NCBI RefSeq assembly: GCF_039905635.1
Contig: NZ_CP157000.1
Coordinates: 682,001 to 746,000, forward strand
From: Microbacterium sp. ProA8
GTDB taxonomy: Bacteria > Actinomycetota > Actinomycetes > Actinomycetales > Microbacteriaceae
DNA: 64,000 bases
Direction of reading: 5' to 3'
Part shown: positions 1 through 64,000 of the stretch, piece after piece
Layout: every line of letters starts with the position of its first letter
Numbering within the stretch: position 1 is the stretch's first letter
Made by a program: the position numbers and the translations under genes
The notes under the pieces: generated by a model
Database searches by the model: none
Seen by the model: only the letters and a program-made list of their open reading frames with translations
What the model was told of the DNA's origin: nothing

Positions 1-1317
1 GCGGGTGTCGTCGACGAATCCGCTCGTGTTGCGCAGGCCCGCCGTGTCTCCGATCGCCTCACGGAAACGCCGCATGGCGTCGGGCGTGTCGAGGAACCAC
101 CATGGCGCGCCCAGGCGCAGCGCGGGGTAGACGCCGGCGAGCGGGGCGAGCTCGCGCGAGTAGACCGTCTCGTCGACGGTGAAGACGATGAGCCGGAAAT
201 CCTCGTGGTGGCCGAACGCCTCGAGCACGGGGCGCAGCGCGTGCGTGAACTCGGCGGCGACCGGGACGTCGTAGCCGATGTCGTGCCCGAAGCGCTCCGC
301 GATGCCGCGGTCGTGGTCGCGCATGACACCGGGGTGCAGCTGCATCACCAGGCCGTCCTCGGTGGCCATCTCGGCCATCCGGAACAGCATGTGGCCGGTG
401 AACGCGGACGCGGATGCGAGATCGATTCCGCCGTCTCGTGCCGCGGCGAACAGCCTGCGCGCCACAGCGGGTTCCAGCGGCGCCATGAGAGCGGAGCGGT
501 GACCGTGATCGGAGGCTCGTGCCCCCGCGTCCGCGAACGCCCGCCGCCGGGCGCGGAGGGCGGCGAGGTAGCCGTCGTAGTCGTGCGCGTCGATCCCGGC
601 GCTCTCGCTGAGGGCGTCGAGCTGCCGGGTCCAGTCGCCTCGCCCGGGCTCCAGGAGCGGATCGGGGCGGAACGTGGGGATGACCCGGCCTCCCCACCCG
701 TCCGCCGCCAGCCGCCCGTGGGCGGCGAGGTCGGAGGTGGCCGGATCGGTCGTCGCGAGCAGCTCGATGCCGAAGCGCTCGAACAGCGCGCGCGGGCGGT
801 ACTCGGGCCGGCTGAGACGGTCCGCGATGTGGTCGTAGAGGGCATCCGCCGTCTCGGGCGAGGGGCGCTGCGGCGCTTCGAAGACCTCGGCGAGTACCTG
901 CTCGAGCCAGAAGCGGGTGGGCGTACCGCGCAGCGCGGGCCAGCCGGCGCAGAATCGCCGCCAGATCGCGCGCGGGTCGGTCTCGACCGCGGCGCCGCGT
1001 GACGCGCCCGCGCCGAGGTCGGCGACCGAGCGCACCCCCGATTCCCGCACCGGACCGGGCGCGGTGGACTGGGAGACCAGCATGCGCACCAAGTAGTGGT
1101 CGGGGGTGACCAGCAGCGACGACGGGTCCGAGAAAGCCTCGTCGTCGGCGAGCATGTCGACATCGACGTGACCGTGCATAGAGACGATGGGAAGCGCCGC
1201 AGTCCGAGCCAGGATGCGGCGGGCCAGGGCCCGTACGCCGGGGTCTGCCGGCAGGGCGCGATCAGGATGCAGCGGCTGCTGCGCAGTGGGGGCGTCGTCG
1301 CCGCCGTGGACCGGCAT
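1..1317 (-). CDS. uxaC: Glucuronate isomerase (uronate isomerase), C-terminus cut by window edge
   Basis: Converts D-glucuronate to D-fructuronate (or galacturonate to tagaturonate), the first cytoplasmic step of hexuronate breakdown. The 439 visible codons run open to the edge. An N-terminal metal-binding MHGHVDVDM motif, a central QLHPGVMRDHDRG block and the closing GFVDDTR typify UxaC; the family is about 470 residues, so roughly 30 are missing. ATG is preceded by GAGGAG at good spacing. The gene is divergent from the LacI-type regulator, and an operator-like palindrome sits 17 bp upstream of its start. Context (GH30, GH3, xylA, xylB) suggests that it handles glucuronic acid side chains released from glucuronoxylan; that substrate is inferred. 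Confidence 0.93.
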   Translation of the reverse strand, partial: MPVHGGDDAPTAQQPLHPDRALPADPGVRALARRILARTAALPIVSMHGHVDVDMLADDEAFSDPSSLLVTPDHYLVRMLVSQSTAPGPVRESGVRSVADLGAGASRGAAVETDPRAIWRRFCAGWPALRGTPTRFWLEQVLAEVFEAPQRPSPETADALYDHIADRLSRPEYRPRALFERFGIELLATTDPATSDLAAHGRLAADGWGGRVIPTFRPDPLLEPGRGDWTRQLDALSESAGIDAHDYDGYLAALRARRRAFADAGARASDHGHRSALMAPLEPAVARRLFAAARDGGIDLASASAFTGHMLFRMAEMATEDGLVMQLHPGVMRDHDRGIAERFGHDIGYDVPVAAEFTHALRPVLEAFGHHEDFRLIVFTVDETVYSRELAPLAGVYPALRLGAPWWFLDTPDAMRRFREAIGDTAGLRNTSGFVDDTR

Positions 1318-1333
1318 AGGGGGGCTCCTCGGG

Positions 1334-1350
1334 AATGTAAACGTTATTAT
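1334..1350. promoter_or_regulatory. LacI-type operator in the uxaC/lacI divergent promoter
   Basis: AATGTAAACGTTATTAT has a central AACGTT and a TAAACGTTA core, the usual near-palindromic, CG-centred form of LacI-family operators. The first 13 bases (AATGTAAACGTTA) recur exactly at 5636-5648 in the other divergent promoter of the locus. It lies between uxaC (-) and the LacI-type gene (+), so it could control uxaC and autoregulate the repressor. Confidence 0.75.
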
Positions 1351-1427
1351 CCTAGTGTCCATCGCGCATTCCGTCACGGTGGTTGGGATGATGGAGCCCT
1401 GAACCGCGAGTGAGGTGTCCGTTCGAC

Positions 1428-2432
1428 ATGGTGACCGTCCATGACGTCGCAGCGCGATCGGGCGTCTCGATCGCCACCGTGTCGCGCACCCTCCGTGAGC
1501 CGCATCGGGTCTCCGACGACACCCGCGATCGCGTCCTCGCCGCGATCGACGAGCTGGGCTACCGGCCCAATCGCGCCGCGGCGAGTCTGCGCCGCGGCCG
1601 CACCGGGGTCATCGCGCTCGTCGTCCCCGACATCGAGAACCCGTACTTCTCGTCGATGACCAAGGGCGCCCAGGCCATGTCGCGCGAGCGCGGGTACGGC
1701 CTGGTCGTGGTGGACACGACCGAGCGCGCCGACGTCGAAGACGAGGAGATCCGTGCGCTGCGCTCGCAGATCGACGGGCTCATCCTCGCTTCGTCGCGGC
1801 TGGCGGACGAACGGCTGGCCGAGGTGGTCGCCGAGAACACGTGCGTCCTCATCAACCGCGATCTCGGCGACGACGGGCCGGACATCCCCTCCGTCACCAT
1901 CGACGAGTCCGCGGCAGGTCGCGCCGCGATCGACCACCTCTACGGGCTGGGTCACCGCCGGGTCGTCTACGTCGGCGGGCCGGCGACGTCGTGGTCGCAG
2001 GCCCGGCGGTCGCGCGGGATCGCGGAAGCGGCGGCTGCGCTGCCCGACCTCACTCTGGTCGAGCTTCCCGATTCCACGCCGACGTCGGCGGGGGGCCGGG
2101 CGGTCGCAGCCCGCGCGCTGCAGACCGGCGCGACCGCGGTGATCGCCTACAACGACCTCGTCGCACTCGGAATGCTGGCGCAATGGTCCGAATCGGGAGT
2201 GCGCGTGCCCGACCAGATCAGCCTCATGGGATTCGACAACACCTTCGTGACGGACCTGGCCTCGCCGCCCCTCACGAGCGTCGGTGCCGACTTGCGCGAA
2301 CTCGGGGATGCAGCGGTCGAACTGCTCCTCGAGCGCATCGACGCGCGCGGGGCGGCCCCCGAGGGCGACATCCACCGCTCGCTTCACCCGCGGCTCGCCA
2401 TCCGCTCTTCCACTGCGCCGCCCCCGGCCTGA
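1428..2432 (+). CDS. LacI-family transcriptional regulator of the xylan/hexuronate locus
   Basis: A 334-residue LacI/GalR regulator. The N-terminal helix-turn-helix and hinge (VTVHDVAARSGVSIATVSRTL, then YRPNRAAASLRRG) are followed by a periplasmic-binding-like effector domain (IALVVPDIENPYFSSM; GFDNTFVTDLASPPLTSV). I chose the ATG at 1428 because the HTH begins directly after it and GAGGTG lies upstream; a GTG at 1410 would add six residues. It is divergent from uxaC with the operator in between, and its 3' end overlaps the 3' end of the convergent DUF916-type gene by 49 bp. The effector is unknown; a uronate or aldouronic/xylo-oligosaccharide is likely from context. Confidence 0.9.
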   Translation: MVTVHDVAARSGVSIATVSRTLREPHRVSDDTRDRVLAAIDELGYRPNRAAASLRRGRTGVIALVVPDIENPYFSSMTKGAQAMSRERGYGLVVVDTTERADVEDEEIRALRSQIDGLILASSRLADERLAEVVAENTCVLINRDLGDDGPDIPSVTIDESAAGRAAIDHLYGLGHRRVVYVGGPATSWSQARRSRGIAEAAAALPDLTLVELPDSTPTSAGGRAVAARALQTGATAVIAYNDLVALGMLAQWSESGVRVPDQISLMGFDNTFVTDLASPPLTSVGADLRELGDAAVELLLERIDARGAAPEGDIHRSLHPRLAIRSSTAPPPA

Positions 2433-3586
2433 GCCACCGCGCCTGCGGGCGCAGGGGTCGGCGCCGTCGCAGGGCCACCCTCGCCAGGAGGCGCGTCGAC
2501 GGCATCGGGCTGCGCTCCCGCCGCGACAGGGCCATCGGAGCCCACCGCCCGGGCCACCGCCTCGTCGATCCGACGCTGCACGCGCGCGGACGATCGCCGG
2601 CGCAGGCGCAGGATCAGCACGACCGCAGCGGAGACGACGGCGAGCAGGGCGATCTGCGACCACGGCACCGTCCAGACGGTGAACGACGTCGTCGAGGCGG
2701 CGACCGTCCCCGCGGGCACGTCCTCGCCGACCACCTCAGGCGCCACCTGCACTTCGCCGTGGCCGAGAAGAAGGGGCCAGACGTCGAACGTCGAGGAGGC
2801 CTGCACGGCGTCGCCGGGGAGGATCTCGCGGATCGTCGACGCGTGCGACGCGGGTGCGATGCCGAACGGTCCCGCGATCGTGGTGGTGGACGTCGCGCCG
2901 AGGCGGACGTTGCCGGAATTGCCGAGGGTGTAGTCGACGCGGACCGTGCCGGGTGAGAACGGGTTCCACGACGGCTCGTAGGCGACCGAGACGGCATCGA
3001 CGGCCAGTGCGGTCACGACCGGGCCGTCGACCCGCAGATGCACGCGCACGCCGACGCGGCTCGCCATCTCGACGCCGGAGCCCTCGGCGGGCACGAACTG
3101 CGCCACGAGCCCGGCCGGGTGATCGCCCGGAGAGGCGTCCGTGGGCACGGCGATCCGCAGCGGGATGACCACGGTCTCGTCGGCGGGAACCTCGATCGTC
3201 ATGGTCTCGCCCGCAGTGGGATCCTCGTCGCCGACGGCGCCGATGTCGATCCACGCGCCGCCGTCGACAGGATGCTCGCCGGGAGGCAGCAGGTCGAAGC
3301 TGCCGTCGGGCGTGACGATCCCGTCGCTCGCGTAGACCGCGAACGTCGCGGGGTGCGGGCTGAAGTTGGTGAGGGCCACCTGGTCGTCGGCCGTCTCGCC
3401 GGGCCCGATCACGTGGCGCAGAGAGACGCGGTCGTCGGTTCCGCCGTCGCCGTCCGTGCCGGCAGGGGAGAGCGACCAGGTCGTGCCGGGAGCGGTGTCA
3501 TCGGCCAAGGCGCCGGAGGGCGCGGCGAGGATGAGGCCGACGAGGATCGCCGCGCCGGCACGGGGGAGCAGATGGGGGACATTCAT
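2384..3586 (-). CDS. DUF916-type (WxL-interacting) membrane-anchored surface protein
   Basis: 400 residues: signal peptide (about 1-28, ending SGALADD), an extracytoplasmic beta-rich region about 35-300, one transmembrane helix near 310-328 (QIALLAVVSAAVVLILRL) followed by arginines, and a Pro/Ala-rich cytoplasmic tail. The segment with LTNFSPHPATFAVYASDG and PLRIAVPTDASPGDHPAGL resembles the DUF916/DUF3324 architecture of WxL-interacting proteins, which hold WxL-domain proteins at the Gram-positive surface. It lies about 100 bp downstream of the GH30 gene on the same strand, and the GH30 product ends in a WxL-like domain, so the two probably form an anchor/enzyme pair. The family assignment is by eye. 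Confidence 0.7.
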   Translation of the reverse strand: MNVPHLLPRAGAAILVGLILAAPSGALADDTAPGTTWSLSPAGTDGDGGTDDRVSLRHVIGPGETADDQVALTNFSPHPATFAVYASDGIVTPDGSFDLLPPGEHPVDGGAWIDIGAVGDEDPTAGETMTIEVPADETVVIPLRIAVPTDASPGDHPAGLVAQFVPAEGSGVEMASRVGVRVHLRVDGPVVTALAVDAVSVAYEPSWNPFSPGTVRVDYTLGNSGNVRLGATSTTTIAGPFGIAPASHASTIREILPGDAVQASSTFDVWPLLLGHGEVQVAPEVVGEDVPAGTVAASTTSFTVWTVPWSQIALLAVVSAAVVLILRLRRRSSARVQRRIDEAVARAVGSDGPVAAGAQPDAVDAPPGEGGPATAPTPAPAGAVAQAGGGAVEERMASRG

Positions 3587-3685
3587 CGCGGACTCCGATG
3601 TGTGGGCGGGGATGCGTCGATGGGCGACGCGGGAAGGGGCGCGGCCGACCGAGGGCGGCCGGCCGCGCCGATGTGGGTGCGTGCG

Positions 3686-5608
3686 TCAGTCCTCGGGGAA
3701 GAGGGTGACGGTCAGCACGCCTGTGTACCTGCCGGGTGGGGTGTCCACCGGCACCTCGAGGGCGAGGCCCGCGCTCAGGTCCGTCGAGCCGAACCGGCCT
3801 TCGGGCGACGCCCCCGCGAGCCGACTGGGGCCCGCCAGCCCCGTGCCGCCGTCGAGTATCGTCGGCACCGGGGCACCCGCGGTCACCCCCGTACGAGGGG
3901 TGAGCACCTCGGGCGACCACCCGAGATGGCCCGCATCCAGCACTGCTCCGCCCGCGTCGAAGTCGCTCGACTGGCCCGAGACCGACCAGCCGCCGTCTCC
4001 CGCCTGCTCGGCGTTGCGCGAATCGGTGACAGTCACGACGGGAAGCTCCCCCTCGAACCGGATCCGGTCACCGGCGTTCGCGCCCGCTTCGAGCACGACC
4101 CCCTCGCCGAAGTCGGCCACCGTCATCGACAGCGAACCGGGCTCACCGGGCTCGGCCACGGTCGCCTCGAGCGGGATTCCCTCCCCCTCCGGCTGCCGCG
4201 GCTCGACGACGAGCGTCACCAGCGACCGAGCAGGCAGCTCGAGGTCCGTCTTGCCGTCGGCGGTTGTGGCGATGCCCTCCGTCTCGACCAGCTGGTGGGT
4301 CTGGTCGTTCAGGTAGGCCGTGGGCTGGCTGTCGATGTCGATGTCGGTCGAGATCGGCAGAGTGCCGTTGTTCAGCAGCTGCACGACCCGCGTGCCGTCG
4401 GCGTTGTCGAACGCCGCCACCTTGAGGTCCGCAATGGCGTGCACCGCATCGAAACGCGCCGCCTCGGGGCGGATGAACCGGCTGAACGCGGCCATGCCGT
4501 AGAGGCGCGCACCCACGGTGTAGGTGTCGTTCTCGACGTCCACGACCATGAGCGACCCGGATCCGCCCTGGCTCACGCCGAGCCACCACAGGTAGCCGGT
4601 CGCGTTCGCACGGGTCAGGGTGTCCATCAGGTGATCCACCATCCGGATGCCGTCCGAGCCGGCGCCGGGGCTGCCGTCCCAGTTCGCGTTGAACTGCGTG
4701 AGGCCGGCCACTGAGGCGGCCCACTCCGACATCCAGAGCGGCTTCTCGGTCTCGAAGGTGGTGTCCGAGCGGCTGGCGTAGGAGTGAGCGGTGAGCACAT
4801 CGACCCACTGCGCCGCCTCGGCATCCTCCTGGATCGCGCTGTGGTAGTTCTTGCCCTGATTCCAGCCGAACGACTCGCAGCACAGCAGGTCGTAGCCGGC
4901 CGCGTCGAAGACCGGTCCCGCCGTCTTGGTGAACTCGACCGCCTGCGCCGGAGTCAGCCGCATGGCCTCGTAGGTCGCGGTGTAGTCGGGCTCGTTCGCG
5001 AACGCGAGTCCGTCGATCTCGACGCCCTCCTGCTTGTAGAAGTCCGCCCAGGCGACGAGATAGTCGGCGTAGGCGTCCGTCCAGTCCCCGCTCTCGCAGG
5101 CTGCGCCGCTCAGACCGCACAACGTCCCGCCGCTCGTGGGCGAGTTGTTCGTCTTCATGTAGCCGGGCGCGGTCCAGGCGTTGCCGTAGATGTACTCGAC
5201 GCCGGCGGCCTCGGCCTCCTGGGCGAACCAGACCTGGCCGTTGTCGTAGCCGTCCCACTGATAGTTCGGCTGGGCATCCGGGCCGCCCGGGTCGGTGGGC
5301 TGGATCGACTGCATCACGTCGTACGTGTTGATCGACTGCCCGCCGATGCCCAGCCGGAGGATGGACGGGTCGACGCCCGTGTCGCCGAGCAGGAGCTCGA
5401 CGGCTTCGGCCTTCTTCTCGTCCGAGAGCATGTTGAGGCGGTGGGTGCGCTGGAAGGCGGCGGAGTAGCCGAAGCCGTCGATGGTCTGCTGCACACTTTC
5501 GGGCTGCAGGTCGATCTCCGTCGCGTCATCGGCTGTGGCAATGGTGGGAACAGCCAGCGCCGATCCCGTCAGTGCCACAGCGGCAACTAACGACATTGTC
5601 TTCTTCAC
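3686..5608 (-). CDS. Secreted GH30-family glycoside hydrolase (probable glucuronoxylanase) with WxL-like C-terminal domain
   Basis: 640 residues: signal peptide about 1-26 (cleavage near ATADD), a GH30-type (beta/alpha)8 domain about 30-390, a side beta-domain to about 470, and a separate C-terminal beta domain about 493-640. Candidate acid/base E206 is in FANEPDY and candidate nucleophile E295 in LWMSEWA. The tail has GGWSVSGQSSDF (W541) and LGWSPEVL (W564), two tryptophan motifs spaced like a WxL domain. The start is a GTG behind GGAGAA; codon 7 is the rare TTA. The locus (uxaC, GH3, xylA, xylB) favours endo-glucuronoxylanase activity, but GH30 also contains beta-1,6-glucanases and galactanases, so the substrate is inferred. 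Confidence 0.85.
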   Translation of the reverse strand: MKKTMSLVAAVALTGSALAVPTIATADDATEIDLQPESVQQTIDGFGYSAAFQRTHRLNMLSDEKKAEAVELLLGDTGVDPSILRLGIGGQSINTYDVMQSIQPTDPGGPDAQPNYQWDGYDNGQVWFAQEAEAAGVEYIYGNAWTAPGYMKTNNSPTSGGTLCGLSGAACESGDWTDAYADYLVAWADFYKQEGVEIDGLAFANEPDYTATYEAMRLTPAQAVEFTKTAGPVFDAAGYDLLCCESFGWNQGKNYHSAIQEDAEAAQWVDVLTAHSYASRSDTTFETEKPLWMSEWAASVAGLTQFNANWDGSPGAGSDGIRMVDHLMDTLTRANATGYLWWLGVSQGGSGSLMVVDVENDTYTVGARLYGMAAFSRFIRPEAARFDAVHAIADLKVAAFDNADGTRVVQLLNNGTLPISTDIDIDSQPTAYLNDQTHQLVETEGIATTADGKTDLELPARSLVTLVVEPRQPEGEGIPLEATVAEPGEPGSLSMTVADFGEGVVLEAGANAGDRIRFEGELPVVTVTDSRNAEQAGDGGWSVSGQSSDFDAGGAVLDAGHLGWSPEVLTPRTGVTAGAPVPTILDGGTGLAGPSRLAGASPEGRFGSTDLSAGLALEVPVDTPPGRYTGVLTVTLFPED

Positions 5609-5635
5609 AGTTCTCCTTCGAAACTGTCGGCGTGT

Positions 5636-5653
5636 AATGTAAACGTTAACTTA
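5636..5653. promoter_or_regulatory. LacI-type operator upstream of the GH30 gene
   Basis: AATGTAAACGTTAACTTA lies 28-45 bp upstream of the GH30 GTG and in the divergent region shared with the GH3 gene. It shares AATGTAAACGTTA with the site before uxaC; the core (TTAACGTTTA read on the other strand) is almost symmetric. A single LacI-type repressor could therefore co-regulate uxaC, itself, the GH30/DUF916 pair and possibly GH3-xylA. Confidence 0.75.
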
Positions 5654-5821
5654 GCCATGCGATGGAGCGAGCGTCAACGACTTTTATCCCTTTGATCAGG
5701 CACTGAACGCGCGGACCGCGGTACGAGCTGCGGAGACTCTCCCGCTCGCTCCAGCGCCCGTTTCGCGAGGGAGAATCGACGGTGGGTTCGTCTCGATCGA
5801 GCGAACTGTGAAGGCGCAGAC

Positions 5822-8224
5822 ATGAAACTTTCGGACCCCGCCGCGCTCGAGAGGACCACGGCCGACGAGGTCGAGCGCTCCGTGCCGGCCGACGTTGCCA
5901 CTGCCGACTCCGACATCGTCGAGACGCTCGTCGCGCGCATGTCGCTCGACGAGGAGCTGGCGCAGCTGTACGGCGTGTGGGTGGGGGCCTCGGACGAAGG
6001 CAACGACGTCGCGCCCCACCAGCACGACGTCGAGGATCCCGTCGACCTCGACGCGCTGCTTCCGTCGGGCCTCGGTCAGCTGACCAGGCCGTTCGGCACC
6101 AAGCCGGTCGACGCCGGCGTCGGCGCACTGTCGCTGATGCGCACGCAGGAACGGCTGCGCGCGGCATCCCGCTTCGGCATTCCTGCCCTGGCGCACGAGG
6201 AGTGTCTCGCAGGCTTCGCCGCCTGGGGGGCGACGGCCTACCCCGTACCGCTGAGCTGGGGGGCGACCTTCGACCCCGACCTCGTCCAGCGGATGGCCCG
6301 CCACATCGGCGACGACATGCGCTCCGTCGGAGTGCATCAGGGTCTCGCCCCCGTGCTCGACGTGGTCCGCGACGCGCGGTGGGGCCGGGTCGAGGAGACG
6401 ATCGGTGAAGACCCGCACCTGGTGGCGACGATCGCGACCGCCTACGTGACCGGTCTCGAGTCCGCCGGCATCGTCGCGACCCTCAAGCACTTCGTCGGCT
6501 ACTCGGCCTCGAAGGGCGGCCGCAACCTGGCGCCCGTGTCGGTCGGTGCGCGCGAGCTGCAGGACGTGCTGCTTCCGCCCTTCGAGATGGCGGTGCGAGA
6601 CAGCGGCGTGCGCAGCGTCATGAACTCCTACGCCGACATCGACGGCGTGCCGACCGCCGCGGACAGGTCTCTGCTCACCGACCTGCTGCGGGACGAGTGG
6701 GGTTTCGAGGGGACGGTGGTCGCCGACTACTTCTCCATCGCCTTCCTCAGGCTCCTCCACGGGGTGGCGGATTCGTGGGCGGATGCCGCGGGCGCCGCGC
6801 TGGAGGCGGGCATCGATGTCGAGCTGCCGACCGTGAAGACCTTCGGCGAGCCGCTGCGACGCGCCGTCGAGGAGGGCGTCGTCGACCCGGCGCTCATCGA
6901 TCGAGCCCTGCGCCGGGTGCTGCGTCAGAAGCAGCAGCTCGGACTCCTCGACGAGGCCTGGTCGGCCGTTCCGGACGCGCTCGCGGGGGCGGACCTGTCG
7001 TCACCCGAAGCGGTGCGCGGCATCGTCGACCTTGATCCGCCCCGCAACCGCGCGCTCGCGGCCCGACTTGCGGAGGAGGCGATCGTGCTCCTCCGCAACG
7101 ACGGCACGCTGCCGCTCGCCCGGCCCGCGACGATCGCGGTCATCGGCCCCAACGCCGACGATCCCTACGCGATGCTCGGGTGCTATTCGTTCCCGACGCA
7201 CGTCGTGACGCAGCATCCGGGAACCGACATGGGCATCCGCATCCCGACCCTCCTCGACGCGCTGCGCGAGGAGTTCCCGGGGGCGCGGATCATCCACGAG
7301 CGGGGCACGTCCGTCGACGGGGGCGAACGCGACAGCTTCGACGCCGCGATCGCCGCCGCCCGCGAAGCCGACGTCGCCGTGCTGGCGCTCGGCGACCGCG
7401 CCGGCCTCTTCGGGCGCGGGACGAGCGGCGAGGGATGCGACGCGCCGTCGCTGGACCTGCCCGGCGCGCAGCAGCAGCTGATCGACGCGGTGCTCGACAC
7501 CGGGACCCCGGCCGTCGCCGTGCTGCTGGCCGGCCGCCCGTACGCGCTCGGACGCGCCGCGGGAGACGCCGCGGGCGTGATCGAGGCGTTCTTCGCGGGC
7601 GAAGAGGGCGCGGCGGCGATCGCCGGCGTGCTGAGCGGCCGCGTCAACCCGAGCGGGCGGCTGCCCGTCAGCGTGCCGTCGTCGCCTGGCAGCCAGCCCA
7701 CGACATACCTCGCGGCCAAGCTGGCGCGCCGTACCGACGTCTCGAACATCGACCCGACGGCGGCATTCCCCTTCGGCCACGGGCTGTCGTACACGTCCTT
7801 CGCGTGGTCGCCGCTCGTCGGCGACGCCGTCGAGATCGCGACCGACGGCGAGCTGACCGTCGGCCTGCGCGTGACGAACGAGGGGGAGCGCGCCGGCGCC
7901 GATGTGGTGCAGCTGTACCTCCACGACCCGGTCGCGTCGGTGGCCCGGCCGCTGCAGAAGCTGATCGCGTACGCCCGGGTGTCTCTCGAGCCGGGTGAGG
8001 CCGTGGACGTCCGGTTACGGGTGCACGCCGACCTCACCGCGTACACCGGTGCGGCGGGGGAGCGCGTCGTCGACGCCGGCCGGATCGTGCTCTCGGCAGG
8101 CAGATCCAGCGGGGATCTCGTCTCGGCGCACGCCGTGGTGCTCGCGGGGCCCGAACGGCGGGTGGATCACCGCCGTCGGCTGCGGGCGGGGATCGAGGTC
8201 TCGCGGGTCGTCGGCGAGGCGTGA
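5822..8224 (+). CDS. GH3-family beta-xylosidase/beta-glucosidase
   Basis: 800 residues without a signal peptide, so it probably acts in the cytoplasm on imported oligosaccharides. The N-terminal barrel carries KHFVGY (222-227, substrate-binding Lys-His) and the nucleophile D302 in VVADYFS; the C-terminal alpha/beta sandwich has [18 protein letters not shown], and a fibronectin-III-like domain closes the protein (SYTSFAW, then [12 protein letters not shown]). GAAGG precedes the ATG. It diverges from GH30 and is followed 67 bp later by xylA, which argues for beta-xylosidase activity yielding xylose; a glucosidase or arabinosidase role cannot be excluded. Confidence 0.88.
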
Positions 8225-8291
8225 TGCCGCTGGACGGGGCATCCATTCTGGTATAGGTTGTCGACAGCAACATTTATCGCAAAGGAGCGTC

Positions 8292-9500
8292 ATGCCCACG
8301 CAGTCCACCGGACCGACCCCGACTCGCGCCGACAAGTTCTCGTTCGGTCTGTGGACCGTCGGCTACAACGGCACCGATCCCTTCGGCGGCCCGACCCGTC
8401 CGCCGCTCGACGTCGTGCACGCTGTCGAGAAGCTCGCCGAGCTCGGCGCCTACGGTCTCACCTTCCACGACGACGATCTGTTCGCCTTCGGCTCGACCGA
8501 CGCCGAGCGCCAGAAGCAGATCGACCGCCTCAAGGGCGCCCTCGCCGACACCGGCCTCATCGTGCCGATGGTGACGACCAACCTGTTCTCGGCCCCCGTC
8601 TTCAAGGACGGCGGCTTCACCGCCAACGACCGCGACGTGCGCCGCTACGCGCTGCGCAAGGTCTTCCGCCAGCTCGACCTCGGTGCCGAGCTCGGCGCCA
8701 AGACCTTCGTCATGTGGGGCGGCCGCGAGGGCGCCGAGTACGACGCCGCCAAGGACATCCGCCAGGCGCTGGAGCGCTACCGCGAGGCCGTGAACCTGCT
8801 CGGCGACTACGTCACCGACAAGGGGTACGACATCCGCTTCGCCATCGAGCCGAAGCCCAACGAGCCCCGCGGCGACATCCTGCTGCCGACGCTCGGTCAC
8901 GCGATCGCGTTCATCGACTCGCTCGAGCGTCCCGAGCTCTTCGGCCTCAACCCCGAGGTCGGCCACGAGCAGATGGCGGGCCTCAACTTCGCCGCCGGCA
9001 TCGCCCAGGCGCTGTTCCACGGCAAGCTCTTCCACATCGACCTCAACGGCCAGCGCGGCATCAAGTACGACCAGGACCTCGTCTTCGGTCACGGCGACCT
9101 GCACAACGCGTTCGCGCTCGTCGACCTGCTCGAGAACGGCGGCCCCGGCGGTGTGCCCGCGTACGACGGTCCGCGCCACTTCGACTACAAGCCCTCGCGC
9201 ACCGAGGACGAGACCGGCGTGTGGGACTCGGCCGCCGCGAACATGCGCACGTACCTGCTGCTCAAGGAGCGTGCCGCGGCCTTCCGCGCCGACCCCGAGG
9301 TGCAGGAGGCCCTCGAGGCGGCCAAGGTGTTCGAGCTGTCGACCCCGACGCTCAACCCCGGCGAGTCCTACGACGACTTCCTCGCCGACCGCTCGGCCTT
9401 CGAGGACTTCGACACCGACGCCTACCTCGGCGGCAAGGGCGGCGGCTTCGTCCGCCTCCAGCAACTCGCGACCGAGCACCTGCTCGGCGCCCGCGGCTGA
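8292..9500 (+). CDS. xylA: Xylose isomerase
   Basis: 402 residues, the usual size of the actinobacterial class I enzyme. It interconverts D-xylose and D-xylulose in the cytoplasm. Visible are the catalytic LTFHDDDLF block (H59, D60, D61), the FVMWGGREG segment, [13 protein letters not shown] with the catalytic lysine and metal-binding acids, [12 protein letters not shown], and HIDLNGQ near the second metal site. The ATG at 8292 follows AAAGGAG; a longer upstream reading frame overlaps the GH3 gene and was rejected. A TATAGGT at about 8252 may be a -10 element, so it may have its own promoter as well as read-through from GH3. A strong hairpin follows. Confidence 0.97.
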
Positions 9501-9509
9501 CCCGCGAAC

Positions 9510-9550
9510 GGATGCTGTGGCCGACCGCGCGTCGGCCACAGCATCCGTCT
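9510..9550 (+). terminator. Strong hairpin after xylA
   Basis: Perfect 16-bp inverted repeat (arms 9510-9525 and 9531-9546, loop CGCGC) ten bases after the xylA stop, followed by a short pyrimidine run. A factor-independent terminator or mRNA-stabilising hairpin between xylA and xylB. Confidence 0.75.
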
Positions 9551-9619
9551 TCCCGCCCGCCGGTTGAGCGTGTCCCACTTTCTGTCGGATACAGCGCCCC
9601 TACCGGCACAATTCGGGAC

Positions 9620-9664
9620 ATGAAGGACGGAACCCGGGACATGAAGGAAGGGCGGGCGCGATGA
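9620..9664 (+). CDS. Possible 14-residue leader peptide overlapping the xylB start
   Basis: ATG-initiated frame encoding [14 protein letters not shown], ending in a TGA that overlaps the xylB ATG as ATGA. It is built from a 21-bp imperfect tandem duplication around GGGACATGAAGGA. Ribosomes finishing it would be placed at the xylB start, as in translational coupling. No clear Shine-Dalgarno precedes it, so expression is uncertain; the purine-rich GAAGGAAGGG may simply be the xylB ribosome-binding site. Confidence 0.3.
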
Positions 9665-10965
9665 CGCTGGTCATGGGCGTCGACTCGTCGACGCAGTCGT
9701 GCAAAGTGCTGGTGACGGATGCCGCGACCGGCAGTGTCGTGCGGCAGGGGCGTGCATCGCACCCGGACGGCACGTCGGTCGACCCCGAGGCGTGGTGGAC
9801 GGCGCTGCAGGCGGCGATCGCCGACGCCGGCGGCCTCGACGACGTGAGCGCGTGGGCGATCGGCGGGCAGCAGCACGGCATGGTCGCACTGGATGCCGAG
9901 GGGCGGGTGATCCGCGATGCGCTGCTGTGGAACGACACCCGCTCGGCGCAGGCGGCCGTCGACCTCACGGCCGAGTTCGGCGCCGACGAGCTCGCGCGGC
10001 GGACGGGACTCGTGCCCGTGGCATCCTTCACCATCACGAAGCTCCGCTGGCTGCGCGATCACGAACCCGAGAACGCCGCTCGCGTGGCCGCCGTCGCCCT
10101 GCCGCACGACTGGCTGACGTGGCGACTGCGCGGCTTCGGCCCCGACGGCGCATCACCGCGCGGACCGGTGCTCGACGAGCTCGTCACCGACCGCTCGGAC
10201 GCCTCGGGCACCGGGTACTGGAATCCCCAGACCGGCGGCTACGACCGTGAGCTGCTCGCCGCGGCGCTCGGTCACGATGCGGCGCTGCCGCGTGTGCTCG
10301 GACCCGAGGAATGGGTGACGGATGCCGCGGGCCGCCGTGTCGGCGGCGGTGCCGGCGACAACGCGGGCGCGGCCCTCGGGCTCGGTGCCGGTCCCGGAGA
10401 CGTCGTGGTGTCGATCGGCACGAGTGGGACCGTCTTCGCGGTGAGCGAGGAGCGCACCATCGATCCGTCCGGCACGGTCGCCGGGTTCGCGGACTGCACG
10501 GGACGTTTCCTGCCGCTCGTCGCGACGCTCAACGCCGCGCGCGTCCTCGACGCGATCGCCCGCGTGCTCGGTGTCGACCACGCCGAACTCTCCCGGCTCG
10601 CCCTCGCGGCCCAGCCGGGCGCGTCGGGACTGCAGCTGGTGCCGTACTTCGAAGGTGAGCGGACGCCGAACCTGCCCGACGCCACGGCGTCGCTCACCGG
10701 CATGACGCTCGCCTCGACGACGCGTGAGAACCTCGCCCGCGCGGCCGTGGAGGGCATGCTGTCCGGGCTCGCCGCCGGCCTCGCCGCGCTGCGCGGGCTG
10801 GGCGTTCCGCTGGAGCGGGCTCTGCTCATCGGCGGTGGCGCGCAGTCCGAGGCGGTGCGCGAGATCGCGCCGCTGGTGCTGGGACTGCCGGTCGAGGTGC
10901 CCGAGCCCGGGGAGTACGTGGCGCTCGGCGCCGCGCGGCAGGCGGCATCCGTCCTCTCGGCCTGA
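9661..10965 (+). CDS. xylB: Xylulokinase (FGGY family)
   Basis: 434 residues; phosphorylates D-xylulose with ATP, feeding the pentose phosphate pathway after XylA. FGGY features are in order: [15 protein letters not shown] (phosphate loop), [44 protein letters not shown] and [23 protein letters not shown] near the end. It is somewhat shorter than the 480-500 residues common in the family but has no visible gap. It is separated from xylA by a hairpin, so it may be expressed less or from its own promoter. I saw no ROK-type XylR gene here. Confidence 0.95.
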
Positions 10966-11048
10966 TCTCGTCGACCGAGCGGGGCCTCCGCGGCAGGCAC
11001 CCCGTGCCCGCTGTCCGTGCCCTCGCCCACCCGGCCGGCCGTCCGTCC

Positions 11049-11124
11049 GTCGAGGATTCAGGAGAACCGCGGGAGCTGAGCGGGCGTGCGGGCCCCTGGA
11101 CGGCGTGTCTCCTGAATCCTCGAC
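11049..11124. repeat. Long intergenic palindrome, 17-bp perfect arms
   Basis: GTCGAGGATTCAGGAGA (11049-11065) is exactly mirrored by TCTCCTGAATCCTCGAC (11108-11124), with a GC-rich 42-base centre. It occupies the 294-bp gap between xylB and the LuxR-type gene, otherwise without a recognisable gene. It is too long and AT-poor for a simple terminator and resembles a REP/MITE-like dispersed palindrome. Confidence 0.7.
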
Positions 11125-11259
11125 GCAGCGAGGCGCGGGCGTCGCCGGTCTCCACCGTGTCGATGCGCACGCGCCGCGCCGCCCCTCGGCCCGAGCATCT
11201 CGTGCCCGGGCGTGCGTCCTCACCCCGCGGCAACGGCGGCGCGGCGGTACCATTCCCGC

Positions 11260-12885
11260 ATGGCGGACACGATCGCCGGGCTCGAGCGGGCTCGGGCGGC
11301 ATATCGGTCCGGTGACTGGGAGACGGCGCGGGACGGCTTCGCAGCGGCCCGGGATGGGGCGGCGGCCACCGGCGACGATCTGCGCGCCCTCGCGTCGTGC
11401 GAGTGGTGGCTCGGTCGCCAGGAGGCGGGGCTGGAGCACCTCGAATCCGCGTTCCGGGCGTTCTCGCGCGAGGGCGCCGAGATGGCCGCCGCCGAAGCGG
11501 CCCTCGTCATCGCGCTGGTGCGGCTCACCCGCGCCGAGCTGACAGTGGGCACCGCGTGGGCCCGGCGGGCGCACAAGATCCTCGCGGGCCTCCCCGACGG
11601 GCGGGGCCACGCCTACGACGTCTACCTGACCGCGAGCATGGACCTCGACGACACGGGAGCGCTCTGGCCCGCCGAGAGCGTCTCGCGCATGCAGCAGCTG
11701 GCCGACGAGCTGCGGGTTCCGGCGGTGTCGGCGCTGAGTGCCGTCGTGTCAGGGATGCACGCGATCCGCGCCGGACGCACCGCCGAGGGCTTCGCCCAGC
11801 TCGACGAGGCGATGCTGTGCGTCGTCTCGGACGATCTCGAGCCCGAGTGGGCGGGCGACGTGCTCTGCACGACCATCCACGTGTGCCATGAGCTGGCGGA
11901 CTTCCAGCGCATGGCCGACTGGACGCGCGCGGCAGAAGCATGGTGCGCGTCGCGCGGTGCCCACGTCGTCTACGCCGGCGTGTGCCGTGTGCACCGGCTC
12001 GAGCTGCAGTCGGCGAGCGGGGAGTGGGATGCCGCGGAAGCGGCGCTGCAGCGCGCGTGCGACGACCTCGGATCCGACCATCCATGGGTCGCCGGCGAGG
12101 GCTGGCACCAGCTGGGCGAGATCCGCCGGCTGCGCGGCGACGGGGCGGGGGCACGCGCGGCGTATGGCCGGGCGCGATCGGCCGGCATCGATCCGGTCCC
12201 CGGCGAGGCGCTGCTCGTGCTCGCAGAAGGCGAGCCCGAGCGGGCCGCGGAGATGATCACGACGTCGCTCGAGCAGCGCGACCGCATGGGTCGGGCGCGG
12301 CTGCTGCGTCCGGGCGTCGAGATCGCGCTCGCCACCGGGCGGACCGAGTGGGCCCAGCAGCTGCTCGACGAGCTCGAGGCCGACGCCCGCGCCTTCGGCA
12401 GCGACGGATTCCAGGCGTGGGCAGCCCACGCCGGCGGGATGGCGATGCTCCACGCCGGCGACGCCGCAGGCGCGATCGGCCGCCTGCACGTTGCCCTCGA
12501 CCTCTTCCGGCGGCTGCGTCAGCCCTGGGAGCAGGCGAACGTGCTGTACTGGCTGGCCTCCGCGCACGAGCGGCGTGGCGACGCCGCTCTCGCGGGGCAG
12601 CTGCGCGAGCAGGCGGGCGTCATCTTCGAGCAGCTGGGTGCGCCGCCCGTGGTCGTCCGCTCCGCTTCCACGCCGGCCGACGGCGGTCCGCTGACGGCCC
12701 GGGAGCGCGAGATCGTCGAGCTGGTCGCACAGGGCAAGGCGAATCGGCAGATCGCCGAAGAGCTTTACATCAGCGAGAAGACGGTGAGCCGGCACCTCGC
12801 CAACGTCTACGTCAAGCTCGACGTCGGCTCGCGCACGGCGGCCGCCGCGTGGTGGCACGAGCAGGCCGGCCCACGCGGCCGCTGA
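11260..12885 (+). CDS. LuxR-family transcriptional regulator with TPR-like sensor region
   Basis: 541 residues: about 470 residues of alpha-helical, Ala-rich TPR-like repeats (for example ARAAYRSGDWETARDGFAAA and AIGRLHVALDLFRRL), then a C-terminal LuxR/GerE helix-turn-helix at about 478-541 (LTAREREIVELVAQG...YISEKTVSRHL). No N-terminal AAA ATPase or receiver domain is visible, so it is not a classic LAL or response regulator. The ATG at 11260 is the first plausible start. It lies 236 bp upstream of a co-oriented methyltransferase gene, whose promoter region contains a palindrome it might bind. Targets and ligand are unknown. Confidence 0.85.
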   Translation: MADTIAGLERARAAYRSGDWETARDGFAAARDGAAATGDDLRALASCEWWLGRQEAGLEHLESAFRAFSREGAEMAAAEAALVIALVRLTRAELTVGTAWARRAHKILAGLPDGRGHAYDVYLTASMDLDDTGALWPAESVSRMQQLADELRVPAVSALSAVVSGMHAIRAGRTAEGFAQLDEAMLCVVSDDLEPEWAGDVLCTTIHVCHELADFQRMADWTRAAEAWCASRGAHVVYAGVCRVHRLELQSASGEWDAAEAALQRACDDLGSDHPWVAGEGWHQLGEIRRLRGDGAGARAAYGRARSAGIDPVPGEALLVLAEGEPERAAEMITTSLEQRDRMGRARLLRPGVEIALATGRTEWAQQLLDELEADARAFGSDGFQAWAAHAGGMAMLHAGDAAGAIGRLHVALDLFRRLRQPWEQANVLYWLASAHERRGDAALAGQLREQAGVIFEQLGAPPVVVRSASTPADGGPLTAREREIVELVAQGKANRQIAEELYISEKTVSRHLANVYVKLDVGSRTAAAAWWHEQAGPRGR

Positions 12886-13005
12886 TCCCGCGCCGGGGCC
12901 CGATGATCCCAGCCCACGCCGCTCGCGGTGCCTCTGCTCGTCGGACCCATTGATCGGCGTGGGCGCTGGTCCGTTGTGCGGGGCAGCGCATCGAGCGCGG
13001 GTCGA

Positions 13006-13021
13006 TGCACCGAATGGTGCA
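13006..13021. promoter_or_regulatory. Short palindrome upstream of the methyltransferase gene
   Basis: TGCACCGAATGGTGCA, 6-bp perfect arms around GAAT, 101 bp before the methyltransferase start and 121 bp after the LuxR-type stop. Candidate operator for the adjacent regulator; no binding evidence. Confidence 0.35.
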
Positions 13022-13121
13022 GACCGCCCCGCCAAGTTGCGTAGTTCACCCGACGCGCCGGCGACCGGCTGCTCCGTAGCGTCGGAACCAGACATTCGAA
13101 GCACGCACGAAGGAGACGACG

Positions 13122-14267
13122 ATGTCCACCACGACCATCACCGAAACAGCCGCCGAATCAGGAACTGACGCGACGGCGGAGTTCGCCGACCGGCTCATGG
13201 GCGCGACGCTCGGCTGGTTCGACATCATGGCCATCCACCTGGGCTCGCAGCTCGGATGGTACGCCGAGCTGTCGCGGAGCGACGGCCTCACGGCGAGCGA
13301 GCTCGCGACGCGCACGAGCTGTGACGCCCGCTACGCCCGCGAGTGGCTCGAGCAGCAGGCGGCGAGCGGCGTCCTGCTGGTCGACGGGGCGCCGACCCCC
13401 AACTCGTCCACCGGCGAGGGCGCGTACTCCGGCGCGGCATCCGCGGACGCCCGGCGCTTCCGTCTCGCGCCCGGCGTGGCCGAGGTGCTGCTCGACCGGG
13501 GCAGCCTGTCGTACCTCGAGCCGCTCGCGCGCATGGCGGCGGCTGTCTCGGGACAGCTCGAGGCTCTGCTGGAGGCCTACCGCACGGGCGGCGGCGTGAG
13601 CTGGGAGCAGCTTGGCAGGCATGCCCGCGAGGCCCAGGCCGACATGAACCGCCCGTGGTTCGACGAGCTGCCCTCGATCGTCGCGGGCAACGATCGCCTC
13701 GATGACGTGCTGCGGCGGCCGCAGGCGCGCATCGCCGACCTCGGCGCCGGGGGAGGCTGGTCGTCGATCGCCCTCGCGAAGGCGTATCCGCAGCTGCGCG
13801 TGGTCGGCTTCGACATCGACGAGGCGTCGGTCGAGATGGCGAGGCGGAACGCCGCCGAAGCCGGGGTCGCCGACCGCGTCGAGTTCCTGCTGTCCGACGC
13901 CGCGCTCGTCGCCGCGCAGGGCCGCTTCGACGCCGTCTTCGCGTTCGAGTGCCTGCATGACATGCCCCACCCCGTGGCAGTCCTCGCCGCGGCACGGGAG
14001 GCCGTGCGGGACGACGGCGTCGTGGTGATCATGGACGAGGCGACCGAGGAGCGCTTCACCCCCGACGCGAGCGAGCTCGAACGCCTGCTGTACGGCTTCA
14101 GCCTGTTCGTGTGCCTGCCCGACGGCAGGTCGCACCGCCCGAGCGCGGCCACCGGCACGGTGATGCGCCCGGACACCCTGCGCGGATACGCGCGGGCGGC
14201 GGGCTGGAGCGACATCCGCGTCCTCGTCCCCGAGTTCGGTCTCTGGCGCTTCTACGAGATCGTCTGA
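13122..14267 (+). CDS. Class I SAM-dependent methyltransferase
   Basis: 381 residues with a winged-helix-like N-terminal region (about 25-90, LTASELATRTSCDARYAREWL) and a Rossmann methyltransferase core: motif I ADLGAGGGWSSIALAKAYP, motif II acidic VVGFDIDEASVEMARRNA, then FAFECLHDMPHPV and a VVVIMDEATEERF strand. This domain order resembles small-molecule O-methyltransferases or SAM-dependent transcription-coupled enzymes; the substrate is not evident. GAAGGAGACGACG precedes the ATG. The LuxR-type gene upstream is in the same orientation and may control it. Confidence 0.85.
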   Translation: MSTTTITETAAESGTDATAEFADRLMGATLGWFDIMAIHLGSQLGWYAELSRSDGLTASELATRTSCDARYAREWLEQQAASGVLLVDGAPTPNSSTGEGAYSGAASADARRFRLAPGVAEVLLDRGSLSYLEPLARMAAAVSGQLEALLEAYRTGGGVSWEQLGRHAREAQADMNRPWFDELPSIVAGNDRLDDVLRRPQARIADLGAGGGWSSIALAKAYPQLRVVGFDIDEASVEMARRNAAEAGVADRVEFLLSDAALVAAQGRFDAVFAFECLHDMPHPVAVLAAAREAVRDDGVVVIMDEATEERFTPDASELERLLYGFSLFVCLPDGRSHRPSAATGTVMRPDTLRGYARAAGWSDIRVLVPEFGLWRFYEIV

Positions 14268-14331
14268 GCTCTCGCGCGGGCGCGGGCTCGGCATCCGTTC
14301 CCGCGCCTGACCCGCCGAGCACGACCCGGCA

Positions 14332-14394
14332 GAATCGCGAGAGGGTGGATCTCCGCACGCACCTCGCCCGCGGGGATCTACCCTTTCGCGATTC
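14332..14394. repeat. Near-perfect long palindrome after the methyltransferase gene
   Basis: Arms of 23 bp (14332-14354 and 14372-14394) match at 20 positions; all three differences would be G-U pairs in RNA. The left arm begins GAATCGCGAGAGGGT, the right ends ACCCTTTCGCGATTC. It could terminate the methyltransferase transcript, but it is unusually long and starts 65 bp past the stop, so a dispersed palindromic element is equally likely. Confidence 0.65.
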
Positions 14395-14414
14395 CCGGGG
14401 GCGAGAATGGGCGG

Positions 14415-15260
14415 ATGCCGCAGCCCGACGCAGACGAGGAGCTCGACGCGATCGCGGCCGAGCTGTACATCCTGCCGCCGTCGGAGTTCACGGCAGCGCG
14501 CAACGCCCGCGCCGGCATGGCGGCCGGACCGCTCGCGAAGCAGATCAAGGCGCTGCGCAAGCCGACCGTCGCCGCGTGGGCCGTCAACCTGCTCGCTCAG
14601 GATGGGCAGCTCGCCGACGCGGTCGAGCTGTCGGCGGCGCTGCGCGAAGCCCAGGACGACCTCGACGCCGCCGAGCTCGGGCGCCTCGGCAAGCAGCGGC
14701 GCCAGCTCGTCGCGGCCCTCGCGAAGCAGGCGGTCGGTCTGGCCCAGGACGCCGGCGGCAACCTGAGCGCCGCCGCGCAGGAGGACGTCGCGAGCACCAT
14801 CAACGCCGCGGTGATGGATGCCGCAGCCGCCGCCGCGGTGCTCACCGGGCGGCTCGTGACGGCGCTGGAGGCCGGGGACATCGAGCCCGGTGCGCTCGCC
14901 GAAGCGGTCGGAGGATCCGTCCCCGGGGTGGTTGCTCCACCTCCCCGTGACGACCTGGCCGAGCGCCGGGCGCGCAAGGCGGCCGAGAAGGCCGCCCGCG
15001 AAGCCGAGCGGCTCGCGAACGAGGCCGAGCGGGAACTCGCGCGCGTCGACGCCCGCCGTGCCAAGGCGCAGGAACGCGTCGACCACGTGCGCGAGCGGAT
15101 CGACGACCTCCGCCGCGACCTCGCGGCGCTCGAGAACGACGAGGCGGGCGCCGTCGACAAGCTCGAGGCGATCGAGCGCGAGCGGGCGGATGCCGCGACG
15201 AAGGCCCGCGATGCCGCGAAGGAGTCCGAACGCGCCCAGGCCGCGCTCGATGACGCCTGA
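14415..15260 (+). CDS. Conserved actinobacterial coiled-coil protein of unknown function
   Basis: 281 residues, no signal peptide. The N-terminal part (LPPSEFTAARNARA and IKALRKPTVAAWAVNLLA) looks like a conserved small domain seen in actinobacterial hypothetical proteins. The C-terminal half (about 175-281) is a highly charged Ala/Arg/Glu coiled coil (ERRARKAAEKAAREAERL onward). No catalytic motif is visible. It sits alone between the methyltransferase and the alarmone synthetase gene. I do not recognise a function. Confidence 0.75.
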   Translation: MPQPDADEELDAIAAELYILPPSEFTAARNARAGMAAGPLAKQIKALRKPTVAAWAVNLLAQDGQLADAVELSAALREAQDDLDAAELGRLGKQRRQLVAALAKQAVGLAQDAGGNLSAAAQEDVASTINAAVMDAAAAAAVLTGRLVTALEAGDIEPGALAEAVGGSVPGVVAPPPRDDLAERRARKAAEKAAREAERLANEAERELARVDARRAKAQERVDHVRERIDDLRRDLAALENDEAGAVDKLEAIERERADAATKARDAAKESERAQAALDDA

Positions 15261-15269
15261 CCGCGGCGC

Positions 15270-15345
15270 CCGACCGCTGCGCTGAGAGCCGCGCTGACCA
15301 CCGCGCCCGACCGCTGCGCTGACCACCGCGCCTGACCGCCGCGCA
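15270..15345. repeat. Degenerate GC-rich tandem repeat
   Basis: Repeated copies of CGCGCT/CCTGACC-type words (for example GACCGCTGCGCTGA and GACCACCGCGCC) between the coiled-coil gene and the alarmone synthetase gene. Low-complexity spacer without an open gene. Confidence 0.5.
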
Positions 15346-15404
15346 GGGAAGAGGCATCCGTCTTTCACAGGAGTCTCGTAGGCCCGCCCCATACCGTCGA
15401 TCGC

Positions 15405-16202
15405 ATGGCGACTCCCGCACCGCTGGTGCCCGCGACGGCGTCCGATGAGGGTGAGATCACGGTCTCGCCGAGCGAGCTGAGGGAGCTGCGAGACGAGCTG
15501 CAGCGCTTCATGATGGAGTACCGCTTCGGCCTGCAGGAGGTCGAGACGAAGATCGGCATCCTGCGCGACGAGTTCCTGCTGACCCACGACTACAACCCGA
15601 TCGAGCACGTCTCGAGTCGGGTCAAATCGCCCGACAGCCTCGTCGAGAAGGTGCAGCGCAAGGGCATCGACGGCGACTTCGCCTCGATCCGCAGCAGCAT
15701 CACCGACATCGCGGGCATCCGCATCACGTGCAGCTTCACGGCCGACGTGTACCGCCTCTTCGACCTGCTGACCGCGCAGGACGATGTCCGCGTGCTGCAG
15801 GTCAAGGACTACATCGCCCAGCCCAAGCCCAACGGCTACAAGAGCCTGCACGCGATCCTCGAGGTGCCGGTGTTCCTGTCGACGGGGCGCATCGAGGTGC
15901 CCGTCGAGGTGCAGTTCCGCACCATCGCCATGGACTTCTGGGCGAGCCTCGAGCACAAGATCTACTACAAGTACGCCACGCAGGTGCCGGACGAGCTGCT
16001 CGAGAGCCTCAAGGACGCGGCCGACACCGCCGCCGAACTGGACGCCCGCATGGAGCGCCTTCACCGGCAGATCAAGGGCTCCAGCGCCGGGCAGGCGGCA
16101 CCCGTCGCCGTGCGCGAGATCACGGGCGCTCCCGCTCCCGAGGCGGGCGACTCGGATGCCGCACACCGACGCCGCGACGACGGCGGGCTGCAGGCAGTCT
16201 GA
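15405..16202 (+). CDS. Small alarmone synthetase, (p)ppGpp synthetase of the RelQ/YjbM type
   Basis: 265 residues with a single RelA/SpoT synthetase domain and no HD hydrolase, TGS or ACT domain. It would make (p)ppGpp from ATP and GDP/GTP in the cytoplasm. Family motifs are RVKSPDSLVEKVQRKG, ITDIAGIRITCSF, PKPNGYKSLHAIL and VEVQFRTIAMDFWASLEHK, the last including the catalytic Glu region. The C-terminal 60 residues are low-complexity and probably disordered. It is monocistronic, convergent with the TetR-type gene, and an R1 repeat pair lies in the shared 3' region. Confidence 0.9.
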   Translation: MATPAPLVPATASDEGEITVSPSELRELRDELQRFMMEYRFGLQEVETKIGILRDEFLLTHDYNPIEHVSSRVKSPDSLVEKVQRKGIDGDFASIRSSITDIAGIRITCSFTADVYRLFDLLTAQDDVRVLQVKDYIAQPKPNGYKSLHAILEVPVFLSTGRIEVPVEVQFRTIAMDFWASLEHKIYYKYATQVPDELLESLKDAADTAAELDARMERLHRQIKGSSAGQAAPVAVREITGAPAPEAGDSDAAHRRRDDGGLQAV

Positions 16203-16232
16203 CGCCTCGGCGCGAACGCCGGAGCGTTCGGC

Positions 16233-16326
16233 GCGTTTCGTCTCGCTCGTTCCTCGCTCGCTCAACGACCAGCGAGAGAGGTATCGGTCCTTGAGCGAGG
16301 GAGCGCCGGCGACCGAGACGAAACGC
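16233..16326. repeat. R1 repeat pair in inverted orientation between convergent genes
   Basis: A reverse-oriented unit (16233-16270, GCGTTTCGTCTCGCTCG to CTCAACGACC) faces a forward variant (16285-16326, ending GACCGAGACGAAACGC). Together they form a large imperfect hairpin between the 3' ends of the alarmone synthetase and TetR-type genes, suited to act as a two-way terminator. A further partial copy (GCGTTTCGTCTCG) follows at 16343-16355. Confidence 0.85.
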
Positions 16327-16373
16327 CTCGGGCCCACGGGCGCGTTTCGTCTCGCCGGATCCCGCGAGCCGGC

Positions 16374-16964
16374 TCAGCTCGCGAGGACGGCGCTCGTGCC
16401 GGCGAGGTATTCGTCGACGTCGCGCGGGCCGAAGACGGCCGTGTTCGCGACATAGCCCTGCGCGAGGGCGACGATCGACCGTGCGGTGCGGGCGGCGAGA
16501 GTCTCGGCCTCGGCTGCATCCGCTGTCTGCGCGCGCGCCCACGGCCCGATCGCGTGAGTGAGGGCCGCCCTGAGACGCCCTGCCGTGCGGAGCATCTCGT
16601 CGTGCAGCCCCGGCTCGACCATCGCCTCACCCCAGAACTGCAGCACGAGCGAAGTCGACAGTCCGGCGTCGCTGAAGATCGACAGCATGCCGCGGACCAC
16701 CTGCCGAGGGGTCAGGACCTCGCCGCGGGCGCCTGCGGCCTCCAGCGCGTCGAGCCGCGGCAGAAGGAAGCGCCCGACGACATAGCGGGCGAGTTCCGAC
16801 TTGGTGGAGAAGTGCGAGTAGATCGCGCCGGTCGACAGGCCCGACTCCTCGACGATGTCGGCGATGGAGGTGTCGCGCACACCTTTGCGCTCGAGCACGC
16901 GCAGTGCGGCGCGACCGATCTCGTCGCGGCGGGCTTCGCGGTATTCCTCCGAGACTTTGGGCAT
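16374..16964 (-). CDS. TetR-family transcriptional regulator
   Basis: 196 residues. The N-terminal helix-turn-helix (RRDEIGRAALRVLERKGVRDTS, then IVEESGLSTGAIYSHFSTKSELARYVV) is typical of TetR/AcrR; the remainder is a helical ligand/dimer domain. It is divergent from a membrane-protein gene across a 79-bp gap that holds two 18-bp operator-like palindromes, the usual layout for a TetR repressor controlling itself and an exporter-like neighbour. The ligand is unknown. Confidence 0.93.
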   Translation of the reverse strand: MPKVSEEYREARRDEIGRAALRVLERKGVRDTSIADIVEESGLSTGAIYSHFSTKSELARYVVGRFLLPRLDALEAAGARGEVLTPRQVVRGMLSIFSDAGLSTSLVLQFWGEAMVEPGLHDEMLRTAGRLRAALTHAIGPWARAQTADAAEAETLAARTARSIVALAQGYVANTAVFGPRDVDEYLAGTSAVLAS

Positions 16965-16968
16965 GGAA

Positions 16969-16986
16969 ACAGAATAGCGATTCTGT
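16969..16986. promoter_or_regulatory. TetR-type operator 1
   Basis: ACAGAATAGCGATTCTGT is almost perfectly symmetric (arms ACAGAAT and ATTCTGT) and begins 5 bp upstream of the TetR-gene start. A second copy starts 29 bp further on. Confidence 0.8.
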
Positions 16987-16997
16987 TATTCTCACAA

Positions 16998-17015
16998 ACA
17001 GAATCACCATTCTCT
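16998..17015. promoter_or_regulatory. TetR-type operator 2
   Basis: ACAGAATCACCATTCTCT matches operator 1 at most positions (ACAGAAT...ATTCT). Start-to-start distance of 29 bp, close to three helical turns, would allow two dimers on one DNA face. It is 29 bp upstream of the membrane-protein ATG. Confidence 0.75.
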
Positions 17016-17043
17016 TTTAAGCCCTCTTCGGAAGGAGGTCGCG

Positions 17044-18228
17044 ATGTCTCTGCATCGCGCACACACCGACACTCCGGCGCGTCCCACCCGCTGGCCCGTC
17101 GCCGCGGCGTTCGGGCTCGTCGGCTCCGTCGTCGTCGCCATCATCGTGATGGCGTTCGTCTGGCCCGCCGCCACGTCACAGCCCCAGAACCTGCCGGTCG
17201 GCATCTCCGGACCGACGGATGCCGTCACCGCCGTCGAAGACAAGCTCGGCGAGCAGGACCCGGCGCCCTTCGACCTCCACGAGGTGGACTCGCGAGAGGA
17301 CGCCGTGGCACAGATCGAATCCCGCGAGCTCTACGGCGCGGTCCTCCTCGGCGATGAGCCCGAGGTGCTGATCGCCACCGCCGCGAGCCCTGTCGCCGCG
17401 CAGGCGCTGCGCGGGGTGGCGACCCAGCTGCAGTCGCAGATCGACACCGCCGCCCAGACGGCGCTCACCGAACAGCTCACGGCGATCGTCGGCGCGCTGC
17501 AATCCGGCCAGAGGCCGCAGCTGCCGGAAGGCGCCGCGGGCGCCCCGCCGGAGATCCCGACCGTGACCGTCACCGACGTCGTGCCGCTCGCCGAGGGCGA
17601 CAGCACGGGAGCCGGGCTGGCGGCATCCGTCTTCCCGCTCGTGCTGGGCGGCATGCTGGGCGGCATCCTGCTCACGCTCCTCGTGCAGGGCGTCGTGCGT
17701 CGTCTCATCGGACTCGTTGTCTTCGGCATCGCCGCGGGCGCGCTGATCACGCTGGTGATGCAGACGTGGTTCGGGATGCTGACGGGCGACTGGCTGCTGA
17801 ACGCCACCGTCATCGGCCTCGGTGTGAGTGCGACCTCGGCCCTCATCATCGGCCTTGCGGCGCTGATGGGCCCTGCCGGCATCGGCGTGGGTGCGGTCAT
17901 CACGATGTTCATCGCCAACCCCATCGCCGGTGCCGCGATGCCTCCGCAGTTCCTGCCCGAGCCGTGGGGCGCGATCGGCCAGTTCTTCGTGCCGGGCGCG
18001 TCGGCGACGCTGCTGCGGTCGGTGATGTACTTCCCGGATGCCTCGACCGCACCGCAGTGGATCATCCTGGGCTCCTGGCTGGTCGGCGGTGTCGTGCTGG
18101 CGCTCATCGGACATCAGCGCACCCGCGCCGAGCTCACGCCCCCTGCGCGTCAGCTCGAGCCGGCCGAGCCCACGGAGCCGGTGGCGCCGACGGCTTCACT
18201 CGAACCGGCAGAGCCGCTCGCCCGCTGA
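17044..18228 (+). CDS. YhgE/ABC-2-like multispanning membrane protein under TetR control
   Basis: 394 residues: a transmembrane helix at about 19-40, an extracytoplasmic domain to about 190 (LPVGISGPTDAVTAVEDKLGE; EVLIATAASPVAAQALRGVA), then five or six helices (about 198-360) and a Pro/Glu-rich cytoplasmic tail. This layout resembles YhgE/Pip and ABC-2 permease-like proteins of actinobacteria, some linked to export or cell-envelope functions. No ATPase partner is next to it. GAAGGAGG precedes the ATG. The TetR-type repressor and its two operators immediately upstream suggest induction by a toxic or envelope-active compound. The substrate is unknown. Confidence 0.75.
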   Translation: MSLHRAHTDTPARPTRWPVAAAFGLVGSVVVAIIVMAFVWPAATSQPQNLPVGISGPTDAVTAVEDKLGEQDPAPFDLHEVDSREDAVAQIESRELYGAVLLGDEPEVLIATAASPVAAQALRGVATQLQSQIDTAAQTALTEQLTAIVGALQSGQRPQLPEGAAGAPPEIPTVTVTDVVPLAEGDSTGAGLAASVFPLVLGGMLGGILLTLLVQGVVRRLIGLVVFGIAAGALITLVMQTWFGMLTGDWLLNATVIGLGVSATSALIIGLAALMGPAGIGVGAVITMFIANPIAGAAMPPQFLPEPWGAIGQFFVPGASATLLRSVMYFPDASTAPQWIILGSWLVGGVVLALIGHQRTRAELTPPARQLEPAEPTEPVAPTASLEPAEPLAR

Positions 18229-18249
18229 CCGGCCGCACGGTTGCGCGTT

Positions 18250-18277
18250 CCGGCGCCGCCCCGACGGGCGGCGCCGG
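18250..18277 (+). terminator. Hairpin terminator after the membrane-protein gene
   Basis: Perfect 12-bp arms CCGGCGCCGCCC (18250-18261) and GGGCGGCGCCGG (18266-18277) around a CGAC loop, 21 bp after the stop. Very stable, but without a T-run, as is common in high-GC actinobacteria. Confidence 0.7.
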
Positions 18278-18352
18278 ATCCAGCGCTCCCCGCGGGGTGC
18301 GTGCCCGCCGAGCGCGCCCATGCCGTCGACCGGTCCTGGCTAGTCTGTTCGC

Positions 18353-19552
18353 GTGGACGACCTCGAACCGACGCTGCTGGTGATCCCGATCCTGGCGGTG
18401 CTGGCGCCGCTGCTGGCGCGGGGGATCGGCCGGTGGATGCGGGTGCCCGTGGTGGTGTTCGAGCTCGTGCTCGGCATCCTGGTGGGTCCTGCCGTGCTCG
18501 GCTGGGCGGTGCCGAGCGAATTCGTCGACACACTGTCGGAGTTCGGGCTGGCGATGCTCTTCTTCGTCGCGGGCACCGAGATCGAGTTCGGCTCGTTCCG
18601 GGGCCGCCTCGGGCGCCGGGCGTCCCTCGGGTGGCTCATCAGCCTCGCCGCGGGGATCGCGGCGGGCTTCGTGCTCGCGTCGGGGGAGGCGGCGATCGTG
18701 ATCGGCGTCGCGCTGTGCTCGACGGCGCTTGGAACCCTCCTCCCGATCCTCCGGGACGCCGGCGAACTGCCCACGCCGTTCGGCAAGGCCGTCGCCGCCA
18801 TCGGCGCCGTCGGCGAGTTCGGCCCGCTCATCGCGATCTCGATCTTCCTCGGCGGCCGCGAGCCCGGCCTGTCGACCGTGGTGCTCGCCCTCTTCGCCGG
18901 ATTCGCGGCGCTCGCCATCTGGCTCGCGTTCCGGGTCCCGCGCGGCGCGATGCACGCGTTCGTGAGCTCCACGCTGCACACCTCGGGGCAGTTCGCGATC
19001 CGGGTGGTCTTCGTCATCCTCGCGGCGCTCGTCGCACTCAGCATCGTCCTCGACCTCGACCTGCTGCTCGGCGCCTTCACCGCCGGCATCATCTGGCGCC
19101 TCCTCATGCGCGACGCGTCCGAGCCCGACCGCGAAGCGGTGGAGAGCAAGATCGAGGGCGTCGCGTTCGGGTTCCTGGTGCCCATCTTCTTCATCTACAC
19201 CGGCGTGACCTTCGACCTCGCGGCGCTCCTCGAGGAGCCCGCCACGTTCCTGCTGGTGCCGGTGGTGCTCGTGGCGCTGCTGCTGGTGCGCGGTCTGCCG
19301 TCGACCCTCGCCGCGCCCGAGGGATCGTCGCGACGCGATCGGCTCTCCATCGCGCTGCTGGGTGCCACCGGGCTCCCGATCATCGTCGCGGTCACGCAGA
19401 TCGGCGTCGACGAGAACATCCTGACGACCTCGCACCAGACCGTGCTCGTCGCCGGCGGCATGCTGTCGGTCCTGCTGTTCCCCCTCATCGGCATGGCTCT
19501 CCGCGGCGAGCGGGTGAAGGCCACGCCGGCGCTCGAGGACGACATGGCGTGA
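18353..19552 (+). CDS. Cation:proton antiporter, CPA2 (KefB/NapA-like) family
   Basis: 399 residues, about 12-13 membrane helices, no soluble RCK/TrkA domain. Characteristic segments are VPVVVFELVLGILVGPAVLGW, FGLAMLFFVAGTEIEF and GEFGPLIAISIFL in the ion-binding region, then GFLVPIFFIYTGVTFDL. It exchanges Na+ or K+ for protons across the cytoplasmic membrane; which ion is not clear. The start is GTG at 18353. The next gene starts inside its stop codon (GTGA overlap), so the two are translationally coupled. Confidence 0.88.
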   Translation: MDDLEPTLLVIPILAVLAPLLARGIGRWMRVPVVVFELVLGILVGPAVLGWAVPSEFVDTLSEFGLAMLFFVAGTEIEFGSFRGRLGRRASLGWLISLAAGIAAGFVLASGEAAIVIGVALCSTALGTLLPILRDAGELPTPFGKAVAAIGAVGEFGPLIAISIFLGGREPGLSTVVLALFAGFAALAIWLAFRVPRGAMHAFVSSTLHTSGQFAIRVVFVILAALVALSIVLDLDLLLGAFTAGIIWRLLMRDASEPDREAVESKIEGVAFGFLVPIFFIYTGVTFDLAALLEEPATFLLVPVVLVALLLVRGLPSTLAAPEGSSRRDRLSIALLGATGLPIIVAVTQIGVDENILTTSHQTVLVAGGMLSVLLFPLIGMALRGERVKATPALEDDMA

Positions 19553-20034
19553 GCACCCTCGAGCTCTTCGACGCCGCCCGCGCGCGGCTCGCCGACGCCC
19601 CGCGCGAAGCGCTGGGCGAGCTCGTCGTTCCTCGGCGCATCCTCGGGGTCGCGCGCGCTCCGCGCGTCGAGCGCCGCGGTGCCGCGTGGCACCTGGGGGT
19701 GCTGCTGCTGACCGACGACGCCGTGCTCGCCACGGGGGACATCGTCCGCGCGCGCCAGGAGGCCCGGCGCGGCTACGCCGCCGAGTCCCAGCGGCAGCGT
19801 GCCGAGCTCGCCGCAGCCGCGCGGCGCGGCGGCTTCGCGGAGGGCGAGACGGTCCATCTCGGGTGGCGGGTGCTGCAGCCCGGCGCCGTCGACGCCGGCG
19901 GAGAGTCGGGCCCGCTCGCCGCGCTCGACGGCGTGGCGAGCGTGCGGTGGAGCGCGGCCGGCGGGCTCATGCCGCTCCAGGCGTACCTCACCGAGCGGGT
20001 CGCTCTGCTGCTGGACCCGCCGGGCGGCGCGTAG
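19549..20034 (+). CDS. Conserved hypothetical protein coupled to the antiporter
   Basis: 161 residues, soluble, no signal peptide. The GTG start overlaps the antiporter TGA by four bases (GTGA). Recognisable only as an actinobacterial conserved protein: LELFDAARARLADAPREALGELVVPRRILGVAR, a beta-rich middle (WHLGVLLLTDDAVLATGDIVRARQEARRGYAAES) and a C-terminal VALLLDPP. The coupling suggests an accessory or regulatory role for the antiporter, but no function can be read from the sequence. Confidence 0.75.
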   Translation: MSTLELFDAARARLADAPREALGELVVPRRILGVARAPRVERRGAAWHLGVLLLTDDAVLATGDIVRARQEARRGYAAESQRQRAELAAAARRGGFAEGETVHLGWRVLQPGAVDAGGESGPLAALDGVASVRWSAAGGLMPLQAYLTERVALLLDPPGGA

Positions 20035-20108
20035 TCCGGGCGCTACCCGGCGGAGCGCGGACTGTCAATACGCTCAGCGGCGCCACGACGGCACCGTACG
20101 GTGTGGGC

Positions 20109-20909
20109 ATGGCCGCTCGGGATCTCACGCGTCAGATCGTCGTCATCAGCGCGTTCTGCTTCATGATCATCGCCGCGATGGTCGGCACCGGGCTGTTCGG
20201 CGGCACGCCGGTGCAGGAGCTGCAGGACGGCGCCCTCGATGAGGACGGCTCCTATCTCGCCCCCGCGAGCCCGGCGTTCTCGATCTGGTCGGTGATCTAC
20301 ATCGGCCTCTTCGCCTACACGGTCTGGCAGGCTCTCCCGCGGCAGCGGGCGAGCGAGCGACAGCGCGCGGTGGGCTGGCTCATCGCGGGCACGATGGCGT
20401 TGAACGGCCTGTGGCTCGTGATCGCGCAGTTCGGCTCGCTCGCAATGACCGTGCTCGCCATCATCGTGCTGCTGGCGGTGCTGGGCGTCACCTTCCACCG
20501 CACGGTCATCGAGCCGCCGGACGGCTGGGCCGACAGGCTGCTCGTCGACGGCGTCACCGGTCTGCACCTCGGCTGGGTGACGCTCGCGACCGTCGCCAAC
20601 ATCACGGCGTGGCTGACGTCCATCGCGCCGCCGGAGTGGGGAGACGCCGCCGACCTGTGGGGCGTCATCGTCCTCATCGTCGTCGGGGTGGTGGGGCTCG
20701 GCATCGAGGCGGCGAGCCACTGGCGGCTGGCACCGGCTCTCGCCCTCGCGTGGGGCCTGAGCTGGCTCGCGGTGGCCAGGCTCACCGGCGAGCCGTCCAG
20801 CTCGGCGATCGGCGTGACGGCGCTCATCGTCGCGGGCCTGATCCTCGCCGCCGGAGTCATCGGCACCGTGCTGCGCGAGGCGACGGCCATGCGCAACGCC
20901 GAGGCGTGA
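20109..20909 (+). CDS. TspO/tryptophan-rich sensory-like membrane protein
   Basis: 266 residues with about seven membrane helices. It contains LAPASPAFSIWSVIYIGLFAYTVWQALPR, the WSVIY-type signature of TspO-like and related actinobacterial membrane proteins, but it is longer than classic five-helix TspO (about 160 residues). I infer a membrane sensor or transporter-like role; the ligand is unknown. ATG at 20109 chosen; a GTG two codons earlier is possible. Its 3' end almost touches the convergent amidotransferase gene (2 bp gap). Confidence 0.7.
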   Translation: MAARDLTRQIVVISAFCFMIIAAMVGTGLFGGTPVQELQDGALDEDGSYLAPASPAFSIWSVIYIGLFAYTVWQALPRQRASERQRAVGWLIAGTMALNGLWLVIAQFGSLAMTVLAIIVLLAVLGVTFHRTVIEPPDGWADRLLVDGVTGLHLGWVTLATVANITAWLTSIAPPEWGDAADLWGVIVLIVVGVVGLGIEAASHWRLAPALALAWGLSWLAVARLTGEPSSSAIGVTALIVAGLILAAGVIGTVLREATAMRNAEA

Positions 20910-20910
20910 G

Positions 20911-21654
20911 TCAGACCGACGAGAATCGGTCGGCGAACGCGCGCAGCAGGCGGGCAGGCTCCGTGACGGATGCCGCGAGCACGCGTCCGGCGATGGCGTC
21001 GTAGTCCGCAGAGTCGAAGTAGCCGTCGTCCCGGTACACGGCCATGCGCTCCGTGAACGCCTTCGTGGTCGGCTCGGGGTGGAACTGGGTCGCGTAGAGG
21101 CGATCGCCGACGCGGTACGCCTGGACGGGGCATCCGTCGTTCGATGCCAGCAGCACCGCTCCGTGGGGCAGTTCCTCCGTGCCCTCCTTGTGGGCGGTGA
21201 GCGCCGTGAAGCGCTCGGCGAGGCCGCCGAACACCGGGTCGGTGCGGGCGGCGTCGCCGAGCTCGACGGTGACGGGCCCGGTGTCTTCCGGGAAGGCCCG
21301 GCTCACGATGCCGCCGAGGGTGCGCGTCGCGATGCCGATGCCGTAACAGGTGAAGAGCGCGGCAGGTCCCATGCCCGAGGCGGTGTGCTCGGCGATGCGC
21401 GCGAGTTCTGCCTCGAGGCGGCGCTGCGCGTCGTGCTTCGTCGACTCCGGGTCGGTGACGTTGAAGGGGCTTCCGCCGATGAGAAAGCCCGCGTACCGCT
21501 CGAAGGCGTCGGTCGGCAGCGGTTCGCGGACGAGGTCGTGACGTGCGAGCCGGCTCTCGTCGAGGTGCATCGCCGCGCGGAACGACTCGTACTCGGCGGC
21601 CGCCGCGCCCACCTGCGGTCGCACGCAGACATAGAGCAGCGGCGCGGTCGTCAT
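20911..21654 (-). CDS. Class I glutamine amidotransferase-like protein
   Basis: 247 residues. Catalytic triad elements are visible: Cys in ALFTCYGIGIATRTLGG, and His/Glu in YATQFHPEPTTKAF. This is the GATase-1 fold used by GMP-synthase-like free-standing amidotransferases and gamma-glutamyl hydrolases; YAGFLIGGSPFNVTDPE is the oxyanion-side strand. No synthetase partner lies adjacent, so its physiological substrate is not evident. It is divergent from the ECF sigma gene with a 124-bp intergenic region. Confidence 0.85.
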   Translation of the reverse strand: MTTAPLLYVCVRPQVGAAAAEYESFRAAMHLDESRLARHDLVREPLPTDAFERYAGFLIGGSPFNVTDPESTKHDAQRRLEAELARIAEHTASGMGPAALFTCYGIGIATRTLGGIVSRAFPEDTGPVTVELGDAARTDPVFGGLAERFTALTAHKEGTEELPHGAVLLASNDGCPVQAYRVGDRLYATQFHPEPTTKAFTERMAVYRDDGYFDSADYDAIAGRVLAASVTEPARLLRAFADRFSSV

Positions 21655-21778
21655 GCTCGAATTCTAGGTCGCCGGTCGTCGCGCGCGCGAAGGCGACGAC
21701 ATCCGCCGTATTCGCCCGGTATTCGTGTATCAAACCGGCACTATCGCGCTCGGGCATGGTGTGGACAGAATGGGCGCT

Positions 21779-22396
21779 ATGACACAGGCTGGCGCCGAGC
21801 CATCCGTCGACTCTGCTGAGCCGGCGCGATGGGAGCGCGCCGCCGCACTCTTCGTGCGGTGGCGTGAGGGTGACAGCCGTGCGATGGACGAGCTCGTCCG
21901 CCTGATGACGCCGCCGTTGTGGCACGTCGTGCGGGCGTACGGAGTCGACCCTGCGCTGGCACAGGATGTCGTCCAGACGACCTGGCTGACGCTCGTACGC
22001 CGTCACGAGACCATCAACGACCCCCTCGCGGTGTCGGGGTGGCTCACGATGTGTGCGCGCCGCGAGGCGTGGCGGGTCGGCAAACAGCATCGGCGTGCCG
22101 ATGCGACGGAGGCCGAGTCGCTCGAACCCCACCTTCCTGTCCACGAATCCGCCGAGCAGACCGCCGCACAGGACGACGAGACCCGTCGGCTCTGGACAGC
22201 GGTCGCCACGCTCAACGATCGATGCCAGCGTCTGCTGCGGATCGTCGCGTTCGAGGACCGCCCCGACTATGCCCGCATCGCCGAAGATCTCGCGATGCCC
22301 ATCGGATCGATCGGACCGACCCGCCAGCGCTGCCTCGCAAAGCTCCGCGCCGTACTCGAGGGCGACGGATGGAGAGGTGACGACGATGGAAACTGA
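21779..22396 (+). CDS. ECF-type RNA polymerase sigma factor (sigma-70 family)
   Basis: 205 residues. Region 2 is ELVRLMTPPLWHVVRAYGVDPALAQDVVQTTWLTLVRR; region 4 is LNDRCQRLLRIVAFEDRPDYARIAEDLAMPIGSIGPTRQRCLAKLR. No anti-sigma domain is fused, and no zinc-binding or membrane anti-sigma is encoded next door. ATG at 21779 was preferred to an in-frame ATG at 21725 because conserved region 2 lies a normal distance from it. The downstream small gene overlaps its end by 11 bp, so the two are translationally coupled, and the protease genes follow in the same direction: it is probably the dedicated regulator of this module. Confidence 0.92.
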   Translation: MTQAGAEPSVDSAEPARWERAAALFVRWREGDSRAMDELVRLMTPPLWHVVRAYGVDPALAQDVVQTTWLTLVRRHETINDPLAVSGWLTMCARREAWRVGKQHRRADATEAESLEPHLPVHESAEQTAAQDDETRRLWTAVATLNDRCQRLLRIVAFEDRPDYARIAEDLAMPIGSIGPTRQRCLAKLRAVLEGDGWRGDDDGN

Positions 22397-22853
22397 GGAC
22401 TTCGCGGCCGACGCCGCGCTCTTCGCACGCATGCGCCGCATGTGGGAGGACGTCGATCCGGTGCCGGCCGGACTGGTCGACCGGATGGTGGCCGCCGTCG
22501 CCGTCGAGGACCTCTCGCGCGAGTATGCCCTGCTGACACTCGTCGAGGGCACCCTCGCGGCCGTACGGGGTGAGACCGACACCGCGACGCTGCAGTTCAG
22601 CGACGGCACGACCAGCGTGCTGCTGCACGTGACCGCCACCGAGGACGGCGGCAGGCGCGTGGACGGATGGGTGGATGCCACGGCCCTCGCCATCCGGCTG
22701 GTGCAGGGCGACCACGAGTGGTCGGCAGAACCGGGCGAGCACGGACGCTTCGCCTTCGACGAGGTCACGCCTGGGGTGGCGCGGCTTCGCCTGGTCGTGA
22801 AGGACGCCGACGGCGCTCTGCGCGACTTCCAGACCCCGCAGTTCGAAGTCTGA
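22386..22853 (+). CDS. Small conserved partner protein of the ECF/CHAT module
   Basis: 155 residues, starting inside the sigma gene (11-bp overlap). The N-terminal half is helical and acidic (AADAALFARMRRMWEDVDPVPAGLVDRMVAAVAVEDL); the C-terminal half is a predicted beta-sandwich (ATLQFSDGTTSVLLHVTATEDGGRRVDGWV...GVARLRLVVKDADG), reminiscent of CarboxypepD_reg or Ig-like folds. No signal peptide or transmembrane helix. Position and coupling suggest that it modulates the sigma factor or senses the module's trigger; this is inference. Confidence 0.75.
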   Translation: METEDFAADAALFARMRRMWEDVDPVPAGLVDRMVAAVAVEDLSREYALLTLVEGTLAAVRGETDTATLQFSDGTTSVLLHVTATEDGGRRVDGWVDATALAIRLVQGDHEWSAEPGEHGRFAFDEVTPGVARLRLVVKDADGALRDFQTPQFEV

Positions 22854-22861
22854 AAACAGCG

Positions 22862-22895
22862 AATCGGATGCCTCGGCTGAGGCATCCGATTTCCC
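22862..22895 (+). terminator. Perfect hairpin inside the protease module
   Basis: AATCGGATGCCTC (22862-22874) and GAGGCATCCGATT (22879-22891) pair perfectly around GGCT and are followed by TCCC. It lies 9 bp after the small partner gene and 35 bp before the subtilase gene, so it should end or reduce transcription of the sigma pair before the proteases. Confidence 0.75.
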
Positions 22896-22925
22896 ATGCG
22901 CAGTGCAGTCACATGAAGGGGAATC

Positions 22926-24584
22926 ATGCCTGATTCACAGGACCACAACCACACACCGAGATTGACTTGGCGGCAGCGAGAGGCGCGCCGTGTACGTGCT
23001 GCGCTTCTCGACCCCGACATCCTGCCGGTGGGGACCGGATTCGCTCCGACGGTCTACGAGCCCGACGTGCTCCTGCTCACACCGACGGGCAAGACTGTGC
23101 CGCGCAGTCTGGACAAGTCGCCCCTCGCCGCGGTAGCGGAGAGGCTCGGCTGGACCGTCGAGATCGAGGACCTCGAGAATCCCGAGCCGCAAGACGGCGT
23201 GGGGACCCGCTCGGCCGGGTCGTCGAAGGGCGCGGTTGCCCCCGGCTCCCGCCGACGCAAGGGCGTGGCGCGCACGAGGCGCGTACGCATCGGCGTCGCT
23301 CCCGACCCGAACACACAGCAGCCGCTCACCCGTCCCGATGCGGCCCGCCTGCTCGTTGAAGCTCGCCGCGCCGGGGTCACCGGCATCGGGCTCAACCACG
23401 TTCTCTCGACCGATTCGCTCGACGTGAATCCGTTCAAGGGCAACCCGTTCAAGGGCAATCCGTTCAAGGGCAACCCGTTCAAGGGCAATCCGTTCAAGGG
23501 CAACCCCTCAGGGATCGAGGGGTACGCCTATCCGGGCCTCGGGGGACGGCAGCCGGTGACATTCATCGGTGGAGACCTTCCCGAGCCGAAGCTTCCCCTC
23601 GAGGACCGGCCGGTGGTGGCGATCTTGGACACCGGACATGGCAGCCACCCGTGGCTCGACGAAGCCGTGATCGATCCGGTCGCAGAGTACGGCGGCGAGA
23701 TCGGCATCGTCGACGGTCAAACGGACCCCGACCGATATCCGTCGATCGGCAGCCCCCTGGACGGCGTGGTCGACAGTGCTGCCGGGCACGGCACTTTCAT
23801 CGCGGGCATCGTGCTGCAGGCGTGCCCGGAGGCCCGCATCCTTCCGGTCCGCATCGCAGATGGCGACGGGCTCATCCTGGAGAACGACCTGATCGCGGCG
23901 CTCGGCAGGCTCGTCGACATCGTGGAGGACACCGACGGCGGTGGCCGCATCGATGTCGTGAACCTCTCGTTCAGCTTCTACCACGAGACGCCCGAGCGGC
24001 AGTCCGTCGAGAGCGAGCTCTACGACCTGCTGGCGCGTCTGCGACGGGCCGGCACCGTGGTCGTGTGCTCAGCCGGCAACGACGCGACCGACCGGCCCGC
24101 CGCTCCTGCCTCGATGCACCACTGGGACGGTGCCGACTGCGGGATCGAGAAAGAGAAGGAAGCCGACCTGGTCCCGCTCGTGACCGTCGGTGCGCTCAAC
24201 CCGTCCCGTCACACGGTGGCTCTGTTCTCGAACATCGGGGCATGGGTGCAGACCTATGTGCGCGGCGTGTCGGTGCTCTCGATCATCCCGGTCGACTTCG
24301 AGGGCGGAATCCAGTCGGACCTGCGCAGCGATGAGTACGGTCACCGGCGCGAGACGCTCGACCTCGACGACTTCCGGTCGGGGTTCGCCGTGTGGAGCGG
24401 CACCTCCTTCGCAGCGCCACTGGTGGCCGGCCGCATCGCGCAGCGGCTGGCGGAAGCGCGCGCGGGCTCGGCATCGGCGAAGTCCCAGCCGCTCGTCCAG
24501 CACGTGAGCGGGATCGTCCAGGAAGTGCTCGACGAACAGGTGGCGGAGAAGGAGGATCTGTCGGCGATCAAGCCGTCCGACTAG
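22926..24584 (+). CDS. Cytoplasmic S8-family (subtilisin-like) serine protease with NPFKG repeats
   Basis: 552 residues. The catalytic triad is complete: D235 in VVAILDTGHG, H288 in GHGTFIAGI, S494 in WSGTSFAAPLVAG; oxyanion-type Asn is in VVVCSAGNDATDRPA. There is no signal peptide, so it probably acts inside the cell, unusual for subtilases. The first 165 residues form an unknown N-terminal region with a basic stretch (GSRRRKGVARTRRVR). Residues 168-192 are five exact NPFKG repeats, directly before the catalytic domain. The gene is 56 bp upstream of the CHAT protease gene. It could be activated by, or activate, CHAT in a proteolytic relay; substrate unknown. Confidence 0.93.
   Translation: MPDSQDHNHTPRLTWRQREARRVRAALLDPDILPVGTGFAPTVYEPDVLLLTPTGKTVPRSLDKSPLAAVAERLGWTVEIEDLENPEPQDGVGTRSAGSSKGAVAPGSRRRKGVARTRRVRIGVAPDPNTQQPLTRPDAARLLVEARRAGVTGIGLNHVLSTDSLDVNPFKGNPFKGNPFKGNPFKGNPFKGNPSGIEGYAYPGLGGRQPVTFIGGDLPEPKLPLEDRPVVAILDTGHGSHPWLDEAVIDPVAEYGGEIGIVDGQTDPDRYPSIGSPLDGVVDSAAGHGTFIAGIVLQACPEARILPVRIADGDGLILENDLIAALGRLVDIVEDTDGGGRIDVVNLSFSFYHETPERQSVESELYDLLARLRRAGTVVVCSAGNDATDRPAAPASMHHWDGADCGIEKEKEADLVPLVTVGALNPSRHTVALFSNIGAWVQTYVRGVSVLSIIPVDFEGGIQSDLRSDEYGHRRETLDLDDFRSGFAVWSGTSFAAPLVAGRIAQRLAEARAGSASAKSQPLVQHVSGIVQEVLDEQVAEKEDLSAIKPSD
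23427..23501 (+). repeat. Five 15-bp tandem repeats encoding NPFKG
   Basis: Five in-frame copies of AAYCCGTTCAAGGGC (Y = T or C), alternating in the Asn codon, then a broken sixth (NPSGI). The DNA conservation suggests recent expansion by slippage or recombination. Confidence 0.95.
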
Positions 24585-24640
24585 CCGCCGCACGTCCGAC
24601 CTTCGTCGCATGCGCGGCGAATTCGCGCCATGCTGTGAGG

Positions 24641-27124
24641 ATGACCTTGACGGCTGGGGAGCTGTATCGGCGTGGTCGTGCTCACCTCAATGCGGGTCGC
24701 AACGCGGCGGCACGCCGCGAGTTCGCGCGCGCCGCTGCACGGACGGACGATCCTGATCTCCAGGCACGCATCGCCGGTTCGATGGCGGCCGTGGTGATCC
24801 GGCAAGGTGACCCCGAAGCGGCTGTGCGCCTCTGCGAGGAAGCGCTCGCATATCCGCGGCTGTCCCGACAGACATCGGCGATGCTCCACGGCCAGCTGGG
24901 ACTGCTGGCGCTGGAGCGAGGTGCACTCGATGAAGCGGTGAGCTGGCTGGACAAAGCGATCGACGGCATCGGGGACGAGGCAGAGCATCGGGCCCCGATG
25001 CTGCTCAACCGCAGCCTCGCGCACAGTCAGGCCGGGCGTTTCCGTGCAGCCAGGGCGGACCTCGAACGTGCCGCACCCGACTACGCGGCCACCGGCAACG
25101 ATGTCGAGCGCGCCATGGCGGTCCACAACGCCGGGTACGTCGCCCTCCTGGAAGGCGACCTGATCGCGGCCCTGTCGACGATGGCGGCGGCGCGGGACGC
25201 GCTCGCCGCAGCCTCGGACGTCAACGCCGCGATCTGCGACCTCGACAGAGCCGAGGTTCTGCGCGACGCGGGCCTGGTCGTCGAAGCCGAGAACAGTCTG
25301 GTCCGGGTCGCCCAGACGTTCGGGGCGAACCGGATGCCACAGGCCCGCGGGGAGGCCGAATTCCACCTCGCCCGAGCCTTGCTCACACACGCTCCCGCCC
25401 GCGCGGAGCAGGTCGCGCGTCGTGCGGCGCAGCGGTTCCGCAGGGTGCACTCCGAGTGGTGGGCGCTCCGCGCCGACGGCATCCGGCTGCGAGCCGCTCT
25501 CCTGTCGTCGATTCCGGATGGCGGCGACCGCCGCAGCGCCGGCAGCGGCTCCGCGCGGCGCGTCGATCTCGGCGCGGTCGGCGAATTGTCCGACGCGCTC
25601 CGGAGTCACGGGCTCGAGGCGGAGGCGGAGGCGCTTCAGCTCACCGCAGACCTGTGGCGCGCGCGGGTCGGCATCGACGACCATCAGCACCACGGGGTGC
25701 GCGTCCGTTCGACCGCCCCGATCCAGCTCACCCTGCTCACCCGCCAGGTGCAGGCTGCCCGCGCTCTCGCGCAGGGACGTGAAGATCTGGTGCGCACTCG
25801 TGCGGCCGCCGGCCTCGACGCGCTCAGCGAATGGCAGGCGTCGTTCGGCAGCCTGGACCTCGCGACCTCGCTCGTGATGTACGGAGAGGGGCTGATCTAC
25901 GCCGGGCTCCAGTCGGCCGTTCGTTCCATGCGGCCGGACGTGGTGTTCGAGTGGTCTGAACGCGCGCGATTCCTGAATCAGGAGGTCGTGCCGCTTCGCC
26001 CGCCGCCCGATCCCGAGTTGGCGGCGGATCTGACCGAGCTTCGCGCGCTGCGTGTCGAGGGCGGGCCCGATTGGCTCACGTCAGGCAGGGCGAGGGAACT
26101 GGGCGAACAGCTGCGTCAGCGGCAGTGGGCCACCTCGGGTGCGGCGGGACGACGTTCCCGCGCGTCGCTCGGCGAGCTGCAGGCGGGCTTGGACGACGAG
26201 ACGGCCTCGGTCTCGTACGTGTTCGATCGCACGGGGATGGTGGCCGTCGCGGCGCGGCGGGATCATGCCCGGGTGGTGCAGATAGAGGCATGGCCGGAGG
26301 TGGCGCGAAGCGTGGCTGCGCTGCGGGCGGAGGCGGACGTGAGCGCAGCCGTCCGCGCCGGTCCGATGGCCGCTGTCGTGCAGCGCTCGCTCGATGAACG
26401 CGTCGCATCGCTGTCCGCAGCGCTGCTCGCTCCGGTGGCTGAGGTCGTCGGCGATCGGAAGCTGGTGCTCAGCGTCCCCGGCATCCTCGGCGGCATCCCG
26501 TGGGCGCTCCTGCCGGCCCTTCGCGGGCGGGTCTTCACCGTGGCCACGTCCGCGTCGCAGTGGCTTGCGACGAGGGAGCACGCCGACGGTCGGCGGGTCG
26601 CCTTCGCGGCAGGCCCCCGAGTCGAGCGTGCCGGTGAGGAAGTGGCTCGGGCAGCGGAGGCATGGCCCGATCCCATCGTGCTGCGCGATGAGGACGCGTC
26701 GGTCATGGCGCTCACCCGTGCCGCGTCCCACGTCGACATCCTCCACGTCGCCGCACATGGCCGCCATTCCGCGGAGCACCCGCTGTTCTCGGGTCTGCAA
26801 CTCCACGACGGAACCCTGTTCGGCTACGACGTCGATCTGATCGAGAAAGTGCCGCACACCGTTGTGCTGTCGGCGTGCGAGGTCGGCCGGTCGTCGATCC
26901 GCTGGCACGAGGAGGCTGTCGGGATGACCCGCGTCTGGCTCCACGCTGGATCGCGCAGCGTCGTCGCGGCGCCTGTCGTGGTCGCCGACGACGCGGCGTG
27001 CGACCTCTTGGGAGCGATGCACGAAGGCCTGGCAGCGGGGGTCGCACCGTCGATCGCACTGGCGGAGGCGTCTCGGCGGACGGGGATCGTGGCCCCGTTC
27101 CAGGTGCACGGCGCCGGCTTCTGA
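24641..27124 (+). CDS. TPR-CHAT domain protein (caspase-fold cysteine protease)
   Basis: 827 residues. The N-terminal half is a TPR superhelix (for example AGELYRRGRAHLNAGRNAAARREFARAAAR and MLHGQLGLLALERGALDEAVSWLDKAI). The C-terminal third is a CHAT domain with the caspase-type dyad: H706 in HVAAHGRHS and C746 in VVLSACEVGR; the strand LVLSVPGILGGIPWALLPAL is the usual entry to the domain. No signal peptide or membrane helix. CHAT proteases are relatives of caspases and separases that are activated through their repeat domains in bacterial conflict systems. Here it follows a cytoplasmic subtilase, so the pair may form a proteolytic cascade under the ECF sigma factor. The trigger and targets are unknown. 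Confidence 0.93.
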   Translation: MTLTAGELYRRGRAHLNAGRNAAARREFARAAARTDDPDLQARIAGSMAAVVIRQGDPEAAVRLCEEALAYPRLSRQTSAMLHGQLGLLALERGALDEAVSWLDKAIDGIGDEAEHRAPMLLNRSLAHSQAGRFRAARADLERAAPDYAATGNDVERAMAVHNAGYVALLEGDLIAALSTMAAARDALAAASDVNAAICDLDRAEVLRDAGLVVEAENSLVRVAQTFGANRMPQARGEAEFHLARALLTHAPARAEQVARRAAQRFRRVHSEWWALRADGIRLRAALLSSIPDGGDRRSAGSGSARRVDLGAVGELSDALRSHGLEAEAEALQLTADLWRARVGIDDHQHHGVRVRSTAPIQLTLLTRQVQAARALAQGREDLVRTRAAAGLDALSEWQASFGSLDLATSLVMYGEGLIYAGLQSAVRSMRPDVVFEWSERARFLNQEVVPLRPPPDPELAADLTELRALRVEGGPDWLTSGRARELGEQLRQRQWATSGAAGRRSRASLGELQAGLDDETASVSYVFDRTGMVAVAARRDHARVVQIEAWPEVARSVAALRAEADVSAAVRAGPMAAVVQRSLDERVASLSAALLAPVAEVVGDRKLVLSVPGILGGIPWALLPALRGRVFTVATSASQWLATREHADGRRVAFAAGPRVERAGEEVARAAEAWPDPIVLRDEDASVMALTRAASHVDILHVAAHGRHSAEHPLFSGLQLHDGTLFGYDVDLIEKVPHTVVLSACEVGRSSIRWHEEAVGMTRVWLHAGSRSVVAAPVVVADDAACDLLGAMHEGLAAGVAPSIALAEASRRTGIVAPFQVHGAGF

Positions 27125-27326
27125 CCCAACGGGACCTCGACATCATCGACCCTCGCGGCATCACGAACCCGGTCATCGAGATCCCGCGCCGGCATGTATC
27201 AGAGCCGATGCCGCGTGCTCCTGGTCATCGGAACGGCTCGTGCACGCCGACCGGGGGGCCGGGTGCAGAGCAGAAGGCCACTCTGGGAAACGCAGGTCGG
27301 GCTGCGGGTCTTCGCGCCGATCCATG

Positions 27327-27361
27327 AGGGGCGCCGCACTGGGGACTGGGGTGGCGCCCCT
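27327..27361. terminator. Hairpin between the CHAT gene and the convergent LysR-like gene
   Basis: AGGGGCGCC (27327-27335) pairs with GGCGCCCCT (27353-27361) across a 17-base loop, ending 41 bp before the LysR-like stop. The 278-bp gap 27125-27402 otherwise holds no gene I can support. Confidence 0.6.
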
Positions 27362-27402
27362 CCTCCGTGCCCAGTGACGATTCCCCGGTTCAGCGTGCAG
27401 GC

Positions 27403-28173
27403 TCAGCCGCGGGAGGAGTTCGCGGTGCGCCCGCGCACGATGCCCACGAAGGTGTCGACCGCGGGCGTGGTGCGGTCCGCGGCCCACGCCAGCGCGACCG
27501 TGGACGCAGGGCCGTCCAGGAGCGGTCGGTACTCGACGTCCTTGCGCTGGTGAAGCCGCGCGAGCGACATCGGCACGATGACGATCCCCACCCCTGCGGC
27601 GACGGTCGCGATCGCCTCGGCCGTGTCGGCAGGGGGAGCGAAGCGCGGCTTCTCGGTGCCGGGGACATGGATGCCGAGCACGTCGTCCGCCGGAATGATG
27701 AGCACCTCCCCGGCGAGGTCGGCGGTGTCGAGTTCTTCGACGGCCGTCAGGTGCGAGTCCTTCGCGCAGACCACGACGGGAACCTCTTCGTAGAGCGGGA
27801 TGACGTGCAGCCCGTCCTTGTCGATCGGCAGACGCACGAGCGCGGCGTCGACCTCGCCGTCGACGAGGGGCCGTCGCTGGTCGGCGAAGGCCAGTGGCAC
27901 GAGTTCGAGGCTCGTGCGCGGCATCCGTTCCTTCCAGGTGTCGATCCACTTGCCGGGTGTGGCACCGGGGATCGCGCCGAGGAGGAACGTCGTCGGCACG
28001 GGCGGCTCGGCGGGAGGAGTGGGCGACGGCCCGGGCGACGGCTGCGGCCGGCGGGGCTTGACGGGCTGCGGCTTCGCGGGCTTCGCCTTCGGAGCGGAGC
28101 CGGATGCTGCGCCACGGCGCTTGCCCGCGGCATCCCGTCCCCGTCCGCCTGCGCGCGACCCGCCCTTCGCCAT
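27403..28173 (-). CDS. LysR-type substrate-binding domain protein lacking the DNA-binding domain
   Basis: 256 residues: a basic, Pro/Ala/Lys-rich N-terminus (1-60, KAKPAKPQPVKPRRPQPSPG) followed by a LysR effector-binding domain (LELVPLAFADQRRPLVDGEVDAALVRLP; VIPLYEEVPVVVCAKDSHL; VAAGVGIVIVPMSLARL). The expected N-terminal winged helix is absent; the basic tail could still contact nucleic acid. It may be a sensor or a degenerate regulator. It is convergent with the CHAT gene and divergent from DUF1304 by 35 bp. Ligand unknown. Confidence 0.8.
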   Translation of the reverse strand: MAKGGSRAGGRGRDAAGKRRGAASGSAPKAKPAKPQPVKPRRPQPSPGPSPTPPAEPPVPTTFLLGAIPGATPGKWIDTWKERMPRTSLELVPLAFADQRRPLVDGEVDAALVRLPIDKDGLHVIPLYEEVPVVVCAKDSHLTAVEELDTADLAGEVLIIPADDVLGIHVPGTEKPRFAPPADTAEAIATVAAGVGIVIVPMSLARLHQRKDVEYRPLLDGPASTVALAWAADRTTPAVDTFVGIVRGRTANSSRG

Positions 28174-28208
28174 ACCGTTCAGCGTAGCCCGGGCGCTATC
28201 GTTCGCTC

Positions 28209-28607
28209 ATGGTGGCTATCCTCGCAACGGTCTTCGCAGCGCTGGCGGCGCTGCTGCACGTGTACATCTTCGTGATGGAGAGCGTGCAGTGGACGCAGCC
28301 CAAGGTCTGGAAACGCTTCGGCGTCGCCGACCAGGCGGCCGCCGACACGACGAAGCCGATGGCCTACAACCAGGGGTTCTACAACCTCTACCTCGCCATC
28401 GGCGTCGTGCTCGGCCTCGTGCTGATCTATGCGGGAGCGGATGCCGCACCCGTCCGCGCGGCGGGCCTCGCGCTCGTGCTGTTCAGCCTGGGCTCGATGA
28501 TCGCGGCGGCGCTCGTGCTGCTCACCACGGGCATGCGGTATCTTCGCGCTGCGCTCATCCAGGGGACGCTGCCGCTCATCGGCTTCGTGCTGTTCCTGTT
28601 CGCCTGA
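28209..28607 (+). CDS. DUF1304 small membrane protein
   Basis: 132 residues with four membrane helices. The family signature is clear: LLHVYIFVMESVQWTQPKVWKRFGV, then NQGFYNLYLAIGVVLGL, and a conserved GTLPLIGFVLFLF end. DUF1304 proteins are inner-membrane proteins of unknown role. It starts 35 bp from the divergent LysR-like gene, and its 3' end nearly meets the convergent thermonuclease gene. Confidence 0.9.
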   Translation: MVAILATVFAALAALLHVYIFVMESVQWTQPKVWKRFGVADQAAADTTKPMAYNQGFYNLYLAIGVVLGLVLIYAGADAAPVRAAGLALVLFSLGSMIAAALVLLTTGMRYLRAALIQGTLPLIGFVLFLFA

Positions 28608-28611
28608 CGGC

Positions 28612-29178
28612 TCAGCCGCACGCGCCCCACTGGCCTGACCCCGACGCGGCGGCCGTCGTCTCGAGCGACCGGAGCAGGTCCTCGTGAGTGCGATTGGGTG
28701 AGTAGACCTCGACGCGGGCGTCGCCCTGCGCGACCAGCTCGCCGTTGACGAAGCGGCCGTCGGGCGTCCAGACATAGAGCAGCGTCCGGCCGTACTGGTC
28801 GTGCACCTCGGCGTCCGGCATCACCCAGATCGTCGATCCGGCGGGCACGAGTGCGCTGAGCTTCGCTGTCGCCTCCGCGCCCCAGCAGTCGGGCGGAGAC
28901 GAGATCTCGGGGGTGTCGATGCCGAGCAGGCGCACCCGCGTCGACACCAGATCGGCGACGACGGCGTTCGGCGCTGCGACACGGGCGCGCAGGGTATCGC
29001 CGTCGTGCACGCTCTCGACCGTCATCTCGAACGCGTCAGCGGGGATCGCCGGCATGGTCGGCGCTGTGCCGGGGGTCGAGCCGGGCGACTCACCCGATCC
29101 GTCGCGCCCCGCCAACCACCAGATGGCCGCGCCCGCGATGGCGAGCACGAGGATTCCGAGGAGGACGCGTCTGAGCAC
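28612..29178 (-). CDS. Membrane-anchored or secreted thermonuclease (SNase family)
   Basis: 188 residues: an N-terminal hydrophobic helix (5-24, uncleaved anchor or signal), a Gly/Ser/Pro linker, then an SNase OB-fold domain from about 50. Active-site features are HDGDTLRARV, TRVRLLGIDTPEI with the catalytic Arg/Asp, and DQYGRTLLYVW. It would cut extracellular DNA/RNA for nutrient scavenging or envelope DNA processing. Standard domain length, no visible defect. Confidence 0.92.
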   Translation of the reverse strand: MLRRVLLGILVLAIAGAAIWWLAGRDGSGESPGSTPGTAPTMPAIPADAFEMTVESVHDGDTLRARVAAPNAVVADLVSTRVRLLGIDTPEISSPPDCWGAEATAKLSALVPAGSTIWVMPDAEVHDQYGRTLLYVWTPDGRFVNGELVAQGDARVEVYSPNRTHEDLLRSLETTAAASGSGQWGACG

Positions 29179-29220
29179 GTCGCGAGCCTATGCGGTGCCC
29201 GCGACGCTGCGCGCCGGGCG

Positions 29221-29628
29221 TCAGGCCGCCAGTCGGAGTCCCCGCTGGTCGGTGGCGACGCGCTCGCCGTCGGCGATCGTCTGGTCGTCGCCGATGAGCG
29301 AGCCTCCGGCGACGCGGGCGTCGTGTCCCACGTGGGTGCGGACGCCGATCTTCGCCTTAGGACCGATCGCCGCGCGCGGACCGATGTGGGCGTGCGGCTC
29401 GATCACGGCGTCGGGGCCGATCACGGCATCCGACTCGACCCACACACCGCGGCCGACATGCGCGCCCGCCGCGATCTGCACGCCCGGTTCGACATACGAC
29501 CCCGCTTCGACGACGGCGCTCGGGTGCACCTTCGCTCCATGCGCGATCAGACCACGGCCGTTGACATGCTTGCGGTAGCGCAGCGTCTCGCCCTGGTCGT
29601 TCTCGATGTCGATGTAGTTCTTGCCCAC
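29221..29628 (-). CDS. Hexapeptide-repeat (left-handed beta-helix) protein
   Basis: 135 residues. After a short N-terminal region (GKNYIDIENDQGETLRYRKHVNGRGL) it is built of hexapeptide turns (PSAVVEAGSYVEPGVQIAAGAHVGRGVWV; IGPDAVIEPHAHIGPRAAIGP), the fold of LbH acyltransferases and gamma-carbonic anhydrases. No catalytic His or metal set is obvious, so it may be structural. I chose the GTG at 29628, preceded by AGGAGG, over an upstream ATG that lacks a ribosome-binding site and gives an atypical N-terminus. Confidence 0.8.
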   Translation of the reverse strand: MGKNYIDIENDQGETLRYRKHVNGRGLIAHGAKVHPSAVVEAGSYVEPGVQIAAGAHVGRGVWVESDAVIGPDAVIEPHAHIGPRAAIGPKAKIGVRTHVGHDARVAGGSLIGDDQTIADGERVATDQRGLRLAA

Positions 29629-29772
29629 GGTCCCCTCCTGGAGCCAGCACAGAGTGCTGAGTACAGGAATAACGGAGGGCGCAGGGCATATATTCCCGCG
29701 CATCAGAACGATTCGGTCACCCCGAGAGAACGGCTCCGCATTCCCGAGAATGCGTAGCCGGCAGCCATCCGC

Positions 29773-31182
29773 TCAGTGCCCCACGAACTCGTCGGCGGCA
29801 GACAGCGCGCGGTCGATCACATCGAGACCGCGCACCAGCTCGTCCTCGGTGATCACGAGCGGCGGGGCGACGTGCACGCGGTTGAAGTGGGTGAACGGCC
29901 ACACGCCCTCGCGCTTGCACGCCGCCGCGACGGCGACGACGGGTGCGGCATCCGCCCCGCTCGCGTTGAACGGGACGAGCTGCTCGCGGGTCTCGCGGTC
30001 CCTGACCAGCTCGATCGCCCAGAAGAGACCCATGCCGCGCACGTCGCCGACGGACGCATGCCGCGTCGCCATGTCGTTCAAGCGGGGCTCCACCACGCGC
30101 GCACCGAGGTCGCGGACGCGCTCGAGGATGCCGTCGCGCTCGAAGACCTCGAAGGTCGCCACGCCCGCCGCGCAGGCCAGCGGGTGCCCCGAGTACGTGA
30201 GTCCGCCGGGGAACGAGACGGTGTCGAAGTGCGCCGCGATGCGATCCGAGATGACAACGCCGCCGAGCGGCACGTAGCCCGAGTTCACGCCCTTCGCGAA
30301 GGTGATGAGGTCGGGCTGCACGTCGAAGGCCTGGAACGCGAACCACTCGCCCACCCGGCCGAAGCCGACCATCACCTCGTCGGCGATGTAGACGATGCCG
30401 AACCGGGTGCACAGCTCGCGGACGCCCGCGAGATAACCGGGCGGCGGCACCAGCACGCCGTTCGTGCCGACGATCGTCTCGATGACGACGGCGGCGATCG
30501 TCGAGGCGCCCTCGAGCACGATGGTCTGCTCGAGGTGCTCGAGCGCGCGCTGCGTCTCTTCCTCAGGGCTCGACGCGTGGAATGCCGAGCGGTAAGGGTA
30601 GGGCCCGAAGAACTTCGCCGTCGAGCCGTCGCCCGGCTCGTTCGGCCAGCGCCGCGGGTCGCCGGTCAGCGAGATCGCGGTGGTCGTGTTGCCGTGGTAG
30701 CTGCGGTACATCGACAGCACCTTGCGGCGACCGGTCACGAGACGCGCCATGCGTACGGCGTTCTCGTTCGCGTCGGCGCCGCCGTTCGTGAAGAACACCT
30801 TCTCGAAGCCGTCGCCCGCGACCGCGGCGATGCGCCGTGCGAGCTCGCCGCGCACATCGTTCGCCATGGACGGCTGGATGGTCGCGAGGCGGCCGGCCTG
30901 CCGCTGGATGGCCTCGACGAGATCCGGATGCTGGTGCCCGAGGTTGAGGTTCACCAGCTGCGAGCTGAAATCGAGATAGGCGTTGCCGCTGTAGTCCCAG
31001 AACGTCGCACCGTGGCCGGCCGCTACGGGGAGCGGGTCGATGAGCGCCTGCGCGCTCCAGGAGTGGAACACGTGACCGCGGTCGTCCGCGCGCACGCGCG
31101 CCTCGGCGTCGGAGTCGGGGAGCGGACGGCGGTCACCGGACAGGTCGGTGTACGCGGCGGCGGTGGCGAGCGTGTCGGTCAT
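29773..31182 (-). CDS. Class III (omega-amino acid:pyruvate-type) aminotransferase
   Basis: 469 residues, PLP-dependent. Motifs: WDYSGNAYLDFSSQLVNLNLGH, VFFTNGGADANENAVRMAR, SYHGNTTTAISLTGDPRRWPNEP, DEVMVGFGRVGEWFAF and the PLP lysine in TFAKGVNSGYVPLGG. Such enzymes transfer terminal amino groups (beta-alanine, putrescine, GABA, taurine) to pyruvate. It is downstream of a CoA-acylating semialdehyde dehydrogenase on the same strand, an apt pair for beta-alanine to malonate semialdehyde to acetyl-CoA; the amine is inferred from the neighbouring polyamine transporter. An R1 repeat cluster lies in the 159-bp gap between them. Confidence 0.9.
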   Translation of the reverse strand: MTDTLATAAAYTDLSGDRRPLPDSDAEARVRADDRGHVFHSWSAQALIDPLPVAAGHGATFWDYSGNAYLDFSSQLVNLNLGHQHPDLVEAIQRQAGRLATIQPSMANDVRGELARRIAAVAGDGFEKVFFTNGGADANENAVRMARLVTGRRKVLSMYRSYHGNTTTAISLTGDPRRWPNEPGDGSTAKFFGPYPYRSAFHASSPEEETQRALEHLEQTIVLEGASTIAAVVIETIVGTNGVLVPPPGYLAGVRELCTRFGIVYIADEVMVGFGRVGEWFAFQAFDVQPDLITFAKGVNSGYVPLGGVVISDRIAAHFDTVSFPGGLTYSGHPLACAAGVATFEVFERDGILERVRDLGARVVEPRLNDMATRHASVGDVRGMGLFWAIELVRDRETREQLVPFNASGADAAPVVAVAAACKREGVWPFTHFNRVHVAPPLVITEDELVRGLDVIDRALSAADEFVGH

Positions 31183-31209
31183 GGGGAGTCCTTGGGGTGT
31201 CGTCGTGTC

Positions 31210-31340
31210 CGGTCGTTGAGCGAGCGAAGCGAGACGAGACGGCGCTTGCTCGTGGGTTCGGCGCGTTTCGTCTCGCTCGTTCCTCGCTCGCTCAACGACC
31301 GGAATCTCGGTCGTTGAGCGAGCGAAGCGAGACGAAACGC
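31210..31340. repeat. R1 repeat cluster (three units) between aminotransferase and mmsA
   Basis: Forward unit 31210-31240, reverse unit 31263-31302, forward unit 31308-31340, the last ending two bases before the mmsA stop codon. Adjacent units are in opposite orientation and can form alternative hairpins within the polycistronic message. Confidence 0.85.
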
Positions 31341-31341
31341 G

Positions 31342-32910
31342 TCAGTTGTTCTGGGGGAAGCCGAGGTTGATGCCGGTGTGGCTGGACTGGGTGCGCGTGG
31401 CGGGGTCGAGCCAGCGGCTGGTGATGGCCTTCTCGCGGGTGAAGAAGTCGAAGCCGTGCACGCCGTATGCCTTGGCGTCGCCGAACAGCGACTGCTTCCA
31501 GCCGCCGAAGGAGTGGTAGGCGACGGGAACCGGGATGGGCACATTGATGCCGATCATGCCGACCTGCACCTCGTTCTGGAAGCGGCGGGCCGCTCCGCCG
31601 TCGTTGGTGAAGATCGCGGTGCCGTTGCCGAACTGACCCGAGTTGATCAGCTCGAGACCCTCGTCGTACGAGGCCACCCGGACGACGGAGAGGACCGGTC
31701 CGAAGATCTCCTCCTGGTAGGCGCGGCTGGTGGTGGGGATGTCGTCGATGAGCGTGGGGCCGAAGAAGAACCCGTCCTCGTGCCCCTCGACGGTGAAGCC
31801 CCGGCCGTCGACGACGATCTTCGCGCCGTCGGCCTCGGCGATGTCGACGTAGCTCGCGACCTTGTCGCGGTGCACGTCGGTGATCAGCGGGCCCATGTCG
31901 GGCTCGACGCCGTCGACGCCGGCACCGTTGCCGATGCGCAGTTTCGCGATCCGCTCCTGGATCTTCGCGATGAGGTCGTCGGCGACCGGCTCGACGGCCA
32001 GCACCACTGAGATCGCCATGCAGCGTTCCCCCGCCGCGCCGTAGCCGGCGTTGACGGCCTGGTCGGCGACCAGGTCGAGATCGGCATCCGGCAGCACCAG
32101 CATGTGGTTCTTCGCGCCGCCCAGCGCCTGCACCCGCTTGCCGTGCTTCGAGGCCGTCTCGTAGATGTACTGGGCGATCGGCGTCGAGCCGACGAACGAG
32201 ATAGACTGCACGTCCGGGCTCTCCAGCAGTCCGTCGACCGCGAGCTTGTCGCCCTGCAGCACCGTGAACACCCCATCCGGCAGGCCCGCCTCCCGCCAGA
32301 GCGCCGCCAGCCACAGCGCCGCCGAGGGGTCCTTCTCGGAGGGCTTGAGCACGACGGCGTTGCCGGCGGCGATCGCGATCGGGAAGAACCACATCGGCAC
32401 CATCGCCGGGAAGTTGAACGGGCTGATGATGCCGACGACCCCGAGCGGCTGCTTCAGCGAGTACACGTCGATGCCGCTCGAGGCGTTCTCGCTGAACGCG
32501 CCCTTGATGAAGTGCGGGAAGCCGGTCGCCAGCTCCACGACCTCCTGGCCGCGCAGGATCTCGCCCATGGCGTCCGAGACGACCTTGCCGTGCTCGGCCG
32601 TGATGATCTCGGCCAGCTCGCGCTTGCGGGCGTTCAGCAGCTCACGGAACGCGAACAGCACCGACTGCCGACGCGCGATCGAGAACTGCGACCACACCTG
32701 GTATCCGCGGACGGCCGACGCGATCGCCGCGTCGATCTCGGCCTGGTCGGCGAGAGCGACCCGGGCCGACACGCTGCCGGTCGCCGGGTTGTACACCGGG
32801 GCGGTGCGGCCGGACGACGAGGCCCGCTCGGCACCGTCGATCCAGTGCGAGATCATCCGCACATCGGCGTCCGTGGTCGCGGGGGCGACGGCGCTCTCGG
32901 CAATGCTCAT
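31342..32910 (-). CDS. mmsA: CoA-acylating (methyl)malonate-semialdehyde dehydrogenase
   Basis: 522 residues, ALDH superfamily. Motifs: GIISPFNFPAMVPMWFFPIAI (MMSDH-specific), VLKPSEKDPSAALW, VGSTPIAQYIYETASKHGKRVQALGGAKNHM, and catalytic Cys in GYGAAGERCMAISV. It oxidises malonate or methylmalonate semialdehyde with NAD+ and CoA to acetyl- or propionyl-CoA in the cytoplasm. Transcribed before the aminotransferase and divergent from the PucR-type regulator, whose start is 89 bp away. Normally it serves valine/inositol breakdown; here beta-alanine or polyamine breakdown is more likely given the neighbours. Confidence 0.95.
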   Translation of the reverse strand: MSIAESAVAPATTDADVRMISHWIDGAERASSSGRTAPVYNPATGSVSARVALADQAEIDAAIASAVRGYQVWSQFSIARRQSVLFAFRELLNARKRELAEIITAEHGKVVSDAMGEILRGQEVVELATGFPHFIKGAFSENASSGIDVYSLKQPLGVVGIISPFNFPAMVPMWFFPIAIAAGNAVVLKPSEKDPSAALWLAALWREAGLPDGVFTVLQGDKLAVDGLLESPDVQSISFVGSTPIAQYIYETASKHGKRVQALGGAKNHMLVLPDADLDLVADQAVNAGYGAAGERCMAISVVLAVEPVADDLIAKIQERIAKLRIGNGAGVDGVEPDMGPLITDVHRDKVASYVDIAEADGAKIVVDGRGFTVEGHEDGFFFGPTLIDDIPTTSRAYQEEIFGPVLSVVRVASYDEGLELINSGQFGNGTAIFTNDGGAARRFQNEVQVGMIGINVPIPVPVAYHSFGGWKQSLFGDAKAYGVHGFDFFTREKAITSRWLDPATRTQSSHTGINLGFPQNN

Positions 32911-32999
32911 GAGTGGTCCCTTTCGGCGTCGGACAGATCGTGTGGCGATCCCTTAGGCTTGACCCGTCCCAGCCTGTCAGAGAAGAAGAGGCGTTCACG

Positions 33000-34661
33000 G
33001 TGCCCGACCGTCGCGAAGATCGCACGAACCAAACGGATCGTCCGGCTGATCGAGCCGCAGATGAGACCTTGCCGACCGTGCGCGAGGTGATCGCTCTCGA
33101 CGCCGTCGCGCACGGTGTCCCGGAGGTGCTCGCCGGCGGCGACGCGCTCGACGCGCGGGTGCGCTGGCTGCACGTCTCGGACAGCGCCGGCGTCGCCCGC
33201 CTGCTCGACGGCGGGGAGCTGCTGCTGTCGACCGGCTCGTCGTGGCCCGTCGAGCCTGCCGACCTGCGTCGGTTCGTCGACGAGCTCGCGGATGCCGGTC
33301 TTTCGGGCCTCGTGCTCGAGCTCGGCACGCACTACCGCTACGTTCCCGCGGTCGTCGTCGAGGCGGCCGCGGCTCGCGGTCTCGCGCTCATCGTGCTGCA
33401 CCGCGAGGTGAAGTTCGTCACCGTCACCGAGGCGGTGCACAGCCGCATCATCACCGGGCAGACCGACGCGCTGCGCGCCCGCGACGAGGTGCGCGAGCGC
33501 TTCACCGCGCTCGTGCTGCGCGGGTCGCCCGCGGACTTCATCGTGCACCAGGTCGCGCAGACGCTGGGTGCGCCGATCGTGCTCGAGAACCTCGGCTACG
33601 AAGTCGTGGCGGCCGAGGTGCCGCTCGCGATGGAGGAGGAGCTGTTCACCGAGTGGGAGCTGCGCTCGCGTTCCGCGCACCGGCGCTCCGAGCAGCGCCG
33701 GCAGCGGGGCGCCGCGGCGAGTGCCGACGACTGGCTCATCGTTCCCGTCGAGGCACGGGGCATCCGCTGGGGCAACCTCATCGCCCTGCCCGGCCCTGAG
33801 CACGCGGCCGGGCGCATGGCGGTGCTCGAACAGGGCGCGATCGCCCTCGCCGTCGGGCGCCTGGCCGACGGCGACGCCGACGAATGGATGCGCATCGGCC
33901 GCCGCCGCCTCGTCGACGGACTGCTCGCGGGGCGCTTCGCGGGCGTCGGCGGGGCGGCCGCAAGACTCGAGGCGGCGGGTCTGCCCCTCCGCGGGGCGAA
34001 GCTGTACGGCCTGGTCGTGTCGGGCGCGCCCGTTGCGGTGGAGCGAGCGGATGCCGCGGCCCGCGCCCTGCGCGGGCGTGCGCTCGCGGGATCGGCGCCT
34101 TCCGGCGTCGCGGCGCCCGCGGCGACGATCCTGGTGTCGCTGCCGCCCGAGACCGTGTTCGACGACGCGGCGGTGGTGGCCTTCGTGCGCGCCCTCGTGG
34201 ACGCCGCCGACGTGGAGCGGGTCACTGTCTCGGTCGGCCGCGGGGCCGAGGGCATCGACGCGGCCCTCGCCTCGGTGCACGAAGCCGTCGACCTCGCCGG
34301 CGGCCGGCGCCGCCGCACCGGCCGCGGACCGCACCTTCGACGTGCCGAGAACCGTCCGCTGGTGCAGCTGGTGGCGGCGCTCCGCGATGACCACCGCGTG
34401 CTTGAGCACGGCGAGCGCATGCTCTCACCCCTCATCGCGCACGACCTGGCACGCTCGGGCGATCTGCTCGACGTCCTCGAGGCGATGCTCGCGCACCCGG
34501 GCAACCGCACGGCGGCGGCCGGGGCATCCCATCTCTCCCGCTCGGTGTTCTACCAGCGCATCGCACTCATCGAGGAGCTGCTGGGCGCCGATCTCGACGA
34601 CGGCGAGACCCAGACCGCGCTGCACCTCGCGCTGCTCGTGCGCAGGTCGGCGGGGCGCTGA
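33000..34661 (+). CDS. PucR-family transcriptional regulator
   Basis: 553 residues. The N-terminal PucR sensor domain is at about 25-150 (LPTVREVIALDAVAHGVPEVLAGGDALDARVRWLHVSD; LLLSTGSSW), a GGDEF-like middle follows, and a C-terminal HTH_30-type segment (LEAMLAHPGNRTAAAGASHLSRSVFYQRIALIEELLG). The start is GTG at 33000 behind AGAAGAAGAGG. It sits at the hub of two opposed catabolic operons: mmsA/aminotransferase diverge from it, and the cupin/oxidoreductase set ends 33 bp after it. It probably activates them in response to an amine or its semialdehyde. Confidence 0.92.
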   Translation: MPDRREDRTNQTDRPADRAADETLPTVREVIALDAVAHGVPEVLAGGDALDARVRWLHVSDSAGVARLLDGGELLLSTGSSWPVEPADLRRFVDELADAGLSGLVLELGTHYRYVPAVVVEAAAARGLALIVLHREVKFVTVTEAVHSRIITGQTDALRARDEVRERFTALVLRGSPADFIVHQVAQTLGAPIVLENLGYEVVAAEVPLAMEEELFTEWELRSRSAHRRSEQRRQRGAAASADDWLIVPVEARGIRWGNLIALPGPEHAAGRMAVLEQGAIALAVGRLADGDADEWMRIGRRRLVDGLLAGRFAGVGGAAARLEAAGLPLRGAKLYGLVVSGAPVAVERADAAARALRGRALAGSAPSGVAAPAATILVSLPPETVFDDAAVVAFVRALVDAADVERVTVSVGRGAEGIDAALASVHEAVDLAGGRRRRTGRGPHLRRAENRPLVQLVAALRDDHRVLEHGERMLSPLIAHDLARSGDLLDVLEAMLAHPGNRTAAAGASHLSRSVFYQRIALIEELLGADLDDGETQTALHLALLVRRSAGR

Positions 34662-34694
34662 TCCGGGGCGCGGCGTCCGGCTGAACGGAAAGGG

Positions 34695-35024
34695 TCAGCC
34701 GAGGATGTAGACCTTGCGGAGCGTCTCGCGAACCGTCCACACCGTGCGCATGCCCGCGGTGAGGCGCGCGACCGCGCCGGCTCGCAGCTCGATCGGCTCG
34801 AGCGCAGGGTCGTCGAACGACACCGTCGCCGAGCCCGACAGCACCACGAACACCTCGTCCGCCTCGACGTCGGTCGAGACGCCGGGCGTGTGCTCCCAGA
34901 CGCCGATCGTGTCGGTCAGCTCGGCGAAGCCGGTGCGGGGCGAGCCCTCGACCACCTGCTCGCCGGACAAGGGCTCGAGTGCGAGCGTGAGGGATGCGGC
35001 ATCCGTCACGATTCCCGGTTTCAC
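34695..35024 (-). CDS. Small cupin protein (DUF861-like)
   Basis: 109 residues, single cupin barrel: WEHTPGVSTDVEADEVFVVLSGSATVSF, then ELRAGAVARLTAGMRTVWTV, matching the DUF861 group often encoded beside amine/amino acid FAD oxidases. The usual metal histidines are largely replaced by acidic or polar residues, so it may bind a ligand rather than catalyse. It starts with GTG within the stop of the upstream FAD oxidoreductase gene (GTGA overlap), hence tight translational coupling. Confidence 0.85.
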   Translation of the reverse strand: MKPGIVTDAASLTLALEPLSGEQVVEGSPRTGFAELTDTIGVWEHTPGVSTDVEADEVFVVLSGSATVSFDDPALEPIELRAGAVARLTAGMRTVWTVRETLRKVYILG

Positions 35025-36487
35025 GAGTCGAACCCCAGCCCGACCGCGTCCAGGGTCTTGAGCAGCAGGTTGCGCTTGCCCTCGTTGTGGTCGGCGCGGT
35101 CCAGCGACCAGCGCGTGGCGTTGATGCCGATCGACGCCGCGGGTTCGGGCGGGAAGGGCAGCGGGCGCTTCTGCACCATCTCGAGCTCGGTGCGCTCGTT
35201 CGAGACCCCGTCGAGCAGGTCGAGCATGACGTCGCCGGCGAAGCGCGTCGACCCGACGCCGAGCCCGGTGAAGCCCGCGGCGTAGGCGACACGGCGCTCA
35301 CGGGCGGTGCCGAAGAAGGCCGTGAACTGCGTCGAGGTGTCGATCGCACCCGCCCACTGGTGGGTGAAGCGCAGGCCCTCGAGCTGCGGGAACGTGGTGA
35401 AGAAGTGGCTCGCGAGCCGGGCCCACGTCTCGGGGCGCTCCTCGTAGGCGGGATCGACCTTGCGGCCGTAGTGGTAGATCGCGTCGTAGCCGCCGAACAG
35501 GATCCGGTTGTCCTTCGTGATCCGGTAATAGTGGAACTGGTTCGCCATGTCGCCGATGCCCTGGCGGTCCTGCCAGCCGATCGATGCGACCTGCGCGTCG
35601 GTGAGCGGCTCGGTCATCAGCACGTAGTCGTAGACGGGCACCGTCATGAGCCGGTTGCGCTTGATGAGCGACGGGAAGACGTTGGTGGCGAGCGCGGCAC
35701 GGGATGCCTCGACCCGGCCGTCGGCGGTCGCCACGACGACTCCCGGACCTGTGGTGTCAAGGCCGGTCACGTGCGAGCGCTCGAAGATCTCGACACCGCG
35801 CTCCTCGCACACGCGCGCGAGCTCTGCCGCCATGCGGGCCGGGTGCACCATGCCGCACGCGTGCTTCTCCCAGACGGCGGCGAGATACGTGGGGGAGTGG
35901 ACGGATGCCTGCGCCTCCGCCTGGTCGAGATAGACGACCCCCTCTTCGCCCTCGGCGGCCCACTCTTTGAGCCACTCGACCTGATGGGGCTCCACGGCGG
36001 GGGCGAACTGGCCGGTGCGCTCGAACTGGAAGTCCATGCCGTAGCGCGCCTCGGAGGCCTCGATCGCGTCGAGGTTCTCGCGCCCGAGCCGGTCGAGGAC
36101 CGGCATCTCGTCGGGCCACCGGGCCATGCCGTTCTCGTGGCCGTGCGTGAGGCTCGCCTCGCAGAAGCCGCCGTTGCGGCCCGACGCCGCCCAGCCGACG
36201 CGCTGCGCCTCGACGATCACGACCTTCGCCGCTGGGTCGCGCTCTGTGGCGAGCAGTGCGGTCCACAGGCCGGTGTAGCCGCCGCCGACGACGACGAGGT
36301 CGGCACGGTGTGTGCCCACCAGCGACGGCCGGTCGGGGCGGAGGGCGTCAGGCAGATCGTCGCGCCAGAACACCGCGTGGCGGGTGTCGGCGAGGGAATG
36401 CTGGACGACGGATGCTGCCGGCCGCTGTCGTTCGAACACGGTCGTGCCCACGGGTATCAACTCCGATGCGGTGTCTGGTGCTCCCAT
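35021..36487 (-). CDS. FAD-dependent amine oxidoreductase (PuuB/DAO-like)
   Basis: 488 residues. The N-terminal FAD-binding Rossmann motif is ADLVVVGGGYTGLWTALLATERDP, followed by EAQRVGWAASGRNGGFCEASLTHG, which is typical of gamma-glutamylputrescine oxidase-type members of the DAO family, and a C-terminal FTGLGVGSTRFAGDVMLDLL FAD contact. It would oxidise a secondary or gamma-glutamylated amine to an aldehyde in the cytoplasm. The position downstream of the polyamine importer genes and the coupling with a cupin support a putrescine or related amine; no glutamyl-ligase gene is in view, so direct oxidation is also possible. Confidence 0.88.
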   Translation of the reverse strand: MGAPDTASELIPVGTTVFERQRPAASVVQHSLADTRHAVFWRDDLPDALRPDRPSLVGTHRADLVVVGGGYTGLWTALLATERDPAAKVVIVEAQRVGWAASGRNGGFCEASLTHGHENGMARWPDEMPVLDRLGRENLDAIEASEARYGMDFQFERTGQFAPAVEPHQVEWLKEWAAEGEEGVVYLDQAEAQASVHSPTYLAAVWEKHACGMVHPARMAAELARVCEERGVEIFERSHVTGLDTTGPGVVVATADGRVEASRAALATNVFPSLIKRNRLMTVPVYDYVLMTEPLTDAQVASIGWQDRQGIGDMANQFHYYRITKDNRILFGGYDAIYHYGRKVDPAYEERPETWARLASHFFTTFPQLEGLRFTHQWAGAIDTSTQFTAFFGTARERRVAYAAGFTGLGVGSTRFAGDVMLDLLDGVSNERTELEMVQKRPLPFPPEPAASIGINATRWSLDRADHNEGKRNLLLKTLDAVGLGFDS

Positions 36488-36579
36488 CCTCGCCGGTTCG
36501 GGCCGGCGCCGCGGGCCCCGCCTGTCGGAACTTGACGGGCCGGTCGGACAGGTTGTCGCGCCCGGGTCCGGGCGCCGCG

Positions 36580-37137
36580 TCAGACCGCGGCGAGTTCCGC
36601 GGCGAGGGCGTCGACGTCGGCGACCCGCGCGTAGCTGCCGTCGAGCGCCGCCATGAACGCCAGGTGCACCTGGGCGCCGGGCACGGTCCTGCCGTCGTAG
36701 GCGAGGTCGGGCGCCGCGCAGGCGTCCTGCGCCACCGCGAGGCGGAAGCCGAGATCGGATGCCGCCCGCACGGTGGCATCGACGCACATGCTCGACATCA
36801 TCCCGGCCACGACGATCTCATCGGGCGCCGCTGCGCGCAGCAGCGCCTCGAGTCCGGTGCCGAGGAAGGCGTTCGGCTCGTGCTTCACGATGACGTGCTC
36901 GGCGCCGTCCGGGGCGACACGCGGGTCGAACTCGATACCGGGCGTGCCGGGGGCGAAGAACGCGGCATCCGGACCGTCCCACACGTGCTGCACGTGCACG
37001 ACCCGTTCGCCCGTCGCCCGGAAGGCGGCGAGAAGTCGCGCAGCGGCATCGGCGGCGGCATCCGGGTCGACGAGCGGATGCCGCCCTCCCGGGAAGTAGT
37101 CGCGCTGGATGTCGATGAGGAGCAGGAGTCGGGCCAC
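36580..37137 (-). CDS. Isochorismatase-family cysteine hydrolase
   Basis: 185 residues. The triad is clear: Asp in LLLIDIQRDYFPGG, Lys in HVIVKHEPNAF, Cys in MMSSMCVDATVRAASD. This family hydrolyses amides such as N-carbamoyl compounds, nicotinamide and ureidomalonate. I chose the GTG at 37137, whose product begins MARLLLLIDI; longer frames run into the R1 repeat array and are artefacts. It lies between the amidohydrolase and FAD oxidoreductase genes on one strand and may cleave an amide intermediate of the pathway. Confidence 0.9.
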   Translation of the reverse strand: MARLLLLIDIQRDYFPGGRHPLVDPDAAADAAARLLAAFRATGERVVHVQHVWDGPDAAFFAPGTPGIEFDPRVAPDGAEHVIVKHEPNAFLGTGLEALLRAAAPDEIVVAGMMSSMCVDATVRAASDLGFRLAVAQDACAAPDLAYDGRTVPGAQVHLAFMAALDGSYARVADVDALAAELAAV

Positions 37138-37185
37138 CGCAACAGCATAGAGGCGTCGCGTCAGCGTCCCGTGCGGCGAATTCAC

Positions 37186-37673
37186 CGGTCGTTGGGCGAG
37201 CGAGGGACGAGCGAGACGAAACGCGTGCACTCGACGCGATCGAGAGGTTCGAGGCGTTTCGTCTCGGTCGCTGGCGCTCCCTCGCTCAACGACCGAAGCT
37301 TGGTCCCGGTCGTTGAGCGAGCGAGGGACGAGCGAGACGAAACGCGTGCACCCGGCGCAATCGAGAGGTTCGAGGCGTTTCGTCTCGGTCGCTGGCGCTC
37401 CCTCGCTCAACGACCGAAGCTTGGTCCCGGTCGTTGAGCGAGCGAGGGACGAGCGAGACGAAACGCCTGGGCGCGGCGCAGAACGTGTCAGGCGTCCGGT
37501 GCGGCGAATTGGCCGGTCGTTGAGCGAGCGAGGAACGAGCGAGACGAAACGCGTGCACTCGACGCAGTCGAGAGGTTCGAGGCGTTTCGTCTCGGTCGCT
37601 GGCGCTCCCTCGCTCAACGACCGAAGCTTGGTCCCGGTCGTTGAGCGAGCGAGGGACGAGCGAGACGAAACGC
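37186..37673. repeat. R1 tandem-inverted array (five forward, three reverse units)
   Basis: Forward units start at 37186, 37307, 37428, 37514 and 37635; reverse units start at 37254, 37375 and 37582. Forward unit, spacer and reverse unit repeat with a 121-bp period (37186 to 37307 to 37428; 37514 to 37635). The array fills the 557-bp gap between the hydrolase start and the amidohydrolase stop, where no gene is credible; frames through it merely translate the repeat. Confidence 0.92.
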
Positions 37674-37694
37674 CTGGGCGCGGCGCAGAACGTG

Positions 37695-39350
37695 TCAGGC
37701 GTCCGGTGCGGCGTAGACCCGCTCGCCCTGCACGAAGGTCTGCAGGGTGCGGGAGGCGCCGATCTGGTCGGCCGGGCCGGCGAAGGGATCGCGGTCGAGC
37801 ACGGCCAGATCGGCGTACTTGCCGACCTCGATCGTGCCAGTGACGTCGTCGAGGTGGTTCACCCACGCCGACCCGGCGGTGTACGCGGTGAGCGACGTCG
37901 CCAGGTCGATCGACTGCTCCGGATAGAAGGGGTCGTACTCGCCCTCCTCCTGACCGGGCGCGGCCATGCGGTTGACCGCGGTGTGGATCGCGGCCATCGG
38001 ATCGGGCGTCGACACCGACCAGTCGCTCCCCGCTGCGAGCACGGCGCCCGAGCGCAGCAGGTCGCCGAACGGGTACTGCCACGCGCTGCGCTGCTCGCCG
38101 AAGAACGGCAGGGTCAGCTCGACCATCTGCGGCTCGTACGTCGCCCACAGCGACTGCATGTTCGCGGCGACCCCGAGGTCGCGGAAGCGGCGGATGTCTT
38201 CGGGATGCACCACCTGGATGTGCGCGATGTGGTGGCGGTTGTCGCGGCGGCCGTTACGGGCGATCGCGTGCTCGACCGCGTCGAGGCACTCGCGCACGGC
38301 GCGGTCGCCGATCGCGTGGAAGTGCACCTGGAAGCCCGCGGCGTCGAGGAGGGGCACAGCCTCGTTGAGGACGGCAGGGTCGACGAACGATATCCCCGTG
38401 TTGTCGGTGAAATGGCCGTGGCCGTCGCAGTACGGCTCGAGCATCGAGGCGGTGAAGTTCTCGGCGACGCCGTCCTGCATCACCTTCACGGATGTCGCGG
38501 CGAAGCGTCCGCCGCGGTACCGCTCGCGCCGCTCGAGGATCGACGGGATCTGCTCGAGGCCCTTGGTGCGGTCCCACCAGATCGCTCCGACGACGCGCGC
38601 CGTCAGGGTGCCGTCGGCCGCTGCCGCGAGGTAGGCGGGGCCGGGGTCTCCGGCATCCCCGTACGAGCCGACGATGGCGTCCTGCCAGGCCGTGATGCCG
38701 AAGGAGTGCAGGTAGCGCTGGCCGAGCAGCAGCGCCTCGGTGAGCCGTGCGAGCGGCTCCTCGGGCAGCAGGCGGTTGACGAGGGCCATCGCGCCCTCGT
38801 GCAGCGTGCCCGACGGGGCGCCGTCGTCGTCCCGCTCGATGCGGCCGTCTGCCGGTTCAGGGGTGTCGCGGTCGATGCCCGCGCGCCGCAGCGCGGCGGA
38901 GTTCACCCACGCGCCGTGGCCGTCGCGGTTCGGGAAGAACGCCGGGCGGTCGCCGGTGACGGCGTCCAGCGCCGATGCCGTCGGCGTGCCGCCGGGAAAC
39001 GCCGACATCTGCCACCCGCCACCGAGGATCCACTCGTCGTCGGAGTGCGCGCGGACGTAGTCGCCGATGGCGTCGAGGTACTGGGCGGCCGTGCTGAGTT
39101 CGGAGAGGTCGCAGCGGAGCATGTCGAGCCCGCCCCACACCGGATGCACGTGGGCGTCCTGGAACCCGGGGATCAGCATCCGCCCCGCGAGGTCCACGAC
39201 CTCGGTCGACGGGCCGACGAGGTCGCCCAGGTCGCCGGGCGAGACGGCGACGATGCGCCCGTCCGCGACGGCGACGGAGCCGGCACGCGAACGCACGGTG
39301 TCGGCGGTGAACACGGGTCCGCCGGTGAAGACGAGGTCGGCGTAGGGCAT
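37695..39350 (-). CDS. Amidohydrolase family protein (YtcJ-like, amidohydro_3)
   Basis: 551 residues. Metal-dependent hydrolase motifs: PGFQDAHVHPVWGG (HxH near residue 70), a mid-protein SVKVMQDG with the bridging lysine region, FHAIGDRAVRECLDAVEHA, RHHIAHIQVVHPEDI, and AAGSDWSVSTPDPMAAIHTAV with the distal Asp. It resembles exoenzyme-regulatory-protein/YtcJ-type deacetylases or amidases; the substrate is unknown. No signal peptide. It is in the same direction as the pot importer upstream and the hydrolase downstream. Its last 15 bp belong to a 31-bp motif that is repeated in the neighbouring R1 array. Confidence 0.9.
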   Translation of the reverse strand: MPYADLVFTGGPVFTADTVRSRAGSVAVADGRIVAVSPGDLGDLVGPSTEVVDLAGRMLIPGFQDAHVHPVWGGLDMLRCDLSELSTAAQYLDAIGDYVRAHSDDEWILGGGWQMSAFPGGTPTASALDAVTGDRPAFFPNRDGHGAWVNSAALRRAGIDRDTPEPADGRIERDDDGAPSGTLHEGAMALVNRLLPEEPLARLTEALLLGQRYLHSFGITAWQDAIVGSYGDAGDPGPAYLAAAADGTLTARVVGAIWWDRTKGLEQIPSILERRERYRGGRFAATSVKVMQDGVAENFTASMLEPYCDGHGHFTDNTGISFVDPAVLNEAVPLLDAAGFQVHFHAIGDRAVRECLDAVEHAIARNGRRDNRHHIAHIQVVHPEDIRRFRDLGVAANMQSLWATYEPQMVELTLPFFGEQRSAWQYPFGDLLRSGAVLAAGSDWSVSTPDPMAAIHTAVNRMAAPGQEEGEYDPFYPEQSIDLATSLTAYTAGSAWVNHLDDVTGTIEVGKYADLAVLDRDPFAGPADQIGASRTLQTFVQGERVYAAPDA

Positions 39351-39370
39351 GGGTCTCCTGGGGGTTCGGG

Positions 39371-39515
39371 GCGTTTCGTCTCGGTCGCTGGCGCTCCCTC
39401 GCTCAACGACCCGGGGGTGGTGTGGCGCTCCCTCGCTCAACGACCGGGGGTGGCGTGGCGCTCCCTCGCTCAACGACCGGGGGTGGTGTGGCGCTCCCTC
39501 GCTCAACGACCGGGA
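39371..39515. repeat. Decayed R1 array upstream of the amidohydrolase gene
   Basis: One full reverse unit (39371-39412) followed by three truncated units beginning GTGGCGCTCCCTCGCTC at 39422, 39455 and 39488, an exact 33-bp period. It occupies most of the 209-bp gap between potC-like and amidohydrolase genes within the probable operon. Confidence 0.88.
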
Positions 39516-39559
39516 ACTCCCGGGCGGGCGGGGAACTGACCTCTTCGGGATGAAGCGGG

Positions 39560-40492
39560 TCAGCCGCCGGTCATCGTGCGGGCGATCTGGGTCGCCGAGT
39601 CGCCGGCGCGCTTGAGCACCAGGGCGACCAGGGCGAGGGCGACGAGCGTGAGCAGCAGCATGATCGTCGACACGGCGGCGATCTCGGGGCGCAGGCCCGA
39701 GCGCAGCGCGCTCAGCACGTACACCGGCCACGGCGTGGTGCCCGACACCTGCACGAACGCCGCGACGATCGTGTTGTCGAGACTCAGCGTGAACGCCAGC
39801 AGGAAGCCGGCGAGCACCGCCGGCATGGCCAGCGCGAGCGTGATGCGGCGGAACGTGGTGAACGGCTTCGCGTACAGATCGGCGGACGCCTCTTCGAGGT
39901 TCATGTCCTGACCCACCAGACGGGCGCGCACGATGTACGACACCACGGCGGTGGCGAACAGCGAAGAGCCCACCGACAGGCGCACGATGCCGTCGTTGAA
40001 GAGCGAGATGCCCAGATCCTGGCCGAGGAACACCATCCAGGGGAGCAGCGCCACGGCGTCCACGATCTCGGGCGTCACCGACACCAGCAGCAGCAGTCCC
40101 AGGAACCACCACACCCACTTGCCGGGGTGGCGGGCCATCGCGATGCCGGCGAGGGTGCCCAGCACCGTCGCGATGACGGCGGCGATGAGCGCCGTGATGA
40201 GCGACACCCGCACCGCGCTCTGGATGGCGGGCTTCGCGAGGATCGTGCCGAAGGCGTCGAACCCGAAGCCCTCCCACGACACCAGCAGTCGTCCGGTGTT
40301 GAAGGAGTAGATCACGATCACGATGATCGGCAGGAAGAGGAAGAGCATCACGGCGACGCCCCACACCGCGAAGGCCACGTCCGACCATGACTTCCGTGCC
40401 CGTCGGCGCGGAGCGGAGGGCCGAACGGCCTCGCGGGCCCGGGACTGCAGAATCGTCTCGGTGTCGGTCTGGACATCCGTAGAGAGCGTCAC
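39560..40492 (-). CDS. potC: Polyamine ABC transporter permease (PotC-like)
   Basis: 310 residues with six predicted membrane helices (about 36-56, 88-110, 121-140, 153-172, 205-228, 262-285) and the EAA cytoplasmic loop SADLYAKPFTTFRRITLALAMPAVLAG that contacts the ATPase. The start is GTG overlapping the potB-like stop (GTGA), so it is coupled. A longer upstream frame overlaps potB and was rejected. With PotB it forms the inner-membrane channel for spermidine/putrescine-type substrates. Confidence 0.92.
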   Translation of the reverse strand: MTLSTDVQTDTETILQSRAREAVRPSAPRRRARKSWSDVAFAVWGVAVMLFLFLPIIVIVIYSFNTGRLLVSWEGFGFDAFGTILAKPAIQSAVRVSLITALIAAVIATVLGTLAGIAMARHPGKWVWWFLGLLLLVSVTPEIVDAVALLPWMVFLGQDLGISLFNDGIVRLSVGSSLFATAVVSYIVRARLVGQDMNLEEASADLYAKPFTTFRRITLALAMPAVLAGFLLAFTLSLDNTIVAAFVQVSGTTPWPVYVLSALRSGLRPEIAAVSTIMLLLTLVALALVALVLKRAGDSATQIARTMTGG

Positions 40493-41430
40493 CTCGTCAC
40501 CTCCAGAGCGGCCGCAGGCGCGGCATCCGTCTTCGCCGTCTCGGCCACCGGCCCCAGCACGAGCCGACTGCGCGAGCGGAACGGCAGCGCGACGAGCCAG
40601 ATGATCACCGCGGCCACGCCGATCGTCAGCATGATCACGAGCATGAGCAGCACCGCCATCGCCGAGCCGAGCGCCCAGTTCTGGGCGGTCTGGAACTGGC
40701 TGGCCACGAGCTGGCCGACCATGTTGCCCTTCGCGCCGCCGAGCACGGTCGCGGTGATGTAATCGCCCATCAGGGGGATGAAGACCAGCAGCACGCCCGC
40801 GATGATGCCCGGCTGCGACAGCGGCAGGGTCACCCGCAGGAACGTGGTGAGCTTGCCGGCGCCGAGGTCCTTCGACGCCTCGCGCAGCGCCGGGCCGACG
40901 CGGTCGAACGCGACGAACAGCGGCAGGATCATCAGGGGCAGGTAGTTGTACACGACGCCGATGATCACCGCGGTGCGGGTGTACATCAGATCGAGCGGAC
41001 CGTCGAGCACGCCGATGCCCTGCAGCAGCGATGACAGCCAGCTCTCGGGGGCGAGGATCACCTGCCAGCCGATCGTGCGCACCAGGAAGTTGGTCCAGAA
41101 CGGCACCAGCACCAGGGCGATGAGGATGCCGCGTCGTTCGGGCTTGACCTTGAACGCCATCCAGTACGCGACCGGGGCGCCGATCAGGAAGCAGAGCACG
41201 GTTCCGATCACACCGACCCAGAGGGTGTTCTGGAACGTCGCGAAGAACGTCGGCGAGAAGGCCTCGACGTAACGGTCGAACGACAGGATGTCGTTGGCGT
41301 GACTGCCGAAGACCCCGGGCTTGTAGCCGAAGCTGAACCACACCACCATCGCCACGGGAGCGACGAAGAAGAGCAGGAGCCACGCCCACGCCGGAACGGC
41401 GAGCGCGGCTCCTGCGGCACGACTACGCAC
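40489..41430 (-). CDS. potB: Polyamine ABC transporter permease (PotB-like)
   Basis: 313 residues, six membrane helices (first AGAALAVPAWAWLLLFFVAPVAMVVWF) and an EAA loop at REASKDLGAGKLTTFLRVTLPLSQPGIIAG. VPFWTNFLVRTIGWQVIL is typical of PotB. The GTG start overlaps the potD-like stop by 8 bp; the 3' end overlaps potC. Partner permease of the importer. Confidence 0.92.
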   Translation of the reverse strand: MRSRAAGAALAVPAWAWLLLFFVAPVAMVVWFSFGYKPGVFGSHANDILSFDRYVEAFSPTFFATFQNTLWVGVIGTVLCFLIGAPVAYWMAFKVKPERRGILIALVLVPFWTNFLVRTIGWQVILAPESWLSSLLQGIGVLDGPLDLMYTRTAVIIGVVYNYLPLMILPLFVAFDRVGPALREASKDLGAGKLTTFLRVTLPLSQPGIIAGVLLVFIPLMGDYITATVLGGAKGNMVGQLVASQFQTAQNWALGSAMAVLLMLVIMLTIGVAAVIIWLVALPFRSRSRLVLGPVAETAKTDAAPAAALEVTR

Positions 41431-42607
41431 CGGCGGCAGCCTTCACCTCGTTGTAGATCGAGACGCGGGTCGTCTGCGAGTCGTTGAGCTCCTGCTCGTG
41501 CATCGTCTCGAGCTGCTCGGGCGTGAAGAAGATCATGTCGGCGAGCTCGAGGCCGCTCTCCTCCGCCGCCGCCTCCATGTCCTTGCCGCCCACGTTGTAC
41601 CCGATGTAGTCCAGGTTGAGCACGAGGTTCTCGGGCGCCATCGAGTAGTCGATGAACGCGTGGGCAGCCTCGGGGTGCGGCGCACCGGCGGCGATGGCCC
41701 AGTTGTCCATCCACAGCTCGGTCACCGGGCCGGGCAGCACCCACTGCCAGCGCTCCGGCTCGCTCGACTCCATGAGACCGAGCCGCGCGTCGCCGTTCCA
41801 CGCCTGCATCAGCACCTGCGTGCCCTGCGGGATCGCGTTGGTGCCGGGGTAGGAGTCGAACGCCGAGATGTGCGGTGCGATCTCCTCGACGAGGAACTTG
41901 CGGCACGCCTCGAGCTCGTCGGGGTCCTCGGTGTTCCAGTCCAGGTCGTTGGCCCAGAAGTAGGAGCCGATGATCCCTGCGGGGTCGTCCGACATCGCCG
42001 TCTTGCCGCTCGCCTCGTTCTGGGCGGCGTCGAAGAAGTCGGCCCACGTGGTGAGCTCGCGCGTGATGACGGTCTTGTCGTAGACGTAGCCGGTCGTTCC
42101 CCAGGCCTTGCAGACCGAGTAGTCGTTGCCCGGGTCCCACGCGCGGCCGAGGAAGGCCGGGTCCATGTTGGACATGTTGGGCAGAAGCTCCTTGTTGAAC
42201 TTCGTCAGCAGGCCATTCTCGATCATCTGCGGGATGAAGACGCCGGTCGGCACGACGATGTCGTAGCCCGAGGTGCCCTTCGCGGCGACCAGCTTCGCGA
42301 TGAGCTCCTCGTTCGACGAGTAGGAGTCGAGCGTGACCTTCGGGCCGAGCTCGGCGGTGAAGCCCTCGACGACATCCGGCGAGTCGTAGTCGCCCCATGT
42401 GTACACCGAGACGTCGCCCTCGAGGTCGCCGCCGCTCGCCTGCGGAGCGGGCGAGCCGCTGCCGCCCGGCGCACATGCGGCGAGCACGGTGGCGCCGCCC
42501 GCGAGCGCGGCGAAGCTGAGGAAGCGGCGTCGCGAGAGCTCGCGCACGATCGCGGGCGCGGCAGCCTCGGGGGCGAGGATGCGGAGCGGGGTACGAGGCT
42601 GGGTCAT
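41423..42607 (-). CDS. potD: Polyamine ABC transporter substrate-binding lipoprotein (PotD-like)
   Basis: 394 residues. The N-terminus has a twin-arginine-like SRRRFLSF and a lipobox LAAC, indicating Tat export and lipid anchoring. The mature protein starts like PotD/PotF (DVSVYTWGDYDSPDVVEGF), with YDIVVPTGVFIPQMIENGLL, GTTGYVYDKTVI and WNGDARLG. It captures the polyamine outside the membrane and hands it to PotB/PotC. The order potA, potD, potB, potC is transcribed leftwards; a 143-bp GC-rich, repetitive gap separates it from potA. Confidence 0.92.
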   Translation of the reverse strand: MTQPRTPLRILAPEAAAPAIVRELSRRRFLSFAALAGGATVLAACAPGGSGSPAPQASGGDLEGDVSVYTWGDYDSPDVVEGFTAELGPKVTLDSYSSNEELIAKLVAAKGTSGYDIVVPTGVFIPQMIENGLLTKFNKELLPNMSNMDPAFLGRAWDPGNDYSVCKAWGTTGYVYDKTVITRELTTWADFFDAAQNEASGKTAMSDDPAGIIGSYFWANDLDWNTEDPDELEACRKFLVEEIAPHISAFDSYPGTNAIPQGTQVLMQAWNGDARLGLMESSEPERWQWVLPGPVTELWMDNWAIAAGAPHPEAAHAFIDYSMAPENLVLNLDYIGYNVGGKDMEAAAEESGLELADMIFFTPEQLETMHEQELNDSQTTRVSIYNEVKAAAGA

Positions 42608-42750
42608 CGGGTACTCCTGGTCGGGTCGAGAGCCGGGAAGGCGGATGCCGCGGCTGCAGGGCGTGCGTCGGGTGCGGTGCGTCGGGTCGGGCGTGTGGTG
42701 CGGGTCGGGTCGTGCTGTGCGGGGGGAACGTGCGTGTCAGGGAGCGGCGA

Positions 42751-43962
42751 TCACGCCGTCGGGGGCGCGATGTAGCCGCCCTCCTCGGCGGCAGCGACGT
42801 CGGCGGCGGGGAACAGCAGCACGTGATGCGCCGCCCACGTGCAGACCACGGGGTCGCCGACGGAGAGCGCCGGCGCCTCGGGCGTCGGGCGCCGCACGAT
42901 GAGGCTCTGGTCGGGCCCGAGTCGCACCAGGTACTGCATCGTGTCGCCGAGGTGCGAGACCCCGATCAGCTCTCCGCGGGCCGAGTTCGCCTCGGGCAGG
43001 CTCGCGCCTGCGCCTGCGCCTGTCCCGGTCCCTGAGCCTGTCGAAGGGTCCATCTCGATCCGGATGAACTCGGGCCGCACGGCGGCCTCGCCGAGGTTCG
43101 TGCGGGTGAGCACGGGGGAGGCGGCGCGCACCAGCGCGTGGGGCGAGGTGATCGCCGCGCCCGCCTCGGCGGCGGGGCCGCGGAAGAAGTTCTGCTGGCC
43201 GACGAAGGCCGCGACGTAGGCCGAGGCCGGGCGGGCGTACACGGTGTCGGCGTCGGCGAGCTGCTCGATGCGGCCCGCGCGCATGATCGCGATGCGGTCG
43301 CTCATCGACAGGGCCTCGCCCTGGTCGTGAGTCACGAAGACGAACGTGATGCCCAGGCGCGACTGCAGCAGCTTCAGTTCGAGCTGCATCTCTTCGCGCA
43401 GCTGGCGGTCGAGGGCTCCGAGCGGCTCGTCGAGCAGCAGCACCGCGGGGCGGTTCACCAGCGCCCGGGCCAGCGCGATGCGCTGCTGCTGACCACCTGA
43501 GAGCTGCGTGGGCTTGCGGTCGCCGAAGCGCCGCATCTGCACCATGTCGAGCGCCTGGGTGACGCGCTCGCGCACCTCGGACTTGGGCGTCCGGCGCTGC
43601 TGCAGCCCGTACGCGACGTTCTCGGCGACCGACAGATGGGGGAACAGGGCGTATGCCTGGAAGACCGTGTTGACGTCCCGCTTGTACGGCGGCGCGGCCA
43701 GCACCGAGCGTCCCGAGATGCGGATGTCACCGGCATCCGGCCGCTCGAAGCCCGCGATCATGCGCAGCGTCGTCGTCTTGCCGCAGCCGGACGGTCCCAG
43801 CAGCGAGATGAACTCGCCCGGCTGGATCGTCAGCGAGAGGTCGTCGACGGCGACCTGATCGCCGTAGTACTTGGTGATCCCCGACAGGACGACGGATCCG
43901 CGCGCGGCCTCGCTCTCGGTGGGAACCTGCTCCGCCGCTGCGGTAGCCGTGCCTGTGGACAT
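42751..43962 (-). CDS. potA: Polyamine ABC transporter ATPase (PotA-like)
   Basis: 403 residues. Walker A GPSGCGKTTTLRM, Q-loop NTVFQAYALFPHLSV, signature LSGGQQQRIALARAL, Walker B VLLLDEPLGALD, H-loop FVTHDQGEALSMSD; a C-terminal TOBE domain follows. I chose the ATG at 43962 behind GAGGTGACG; an upstream ATG at 44010 adds an odd 16-residue tail. Within the TOBE domain a linker (PSTGSGTGTGAGAGASLP) is encoded by an R2 repeat plus three GCGCCT hexamers, which is absent from typical PotA and lies in a surface loop. First gene of the importer operon. Confidence 0.92.
   Translation of the reverse strand: MSTGTATAAAEQVPTESEAARGSVVLSGITKYYGDQVAVDDLSLTIQPGEFISLLGPSGCGKTTTLRMIAGFERPDAGDIRISGRSVLAAPPYKRDVNTVFQAYALFPHLSVAENVAYGLQQRRTPKSEVRERVTQALDMVQMRRFGDRKPTQLSGGQQQRIALARALVNRPAVLLLDEPLGALDRQLREEMQLELKLLQSRLGITFVFVTHDQGEALSMSDRIAIMRAGRIEQLADADTVYARPASAYVAAFVGQQNFFRGPAAEAGAAITSPHALVRAASPVLTRTNLGEAAVRPEFIRIEMDPSTGSGTGTGAGAGASLPEANSARGELIGVSHLGDTMQYLVRLGPDQSLIVRRPTPEAPALSVGDPVVCTWAAHHVLLFPAADVAAAEEGGYIAPPTA
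43027..43048 (+). repeat. R2 repeat inside potA
   Basis: Contains CCCTGAGCCTGTCGAAGGG, the best-preserved copy in this window. It is in frame on the opposite strand, encoding part of DPSTGSGT in the TOBE domain of the transporter ATPase, next to a run of GCGCCT hexamers. Confidence 0.85.
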
Positions 43963-44248
43963 CGTCACCTCGTGAGGGTCCTTCTGATAGCCGGCCGCGC
44001 AACGCTGCATGGCCGTTCGGGTGTGTCAGGTATTCAATATCGCGCCCCGGCGACCCGCAATGCGGCCCGGACCGAACCGGACGATTAGCGGTGCGGGCGG
44101 GGGGCGGCGCGACAGTTCGTCCGGACTTGTGTGACGGCCAGGGAACCGCGATGTTTCAACGATGGGCGCAGCGCGCGGGACGGATGCCTCAACCCGGCGC
44201 GACAATCCGTCCGCCGGGCATCGTGATGAAAGCGTGCTGCAAGCCGGC

Positions 44249-45037
44249 TCAGCGCTGGCAGACCGGGCACCAGAAGACGATCCGCTCGCGGGTGGGATCG
44301 GCGCCGAGGCTTCCGCCCCGGATGAGGGTCCCGCACCGTCGGCAGGGCCGGCCTTCGCGGCGGTAGACCCAGGTCGAACGCCCGGGGCGCTCGTCGCCGG
44401 TGAACGTGCGGCCCGACCGGTTGCGGTTGGCGCGGATCATGCGGGCGCCGAGATCCACGATGGCGGCGGCATCCGTCTCGTTCGCCGGTGTCGTGGGCAA
44501 GATGCCGCGGACGAAGAGGATCTCGTTGACGTACTCGTTGCCGAACCCCGCGATGCTGCGCTGGTCCTGGAGGGCGACGTGCACCGCGCGCGGGTCGGCG
44601 GCGAGCCGCTGGGCGGCCTCGACCGGGTCCCAAGAATCCGAGAGCGGATCGGGGCCGAGGTAGCCGACCAGGTCGTCCTCGTCGGCGGTCGGCACCACCT
44701 TGATGTCGGCGAGATCGAAGCCCACCGTCTCCCACTCGGTGCCGTCCGGCGCCGTGGCACCGATCACGGCGCGGGCGCGGAACCCCGGTGCCCGCCACCG
44801 GTCGCCGCGGCGGTAGACGTGCCATTCGCCCTCCATCTTGAGGTGCGTGTGCAGCGTCCACGCGCCGATGCGATGCAGCAGGTGCTTGCCGCGCGAGACG
44901 ACGCCGTGCACGACCTCGCCGCGCAGGTCGACCGTGGCCGCCTGCGGGACGCGCAGCTCGAAGCGCGTGACGGTCGCGCCGGCCAGCGCGGCGTCGAGGC
45001 GCCGGGCGGTGCGGAAGACGGTGTCTCCCTCAGGCAC
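44249..45037 (-). CDS. Fpg/Nei-family DNA glycosylase (endonuclease VIII-like)
   Basis: 262 residues, DNA-glycosylase/AP lyase for oxidised bases. After removal of Met the catalytic Pro and Glu are first (PEGDTVFRTARRLDAAL). The core has the H2TH segment (RSIAGFGNEYVNEILFVRGILP) and the C-terminal zinc finger CRRCGTLI...FWCPVCQR. I chose GTG at 45037 because PEGDT must be N-terminal; longer frames bury it. Downstream neighbour of the Lhr helicase on the same strand, a DNA repair pair frequently seen in actinobacteria. The 286-bp gap 43963-44248 before potA holds no gene. Confidence 0.94.
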   Translation of the reverse strand: MPEGDTVFRTARRLDAALAGATVTRFELRVPQAATVDLRGEVVHGVVSRGKHLLHRIGAWTLHTHLKMEGEWHVYRRGDRWRAPGFRARAVIGATAPDGTEWETVGFDLADIKVVPTADEDDLVGYLGPDPLSDSWDPVEAAQRLAADPRAVHVALQDQRSIAGFGNEYVNEILFVRGILPTTPANETDAAAIVDLGARMIRANRNRSGRTFTGDERPGRSTWVYRREGRPCRRCGTLIRGGSLGADPTRERIVFWCPVCQR

Positions 45038-45150
45038 AGGCCGCCTCCGACCGTCGCCGCGTGCACGGAATCGGAGGTTCTGCGCGACACGCCGGCGAGG
45101 TGACGTCGCGGGCTGCGCGTCGGCCACGTTCTCCGACGCTCTGCAGGGAT

Positions 45151-48100
45151 TCAGGCACGCGCGCCCTCGCGTCCCGGTCCCTGAGCCTGTCGCAGGGCGT
45201 CGCCCGCGGTGAGCCGCCGCAGGGTGAGGCCGCGCGGAGACTCGACGAAACCGGCGTCTCTGAGCGTACGTCCGACGGCGGTGCCGTAGACGAACACACC
45301 ATTGACCTGCTCGATCGTCAGGGTGTCGAGCCGTCGTACCCGGGCCGTCGCGGCGAGGTCGCGGGTGGCGGCGGCCAGCACCGCCTCTTCACCGGTGAAG
45401 GCGAGCGCCGACTTGCCGCCGCGCTCGAGGTACAGCGCGAGGGCACCGTCGACCAGCACGACGAGCGCGCCCGCCTTGCGTCCCGGGCGATGGGTGACAC
45501 CTTCGAGCCCCGGCCATGCGAGCGCCGCACCGTACGGATTCGCGGGGTCGGTGGCGGCGAGCGTGACGGCGCGCAGCGGCGGCGGATCCGACAGCCCGGC
45601 GAACTCGCGCAGGCGGTCGACCGTCGCGGATGCCGCGAACTGCGCCGCGCCGAGCTTCTCGATGACGTAGCCGCGCCGGCAGTGCCCGGCCTCTTCGAAG
45701 CCGGCCAGCACGCGGTAGGTCTGCGCGAACCCGCCCGGCACGCCCTCGGACTGCACCGCGCCGCGCGTGACGACGCCGTAGCGGTCGAGCAGCAGGCTCG
45801 CCGAGGCGGTCGCCCGCAGAGCCGCATCAGGCTCGGCTGCCGGGAGCAGCGACCACCGCCCGCCGATCGCGGGGGGACGTGCCGGGACGGATGCCGCAAC
45901 CGCGCGCCCCGCCGCCGACAGCGTTCCGGCGGCGCCGCGGTAGAGTCGCGTGCGAGGGGTGCGCCGGCTCACCCGGTGCGCCTGCGAACCGCCCGAGACG
46001 AGCGCGCGGACGGGGGCGAACGTGTCGTTCGTGATCCGCCCGGCCCAGGTGAGCCGCCACAGCGCATCGACGACCGATTGCTCGTTCTCGGCGCCCGTGG
46101 TCTGGCGCAGCTGGGCGGCGAAGTACGCACCGCCGCCTTCGAGCGCGGCGAGCAGCTGGGCGTCGAGGGATCCCGGCGCGATCTCTTCGGCATCGTCGGG
46201 CGGGGTCAGCGTGAGCGGCACGGCGTCCGCCGGATGCAGCGCGACCCAGCCGTCGCGGCCGGGCAGGCTGCCGTGGCCCGACCAGATCACCTCGCCGGTG
46301 GCGGTCAGCTCGTCGAGCATCCCCGGCGTGTAGTCGGCGACGCGTGCCGGCAGCACGAGCGACTCCCACGCGCTCGCCGGGATCGGCACGCCGGCGAGCT
46401 GCTCGACGACCGCCGCGACGCCGTCGATGCCCTCGAGCGGCCGGGTGACGTGCTGCCACACCGGCAGGAATCGGGCATAGGCATGCTGGGGCACCGGTTC
46501 GACGCTGCCCCGGATCGCGGCGAGCGACCGCATCCGCAGCCGGCGCAGCACCTCGGTGTCGCACCACTCCGCCTCGTCGCCGCGTGACTCGGCGGTCGCG
46601 GTCGCCGCCTCGGGCAGGAAGAACCCGCTCGTGACGCGGCCCTGCGACTCGAGGCGCTGCAGGGTGTGACGTGCCACGGCGACGCCGATGCCGAGCCGGT
46701 CGGCTGCGGCATCCGCCCGGAAAGGGCCGTGGGTGCGCGCGTACCGGGCGATCAGGTCGCCGAGCGGATCGGCGACGGGCTCGAGGAACGCCGTCGGGAT
46801 GCCGACGGGCAGCGCCACGCCCAGGCCGTCGCGCAGGCGTCCGGCGTCTTCGATCGCGGCGACCCGCGTCGCCCCGGCGATCGTGACCGGGATCGCGCGA
46901 CGCGATGTGACCAGCGCATCGAGCAGAGCGGATGCCGCGCCCTCGGTCATGTGCGCACCTCCGACGCCGTCGCCGTCGGCCTCCAGCCGCGCGGCGGCCT
47001 CGCTCGCATCGAGGGGGCCGAGCAGGCGCAGCAGGTCTGCGACGCCCTCGAGCCCGCGCGCGCGGCGCTCCGGATCGAGGCGCTGCGCGTCGCGCTCGAA
47101 CTGCGCGATGATGTCGGGGTCGAGAAGCTCGCGCATCTCGACCTTGCCGAGCAGCTCCGACAGCAGCGCCGGATCGACGGACAGGGCGGCGGCCCGTCGC
47201 TCGGCGAGCGGAGAGTCGCCCTCGTACATGAAGGCGCCGACGTAGCCGAACAGCAGGTCGCGCGCGAAGGGCGAAGGCTGCGCCGGCTCGGTCTCGATCA
47301 GCCGGATGCGGCGTTCGCCGATGCCGCGCATGAGCCGCAGCAGAGCGGGCACGTCGTAGACGTCCTGCAGGACCTCGCGCAGCGTCTCGAGGATGATCGG
47401 GAACGTCGGGTAGCGGCGGGCCACCTCGAGCAGCTGCGCCGACCGCTGCCGCTGCTGCCACAGCGGGGTCCGCTTGCCGGGGTTGCGCCGAGGCATGAGC
47501 AGCGCGCGCGCCGCGCACTCGCGGAACCGAGAGGCGAACAGCGCCGAGCCCCCGACCTCCTCGGTCACGATCTGGTCGAGCTCATCGGGATCGAAGACGA
47601 AGAGGTCGGCGCCCGGAGGCTCGGCCGTGGCATCCGGGATCCGCGCGATGATGCCGTCGTCGCTCGCCACCGCCGAGCCGTCGACCCCCAGCCGCTCGCG
47701 GATGCGGGCGTTCACCGCCAGCGCCCATGGCGCGTGCACCTGCATGCCGTAGGGGGAGTGGAGGATGACGCGCCAGTCGCCGACCTCGTCGCGCCCGCGC
47801 TCGACGGTCAGCTGGCGATCGGTCGGCAGGGTGCCGGTGGCCTCGCGCTGCTCGGCGAGGTAGGCCAGCAGATTGTCCTGCGCGTACTCGTCCAGCCCGG
47901 CGTCGTGCAGGCGCGACTCGGCCTTCTCGGGCTTCGCCGTCGACACCTCGCGCGAGAACTTCCCGAGCGCCTCGCCGAGTTCGGCAGGGCGGCCGATGCC
48001 GTCGCCGTGCCAGAACGGCACCTTGCCGGGCTGCCCGAACGCCGGGACGACGTTGACGCGGTCGTGGGTGATCTCGACGATGCGCCAACTCGTCGTGCCG

Positions 48101-50019
48101 AGGGTGAACACGTCGTTGACCCGCGACTCGTAGACCATCTCCTCGTCGAGCTCTCCGACGCGGGCGTTCTGCGACTCGCCCGCGATGAAGACGCCGAACA
48201 GGCCACGGTCGGGGATCGTGCCGCCGCTGGTCACGGCGATGTGCTGCGCGCCCGGCCGCCCGCTGAGCACGCCGAGGTCGCGGTCCCAGATGACGCGGGG
48301 CCGCAGCTCGGCGAATTCGTCGGACGGGAACCGCCCGGCGATGAGGTCGAGCGTCGCCTCGTACGCCGAGCGGGGGAGCGACCGGAACGGGGCGCTGCGC
48401 TTGAGCGTCTCGTACCAGCCCTCGACGTCGACGGGGGCGACGGCCGCGGCGGCCACCGTCTGCTGCGCGAGGATGTCGAGCGGGTTCTGCGGGATCGTGA
48501 TCGCCTCGATCTGCCCGGCGAGCATCCGCTCGGTGACGATCGCGGTGTGCAGCACGTCGCCACGGTGCTTGGGGAACAGCGCGGCACGGCTGACTTCGCC
48601 CACCTGATGGCCGGCGCGGCCGATGCGCTGCAGGCCGGATGCCGCGCTCGGCGGCGCCTCGACCTGGATGACGAGGTCGACGGCGCCCATGTCGATGCCG
48701 AGCTCGAGACTCGACGTGGCGACGACGCAGCGCAGGACGCCCGACTTGAGCTCTTCTTCGACCTGCGCTCGCTGCTCCTTCGACACGGAGCCGTGGTGCG
48801 CCTTGGCCAGCACGGGATCCGCACCTGCGGTGGCGCCGGCCTGCGCCATCATGGCGGCCGGCACGGTCTGGTCCGGCAGGTCGAGGCCGAGACGCTCGGA
48901 GTAGATCTCGTTGAGCCGCCCTGTCAGCCGCTCGGCGAGGCGGCGGGAATTGCAGAACACGATCGTCGAGCGGTGCAGGAGGATGCGATCGACGATCGCC
49001 TCTTCGACGTGCGGCCACACCGATCCGGTCATCTCGGTCTCGCCCGCTCCGGACGCACGCCCGTCACGCCTGGGGCCAGCCGACGTGCCGTCGGCGAACC
49101 AGTCCTCGTCGATCGTTTCGACAGGACCATCGACCGGTCCCTGAGCTTGGCGAAGGGCGGCGTCCGGATCCGCCCACGCCTCGGTGTCGGACGCGTACGG
49201 GCTCGGGGGCGGCGGCGGATTGAGCATGTCGCCGATCGGCACGACGACCTTCATGTCGAACGCCTTGGTCGCACGCGGCGCGACGATCTCGACCGGCTCC
49301 GCCCCGCCCAGGAACCGGGCGACCTCGTCGATCGGCCGCACCGTCGCCGACAGGCCGATGCGCTGCGCCGGAGGAGCGTCGGGCGCGAACGAGCGGCGCA
49401 GCGCATCGAGTCGCTCGAGACTCACCGCGAGGTGGGCGCCGCGCTTCGTGGCGGCGACGGCATGCACCTCGTCGACGATCACGGTGTGCACGTCGCGCAG
49501 CGTCTCGCCGGCCCGGCTCGTGAGCATGAGGTAGAGCGACTCGGGCGTGGTGATGAGGATGTCGGGCGGCCGCTGCACGAGCTTGCGCCGGTCGCCTGCG
49601 GGCGTGTCACCGGAGCGCACGCCCACCGTGACCTCGGGCACCGTGAGGCCGAGGCGCCGCGCGGACTGTCCGATCCCGACGAGCGGCGAACGGAGGTTGC
49701 GCTCGACGTCGACGCCCAGCGCCTTGAGCGGCGAGATGTAGAGGATCCGGGTGGCGGGGGCCGCGGCATCCGGGATCTTCTTCTTCCGTCCGGCGGGCGC
49801 CACGGACGCCGGAGCCGCCGCCTTGTCGTGGAACACGCGGTCGATCGCCCACAGGAACGCCGACAGCGTCTTGCCCGAACCGGTCGGTGCGACCACGAGA
49901 GCGTGCTTGCCGGCGGAGATCGCCTGCCACGCGCCCTTCTGAGCGTCGGTGGGAGCGTGGAAGGCGCCGCGGAACCAGTCCTGCGTGGCAGGACCGAACC
50001 GCTCGAGCACGTCGCCCAT
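45151..50019 (-). CDS. lhr: Large ATP-dependent helicase Lhr
   Basis: 1622 residues, superfamily 2 DNA repair helicase. Two RecA domains: Walker A VVAPTGSGKTLSAFLWA, DEVH box VIVDEVHAVAATKRGAHLAVS, motif VI RIGRAGHQ; then a winged-helix/Lhr core and the long actinobacterial C-terminal domain. ATG at 50019 chosen; upstream extension is non-homologous. Longer than the mycobacterial protein (about 1510), partly because R2-derived codons are inserted in the loop between the RecA domains (ALRQAQGPVDGPVETIDEDW) and form the very C-terminus (ALRQAQGPGREGARA). It acts with Nei-type repair just downstream. Confidence 0.95.
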   Translation of the reverse strand: MGDVLERFGPATQDWFRGAFHAPTDAQKGAWQAISAGKHALVVAPTGSGKTLSAFLWAIDRVFHDKAAAPASVAPAGRKKKIPDAAAPATRILYISPLKALGVDVERNLRSPLVGIGQSARRLGLTVPEVTVGVRSGDTPAGDRRKLVQRPPDILITTPESLYLMLTSRAGETLRDVHTVIVDEVHAVAATKRGAHLAVSLERLDALRRSFAPDAPPAQRIGLSATVRPIDEVARFLGGAEPVEIVAPRATKAFDMKVVVPIGDMLNPPPPPSPYASDTEAWADPDAALRQAQGPVDGPVETIDEDWFADGTSAGPRRDGRASGAGETEMTGSVWPHVEEAIVDRILLHRSTIVFCNSRRLAERLTGRLNEIYSERLGLDLPDQTVPAAMMAQAGATAGADPVLAKAHHGSVSKEQRAQVEEELKSGVLRCVVATSSLELGIDMGAVDLVIQVEAPPSAASGLQRIGRAGHQVGEVSRAALFPKHRGDVLHTAIVTERMLAGQIEAITIPQNPLDILAQQTVAAAAVAPVDVEGWYETLKRSAPFRSLPRSAYEATLDLIAGRFPSDEFAELRPRVIWDRDLGVLSGRPGAQHIAVTSGGTIPDRGLFGVFIAGESQNARVGELDEEMVYESRVNDVFTLGTTSWRIVEITHDRVNVVPAFGQPGKVPFWHGDGIGRPAELGEALGKFSREVSTAKPEKAESRLHDAGLDEYAQDNLLAYLAEQREATGTLPTDRQLTVERGRDEVGDWRVILHSPYGMQVHAPWALAVNARIRERLGVDGSAVASDDGIIARIPDATAEPPGADLFVFDPDELDQIVTEEVGGSALFASRFRECAARALLMPRRNPGKRTPLWQQRQRSAQLLEVARRYPTFPIILETLREVLQDVYDVPALLRLMRGIGERRIRLIETEPAQPSPFARDLLFGYVGAFMYEGDSPLAERRAAALSVDPALLSELLGKVEMRELLDPDIIAQFERDAQRLDPERRARGLEGVADLLRLLGPLDASEAAARLEADGDGVGGAHMTEGAASALLDALVTSRRAIPVTIAGATRVAAIEDAGRLRDGLGVALPVGIPTAFLEPVADPLGDLIARYARTHGPFRADAAADRLGIGVAVARHTLQRLESQGRVTSGFFLPEAATATAESRGDEAEWCDTEVLRRLRMRSLAAIRGSVEPVPQHAYARFLPVWQHVTRPLEGIDGVAAVVEQLAGVPIPASAWESLVLPARVADYTPGMLDELTATGEVIWSGHGSLPGRDGWVALHPADAVPLTLTPPDDAEEIAPGSLDAQLLAALEGGGAYFAAQLRQTTGAENEQSVVDALWRLTWAGRITNDTFAPVRALVSGGSQAHRVSRRTPRTRLYRGAAGTLSAAGRAVAASVPARPPAIGGRWSLLPAAEPDAALRATASASLLLDRYGVVTRGAVQSEGVPGGFAQTYRVLAGFEEAGHCRRGYVIEKLGAAQFAASATVDRLREFAGLSDPPPLRAVTLAATDPANPYGAALAWPGLEGVTHRPGRKAGALVVLVDGALALYLERGGKSALAFTGEEAVLAAATRDLAATARVRRLDTLTIEQVNGVFVYGTAVGRTLRDAGFVESPRGLTLRRLTAGDALRQAQGPGREGARA
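45176..45197 (+). repeat. R2 repeat at the 3' end of lhr
   Basis: Differs from the potA copy at one base (CGCAGGG for CGAAGGG). It encodes LRQAQGP on the minus strand, 10 residues before the stop, so the last residues of Lhr are probably repeat-derived. Confidence 0.8.
49115..49157. repeat. R2 repeat pair inside lhr
   Basis: A forward copy (49136-49157, CCCTGAGCTTGGCGAAGGG) preceded by an inverted partial copy (GTTTCGACAGGACC from 49115), able to form a hairpin. It is in frame in the loop between the two RecA domains of Lhr and encodes LRQAQGP followed by VDGPVET. Confidence 0.8.
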
Positions 50020-50131
50020 CACTCCATCTTCGTCGTGATCGCCGACATCCGGCCAGGTCGCGGGCGAGCCGGTCGCGTAAGATCGGTGCTCGCGTGTTCC
50101 CCCGCACGCGTGTGACCGCCCGAGGATCCCG

Positions 50132-50608
50132 ATGGAGTCGACGCCCTCGAGCGTGCCGGACACCCCGGTGGCGCTCGACCCTACGGCCGCCCCCACAGCC
50201 GCCGATGCGTCCTGGGTGCGCTCGCGGCGGGTGCACACCTTCGCCCTCGGAGCGCTGGTGGGCGCCCTGGCACTCTCGCTCGTGGTCGTGGTCACGGCGG
50301 TGTTCGCGGCGGTGCAGGGTCAGCGGTCACCGCTGCCTGCGGACCCCGCACCGGTCGCCGAGACCCGGGTCACTCCCCGGCCCACCACGCCGGCCCCGAC
50401 GCCGATGCTCAGCCCCAGTCCGACGGTCCCGCCGGCGGCCACCGAGACGGAACCCCCGGTCGACGAGCTCACCACCGAGCCCGTGGTCGAGCCGGTTCCT
50501 GTGCCGGCGCCGACGGTGCCTCCGCCGACCGAGGAGGCCGACGTCTCCGATGACCCCGGCAACAGCGGCACCGCCCCGGGCCGCACCAAGGAGCCCAAGC
50601 GGCCCTGA
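50132..50608 (+). CDS. Hypothetical membrane protein with Pro/Thr-rich extracellular tail
   Basis: 158 residues: a cytoplasmic N-terminus of about 35, one membrane helix (HTFALGALVGALALSLVVVVTAVFAAV), then about 95 residues rich in Pro, Thr, Val and Glu (RVTPRPTTPAPTPMLSPSPT), probably spanning the wall. No catalytic domain. Divergent from lhr. A second open stretch (50609-50762) continues in another frame and may once have been joined to it. Confidence 0.6.
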   Translation: MESTPSSVPDTPVALDPTAAPTAADASWVRSRRVHTFALGALVGALALSLVVVVTAVFAAVQGQRSPLPADPAPVAETRVTPRPTTPAPTPMLSPSPTVPPAATETEPPVDELTTEPVVEPVPVPAPTVPPPTEEADVSDDPGNSGTAPGRTKEPKRP

Positions 50609-50762
50609 CCAGGCCGTTCCGCTCCTCCAGGGCGCGTACCCGGGAGGTCAGGTCTACGAGGTCACCCACGGCATCACGATGACCGTCGAGGTCGCGCTCG
50701 ACAGCGGTTGGGGCGCCGACGAACTGGCGGCGATCTTCGCGGAGGCTTTCGTCGCTCCCTGA
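50609..50762 (+). pseudogene. Possible out-of-frame remnant after the Pro/Thr-rich protein
   Basis: Open frame reading PDQAVPLLQGAYPGGQVYEVTHG followed by ITMTVEVALDSGWGADELAAIFAEAF, with ordinary protein-like composition but no convincing start codon. It follows the stop of the previous gene directly in a different frame, suggesting a frameshifted C-terminal domain or a remnant. Weak. Confidence 0.3.
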
Positions 50763-50768
50763 CCGACG

Positions 50769-50951
50769 TCAGCTCTCGTCCGGCATGAGGATCCACAGCA
50801 GCAGGTACATCAGGATCGATACGCCGAAGAACACGGTCGATGCGACCGTCAGCACGCGCACCGGTATCACGCTGCAGCCGAAGCGGTCCGCGATGCCCTG
50901 GCAGACCCCGGCGAGTATGCGTCCCCGTCGGGGACGAACCAGGCGATGCAT
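50769..50951 (-). CDS. PspC-domain mini-protein 1
   Basis: 60 residues: HRLVRPRRGRILAGVCQGIADRFGCSVIPVRVLTVASTVFFGVSILMYLLLWILMP. This is a single PspC domain with one long hydrophobic helix. PspC domains sense envelope stress at the membrane; no PspA gene is near. It is 61 bp downstream of a close paralogue on the same strand, evidence of tandem duplication. Confidence 0.85.
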   Translation of the reverse strand: MHRLVRPRRGRILAGVCQGIADRFGCSVIPVRVLTVASTVFFGVSILMYLLLWILMPDES

Positions 50952-51012
50952 GGGTTCATCATCGCGCGGCGAAGGTGAGCCCGCCAGGGGGAGGCGAAAC
51001 GGGTGCTCGGTG

Positions 51013-51195
51013 TCAGCGCTCGGCCGGGACCAGGATCCAGAGCAGGATGTAGATCCACAGCGACAGGCCGAAGAAGACGACGGCGAGCGCGGTGAGGATG
51101 CGCACGAGCGTCACGTTCCAGCCGAAGCGGTTGGCGACGGCGGCGCAGACTCCGGCGATCCATCGGCCCTGCTGAGGTCTCACGAGTGCGTTCAT
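51013..51195 (-). CDS. PspC-domain mini-protein 2
   Basis: 60 residues, paralogue of the next gene downstream (shared pattern LVRPxxGRxxAGVCxxxAxRFGxxVxxVRxLT...WIL). One membrane helix; probable membrane-stress protein. Its promoter must lie in the 51196-51333 gap, which faces the 3' end of the ABC-F gene. Confidence 0.85.
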   Translation of the reverse strand: MNALVRPQQGRWIAGVCAAVANRFGWNVTLVRILTALAVVFFGLSLWIYILLWILVPAER

Positions 51196-51333
51196 GAGTC
51201 CATCATCGCGCCACCGGCCCGCCGGGCGCAGTGGTGCAGACCCCCGGTATCCGAGGGGCGCTGGCCCGCGGCATCCGTCCCCCTTGCCGGAGGAGGATGC
51301 CGCGAGCCGGCTCAGCGCTCGGTGCCTCGCGCG

Positions 51334-52998
51334 TCAGCGTTCCTGCAGACGGCCGTCGCGGTCGAGCTCGAGCACGAGGCCCACGCCGATGCGCTCGAGG
51401 AACGCGTCGTCGTGGCTCACCACGAGCACCGCGCCGCGGTAGGCGGCGATGGCCTCGACGAGCTGGTCGGCCGTGTCGAGGTCGAGGTTGTTCGTCGGCT
51501 CGTCGAACACGAGCAGCTGCGGCGGCGGATCGGCGAGCATGAGCCGGGCGAGGGCCACGCGGAAGCGCTCGCCGCCCGACAGTGTTCCCACCGGCCGGGT
51601 GACGGCCGCTCCTCGGATGAGGAACCGCGCCAGCCGGTTCCGCAGCTCGACGATCGTGACACCGGGGGCAGACGGAACGACGTTGTCGAGCACCGAGGCT
51701 GCGTCGTCGAGCCCGTCCACACGCTGTGGCAGGTACCCGACGCGGTCGGTGTGCAGCTCGGCGTGTGCAGAACTCCACCATCCATGCGCCGAATCGCCCG
51801 GTAGAGCGTCTTCTGGCGGATTCGCCCCGCGATCCGTGGAGTTCTGCAGGCCGGAACCCACCAGGCGCTCGAGCAGCGTCGTCTTGCCGGCGCCGTTCGG
51901 TCCGATCAGCGCGACCCGCTCTGGCCCCTGGATCACCCACGAGCGCTCGCCGTCGCCGAGGGTGGCGATGCGACGGCCCGCGGGCACGCCGGGGTCGGGC
52001 AGGTCGATCTTCACGATGTCGTCGTCGCGCACCCGGCGTTCGGCGACATCGAGGGCTTCGCGGGCGGATGCCTCGCGGTCGGCCTTCTCGCCGCGCAGCT
52101 TGCCCGCCGAGACCTGGGCCGCCATCCGGCGTCCGTTCGCGACGATCTTCGGCACGCGCTTCTCGTCGAACGCCTTCTGCCCCATCGCGGCGCGGCGCGA
52201 GATCGTCGTCTCGGCCTCGATGCGCTGGCGCTTCTCGCGCTTGACGGCTTGACGTGCTGCCCGCTCGGCGTCACGGGCGGCGCCCTGCTCGGCATCCAGC
52301 CATGCCCGCCACTGCGAGTACGGTCCGCCGAACACCGAGAGCTCGTTCGCATACAGCTCGGCCGTGTCGTCCATCAGCTCGAGCAGCGCGGTGTCGTGGC
52401 TGACCACGACCAGGGCGCCTCGCCACGCGCGCACCATGTCGTACAGGCGCGCTCGGGCGTCGCGATCGAGGTTGTTGGTGGGCTCGTCGAGCAGCGTGAT
52501 CTCCGGCGACCGCAGACGGATGCCGGCGATCGCGGTGAGCACCGCCTCACCGCCCGACAGCTGCCCGACCCGGCGGTCGAGCATGTCGGGTGCGAGTCCG
52601 GCGTCGGCGAGCGCGGCATGCGCGCGCGCCTCGATGTCCCAGTCGGAGCCGACCGCGTCGAAGTGACGCGGATCGGGGTCTCCCGACTCGATGGCGCGCA
52701 GCGCGCGGAGTGTCTCGCCGACGCCGAGCAGGTCGGCGACGGGCCGGTCGACGTCGAGCGTCAGCCGTTGCGGCAGGTACGCGGCATCCGCTGTCCGTGC
52801 GATGTGGCCCGCGGAGGGGGTGAGATCCCCGGCGATCAGGCGCAGCAGCGTGGACTTGCCGGAGCCGTTGCGGCCGACGAGCCCGGTGCGGCCGGTGCCG
52901 AACGAGCCGGAGACATCGGCGAGGGCGACGGAGCCGTCGGCCCAGGCGAACGAGACCCGGTCGAGGACGATGACAGGTGTGAGAGTGGTTGCAGGCAT
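51334..52998 (-). CDS. ABC-F family ATPase (ribosome-protection type)
   Basis: 554 residues, two fused ATPase domains without membrane segments. NBD1: VGRNGSGKSTLLRLIAGDL, LSGGEAVLTAIA, ITLLDEPTNNLD. Linker of about 80 residues rich in Arg/Lys/Glu. NBD2: IGPNGAGKTTLLERLV, LSGGERFRVALARL, LLVFDEPTNNLD. Such proteins bind the ribosomal E site and often confer resistance to macrolide, lincosamide or pleuromutilin drugs; others act in translation housekeeping. Start ATG at 52998; an ATG at 53019 is possible. Right after Walker A of NBD2 is an extra segment of about 30 residues (NSTDRGANPPEDALPGDSAH) encoded by a palindromic repeat. A long leader precedes the gene. Confidence 0.88.
   Translation of the reverse strand: MPATTLTPVIVLDRVSFAWADGSVALADVSGSFGTGRTGLVGRNGSGKSTLLRLIAGDLTPSAGHIARTADAAYLPQRLTLDVDRPVADLLGVGETLRALRAIESGDPDPRHFDAVGSDWDIEARAHAALADAGLAPDMLDRRVGQLSGGEAVLTAIAGIRLRSPEITLLDEPTNNLDRDARARLYDMVRAWRGALVVVSHDTALLELMDDTAELYANELSVFGGPYSQWRAWLDAEQGAARDAERAARQAVKREKRQRIEAETTISRRAAMGQKAFDEKRVPKIVANGRRMAAQVSAGKLRGEKADREASAREALDVAERRVRDDDIVKIDLPDPGVPAGRRIATLGDGERSWVIQGPERVALIGPNGAGKTTLLERLVGSGLQNSTDRGANPPEDALPGDSAHGWWSSAHAELHTDRVGYLPQRVDGLDDAASVLDNVVPSAPGVTIVELRNRLARFLIRGAAVTRPVGTLSGGERFRVALARLMLADPPPQLLVFDEPTNNLDLDTADQLVEAIAAYRGAVLVVSHDDAFLERIGVGLVLELDRDGRLQER
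51766..51848. repeat. Palindromic repeat inserted in frame in the ABC-F gene
   Basis: TGCAGAACTCCAC (51766-51778) is exactly mirrored by GTGGAGTTCTGCA (51836-51848). The 83-bp element lies within codons between the Walker A helix and the strand AELHTDRVGYLPQR of the second ATPase domain, where NBD1 has no equivalent. Confidence 0.85.
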
Positions 52999-52999
52999 G

Positions 53000-53231
53000 A
53001 GGCCTCCCGTGTCGGTCATGCGCTGACACCGAGGACCGCGGAATCCGCCCGGACGCCGGGGCCGCAGAAGGGGCCCGGGAACGGCGGGGAAGCGATGGTC
53101 GACGTGCAGCGCGGAATCTTCAGGCGCTGCCAGACGTCGAGGGTCGACGGAGCAGCGCGATTACAGCGCGGTTGCGTCGATCAGCTTCAAGGGAGTTCCT
53201 CACCGAGGGGACAAAGGCCGAGAGACACCAT
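53000..53231 (-). promoter_or_regulatory. Long leader and putative attenuator of the ABC-F gene
   Basis: On the minus strand a -10-like TATGGT spans about 53227-53232, giving an untranslated leader of over 200 bases. It contains a possible 14-residue frame MVSLGLCPLGEELP (53187-53231), a 7-bp perfect hairpin (53106-53112 with 53124-53130) and a GC-rich imperfect hairpin near 53065-53090. Leaders with a peptide and hairpins often attenuate ABC-F resistance genes until a drug stalls ribosomes. Inferred. Confidence 0.45.
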
Positions 53232-53266
53232 AGCGGACGATTCCGGCGGTCGCCAGAGAGTGCCGA

Positions 53267-53947
53267 TCAGTCGACCGCGTCGAGCGCCGTCAGCTGCTTG
53301 TCGAGGAACGCCGCCACGTCGGCGATCTCCTGCTCCGAGACGCTGTGCGTGAGGCCCGGGTAGACGCGGCCGCTCAGGTCGGCGTGCGCGGGCAGCCACT
53401 CCGTCGTGTGCGCGATCACGAACTCCGGGATCACGTCGTCGTTCGTGCCGCGGCCCCAGAACACCGGCGGGCGCAGCTCGGCGAGCTCGGCATCGCCCGC
53501 CAGCTCGCCCGGCGTGGCGTAGCCCGACAGGTTGACGGCGTAGGCGAAGCGCCGCGGGTCGATGCGCATCGCCTGCAGCGAGACCGCACCGCCCTGCGAG
53601 AAGCCGAGAAGGCCGACGGATGCCGCGCCCGCCGCGTGCGCGTCGATCCACGCGATGACCGCCTCGGCGGCGCGGTTCACGTGCGAGGCGTCGCGCCCCT
53701 CGAGGCCCTCGATCGGATACCAGGAACGGCCGGGCGCCGGCCACGGCGGCGCGAGCGGGGCCGCCAGGCTCGCCACGGCGAACGCCTCGGGGAGGTACTG
53801 GCGGAGGGGATAGAGGTCGTGCTCGTCGGCCCCGTAGCCGTGGAGGAGCAGCAGAAGGTGCCGCCCGGCGGCGGCTGACCTGTCCGGGGCCGACCGGTCG
53901 GTCGACCACAGCACGGCGTCGGCGTCGAGGACGAGAGCTTCCGACAT
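53267..53947 (-). CDS. Alpha/beta hydrolase, phospholipase/carboxylesterase family
   Basis: 226 residues. HLLLLLHGYGADEHDLYPL forms the oxyanion loop, the nucleophile Ser is in GLLGFSQGGAVSLQA, and the catalytic His is in YPGLTHSVSEQEI, with an Asp in WGRGTNDDVIP. No signal peptide, so a cytoplasmic esterase (acyl-protein thioesterase/carboxylesterase type). Substrate unknown. It lies upstream of the ABC-F gene on the same strand; the ABC-F promoter overlaps its 3' region. Confidence 0.9.
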   Translation of the reverse strand: MSEALVLDADAVLWSTDRSAPDRSAAAGRHLLLLLHGYGADEHDLYPLRQYLPEAFAVASLAAPLAPPWPAPGRSWYPIEGLEGRDASHVNRAAEAVIAWIDAHAAGAASVGLLGFSQGGAVSLQAMRIDPRRFAYAVNLSGYATPGELAGDAELAELRPPVFWGRGTNDDVIPEFVIAHTTEWLPAHADLSGRVYPGLTHSVSEQEIADVAAFLDKQLTALDAVD

Positions 53948-54025
53948 GCCGACATCCTGCCATCCGCGGCCGACACGGCGAAGGGCGAATCGGAGCGCCG
54001 CAGCCGGCGGCGCCCGTCGGACCGG

Positions 54026-54649
54026 TCAGATCTTGATGGGGAATGTCAGCAGGATGCCGATCCCGACGGTCATCACGACCAGTGCGAGCCCGAGCAGCAC
54101 CCTGCCGATCCAGGTCCGCACATCGCGTTGCGACATCGCGGTCAGGAACAGCACGAGGGCGAACAGCACCGTCAGCAGTGAGTAGTTGTCGCCGCGCTGA
54201 TTGCTCTCGAGGGCTTCGGCGAACTTGGCGTCCGCGCGCTCGTTGAGCTCCACCGCCTCCACCTCGCCCGGCGGCACGTATTCGTCGCGGGCGAAGGGAG
54301 CGTTCTCGATCATCCCGTCGGCCTGCCACGCGTCGAAGGCGACCGTGAACCACGGCTGGAAGCGGTCCTGGATGTACTGCGCCAGCTCGGTGTCGCCCTC
54401 GCCCTCGGCCAGCACCCACTGCGCGTAGACCGACAGGTCGAACTGCTGAGCCGCCCGCGCCTGGTTCTCGGCACTCGCGGCCTGGATGCGGGCGCCCGAC
54501 GCCTCGCTGAACGCGATCGACATCTCGCCGCCCCACTTCGACGACTCGAAGCCGCACCACGCCGTGAGCACCGCGGTGATCGACAGCACGAAGACGCCGA
54601 CGATGTCCTGGATGCGGCTGATGCGCGTCTGTGGCGGGTCCTCTGCCAT
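54026..54649 (-). CDS. DUF4337-like membrane protein
   Basis: 207 residues with membrane helices at about 15-34, 157-175 and 183-203. The first is followed by WCGFESSKWGGEMSIAFSEASGARIQAASAENQARAAQQFDLSVY, a helical region conserved in DUF4337-type proteins and predicted to be extracytoplasmic. No enzymatic motif. Divergent from the NUDIX gene by 98 bp. Function unknown. Confidence 0.75.
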   Translation of the reverse strand: MAEDPPQTRISRIQDIVGVFVLSITAVLTAWCGFESSKWGGEMSIAFSEASGARIQAASAENQARAAQQFDLSVYAQWVLAEGEGDTELAQYIQDRFQPWFTVAFDAWQADGMIENAPFARDEYVPPGEVEAVELNERADAKFAEALESNQRGDNYSLLTVLFALVLFLTAMSQRDVRTWIGRVLLGLALVVMTVGIGILLTFPIKI

Positions 54650-54747
54650 GGCGTCCTCCCGGAGACGATGCCCTCAGACTATTGAGGAGTCGGCGTCGGC
54701 GGCGAGGACGCGCGGTGAAAACCGGAGGGAGCGGGTATACAGGAGGC

Positions 54748-55335
54748 ATGTCCGTGCGCACTCCTGACCCCGAACCTGCGGGCGACGAGCCGTTCGGCCC
54801 GCCGGCGGGGAACATGTCCAATCCCGCGTGGCTGAGCGACATCGAACTCGAGGAGGCGCGCCGGCGGCTGCCGATGCTCTACGTCGAGGGCGTGCCGGTG
54901 CGCACCGACGGGATGGGTCAGGTCACGCAGGTCGGGATCCTGCTGCGAGCGAGTCCGGTCGGTGAGATCTCGCGCACGATCGTCTCGGGCAGGGTCCGCT
55001 ACGGCGAGACCGTCCGCGACGCCCTCTTCCGCCACCTCGAGAACGACCTCGGTCCGATGGCGTTCCCGATGCTCCCCCCGCAGCCGACGCCGTTCACGGT
55101 GGCCGAGTACTTCCCGCTCCCGGGTGTGAGCGCGTACCACGACGACCGCCAGCACGCCGTGTCGCTCGCGTTCGTCGTGCCCGTCACGGGGACGTGCGAG
55201 CCGCGGCAGGACGCGCTCGAAGTCACCTGGCTGACACCCGAGGAGGCGGCATCCGATGCCCTCTCGGCCGAGATGGAAGGCGGACGCGGCACGCTCGTGC
55301 GGCTGGCGCTCGCCAGCGTGGGCGCGCTGCGCTGA
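54748..55335 (+). CDS. NUDIX-related hydrolase (DUF4916-like)
   Basis: 195 residues. The C-terminal part has the NUDIX fold: VGILLRASPVGEISRTIVSGRVRYGETVRDALFRHLENDLG occupies the Nudix-box position but lacks a strict GX5EX7REUXEE pattern, so pyrophosphohydrolase activity may be altered or lost. AYHDDRQHAVSLAFVVPV and EVTWLTPEEA are typical following strands. The ATG at 54748 has a strong AGGAGG. Co-oriented with the M3 peptidase gene 62 bp downstream. Confidence 0.8.
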   Translation: MSVRTPDPEPAGDEPFGPPAGNMSNPAWLSDIELEEARRRLPMLYVEGVPVRTDGMGQVTQVGILLRASPVGEISRTIVSGRVRYGETVRDALFRHLENDLGPMAFPMLPPQPTPFTVAEYFPLPGVSAYHDDRQHAVSLAFVVPVTGTCEPRQDALEVTWLTPEEAASDALSAEMEGGRGTLVRLALASVGALR

Positions 55336-55397
55336 GCTGTCGTCGCGACCGGGGAATTCCCTCGCGTACTGTCCGCGCCGCCCCATAGGCTCGCAGG

Positions 55398-57311
55398 GTG
55401 AGTCTCGAATCCCTGCCCTTCCCGTCCGACGCCGCCGGCTGGGTGGCCTTCGTCGACGAGCGCCCCGCCGCCCGGATCGCCCGCGTGAGCGAGATCGACG
55501 GTCGGCTCAAGGCCGAGTCCGCGCTCACGACCGCCGAGCGCCTCGAGCTGTGGAACGACGCCGACATCGCCCTGAGCGAGGCCCTCAGCGAGTCGTACGT
55601 GCTCAGCGAGGCACACCCCGATCCGTCGGTGCGCGATCGGGCCGAGGAGCAGGTGCAGACGGTCGAGTCGCTGTCGGCGGTCCGCCTGCTCGACCGTGAC
55701 CTGTGGAGCGCGTTCGCCGACGCCGAGACGACCGATCTCGACGATGATCAGGCGCGACTGCTCGCCCACCTGCTGCGCGACTTCCGCCGCAGCGGCGTGG
55801 AGCTCGACGATGCCGATCGCGAGCGGGCCCGGCAGCTGGCCGACCGCGACACCGAGCTGTCGCTGGCGTTCTCGCGCAACATCCGCGACGGCCGTCGCGA
55901 GATCACCGTGCCCGCCGAGGGACTGGCAGGCATGCCGCAGGACTTCATCGACGCCCACCCCGCCGACGAGCACGGACGCGTGACGCTCTCGACCGACTAT
56001 CCCGACCTCATGCCGGTGCGCGATTACGCCCACGACCGCGCGACGCGCGTCGCCCTCGTGAGCGCCTACAACGACCTCGCGTGGCCCGAGAACGACGCGA
56101 TCCTTGCCGAACTGCTCGACGTCCGAGCGGAGCGGGCCCGGCTGCTCGGCTATCCCGACTGGGCGGACTACGAGACCGAGACCCGCATGATCGGCTCGGG
56201 CTCGGCCATCCCCACGTTCCTGTCGCGGCTCGACGACGCCTCGCGCCCGGCGGCCGAGGCGGAGTACCCGCTGCTGCTCGAGCGGCTGCGGCGCGACGTC
56301 CCCGACGCGGACGTCGTCTCCATCGCCGACTTCTGGTACCTGCTGGGGGCGATCAAGCGCGAGCAGTACGACGTCGACGCGCAGCTGGTCCGCTCGTACT
56401 TCCCGTTCGAGCGGGTGGTGGCGGGCGTGCTCGACGTCATCGGGCGCCTGCTCGATGTCGAGTACGTGCCGGTCGACGCGCCGGCGTGGCACGACGACGT
56501 CCAGTCGTTCGACGTGATCCGCGGCGGTGAGCGTCTCGGACGCATCCACCTCGACCTGCATCCCCGCGAGGGCAAGTTCAGCCACGCCGCGTGCTTCCCG
56601 CTGGCTCCGGGCGTCACGGGCCGTGTCCTTCCCGAGGCTGCGCTCCTGTGCAACTTCTCGCGCGGGCTCCTCGAGCACGACGAGGTGGTGACGTTCTTCC
56701 ACGAGTTCGGTCACCTGGTGCACGACATCCTCGGCGGGCGCCAGCGCTTCGCGCGCTTCAGCGGCGTGGCGACCGAGTGGGACTTCGTCGAGGCGCCGAG
56801 CCAGCTGCTCGAGGAGTGGGCATGGGATGCCGGAGTCCTCGCCTCGTTCAGCGGCAACGCCGAGGGCGAGCCCATCCCCGCCGACCTGGTCGCGCGCATG
56901 CGCACCGCCGACGCCTTCGGTCGTGCCCTCGAGGTGCGGCGTCAGCTGGGGCACGGGAACGTGTCGTACCACCTGCACGTCGATCGGCCGGCCGACCTGC
57001 AGGCCGAGACCGAGCGGCTCTACGCTGCCGCGAGTCCCGTGCAGCCGCTGCCCGGCCTGCACTCCTACGCGGGCTTCGGTCACCTGACCGGCTACGGCGC
57101 GTGCTACTACACGTACCAGTGGAGCCTCGTGATCGCGCGCGATCTGCTCAGCGGCTTCGGCGACGGACTGATGGATGCCGCAGCCGCCGACCGCTACCGC
57201 ACCGAGGTGCTCGAACGCGGCGGCTCACGCGACGCGCGTGACCTCGTGGAGGCGTTCCTCGGCCGCCCGTCGTCGTTCGACGCGTACCGGGAGTGGCTCG
57301 CCGGCGCTTGA
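55398..57311 (+). CDS. M3-family metallopeptidase (oligopeptidase)
   Basis: 637 residues, zinc-dependent peptidase that degrades short peptides in the cytoplasm. The zinc site is HEFGH (H435-H439) with the third ligand E465 in FVEAPSQLLEEW; TRMIGSGSAIPTFLS and AACFPLAPGVTGR are further family segments, and HSYAGFGHLTGYGACYYTYQWS is the C-terminal substrate loop. GTG start. Full length for the family. Confidence 0.93.
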   Translation: MSLESLPFPSDAAGWVAFVDERPAARIARVSEIDGRLKAESALTTAERLELWNDADIALSEALSESYVLSEAHPDPSVRDRAEEQVQTVESLSAVRLLDRDLWSAFADAETTDLDDDQARLLAHLLRDFRRSGVELDDADRERARQLADRDTELSLAFSRNIRDGRREITVPAEGLAGMPQDFIDAHPADEHGRVTLSTDYPDLMPVRDYAHDRATRVALVSAYNDLAWPENDAILAELLDVRAERARLLGYPDWADYETETRMIGSGSAIPTFLSRLDDASRPAAEAEYPLLLERLRRDVPDADVVSIADFWYLLGAIKREQYDVDAQLVRSYFPFERVVAGVLDVIGRLLDVEYVPVDAPAWHDDVQSFDVIRGGERLGRIHLDLHPREGKFSHAACFPLAPGVTGRVLPEAALLCNFSRGLLEHDEVVTFFHEFGHLVHDILGGRQRFARFSGVATEWDFVEAPSQLLEEWAWDAGVLASFSGNAEGEPIPADLVARMRTADAFGRALEVRRQLGHGNVSYHLHVDRPADLQAETERLYAAASPVQPLPGLHSYAGFGHLTGYGACYYTYQWSLVIARDLLSGFGDGLMDAAAADRYRTEVLERGGSRDARDLVEAFLGRPSSFDAYREWLAGA

Positions 57312-57515
57312 GGTTCTCGACAGACAGCGGCGCGATGTAGGGTTCACCTACCCCCTGCGCAGCCACCTGCGACACAACCCCCCGGTGTCGTCGAGGACGG
57401 TGCGGCCACCGCTGCTCGCGCGCCCGGCGACACGTTCGCCGGCGCCCTGGCACGGCACGCACGCCTCCGCCGAGAGCACTCGCCGACACAGCAAGCCAGA
57501 AGCGGAGACACACCG
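57312..57515 (+). promoter_or_regulatory. Promoter region of the DivIVA-like gene
   Basis: TCGACA, 15 bases, TAGGGT (about 57318-57344) is a candidate -35/-10 pair; the actual start would leave a leader of about 170 bases. GAAGCGGAGACACACCG precedes the ATG. Only a candidate; no other gene is visible in this gap. Confidence 0.35.
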
Positions 57516-59237
57516 ATGTCCGATCACGCCGTGAGCGCCGGAAATCCGGGCCAGGACGACCCGACACCCTTCGACAACCTCATCGGCGGCGGCTCGTCCA
57601 CGACGTCCTTCGGATCGGGTTTCACGACGACGTTCCGCGGGTACGACAAGGAAGAGGTCGACGCCGCGATCGCCGGACTCGACGCGCGGGTGCGTGCGGC
57701 GCACGACGAGGTCGCCCAGCTGAAGCAGCACCAGCGCCGGGCCGGTGCCGCCGTCGCGCAGAGCCGCGCCAAGGCCGAGCGCCTCGAAGCCGAGCTGCAG
57801 GCGGCGACTGAGAAGCGGCAGGCCGAGATCGACGCCGCGATCGCCGCACGCCAGGCCGAGATCGACGCCGCACTCACGGCGCGTCAGGCCGAGATCGAGC
57901 GTCTCGAGGCGGCGCTCGCCGAGGCGGAGGAGAGTCGCCGCGCCGAGATCGCACGGGTCGCGTCCGAGGCGTCCGCCGCCCGCGAAGAAGAGGGCGACGT
58001 CGTCGCGCGACTGCGGGGCGAGCTCGAGCTCGCGAACGCCAAGATCGCCGACGCAGAGCAGCGCGTGCAGACCCTCAGCGACGAGCTCGTCGGCGCGACC
58101 ACCGAGTCGCCGAACCGCCAGCAGTTCGAAGAGGTGCTGCGCGTCGCCGAAGACCAGGCGAGCCTGCTCATCCGCAACGCGACGACGCAGGGCGACCGTC
58201 TGCTCGAGGCGGCGCGCGAAGAGATCGCGAACCGCCGGTCGTCGGCGCAGGCGGAGGCCGAGGCGATCATCTCGCAGGCGCAGCACGACGCCCAGCAGGT
58301 GCGGCTCAAGATCGACACCGAGCTGACCGCGCACGAGGCCCGGGTCGAGCGGGAGGCGGCGCACGCCGCCGAGAAGGTCTCGCAGGCCGAGCGCGAGGCC
58401 GCGGCCATCCGCTCGGAGGCAGAGAAGGGCGCGGCGATGCTGCGCTCCGCTGTCGCGCGTGAGACCGCGCGCGACCGGTCCGAGGCAGAGGAGGCGGTGC
58501 GCGAGCTGCGGCTGCGGGCGCTCGAGTTCGAGGCATCCCTCACCCGACGGCAGGACGATGCGCACCAGGAGTTCCTCGTGCTGCACAACCAGGCGGTCGC
58601 CCATGCCGAGCGCATCACGCAGGATGCCAACGAGCAGGTCGCGGCATCGCTCGAACACGCGCAGCGCGTGTCGGTGAAGGCCGAGGACTTCGAGCGCCTG
58701 ATGCGCGCGCAGTCGCAGCAGATCGAGGCCGACGCGCAGCTGCGCGCCCGCGAGCACCTCGAGCGCGCCCATGTGAAGGCGGAGCGCATCATCGAACTGG
58801 TGACGACGCACTCGCAGGCCGTGCTCCGCGACGCCGAGGACCGCACCCGCCAGCTGCGTTGGCAGCAGCACCAGCTCATGAGCTTCATGGCGGAGGTCAA
58901 GGAGCTCATCCGCCCCGAGATGCCCCTCCCGTCCGGCGGCAGCGCCGACGACGAGGCGCCGGTCGTCGACGCTGACACGCAGGGGACGGATGCCGCGCCC
59001 GGCGAGCCGGTCGAGCACGAGTCCGTCGAGGCTGAGTCGGTCGATGTGGACGCCGACACCGGTGTTGCTGACGTTGAGCCCGCCGAGATGGAGCACGGCG
59101 ACGCCGAGACTGCCGAGGAGTTCGTCGCGGCAGAGGATGTCGAGGCAGAGTCGAGCGAGAACGTTCCCGACGAGCAGGGCGACCACGCCGAGCACGCCGA
59201 GCACGCCGAGCAGAGCGACGAGTCGCGCGAGCACTGA
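57516..59237 (+). CDS. DivIVA-like coiled-coil cytoskeletal protein
   Basis: 573 residues. After a flexible N-terminus, FTTTFRGYDKEEVDAAIAGLDARV (36-59) matches the DivIVA N-terminal motif that targets curved membrane; then some 390 residues of coiled coil. Residues 101-133 contain three 11-residue repeats beginning RQAEI (R101, R112, R123). The C-terminal 100 residues are acidic, ending in HAEHAEHAEQ. Such proteins organise polar growth or the divisome in actinobacteria. It is convergent with the threonine aldolase gene; an R1 array lies between them. Confidence 0.8.
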   Translation: MSDHAVSAGNPGQDDPTPFDNLIGGGSSTTSFGSGFTTTFRGYDKEEVDAAIAGLDARVRAAHDEVAQLKQHQRRAGAAVAQSRAKAERLEAELQAATEKRQAEIDAAIAARQAEIDAALTARQAEIERLEAALAEAEESRRAEIARVASEASAAREEEGDVVARLRGELELANAKIADAEQRVQTLSDELVGATTESPNRQQFEEVLRVAEDQASLLIRNATTQGDRLLEAAREEIANRRSSAQAEAEAIISQAQHDAQQVRLKIDTELTAHEARVEREAAHAAEKVSQAEREAAAIRSEAEKGAAMLRSAVARETARDRSEAEEAVRELRLRALEFEASLTRRQDDAHQEFLVLHNQAVAHAERITQDANEQVAASLEHAQRVSVKAEDFERLMRAQSQQIEADAQLRAREHLERAHVKAERIIELVTTHSQAVLRDAEDRTRQLRWQQHQLMSFMAEVKELIRPEMPLPSGGSADDEAPVVDADTQGTDAAPGEPVEHESVEAESVDVDADTGVADVEPAEMEHGDAETAEEFVAAEDVEAESSENVPDEQGDHAEHAEHAEQSDESREH

Positions 59238-59240
59238 CCC

Positions 59241-59629
59241 CGGTCGTTGAGCGAAGGGCGCCCTGGCGCCCGAGACGAAACGCCCCGAACCCGGCTGATG
59301 CGCCGGGTGCGGGGCGTTTCGTCTCGCTCGTTCCTCGCTCGCTCAACGACCGAGGGCGGGGTGAGGGCGGGGTGCGGGGCGTTTCGTCTCGCTCGTTCCT
59401 CGCTCGCTCAACGACCGAGGCGGGGTGCGGGGCGTTTCGTCTTGCTCGTTCCTCGCTCGCTCAACGACCGGGGCGGGGTGCGGGGCGTTTCGTCTTGCTC
59501 GTTCCTCGCTCGCTCAACGACCGGGGCGGGGTGCGGGGCGTTTCGTCTTGCTCGTTCCTCGCTCGCTCAACGAGCGAGGGCGGGGTGCGGGGCGTTTCGT
59601 CTCGCTCGTTCCTCGCCGGCTCGAGACCG
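59241..59629. repeat. R1 array with 53-bp tandem period
   Basis: One forward variant (59241-59283) then six reverse units starting at 59314, 59379, 59432, 59485, 59538 and 59592. Units two to six repeat with a period of 53 (last step 54). The array fills the 408-bp gap between convergent DivIVA-like and threonine aldolase genes; open frames through it (such as SLNDRGGVRGVSS) are repeat translations. Confidence 0.92.
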
Positions 59630-59645
59630 CGCGAGGGCGGGCAGG

Positions 59646-60716
59646 TCAGGCGGCGGTGGTCTCGCGTGCGATCGCTGCGATGAACGCGTCGATGTCGTTC
59701 TCGGACGTGTCGAACGCGCACATCCAGCGGACCTCGTTCTTCGCGGCATCCCAGTCGTAGAAGCGGAACGAGCCGCGCAGACGGTCGGCGACGCCGTCGG
59801 GCAGGGTGGCGAAGACGCCGTTCGCCTGCGTCGGCTGCGTGAACGCCACGCCGCGGATCGACCCGTCGGCGAGTCCCGCCTCGACGCCGGCGCGCAGGCG
59901 CTGGGCCATGGCGTTGGAGTGCGACGCGTTGCGGAGCCACAGATCGCCGTCGAGCAGGGCCACGAGCTGCGCCGACACGAAGCGCATCTTCGACGACAGC
60001 TGCATGTCGAGCTTGCGCAGGTAGGTGAGGCCCTGCGACGCCTCGGGGTTCAGCACGACGATGGCCTCGCCGAGCATCGCGCCGTTCTTCGTGCCGCCGA
60101 AGCTGAGCACGTCGACGCCCACGTCGCGCGTGATCGCACGCAGCGGGAGGCCGAGGGACGCCGCGGCGTTCGAGATGCGCGAGCCGTCCATGTGCAGGTG
60201 CATGCCGTGGCCGTGCACGTGATCGGCGATCGCACGCAGCTCGTCGACGGTGTACAGGGTGCCGAGCTCGGTCGACTGCGTGATCGAGACGACGAGCGGC
60301 TGAGCCCGGTGCTCGTCGCCCCAGCCCCAGGCCTCGCGGTCGATGAGCTCGGGCGTGAGCTTGCCGTCATCGGTCGGCACGTTGAGGATCTTGATGCCGC
60401 CGACGCGCTCGGGCGCTCCGCCCTCGTCGACGTTGATGTGCGCGGTGGTCGCGGCGATCACGGCGCCCCAGCGGGGGAGCATCGACTGCAGGCCGACGAC
60501 GTTCGCTCCGGTGCCGTTGAACACCGGATACGCCTCGACGCCCTCGCCGAAGTGCTGCGCCATGACGGCCTGCAGCCGTTCGGTGTAGACGTCCTCGCCG
60601 TAGGCGACCTGGTGGCCGTCGTTGGCGGCGGCGACGGCCGCGAGCACTTCCGGATGGATGCCGGAGTAGTTGTCCGAGGCGAAGCCCCGCAGGTTCGTGT
60701 CGTGGATCGTGGTCAC
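59646..60716 (-). CDS. Low-specificity L-threonine aldolase family protein
   Basis: 356 residues, fold-type I PLP enzyme cleaving L-threonine/allo-threonine to glycine and acetaldehyde. Motifs: FASDNYSGIHPEVLAAVAAAN, FNGTGANVVGLQSMLPR, HLHMDGSRISNAAASLG and PLP-Lys in LSFGGTKNGAMLGEA. GTG start at 60716. Last gene of the leftward DUF6421-SDR-aldolase group; 62 bp separate it from the SDR gene. It may act on a beta-hydroxy amino acid other than threonine. Confidence 0.93.
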   Translation of the reverse strand: MTTIHDTNLRGFASDNYSGIHPEVLAAVAAANDGHQVAYGEDVYTERLQAVMAQHFGEGVEAYPVFNGTGANVVGLQSMLPRWGAVIAATTAHINVDEGGAPERVGGIKILNVPTDDGKLTPELIDREAWGWGDEHRAQPLVVSITQSTELGTLYTVDELRAIADHVHGHGMHLHMDGSRISNAAASLGLPLRAITRDVGVDVLSFGGTKNGAMLGEAIVVLNPEASQGLTYLRKLDMQLSSKMRFVSAQLVALLDGDLWLRNASHSNAMAQRLRAGVEAGLADGSIRGVAFTQPTQANGVFATLPDGVADRLRGSFRFYDWDAAKNEVRWMCAFDTSENDIDAFIAAIARETTAA

Positions 60717-60778
60717 GGGTGTCCAATCTAGTTCGCGCGCGGCCGCGCGCGGCACCGCGGAGCCGGCGGGGGCTGCGG

Positions 60779-61489
60779 TCACAGCGAGGGGTCGGTGAGT
60801 TCGATGATCGTGTCGTTGGTCTCGTCGGCGGGGGTGGCCCAGAGGTCGGTGAATCTCTGTGCGAGCGCCTCTTCGAGTCCCGAGAGGCTCTTCACGCGGA
60901 AGACGACGGATGCCGCGGCCAGCGGCTTGCCGGCATCCCGGGCATCCTTCGCGAAGCCCTGTGCGACCGCGCGCGCCCACGCCTCGGTCGCGGCTTTGAC
61001 CGCGGCGTAGTTCGCGCCGCCCGCGAGCGGACGCCCCACCGCGGTGGACGACACGACCGCGAGACGCCCGGCGGAGGATGCCCTCAGGTCGGCGTCGAAG
61101 GCTCGGCTGACGTGACGCAGCGCCGTCAACGAGCGCTCGAGGAAGCGGTAGTCCTCGTCGCTCTGCCCGGCGAGCCCGCCGCCGCCGCGCCACCCGCCGA
61201 CCAGGTGCAGCACCCCGTCGACGGGGCCCTCAGTGGCGTGCACGCGCTCCGCGAGCGTCGTGACGGCAGCTTCGTCGGCGAGGTCGCACACCTCGGTGCG
61301 CAGCGCCTCCGAGTCCTGCGTCAGGATGCCGGCATCGGCTCGGGCGGCCTCCTCGAGTTCGCGCAGGCGGCCTTCGTCGCGCCCGACCGCCACGACGCGC
61401 GCACCGCCGGCGATCAGGGCGCGTGCGGCCGCGAGGCCCGACGCGCGGGTCGCGCCGGCGATCACCACGAGTCTGCCTTCGACGCTCAT
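60779..61489 (-). CDS. Short-chain dehydrogenase/reductase (SDR)
   Basis: 236 residues. The N-terminal nucleotide motif is modified (VVIAGATRASGLAAARALIAGGARVVAVGR instead of TGxxxGIG), and the catalytic YxxxK is present in NYAAVKAATEAWARA with Ser in AVVSSTAVGR. NAD(P)H-linked reductase; substrate unknown. It lies between DUF6421 and threonine aldolase genes in the same direction, a grouping I believe recurs in actinobacteria. Confidence 0.88.
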   Translation of the reverse strand: MSVEGRLVVIAGATRASGLAAARALIAGGARVVAVGRDEGRLRELEEAARADAGILTQDSEALRTEVCDLADEAAVTTLAERVHATEGPVDGVLHLVGGWRGGGGLAGQSDEDYRFLERSLTALRHVSRAFDADLRASSAGRLAVVSSTAVGRPLAGGANYAAVKAATEAWARAVAQGFAKDARDAGKPLAAASVVFRVKSLSGLEEALAQRFTDLWATPADETNDTIIELTDPSL

Positions 61490-61560
61490 GCTCCTACCCT
61501 TCCACGTCGAGATCGTGCGGTCTCGCCGAACGACCATGTCCTACGCGCCGAGGGCCTGCG

Positions 61561-61592
61561 TTCTCGGCGAGATCGTGCGATCTCGCCGAGAA
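61561..61592. repeat. Perfect 15-bp palindrome after the DUF6421 gene
   Basis: TTCTCGGCGAGATCG and CGATCTCGCCGAGAA flank TG. It lies 32 bp past the DUF6421 stop (on its transcript) and could be its terminator. A related, decayed palindrome (CGAGATCGTGCGGTCTCG) is at about 61508-61525, hinting at a duplicated element. Confidence 0.8.
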
Positions 61593-61623
61593 AGCGGCGT
61601 AAGGGACGGCGATTGTGAGCGGC

Positions 61624-63051
61624 TCAGCCGGTGATGCCGGCCGTCGACTCGATGACGGGCTTCATCTTCTTGTCGAGCGCCTCGAAGAACATCGACAGCG
61701 GGAACTCGTCGTCCAGGACGGCGTCGGTGTAGCCCTTCGGGGCGCCCGCGAGGATGTCGTCCGGCAGGCCGCGTGCCCATGCCGACGCCGGGTTCGGCGT
61801 CAGCGTGGCGCGCACGAGCTCGTAGGCCGCGAGCCAGTGGGCGGTCTTCGGCCGGTCGATCGAGCGCCAGTAGAGCTCGTCGATCGCCTCGCCCAGCGCG
61901 ACGACCGCGGCGGGCACGTTCTCCCAGTCGAACGACAGGGCGGTGTCGGTCCAGTGCAGCACGCCCCGCTGGTGCAGCCAGGCGAACAGCAGCTGGCCGC
62001 CGAGGCCGTCGTAGTTGCGCACGCGGGTTCCGGTGATCGAGAAGCGGAAGATCCGGTCGAAGATCACCGCGTACTGCACGAGCTTCGCGTGCTCGAGCAT
62101 CTCGGCCTCGGCGGGCGACAGTGCTTCGACAGGCTCGGCAACCGATCTGGCGGTCAGGCGCTCCTGGATCGCGACGCACTCGCGGAAAGCCGTGAGGTCG
62201 CACCGCAGCTCCTCCAGCGAATAGAGGAAGTACGGCATCCGCTGCTTGATCATGAAGGGGTCGAACGGCAGATCGCCGCGCATGTGCGTGCGGTCGTGGA
62301 TGATGTCCCACATCACGAAGGTCTGCTCGGTGAGCGCCTGGTCGTCGAGCATGCGTGCGGCGTCGGCGGGCAGCTCCAGCCGCGTGATCTCGGCGGCCGC
62401 CTGCACGACGCGGCGGTAGCGCGCCGCTTCACGGTCCTGGAAGATCGCGCCCCACGTGAACTGCGGGATCTCGCGCATCGCGACCGTCTCGGGGAAGAGC
62501 ACGGCGCTGTTGGTGTCGTAGCCCGGCGTGAAGTCCAGGAAGCGCAGCGAGACGAACAGCTTGTTGCCGTAGTCCCCGGCCTCGAGCTGAGCGATGAACT
62601 CCGGCCAGATCACCTCGACGAGCACGGCCTCGACATATCGGTTCGGCGAGCCGTTCTGGGTGTACATCGGGAACACGACGAGGTGACGGATGCCGTCGGC
62701 CCGGTGCTGCTGCGGCTGGAAGGCCTGGAGCGAATCCAGGAAGTCCGGGATGCCGAAGCCTTCGTCCGCCCAGCGCTCGAAGTCGCGCACCGATGCGGCG
62801 AAGTACTCGGCGTCGTGCGGCAGCGCGGGGGCGAGGGCGCGGATGCCGGCGATGATGCGGGCGACGTGGGCGTGCGCGTCGACGTGGGATGCGGCATCCG
62901 GAATCGAGCCGTCCTTGACCTGCAGGGCCTGGAGCGCGGTGGCCGCCGCCTTGAGCTGCAGCCACGCCTCGCTCGTCTCGGCCAGGCCGGCGTCCTCTAC
63001 GACCTCGGGTTCGCCGACGATGACCTGCGCGGTGCGGGCGTGGATGGACAT
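61624..63051 (-). CDS. DUF6421 family protein
   Basis: 475 residues, soluble. Strongly structured central segment: MWDIIHDRTHMRGDLPFDPFMIKQRMPYF with H252 and H256, followed 24 residues later by LEELRCDLTAF (E280, E281, D285). HDxxH plus EExRxDL recalls the zinc sites of M49 peptidases (HExxxH plus EExRAD), so a metallohydrolase is possible though unproven. Residues 304-312 (VAEPVEALS) come from an R2 repeat. Divergent from an AsnC-type regulator and upstream of SDR and threonine aldolase. The function of the family is unknown to me. Confidence 0.85.
   Translation of the reverse strand: MSIHARTAQVIVGEPEVVEDAGLAETSEAWLQLKAAATALQALQVKDGSIPDAASHVDAHAHVARIIAGIRALAPALPHDAEYFAASVRDFERWADEGFGIPDFLDSLQAFQPQQHRADGIRHLVVFPMYTQNGSPNRYVEAVLVEVIWPEFIAQLEAGDYGNKLFVSLRFLDFTPGYDTNSAVLFPETVAMREIPQFTWGAIFQDREAARYRRVVQAAAEITRLELPADAARMLDDQALTEQTFVMWDIIHDRTHMRGDLPFDPFMIKQRMPYFLYSLEELRCDLTAFRECVAIQERLTARSVAEPVEALSPAEAEMLEHAKLVQYAVIFDRIFRFSITGTRVRNYDGLGGQLLFAWLHQRGVLHWTDTALSFDWENVPAAVVALGEAIDELYWRSIDRPKTAHWLAAYELVRATLTPNPASAWARGLPDDILAGAPKGYTDAVLDDEFPLSMFFEALDKKMKPVIESTAGITG
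62121..62144 (-). repeat. R2-variant repeat inside the DUF6421 gene
   Basis: On the minus strand it reads GCCGAGCCTGTCGAAGCA, the second common form of this dispersed element. In frame it encodes VAEPVEALS, between a conserved helix and a charged helix, and is likely an insertion tolerated in a loop. Confidence 0.75.
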
Positions 63052-63106
63052 GTGAACCTCCGATCTGCGAGTCAGGACGATCTCGGCTCCGAGTCTACGG
63101 GATAGT

Positions 63107-63140
63107 TTCCTGTCAAACAGTCACTACGCAGGAAGACTTC
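63107..63140. promoter_or_regulatory. Candidate Lrp/AsnC operator between divergent genes
   Basis: TTCCTG (63107-63112) and CAGGAA (63129-63134) are mirror images separated by 16 bases, overlapped by GAAGACTTC (63132-63140), a 9-bp palindrome. Placement between the AsnC-type and DUF6421 genes suits auto- and co-regulation. Confidence 0.4.
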
Positions 63141-63175
63141 CGGTCGCTACGAAGGCCCGCTGATAGTCTCGGAAC

Positions 63176-63646
63176 ATGAGCGAAGACGGTCCGGCGCGCC
63201 TCGACGACGACATCGACGAGGGGATCGTGCGCGAGGTCTCGCGCAACGCCCGTGCCACGCTGGCCGAGCTTTCGGCCGCCGTCGGCCTCTCGGTGTCGGC
63301 GGTGCAGACGCGGCTGCGGCGGCTCGAGGCTCGCGGTGTGATCACCGGCTATCGGGCGCTCGTCGATGCCGAAGCCGTCGGCAAGCCGCTCGCCGCGTTC
63401 GTCGAGATCACGCCCCTGGATCCGGGGCAGCCCGACAACGCTCCGGAGCTGCTCGAGCACCTGTCCGAGATCGAGGCGTGCCACTCGATCGCCGGCGACG
63501 CGAGCTACATGCTGCTCGTCAGGGTCGCATCGCCTCGTCACCTGGAGTCGCTCATCCGCGACATCCGCTCCGCGGCCTCGGTCAACACGCGGACGACGGT
63601 CGTGTTGCAGACCTTCTACGAGAACAGGCCGGTCCTCCCCGCCTGA
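63176..63646 (+). CDS. Lrp/AsnC-family transcriptional regulator
   Basis: 156 residues: N-terminal HTH (IDEGIVREVSRNARATLAELSAAVGLSVSAVQTRLRRLEARGVI) and C-terminal RAM/AsnC ligand domain (AFVEITPL...EIEACHSIAGDASYMLLVRVASPRHLESLI). These proteins sense amino acids. Divergent from the DUF6421-SDR-threonine aldolase genes, which it probably regulates; the ligand may be threonine/glycine or the unknown substrate of that group. Confidence 0.93.
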   Translation: MSEDGPARLDDDIDEGIVREVSRNARATLAELSAAVGLSVSAVQTRLRRLEARGVITGYRALVDAEAVGKPLAAFVEITPLDPGQPDNAPELLEHLSEIEACHSIAGDASYMLLVRVASPRHLESLIRDIRSAASVNTRTTVVLQTFYENRPVLPA

Positions 63647-63668
63647 GGGCGCCGGTAGCCTCAGGAGC

Positions 63669-64000
63669 ATGCGCCCCTCACCCGAGCAGCCTGCGTTCGC
63701 CGACGGCAGCGGCGTGTTCATCGTGCGCAACGCGGCCTCCGGCACCGCCGTCGTGCGGGCGGACCCCGCCGACACGTTCGCCACGCGGCTGCCCGCGGCC
63801 ATCGTCCACGAGCTCGCCGAGGGGGAGGACCTCGCCGAGGTCGTCGCCGGTGCGATGAGCTCCGACGCGCCCCCCGCCGTCCTGGGGGTCTACGGCGGCG
63901 ACGGCTCGGTCTCGCGCATGGCAGGGCTCGCGCGCCAGCACGGGCGGCCGCTCCTCGTGATGCCCGGGGGCACCTTCAACCACTTCGCGCGCTCGGCGGA
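63669..64000 (+). CDS. Diacylglycerol-kinase catalytic-domain protein, C-terminus cut by window edge
   Basis: The 110 visible codons start at an ATG behind CAGGAG. VLGVYGGDGSVSRMAGLARQHGRPLLVMPGGTFNHFAR contains the GGDGS nucleotide-binding motif and the PGGTFNHFAR signature of DagK/YegS-type lipid kinases. They phosphorylate diacylglycerol or related lipids. The N-terminus is short and the C-terminal beta-domain lies beyond the window. Confidence 0.88.
   Translation, partial: MRPSPEQPAFADGSGVFIVRNAASGTAVVRADPADTFATRLPAAIVHELAEGEDLAEVVAGAMSSDAPPAVLGVYGGDGSVSRMAGLARQHGRPLLVMPGGTFNHFARSA

Follow-up and report, generated by a model that had tools for sequence, protein, structure and literature searches.

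A sigma factor–protease operon of Microbacterium sp. ProA8 with an exchanged cassette and a tandem peptide array that covaries with a TPR region

The window is a stretch of 64,000 nucleotides from Microbacterium sp. ProA8 (contig NZ_CP157000.1, positions 682,001 to 746,000), and it contains four intact genes on the plus strand, here called SIG, BETA, S8, and CHAT (Table 1). The first-pass annotation had described four co-oriented genes, two of them overlapping, and both the gene calls and their placement were confirmed, with unchanged coordinates and an 11-bp overlap between SIG and BETA. The start codon of SIG should be the ATG at 21779, because the alternative GTG at 21725 precedes the P1 motif. 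The peptide array of S8, the exchanged cassette, the promoter motifs, and the probable RNA were absent from that annotation.

Table 1. Features of the sigma factor–protease locus, in positions of the window.
Feature	Position	Strand	Basis
P1, ECF-type promoter motif TGTATCA-N16-CTC upstream of SIG	21726-21751	+	
SIG, ECF sigma factor, 205 aa	21779-22396	+	TIGR02937, Sigma70_r2
BETA, sigma partner, 155 aa	22386-22853	+	Predicted structure; distance correlation with SIG
Exchanged cassette, from the BETA stop codon to near codon 694 of CHAT	22854-26722	no strand	Border against L137
S8, predicted cytoplasmic pro-subtilase, 552 aa	22926-24584	+	PF00082, predicted structure
Predicted I9-like prodomain, S8 residues 42-161	23049-23408	+	Secondary structure and structural alignment
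Tandem array encoding NPFKG x5, S8 pro/catalytic junction	23427-23506	+	
TPR-CHAT protease, 827 aa	24641-27124	+	PF12770 plus TPR
TPR part, CHAT residues 1-330	24641-25630	+	Covariation of residues 1-216 with the array
CHAT domain, residues 590-813, with H706 and C746	26408-27079	+	Pfam and alignment
P2, second promoter-motif copy just downstream of CHAT	27195-27220	+	
Probable structured RNA, terminal hairpin at 27326-27362	27221-27362	+	Start approximate

SIG is an ECF sigma factor by the family criterion, as it matched TIGR02937 with 64.6 bits (cut-off, 42.9) in addition to Sigma70_r2. S8 matched PF00082 (E-value of 2e-22), and the triad D235/H288/S494 and the oxyanion residue N385, which together identify it as a subtilase, were kept in 92 of 93 S8 proteins. 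CHAT was assigned as a CHAT protease by its match to PF12770 (E-value of 6.6e-25; 88.6 bits against a cut-off of 24) and by the H706/C746 dyad, which was present in 99 of 100 CHAT proteins, the remaining one having a gap there; a TPR match was also obtained. A simple hydropathy scan showed no hydrophobic N-terminal segment in any of the four proteins, the first 60 residues of S8 peaking at 0.97. Thus, the full protease triad, the missing signal peptide of S8, and the histidine/cysteine dyad of the TPR-CHAT protein all stand as first annotated. The structural model further identifies S8 as a pro-subtilase with an I9-type prodomain before the catalytic domain, arranged as in pro-Tk-subtilisin (2e1p) and PCSK9 (6u2f); unlike these two, S8 holds a homogenised peptide array at the junction and sits in an operon with a sigma factor and CHAT. 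BETA matched no Pfam or NCBIfam family over the cut-off, and its profile found no convincing relative in the PDB (best E-value, 0.049). Its predicted structure consists of a helical hairpin (residues 3-50, partly of low confidence) and an eight-stranded beta sandwich. The distance matrices of SIG and BETA were correlated with an r of 0.93 over 53 loci, after removal of L168, which has a truncated CHAT. BETA, in which no anti-sigma family was detected, may act as an anti-sigma factor.

The module is present in many Microbacterium and related bacteria. All four genes occurred together in 68 of 80 loci (the best 80 of 87 relatives) and were linked in 55 of the 68 loci of a second set that excluded the ProA8 genome, the two sets overlapping in many of the same genomes (e.g., L023 and L151, whose contigs are equally long). 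Since the linkage recurs, the objection named in the first-pass annotation, a lack of recurrent linkage in related genomes, does not arise. Within the genus, the module was all-or-none across 22 genomes, as far as searched, and the gene order of the module was shared by 13 of 14 other loci found through S8, which exceeds chance; the last lies on a contig of 4.6 kb that contains just S8 and CHAT. S8 was missing from 6 of the best 80 of 87 relatives, all six of them Cellulomonas, and a distant clade retained S8 and CHAT without the array. SIG and BETA stood alone in nine searched genomes, in six of which S8 and CHAT were adjacent elsewhere; together with the covarying distances of S8 and CHAT, this bears out the earlier view of the two proteases as a pair. 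A P1-type motif was found upstream of SIG in 56 of 79 loci, in agreement with the proposal of a dedicated sigma factor, and a P2-type motif lay downstream of CHAT in 49 of the 74 loci with CHAT. Judging from these motifs, SIG may use both P1 and P2. P2 is followed by a probable structured RNA that ends in a hairpin; no Rfam match was obtained for the region 27221-27362, and L154 was left out of one comparison of the RNA across loci. The RNA may have its job as a further output of the module.

The four genes do not share one history. Distance correlations were calculated for 35 nonredundant loci, 18 of the 53 having been dropped by S8 similarity. S8 correlated with the TPR region (0.65), and SIG plus BETA showed a value of 0.07 against S8, while CHAT residues 761-820 correlated with SIG plus BETA (0.72) and gave 0.07 with S8. 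The flanking GATase gene, compared over 29 loci, likewise yielded 0.72 with SIG and 0.67 with CHAT residues 721-827, as against 0.00 with S8. Further, in three pairs of loci the DNA homology ended at the BETA stop codon and restarted at about CHAT codons 683-696. Taken together, these data demonstrate that S8 and CHAT residues 1 to about 690 form a cassette that is exchanged between strains, and that SIG, BETA, and the catalytic end of CHAT follow the chromosome.

A tandem array was present in 64 of 71 S8 ORFs of the 80-locus set (the best 80 of 87 relatives; L142 left out of the count), with units that differed among loci and usually carried a P-[F/Y/H] core, and two sets of control stretches had such an array in 0 of 75 and 1 of 356 cases. 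The copies inside one array had diverged in DNA and remained identical in peptide, with a pN/pS of 0.025 (pS of 0.51 and pN of 0.013 over 65 distinct arrays), pN being biased downward by an array finder that prefers near-identical copies. The arrays are under purifying selection. The identity of the array also covaried with the TPR2 part of CHAT when S8 and SIG plus BETA were controlled for (partial r of 0.32, p of 0.001, 35 nonredundant loci), a statistical coupling of a kind that shared history can inflate in partial Mantel tests. An unbiased scan of 104 windows placed eight of the nine best array-tracking windows in CHAT residues 1-216. The signal was gone when unit distance was taken from the third residue alone (-0.10), and pairs of loci with the same unit (n = 12) had TPR2 distances from 0.07 to 0.50. 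Overall, array identity tracks the TPR region beyond shared history to a moderate degree, and because the TPR region tracks the array, it is the likely sensor, as the first-pass annotation had supposed. The interpretation given in that annotation is supported in part; its two-protease cascade and its phage-defence or cell-death role stand as hypotheses.

The reading that we favor, with a probability of roughly 0.4, is that a variable input unit, made up of the array-bearing S8 plus the TPR half of CHAT, governs a constant output unit of SIG, BETA, and the CHAT catalytic end, whereby SIG would be freed and P1 and P2 turned on. S8 would be made as a cytosolic pro-enzyme, with a short strain-specific peptide repeated several times at its junction. 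The TPR half of CHAT would read this peptide, perhaps by physical binding, whether it is still part of the S8 protein or has been released in fragments through cleavage by S8. Such reading would set the activity of CHAT. CHAT may then act on its constant partner BETA, and the freed SIG would transcribe its own operon from P1 and the structured RNA from P2. The biological role of the module may be that of an intracellular lock-and-key locus, in which the TPR half reads the strain-specific peptide, the cassette is multi-allelic, and a mismatched allele or its products count as non-self; key and lock would then be exchanged together, because both lie on one cassette. We put this extension forward tentatively.

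The input unit might instead be driven to diversify by an arms race against proteins of phages, with no reading of self and non-self peptides. All-or-none presence in the genus and exchange of the cassette would suit defence genes, and CHAT and S8 proteases are known from bacterial conflict systems (PMC7159879 and PMC8195603). PADLOC, however, gave only weak, generic matches (subtilase, E-value of 1.9e-4; IetS, 2e-4; BovA, 0.046), and identical copies within an array are not by themselves demanded by an arms race with a foreign protein, so that phage defence is a possible but doubtful explanation. We consider it rather unlikely that the array serves as bait, such that CHAT docked through its TPR half cuts the array and frees the prodomain, S8 acts as the effector by degrading proteins of the cell or of a phage, and SIG merely boosts expression. 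The array does lie at the pro/catalytic junction, where a cut would activate S8, and the TPR half does track it; moreover, the S8-less Cellulomonas loci L209 and L211 have the same motif in front of a divergent trypsin-like gene, as if any protease could serve as the effector. Yet the CHAT catalytic end with H706 and C746, which would be expected to help read a substrate, lies outside the cassette and does not track the array (-0.05), and the units compared have no basic or acidic residue in common at a fixed place.

Another view is that the array serves S8 alone, by offering multiple sites for self-processing or self-inhibition, and that its link to the TPR region is a residue of the history shared within one cassette. 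The subtilisin substrate Suc-AAPF-pNA places Pro-Phe at S2-S1, which the Pro-Phe/Tyr of the units would fit. HET-Q2, also an S8 protease, likely cuts after F238, according to PMC12881547. With TPR controlled for, the array covaries with the S8 catalytic domain (0.25, p of 0.001), and the catalytic stretch 308-332 of S8 tracks TPR2 nearly as the array does (0.31 vs. 0.32). Against this, array-TPR tracking exceeds that of any S8 stretch in the unbiased scan, the best S8 window reaching 0.20 (rank 10 of 104), and some units have no aromatic residue after proline (GHPITG in L095; GYGDGV in L098 and L103); on balance, this view appears unlikely. Disordered in the S8 model (residues 165-195, pLDDT under 50), the array could be a neutral flexible linker in an ordinary stress regulon, but its low pN/pS, the unit changes common to all copies (e.g., NPFTRT, NPFSRT, and NPFSHT), and its rarity in the controls make this highly improbable.

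If our favored reading of a variable input governing a constant output holds, the locus would serve recognition in bacteria, its key (the homogenised array) and lock (the TPR receptor-protease) being readable from the sequence, and, with both swappable between laboratory strains of Microbacterium, self/non-self reading by proteases would be directly testable. The reading would provide a working hypothesis for many actinobacterial sigma-S8-CHAT operons, and the RNA under the same motif would be an output unforeseen from gene annotation. In RRNPPA receptors, short peptides derived from an exported pro-peptide are read by a TPR fold. The matched pairs of short peptides and TPR readers presumed here are similar, but the peptide source is a cytoplasmic protease, S8, with no sign of export in its first 60 residues (hydropathy peak of 0.97), and the receptor ends in a protease. 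The fungal het-Q1/het-Q2 and protease-gasdermin clusters, described in PMC12881547 as polymorphic loci for allorecognition, share S8 or TPR-bearing CHAT proteases with the module; no gasdermin match was found in Pfam among nine flanking ORFs, and, unlike in the fungal clusters, the output appears transcriptional and each allele is a linked version of one and the same gene pair. EACC2-caspase systems, with an ECF sigma factor and a DUF1822 TPR protein, likewise combine a caspase-like protease, TPR, and an ECF sigma factor within a neighbourhood that has both constant and variable parts (PMC8195603). The Pfam search gave no DUF1822 match in the four proteins, and here TPR and protease are fused and an S8 protease with an array is added. 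To our knowledge, control of an ECF sigma factor by a TPR-CHAT protease is so far known only from Craspase, and our reading would mean that such control exists without CRISPR evidence at the locus: no CRISPR-like direct repeats and no CRISPR array of the Craspase kind were found in positions 12000-38000 of the window. A profile of 17 CHAT proteins retrieved no Csx29 chain from the PDB at an E-value of 1, and, unlike Craspase, the module includes an array-bearing S8 pro-protease and a partner, BETA, of only 155 aa. Nevertheless, the module may best be read as working like the protease-sigma circuit of Craspase (DiCASP), in which, according to PMC10028731, the TPR-CHAT protease Csx29 cleaves Csx30, an inhibitor of CASP-sigma, and in which a TPR-CHAT protease likewise stands beside an ECF sigma factor and an intermediate protein.

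All four genes that the first-pass annotation had placed in an ECF sigma factor (SIG), small partner (BETA), subtilase (S8) and TPR-CHAT protease (CHAT) module were found in place on a single strand of the 4.37-Mb chromosome, which the names of near-identical proteins assign to Microbacterium; SIG and BETA share an 11-bp overlap. SIG matched TIGR02937 (64.6 bits) as an ECF sigma factor, S8 matched PF00082, and the last protein matched TPR and CHAT (PF12770) families; family searches with BETA, the putative sigma partner, gave no family above its cut-off. The proposed catalytic residues also held, as D235, H288 and S494 of S8, together with N385, are kept in 92 of 93 S8 proteins, and H706 and C746 of CHAT in 99 of 100 CHAT proteins. 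In line with the earlier claim for S8, none of the four proteins showed a signal peptide or a membrane-spanning segment in a hydropathy scan. Two more CHAT proteins are encoded in the same genome outside the window, and no SIG, BETA or S8 relatives were called in the 18-kb stretches around their genes. Two further repeats of the window are listed in the table.

Coordinates of the module and of associated features (window positions unless a locus is named)
Feature	Location	Strand	Remark
SIG	21779-22396	+	ECF sigma factor
BETA	22386-22853	+	putative sigma partner
S8	22926-24584	+	subtilase
Array in S8	23427-23506		15-bp repeat, 5.1 copies (TRF), encoding NPFKG x5
CHAT	24641-27124	+	TPR-CHAT protease, 827 aa
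Tandem repeat	15257-15355		37 nt, x3
Direct repeat	37185-37713		201 nt, x3, copies 86-100% alike
CHAT protein, own genome	G000:C1:780146-780949	-
CHAT protein, own genome	G000:C1:2256710-2257480	-
HopA1-domain gene, Occultella	L197:6496-7425	-	PF17914
HopA1-domain gene, Occultella	L199:6457-7389	-	PF17914
Divergent gene, Cellulomonas	L209:7016-8983	-	weak trypsin-like match
Divergent gene, Cellulomonas	L211:7402-9057	-	weak trypsin-like match

The recurrent linkage that a neighbourhood search had been expected to reveal was indeed observed, with all four genes in 68/80 loci (best 80 of 87 relatives), a count that includes L195 although this locus is broken into pieces. L195 (Microbacterium sp. 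NIBRBAC000506063) is a decayed module, with SIG, S8 and CHAT each split across several frames. Of the 12 incomplete loci, six, all from Cellulomonas, lacked S8, another three carried SIG-BETA alone, two of these on 3.1- and 6.1-kb contigs, and the last three had S8 without CHAT, two of them near a contig end. Within the genus, 14 of the 22 other genomes carry an S8 relative, and the order SIG-BETA-S8-CHAT is found in 13 of these, the remaining one being a short contig with S8-CHAT; neither BETA nor CHAT was detected in the eight genomes without S8. Across the class, the BETA profile matched in 52/393 genomes (24/122 genera), and all four genes, frequently in a different order, were present in 55/68 loci outside the own genome, collected around BETA-profile and S8 matches. 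The four-gene module is real and widely conserved. Among nine genomes with a solitary SIG-BETA, CHAT was not found in two, and S8 and CHAT adjoin each other elsewhere in six, indicating that the module is built of two sub-pairs. Eight loci of one family, in two genera (L108-L110, L112, L114, L119, L124 and L127), have SIG-BETA with neither S8 or CHAT nearby nor the promoter motif described below.

Between relatives, SIG and BETA distances agreed closely (r 0.93, 53 Microbacterium loci). Among 35 nonredundant loci S8 agreed with the TPR part of CHAT (0.65) and did not agree with SIG+BETA (0.07); along CHAT, agreement with SIG+BETA returned near residue 720 (0.58 at 721-780 and 0.72 at 761-820). 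Distances of the neighbouring GATase gene agreed with those of SIG (0.72) and CHAT 721-827 (0.67) and not with those of S8 (0.00) or TPR (0.24) in 29 loci, a flank comparison in which the LysR control failed. The exchange of a cassette inferred from these distances was shown directly by DNA comparison of six chosen locus pairs. Between M. kyungheense (L140) and M. jejuense (L138), DNA identity is 94.6% as far as the BETA stop; nothing can be aligned across S8 and most of CHAT, and from about CHAT codon 696 the two match again at 86.2%. L137 gave the same pattern against the window and against L161, with homology back at about codons 694 and 683, respectively, and with short 68-72% stretches inside the non-homologous part. 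The pair L143/L140 has the same left border and an earlier return of homology (about CHAT codon 388, 72.5%), and L161/window and L156/L158 are collinear from end to end.

Within the exchanged S8, the peptide array occupies the same position in homologues with other units, among others NPFTG, NPFKA, NPFTRT, NPYGST, NPHGMT, NPFGGTKT, PYSTPL and HPFSQP. Under one fixed rule, at least three copies were found in 64/71 S8 ORFs of the 80-locus set, namely 59/60 in the Microbacterium set, which takes in one unclassified MAG, and 5/11 elsewhere; control stretches passed in 0/75 cases from the same S8 proteins and 1/356 from CHAT. Proline followed by Phe, Tyr or His was present in all 64 rule-positive arrays, and GHPITG and GYGDGV in class-wide loci depart from this pattern. 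Between-copy divergence in 65 distinct arrays was 0.51 at synonymous and 0.013 at nonsynonymous sites, the latter biased low by a finder tolerating about one mismatch per unit. The copies are therefore old as DNA while their peptides are held identical. The array motif has no other occurrence in the own genome, and one distant clade with S8 and CHAT has no array.

After control for the distances of the S8 catalytic part and of SIG+BETA, the distance between arrays tracked TPR2 (CHAT 111-220; partial r 0.32, p 0.001), TPR1 (0.20, p 0.003) and TPR3 (0.15, p 0.017) and did not track CHAT 691-827 (-0.05). CHAT 1-216 held 8 of the top 9 among 104 windows scanned over S8 and CHAT, and the TPR2 signal ranged over 0.28-0.36 on jackknifing and remained at 0.29 in different-unit pairs. 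The mean TPR2 distance of same-unit pairs, compared with the other pairs, was 0.26 (n=6) versus 0.32 (n=22) at S8 distances of 0.12-0.30, 0.24 (n=4) versus 0.43 (n=51) at 0.30-0.40, and 0.24 (n=2) versus 0.45 (n=40) at 0.40-0.45. Against such a coupling, however, S8 308-332 also tracks TPR2 (0.31), the third residue of the unit alone gives -0.10, and TPR2 distances of same-unit pairs spread over 0.07-0.50. Among solved structures, those most closely related to the TPR part are of the kinesin-light-chain-like kind (5o09, E 3.4e-4).

A putative promoter motif, [TC]GTATCA-N16-CTC, lies upstream of SIG in 56/79 loci of the 80-locus set (16-base spacer in 44), and at least one motif with a spacer of 16-17 was found in 27/45 class-wide loci, often upstream of the first gene, whichever gene that is. 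A second copy follows CHAT on the same strand within 1.5 kb in 49/74 loci, always with a spacer of 16, mostly about 20 bases past the stop and 71 bases past it in the window. No conserved ORF was found behind it. The sequences there, probably transcribed as an RNA, form a predicted 3' hairpin of 11 pairs, five of which are changed on both sides among 22 aligned sequences, and no consensus structure was obtained for their 5' part. TGGGG occurs 2.53 times per 180 bases in 49 such sequences, compared with 0.61 in mononucleotide shuffles and 0.06 on the opposite strand. In Occultella, a divergent HopA1-domain gene lies under the same motif, as does another divergent gene in Cellulomonas loci without S8. 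The L145 locus looks partly duplicated, having two CHAT ORFs as well as two motifs downstream of the operon.

Taken together, the pairing of a constant part (SIG, BETA and the catalytic end of CHAT) with a variable part (S8 array and TPR) suggests a sensor that is replaceable while the output stays intact, and the array and the cassette make the module more interesting than the first-pass annotation had it. It may function in defence, kin recognition or stress. In Craspase, Csx29 cuts Csx30 and thereby relieves CASP-sigma (PMC10028731), the sole experimental precedent found in which a CHAT protease acts on an ECF sigma factor. In outline the module may work alike, with a putative CHAT cleavage step, but it is not classed as Craspase. 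EACC2-caspase systems with an ECF sigma factor (PMC8195603) and the fungal S8 and TPR-CHAT proteases of allorecognition (PMC12881547) are related to it in logic.
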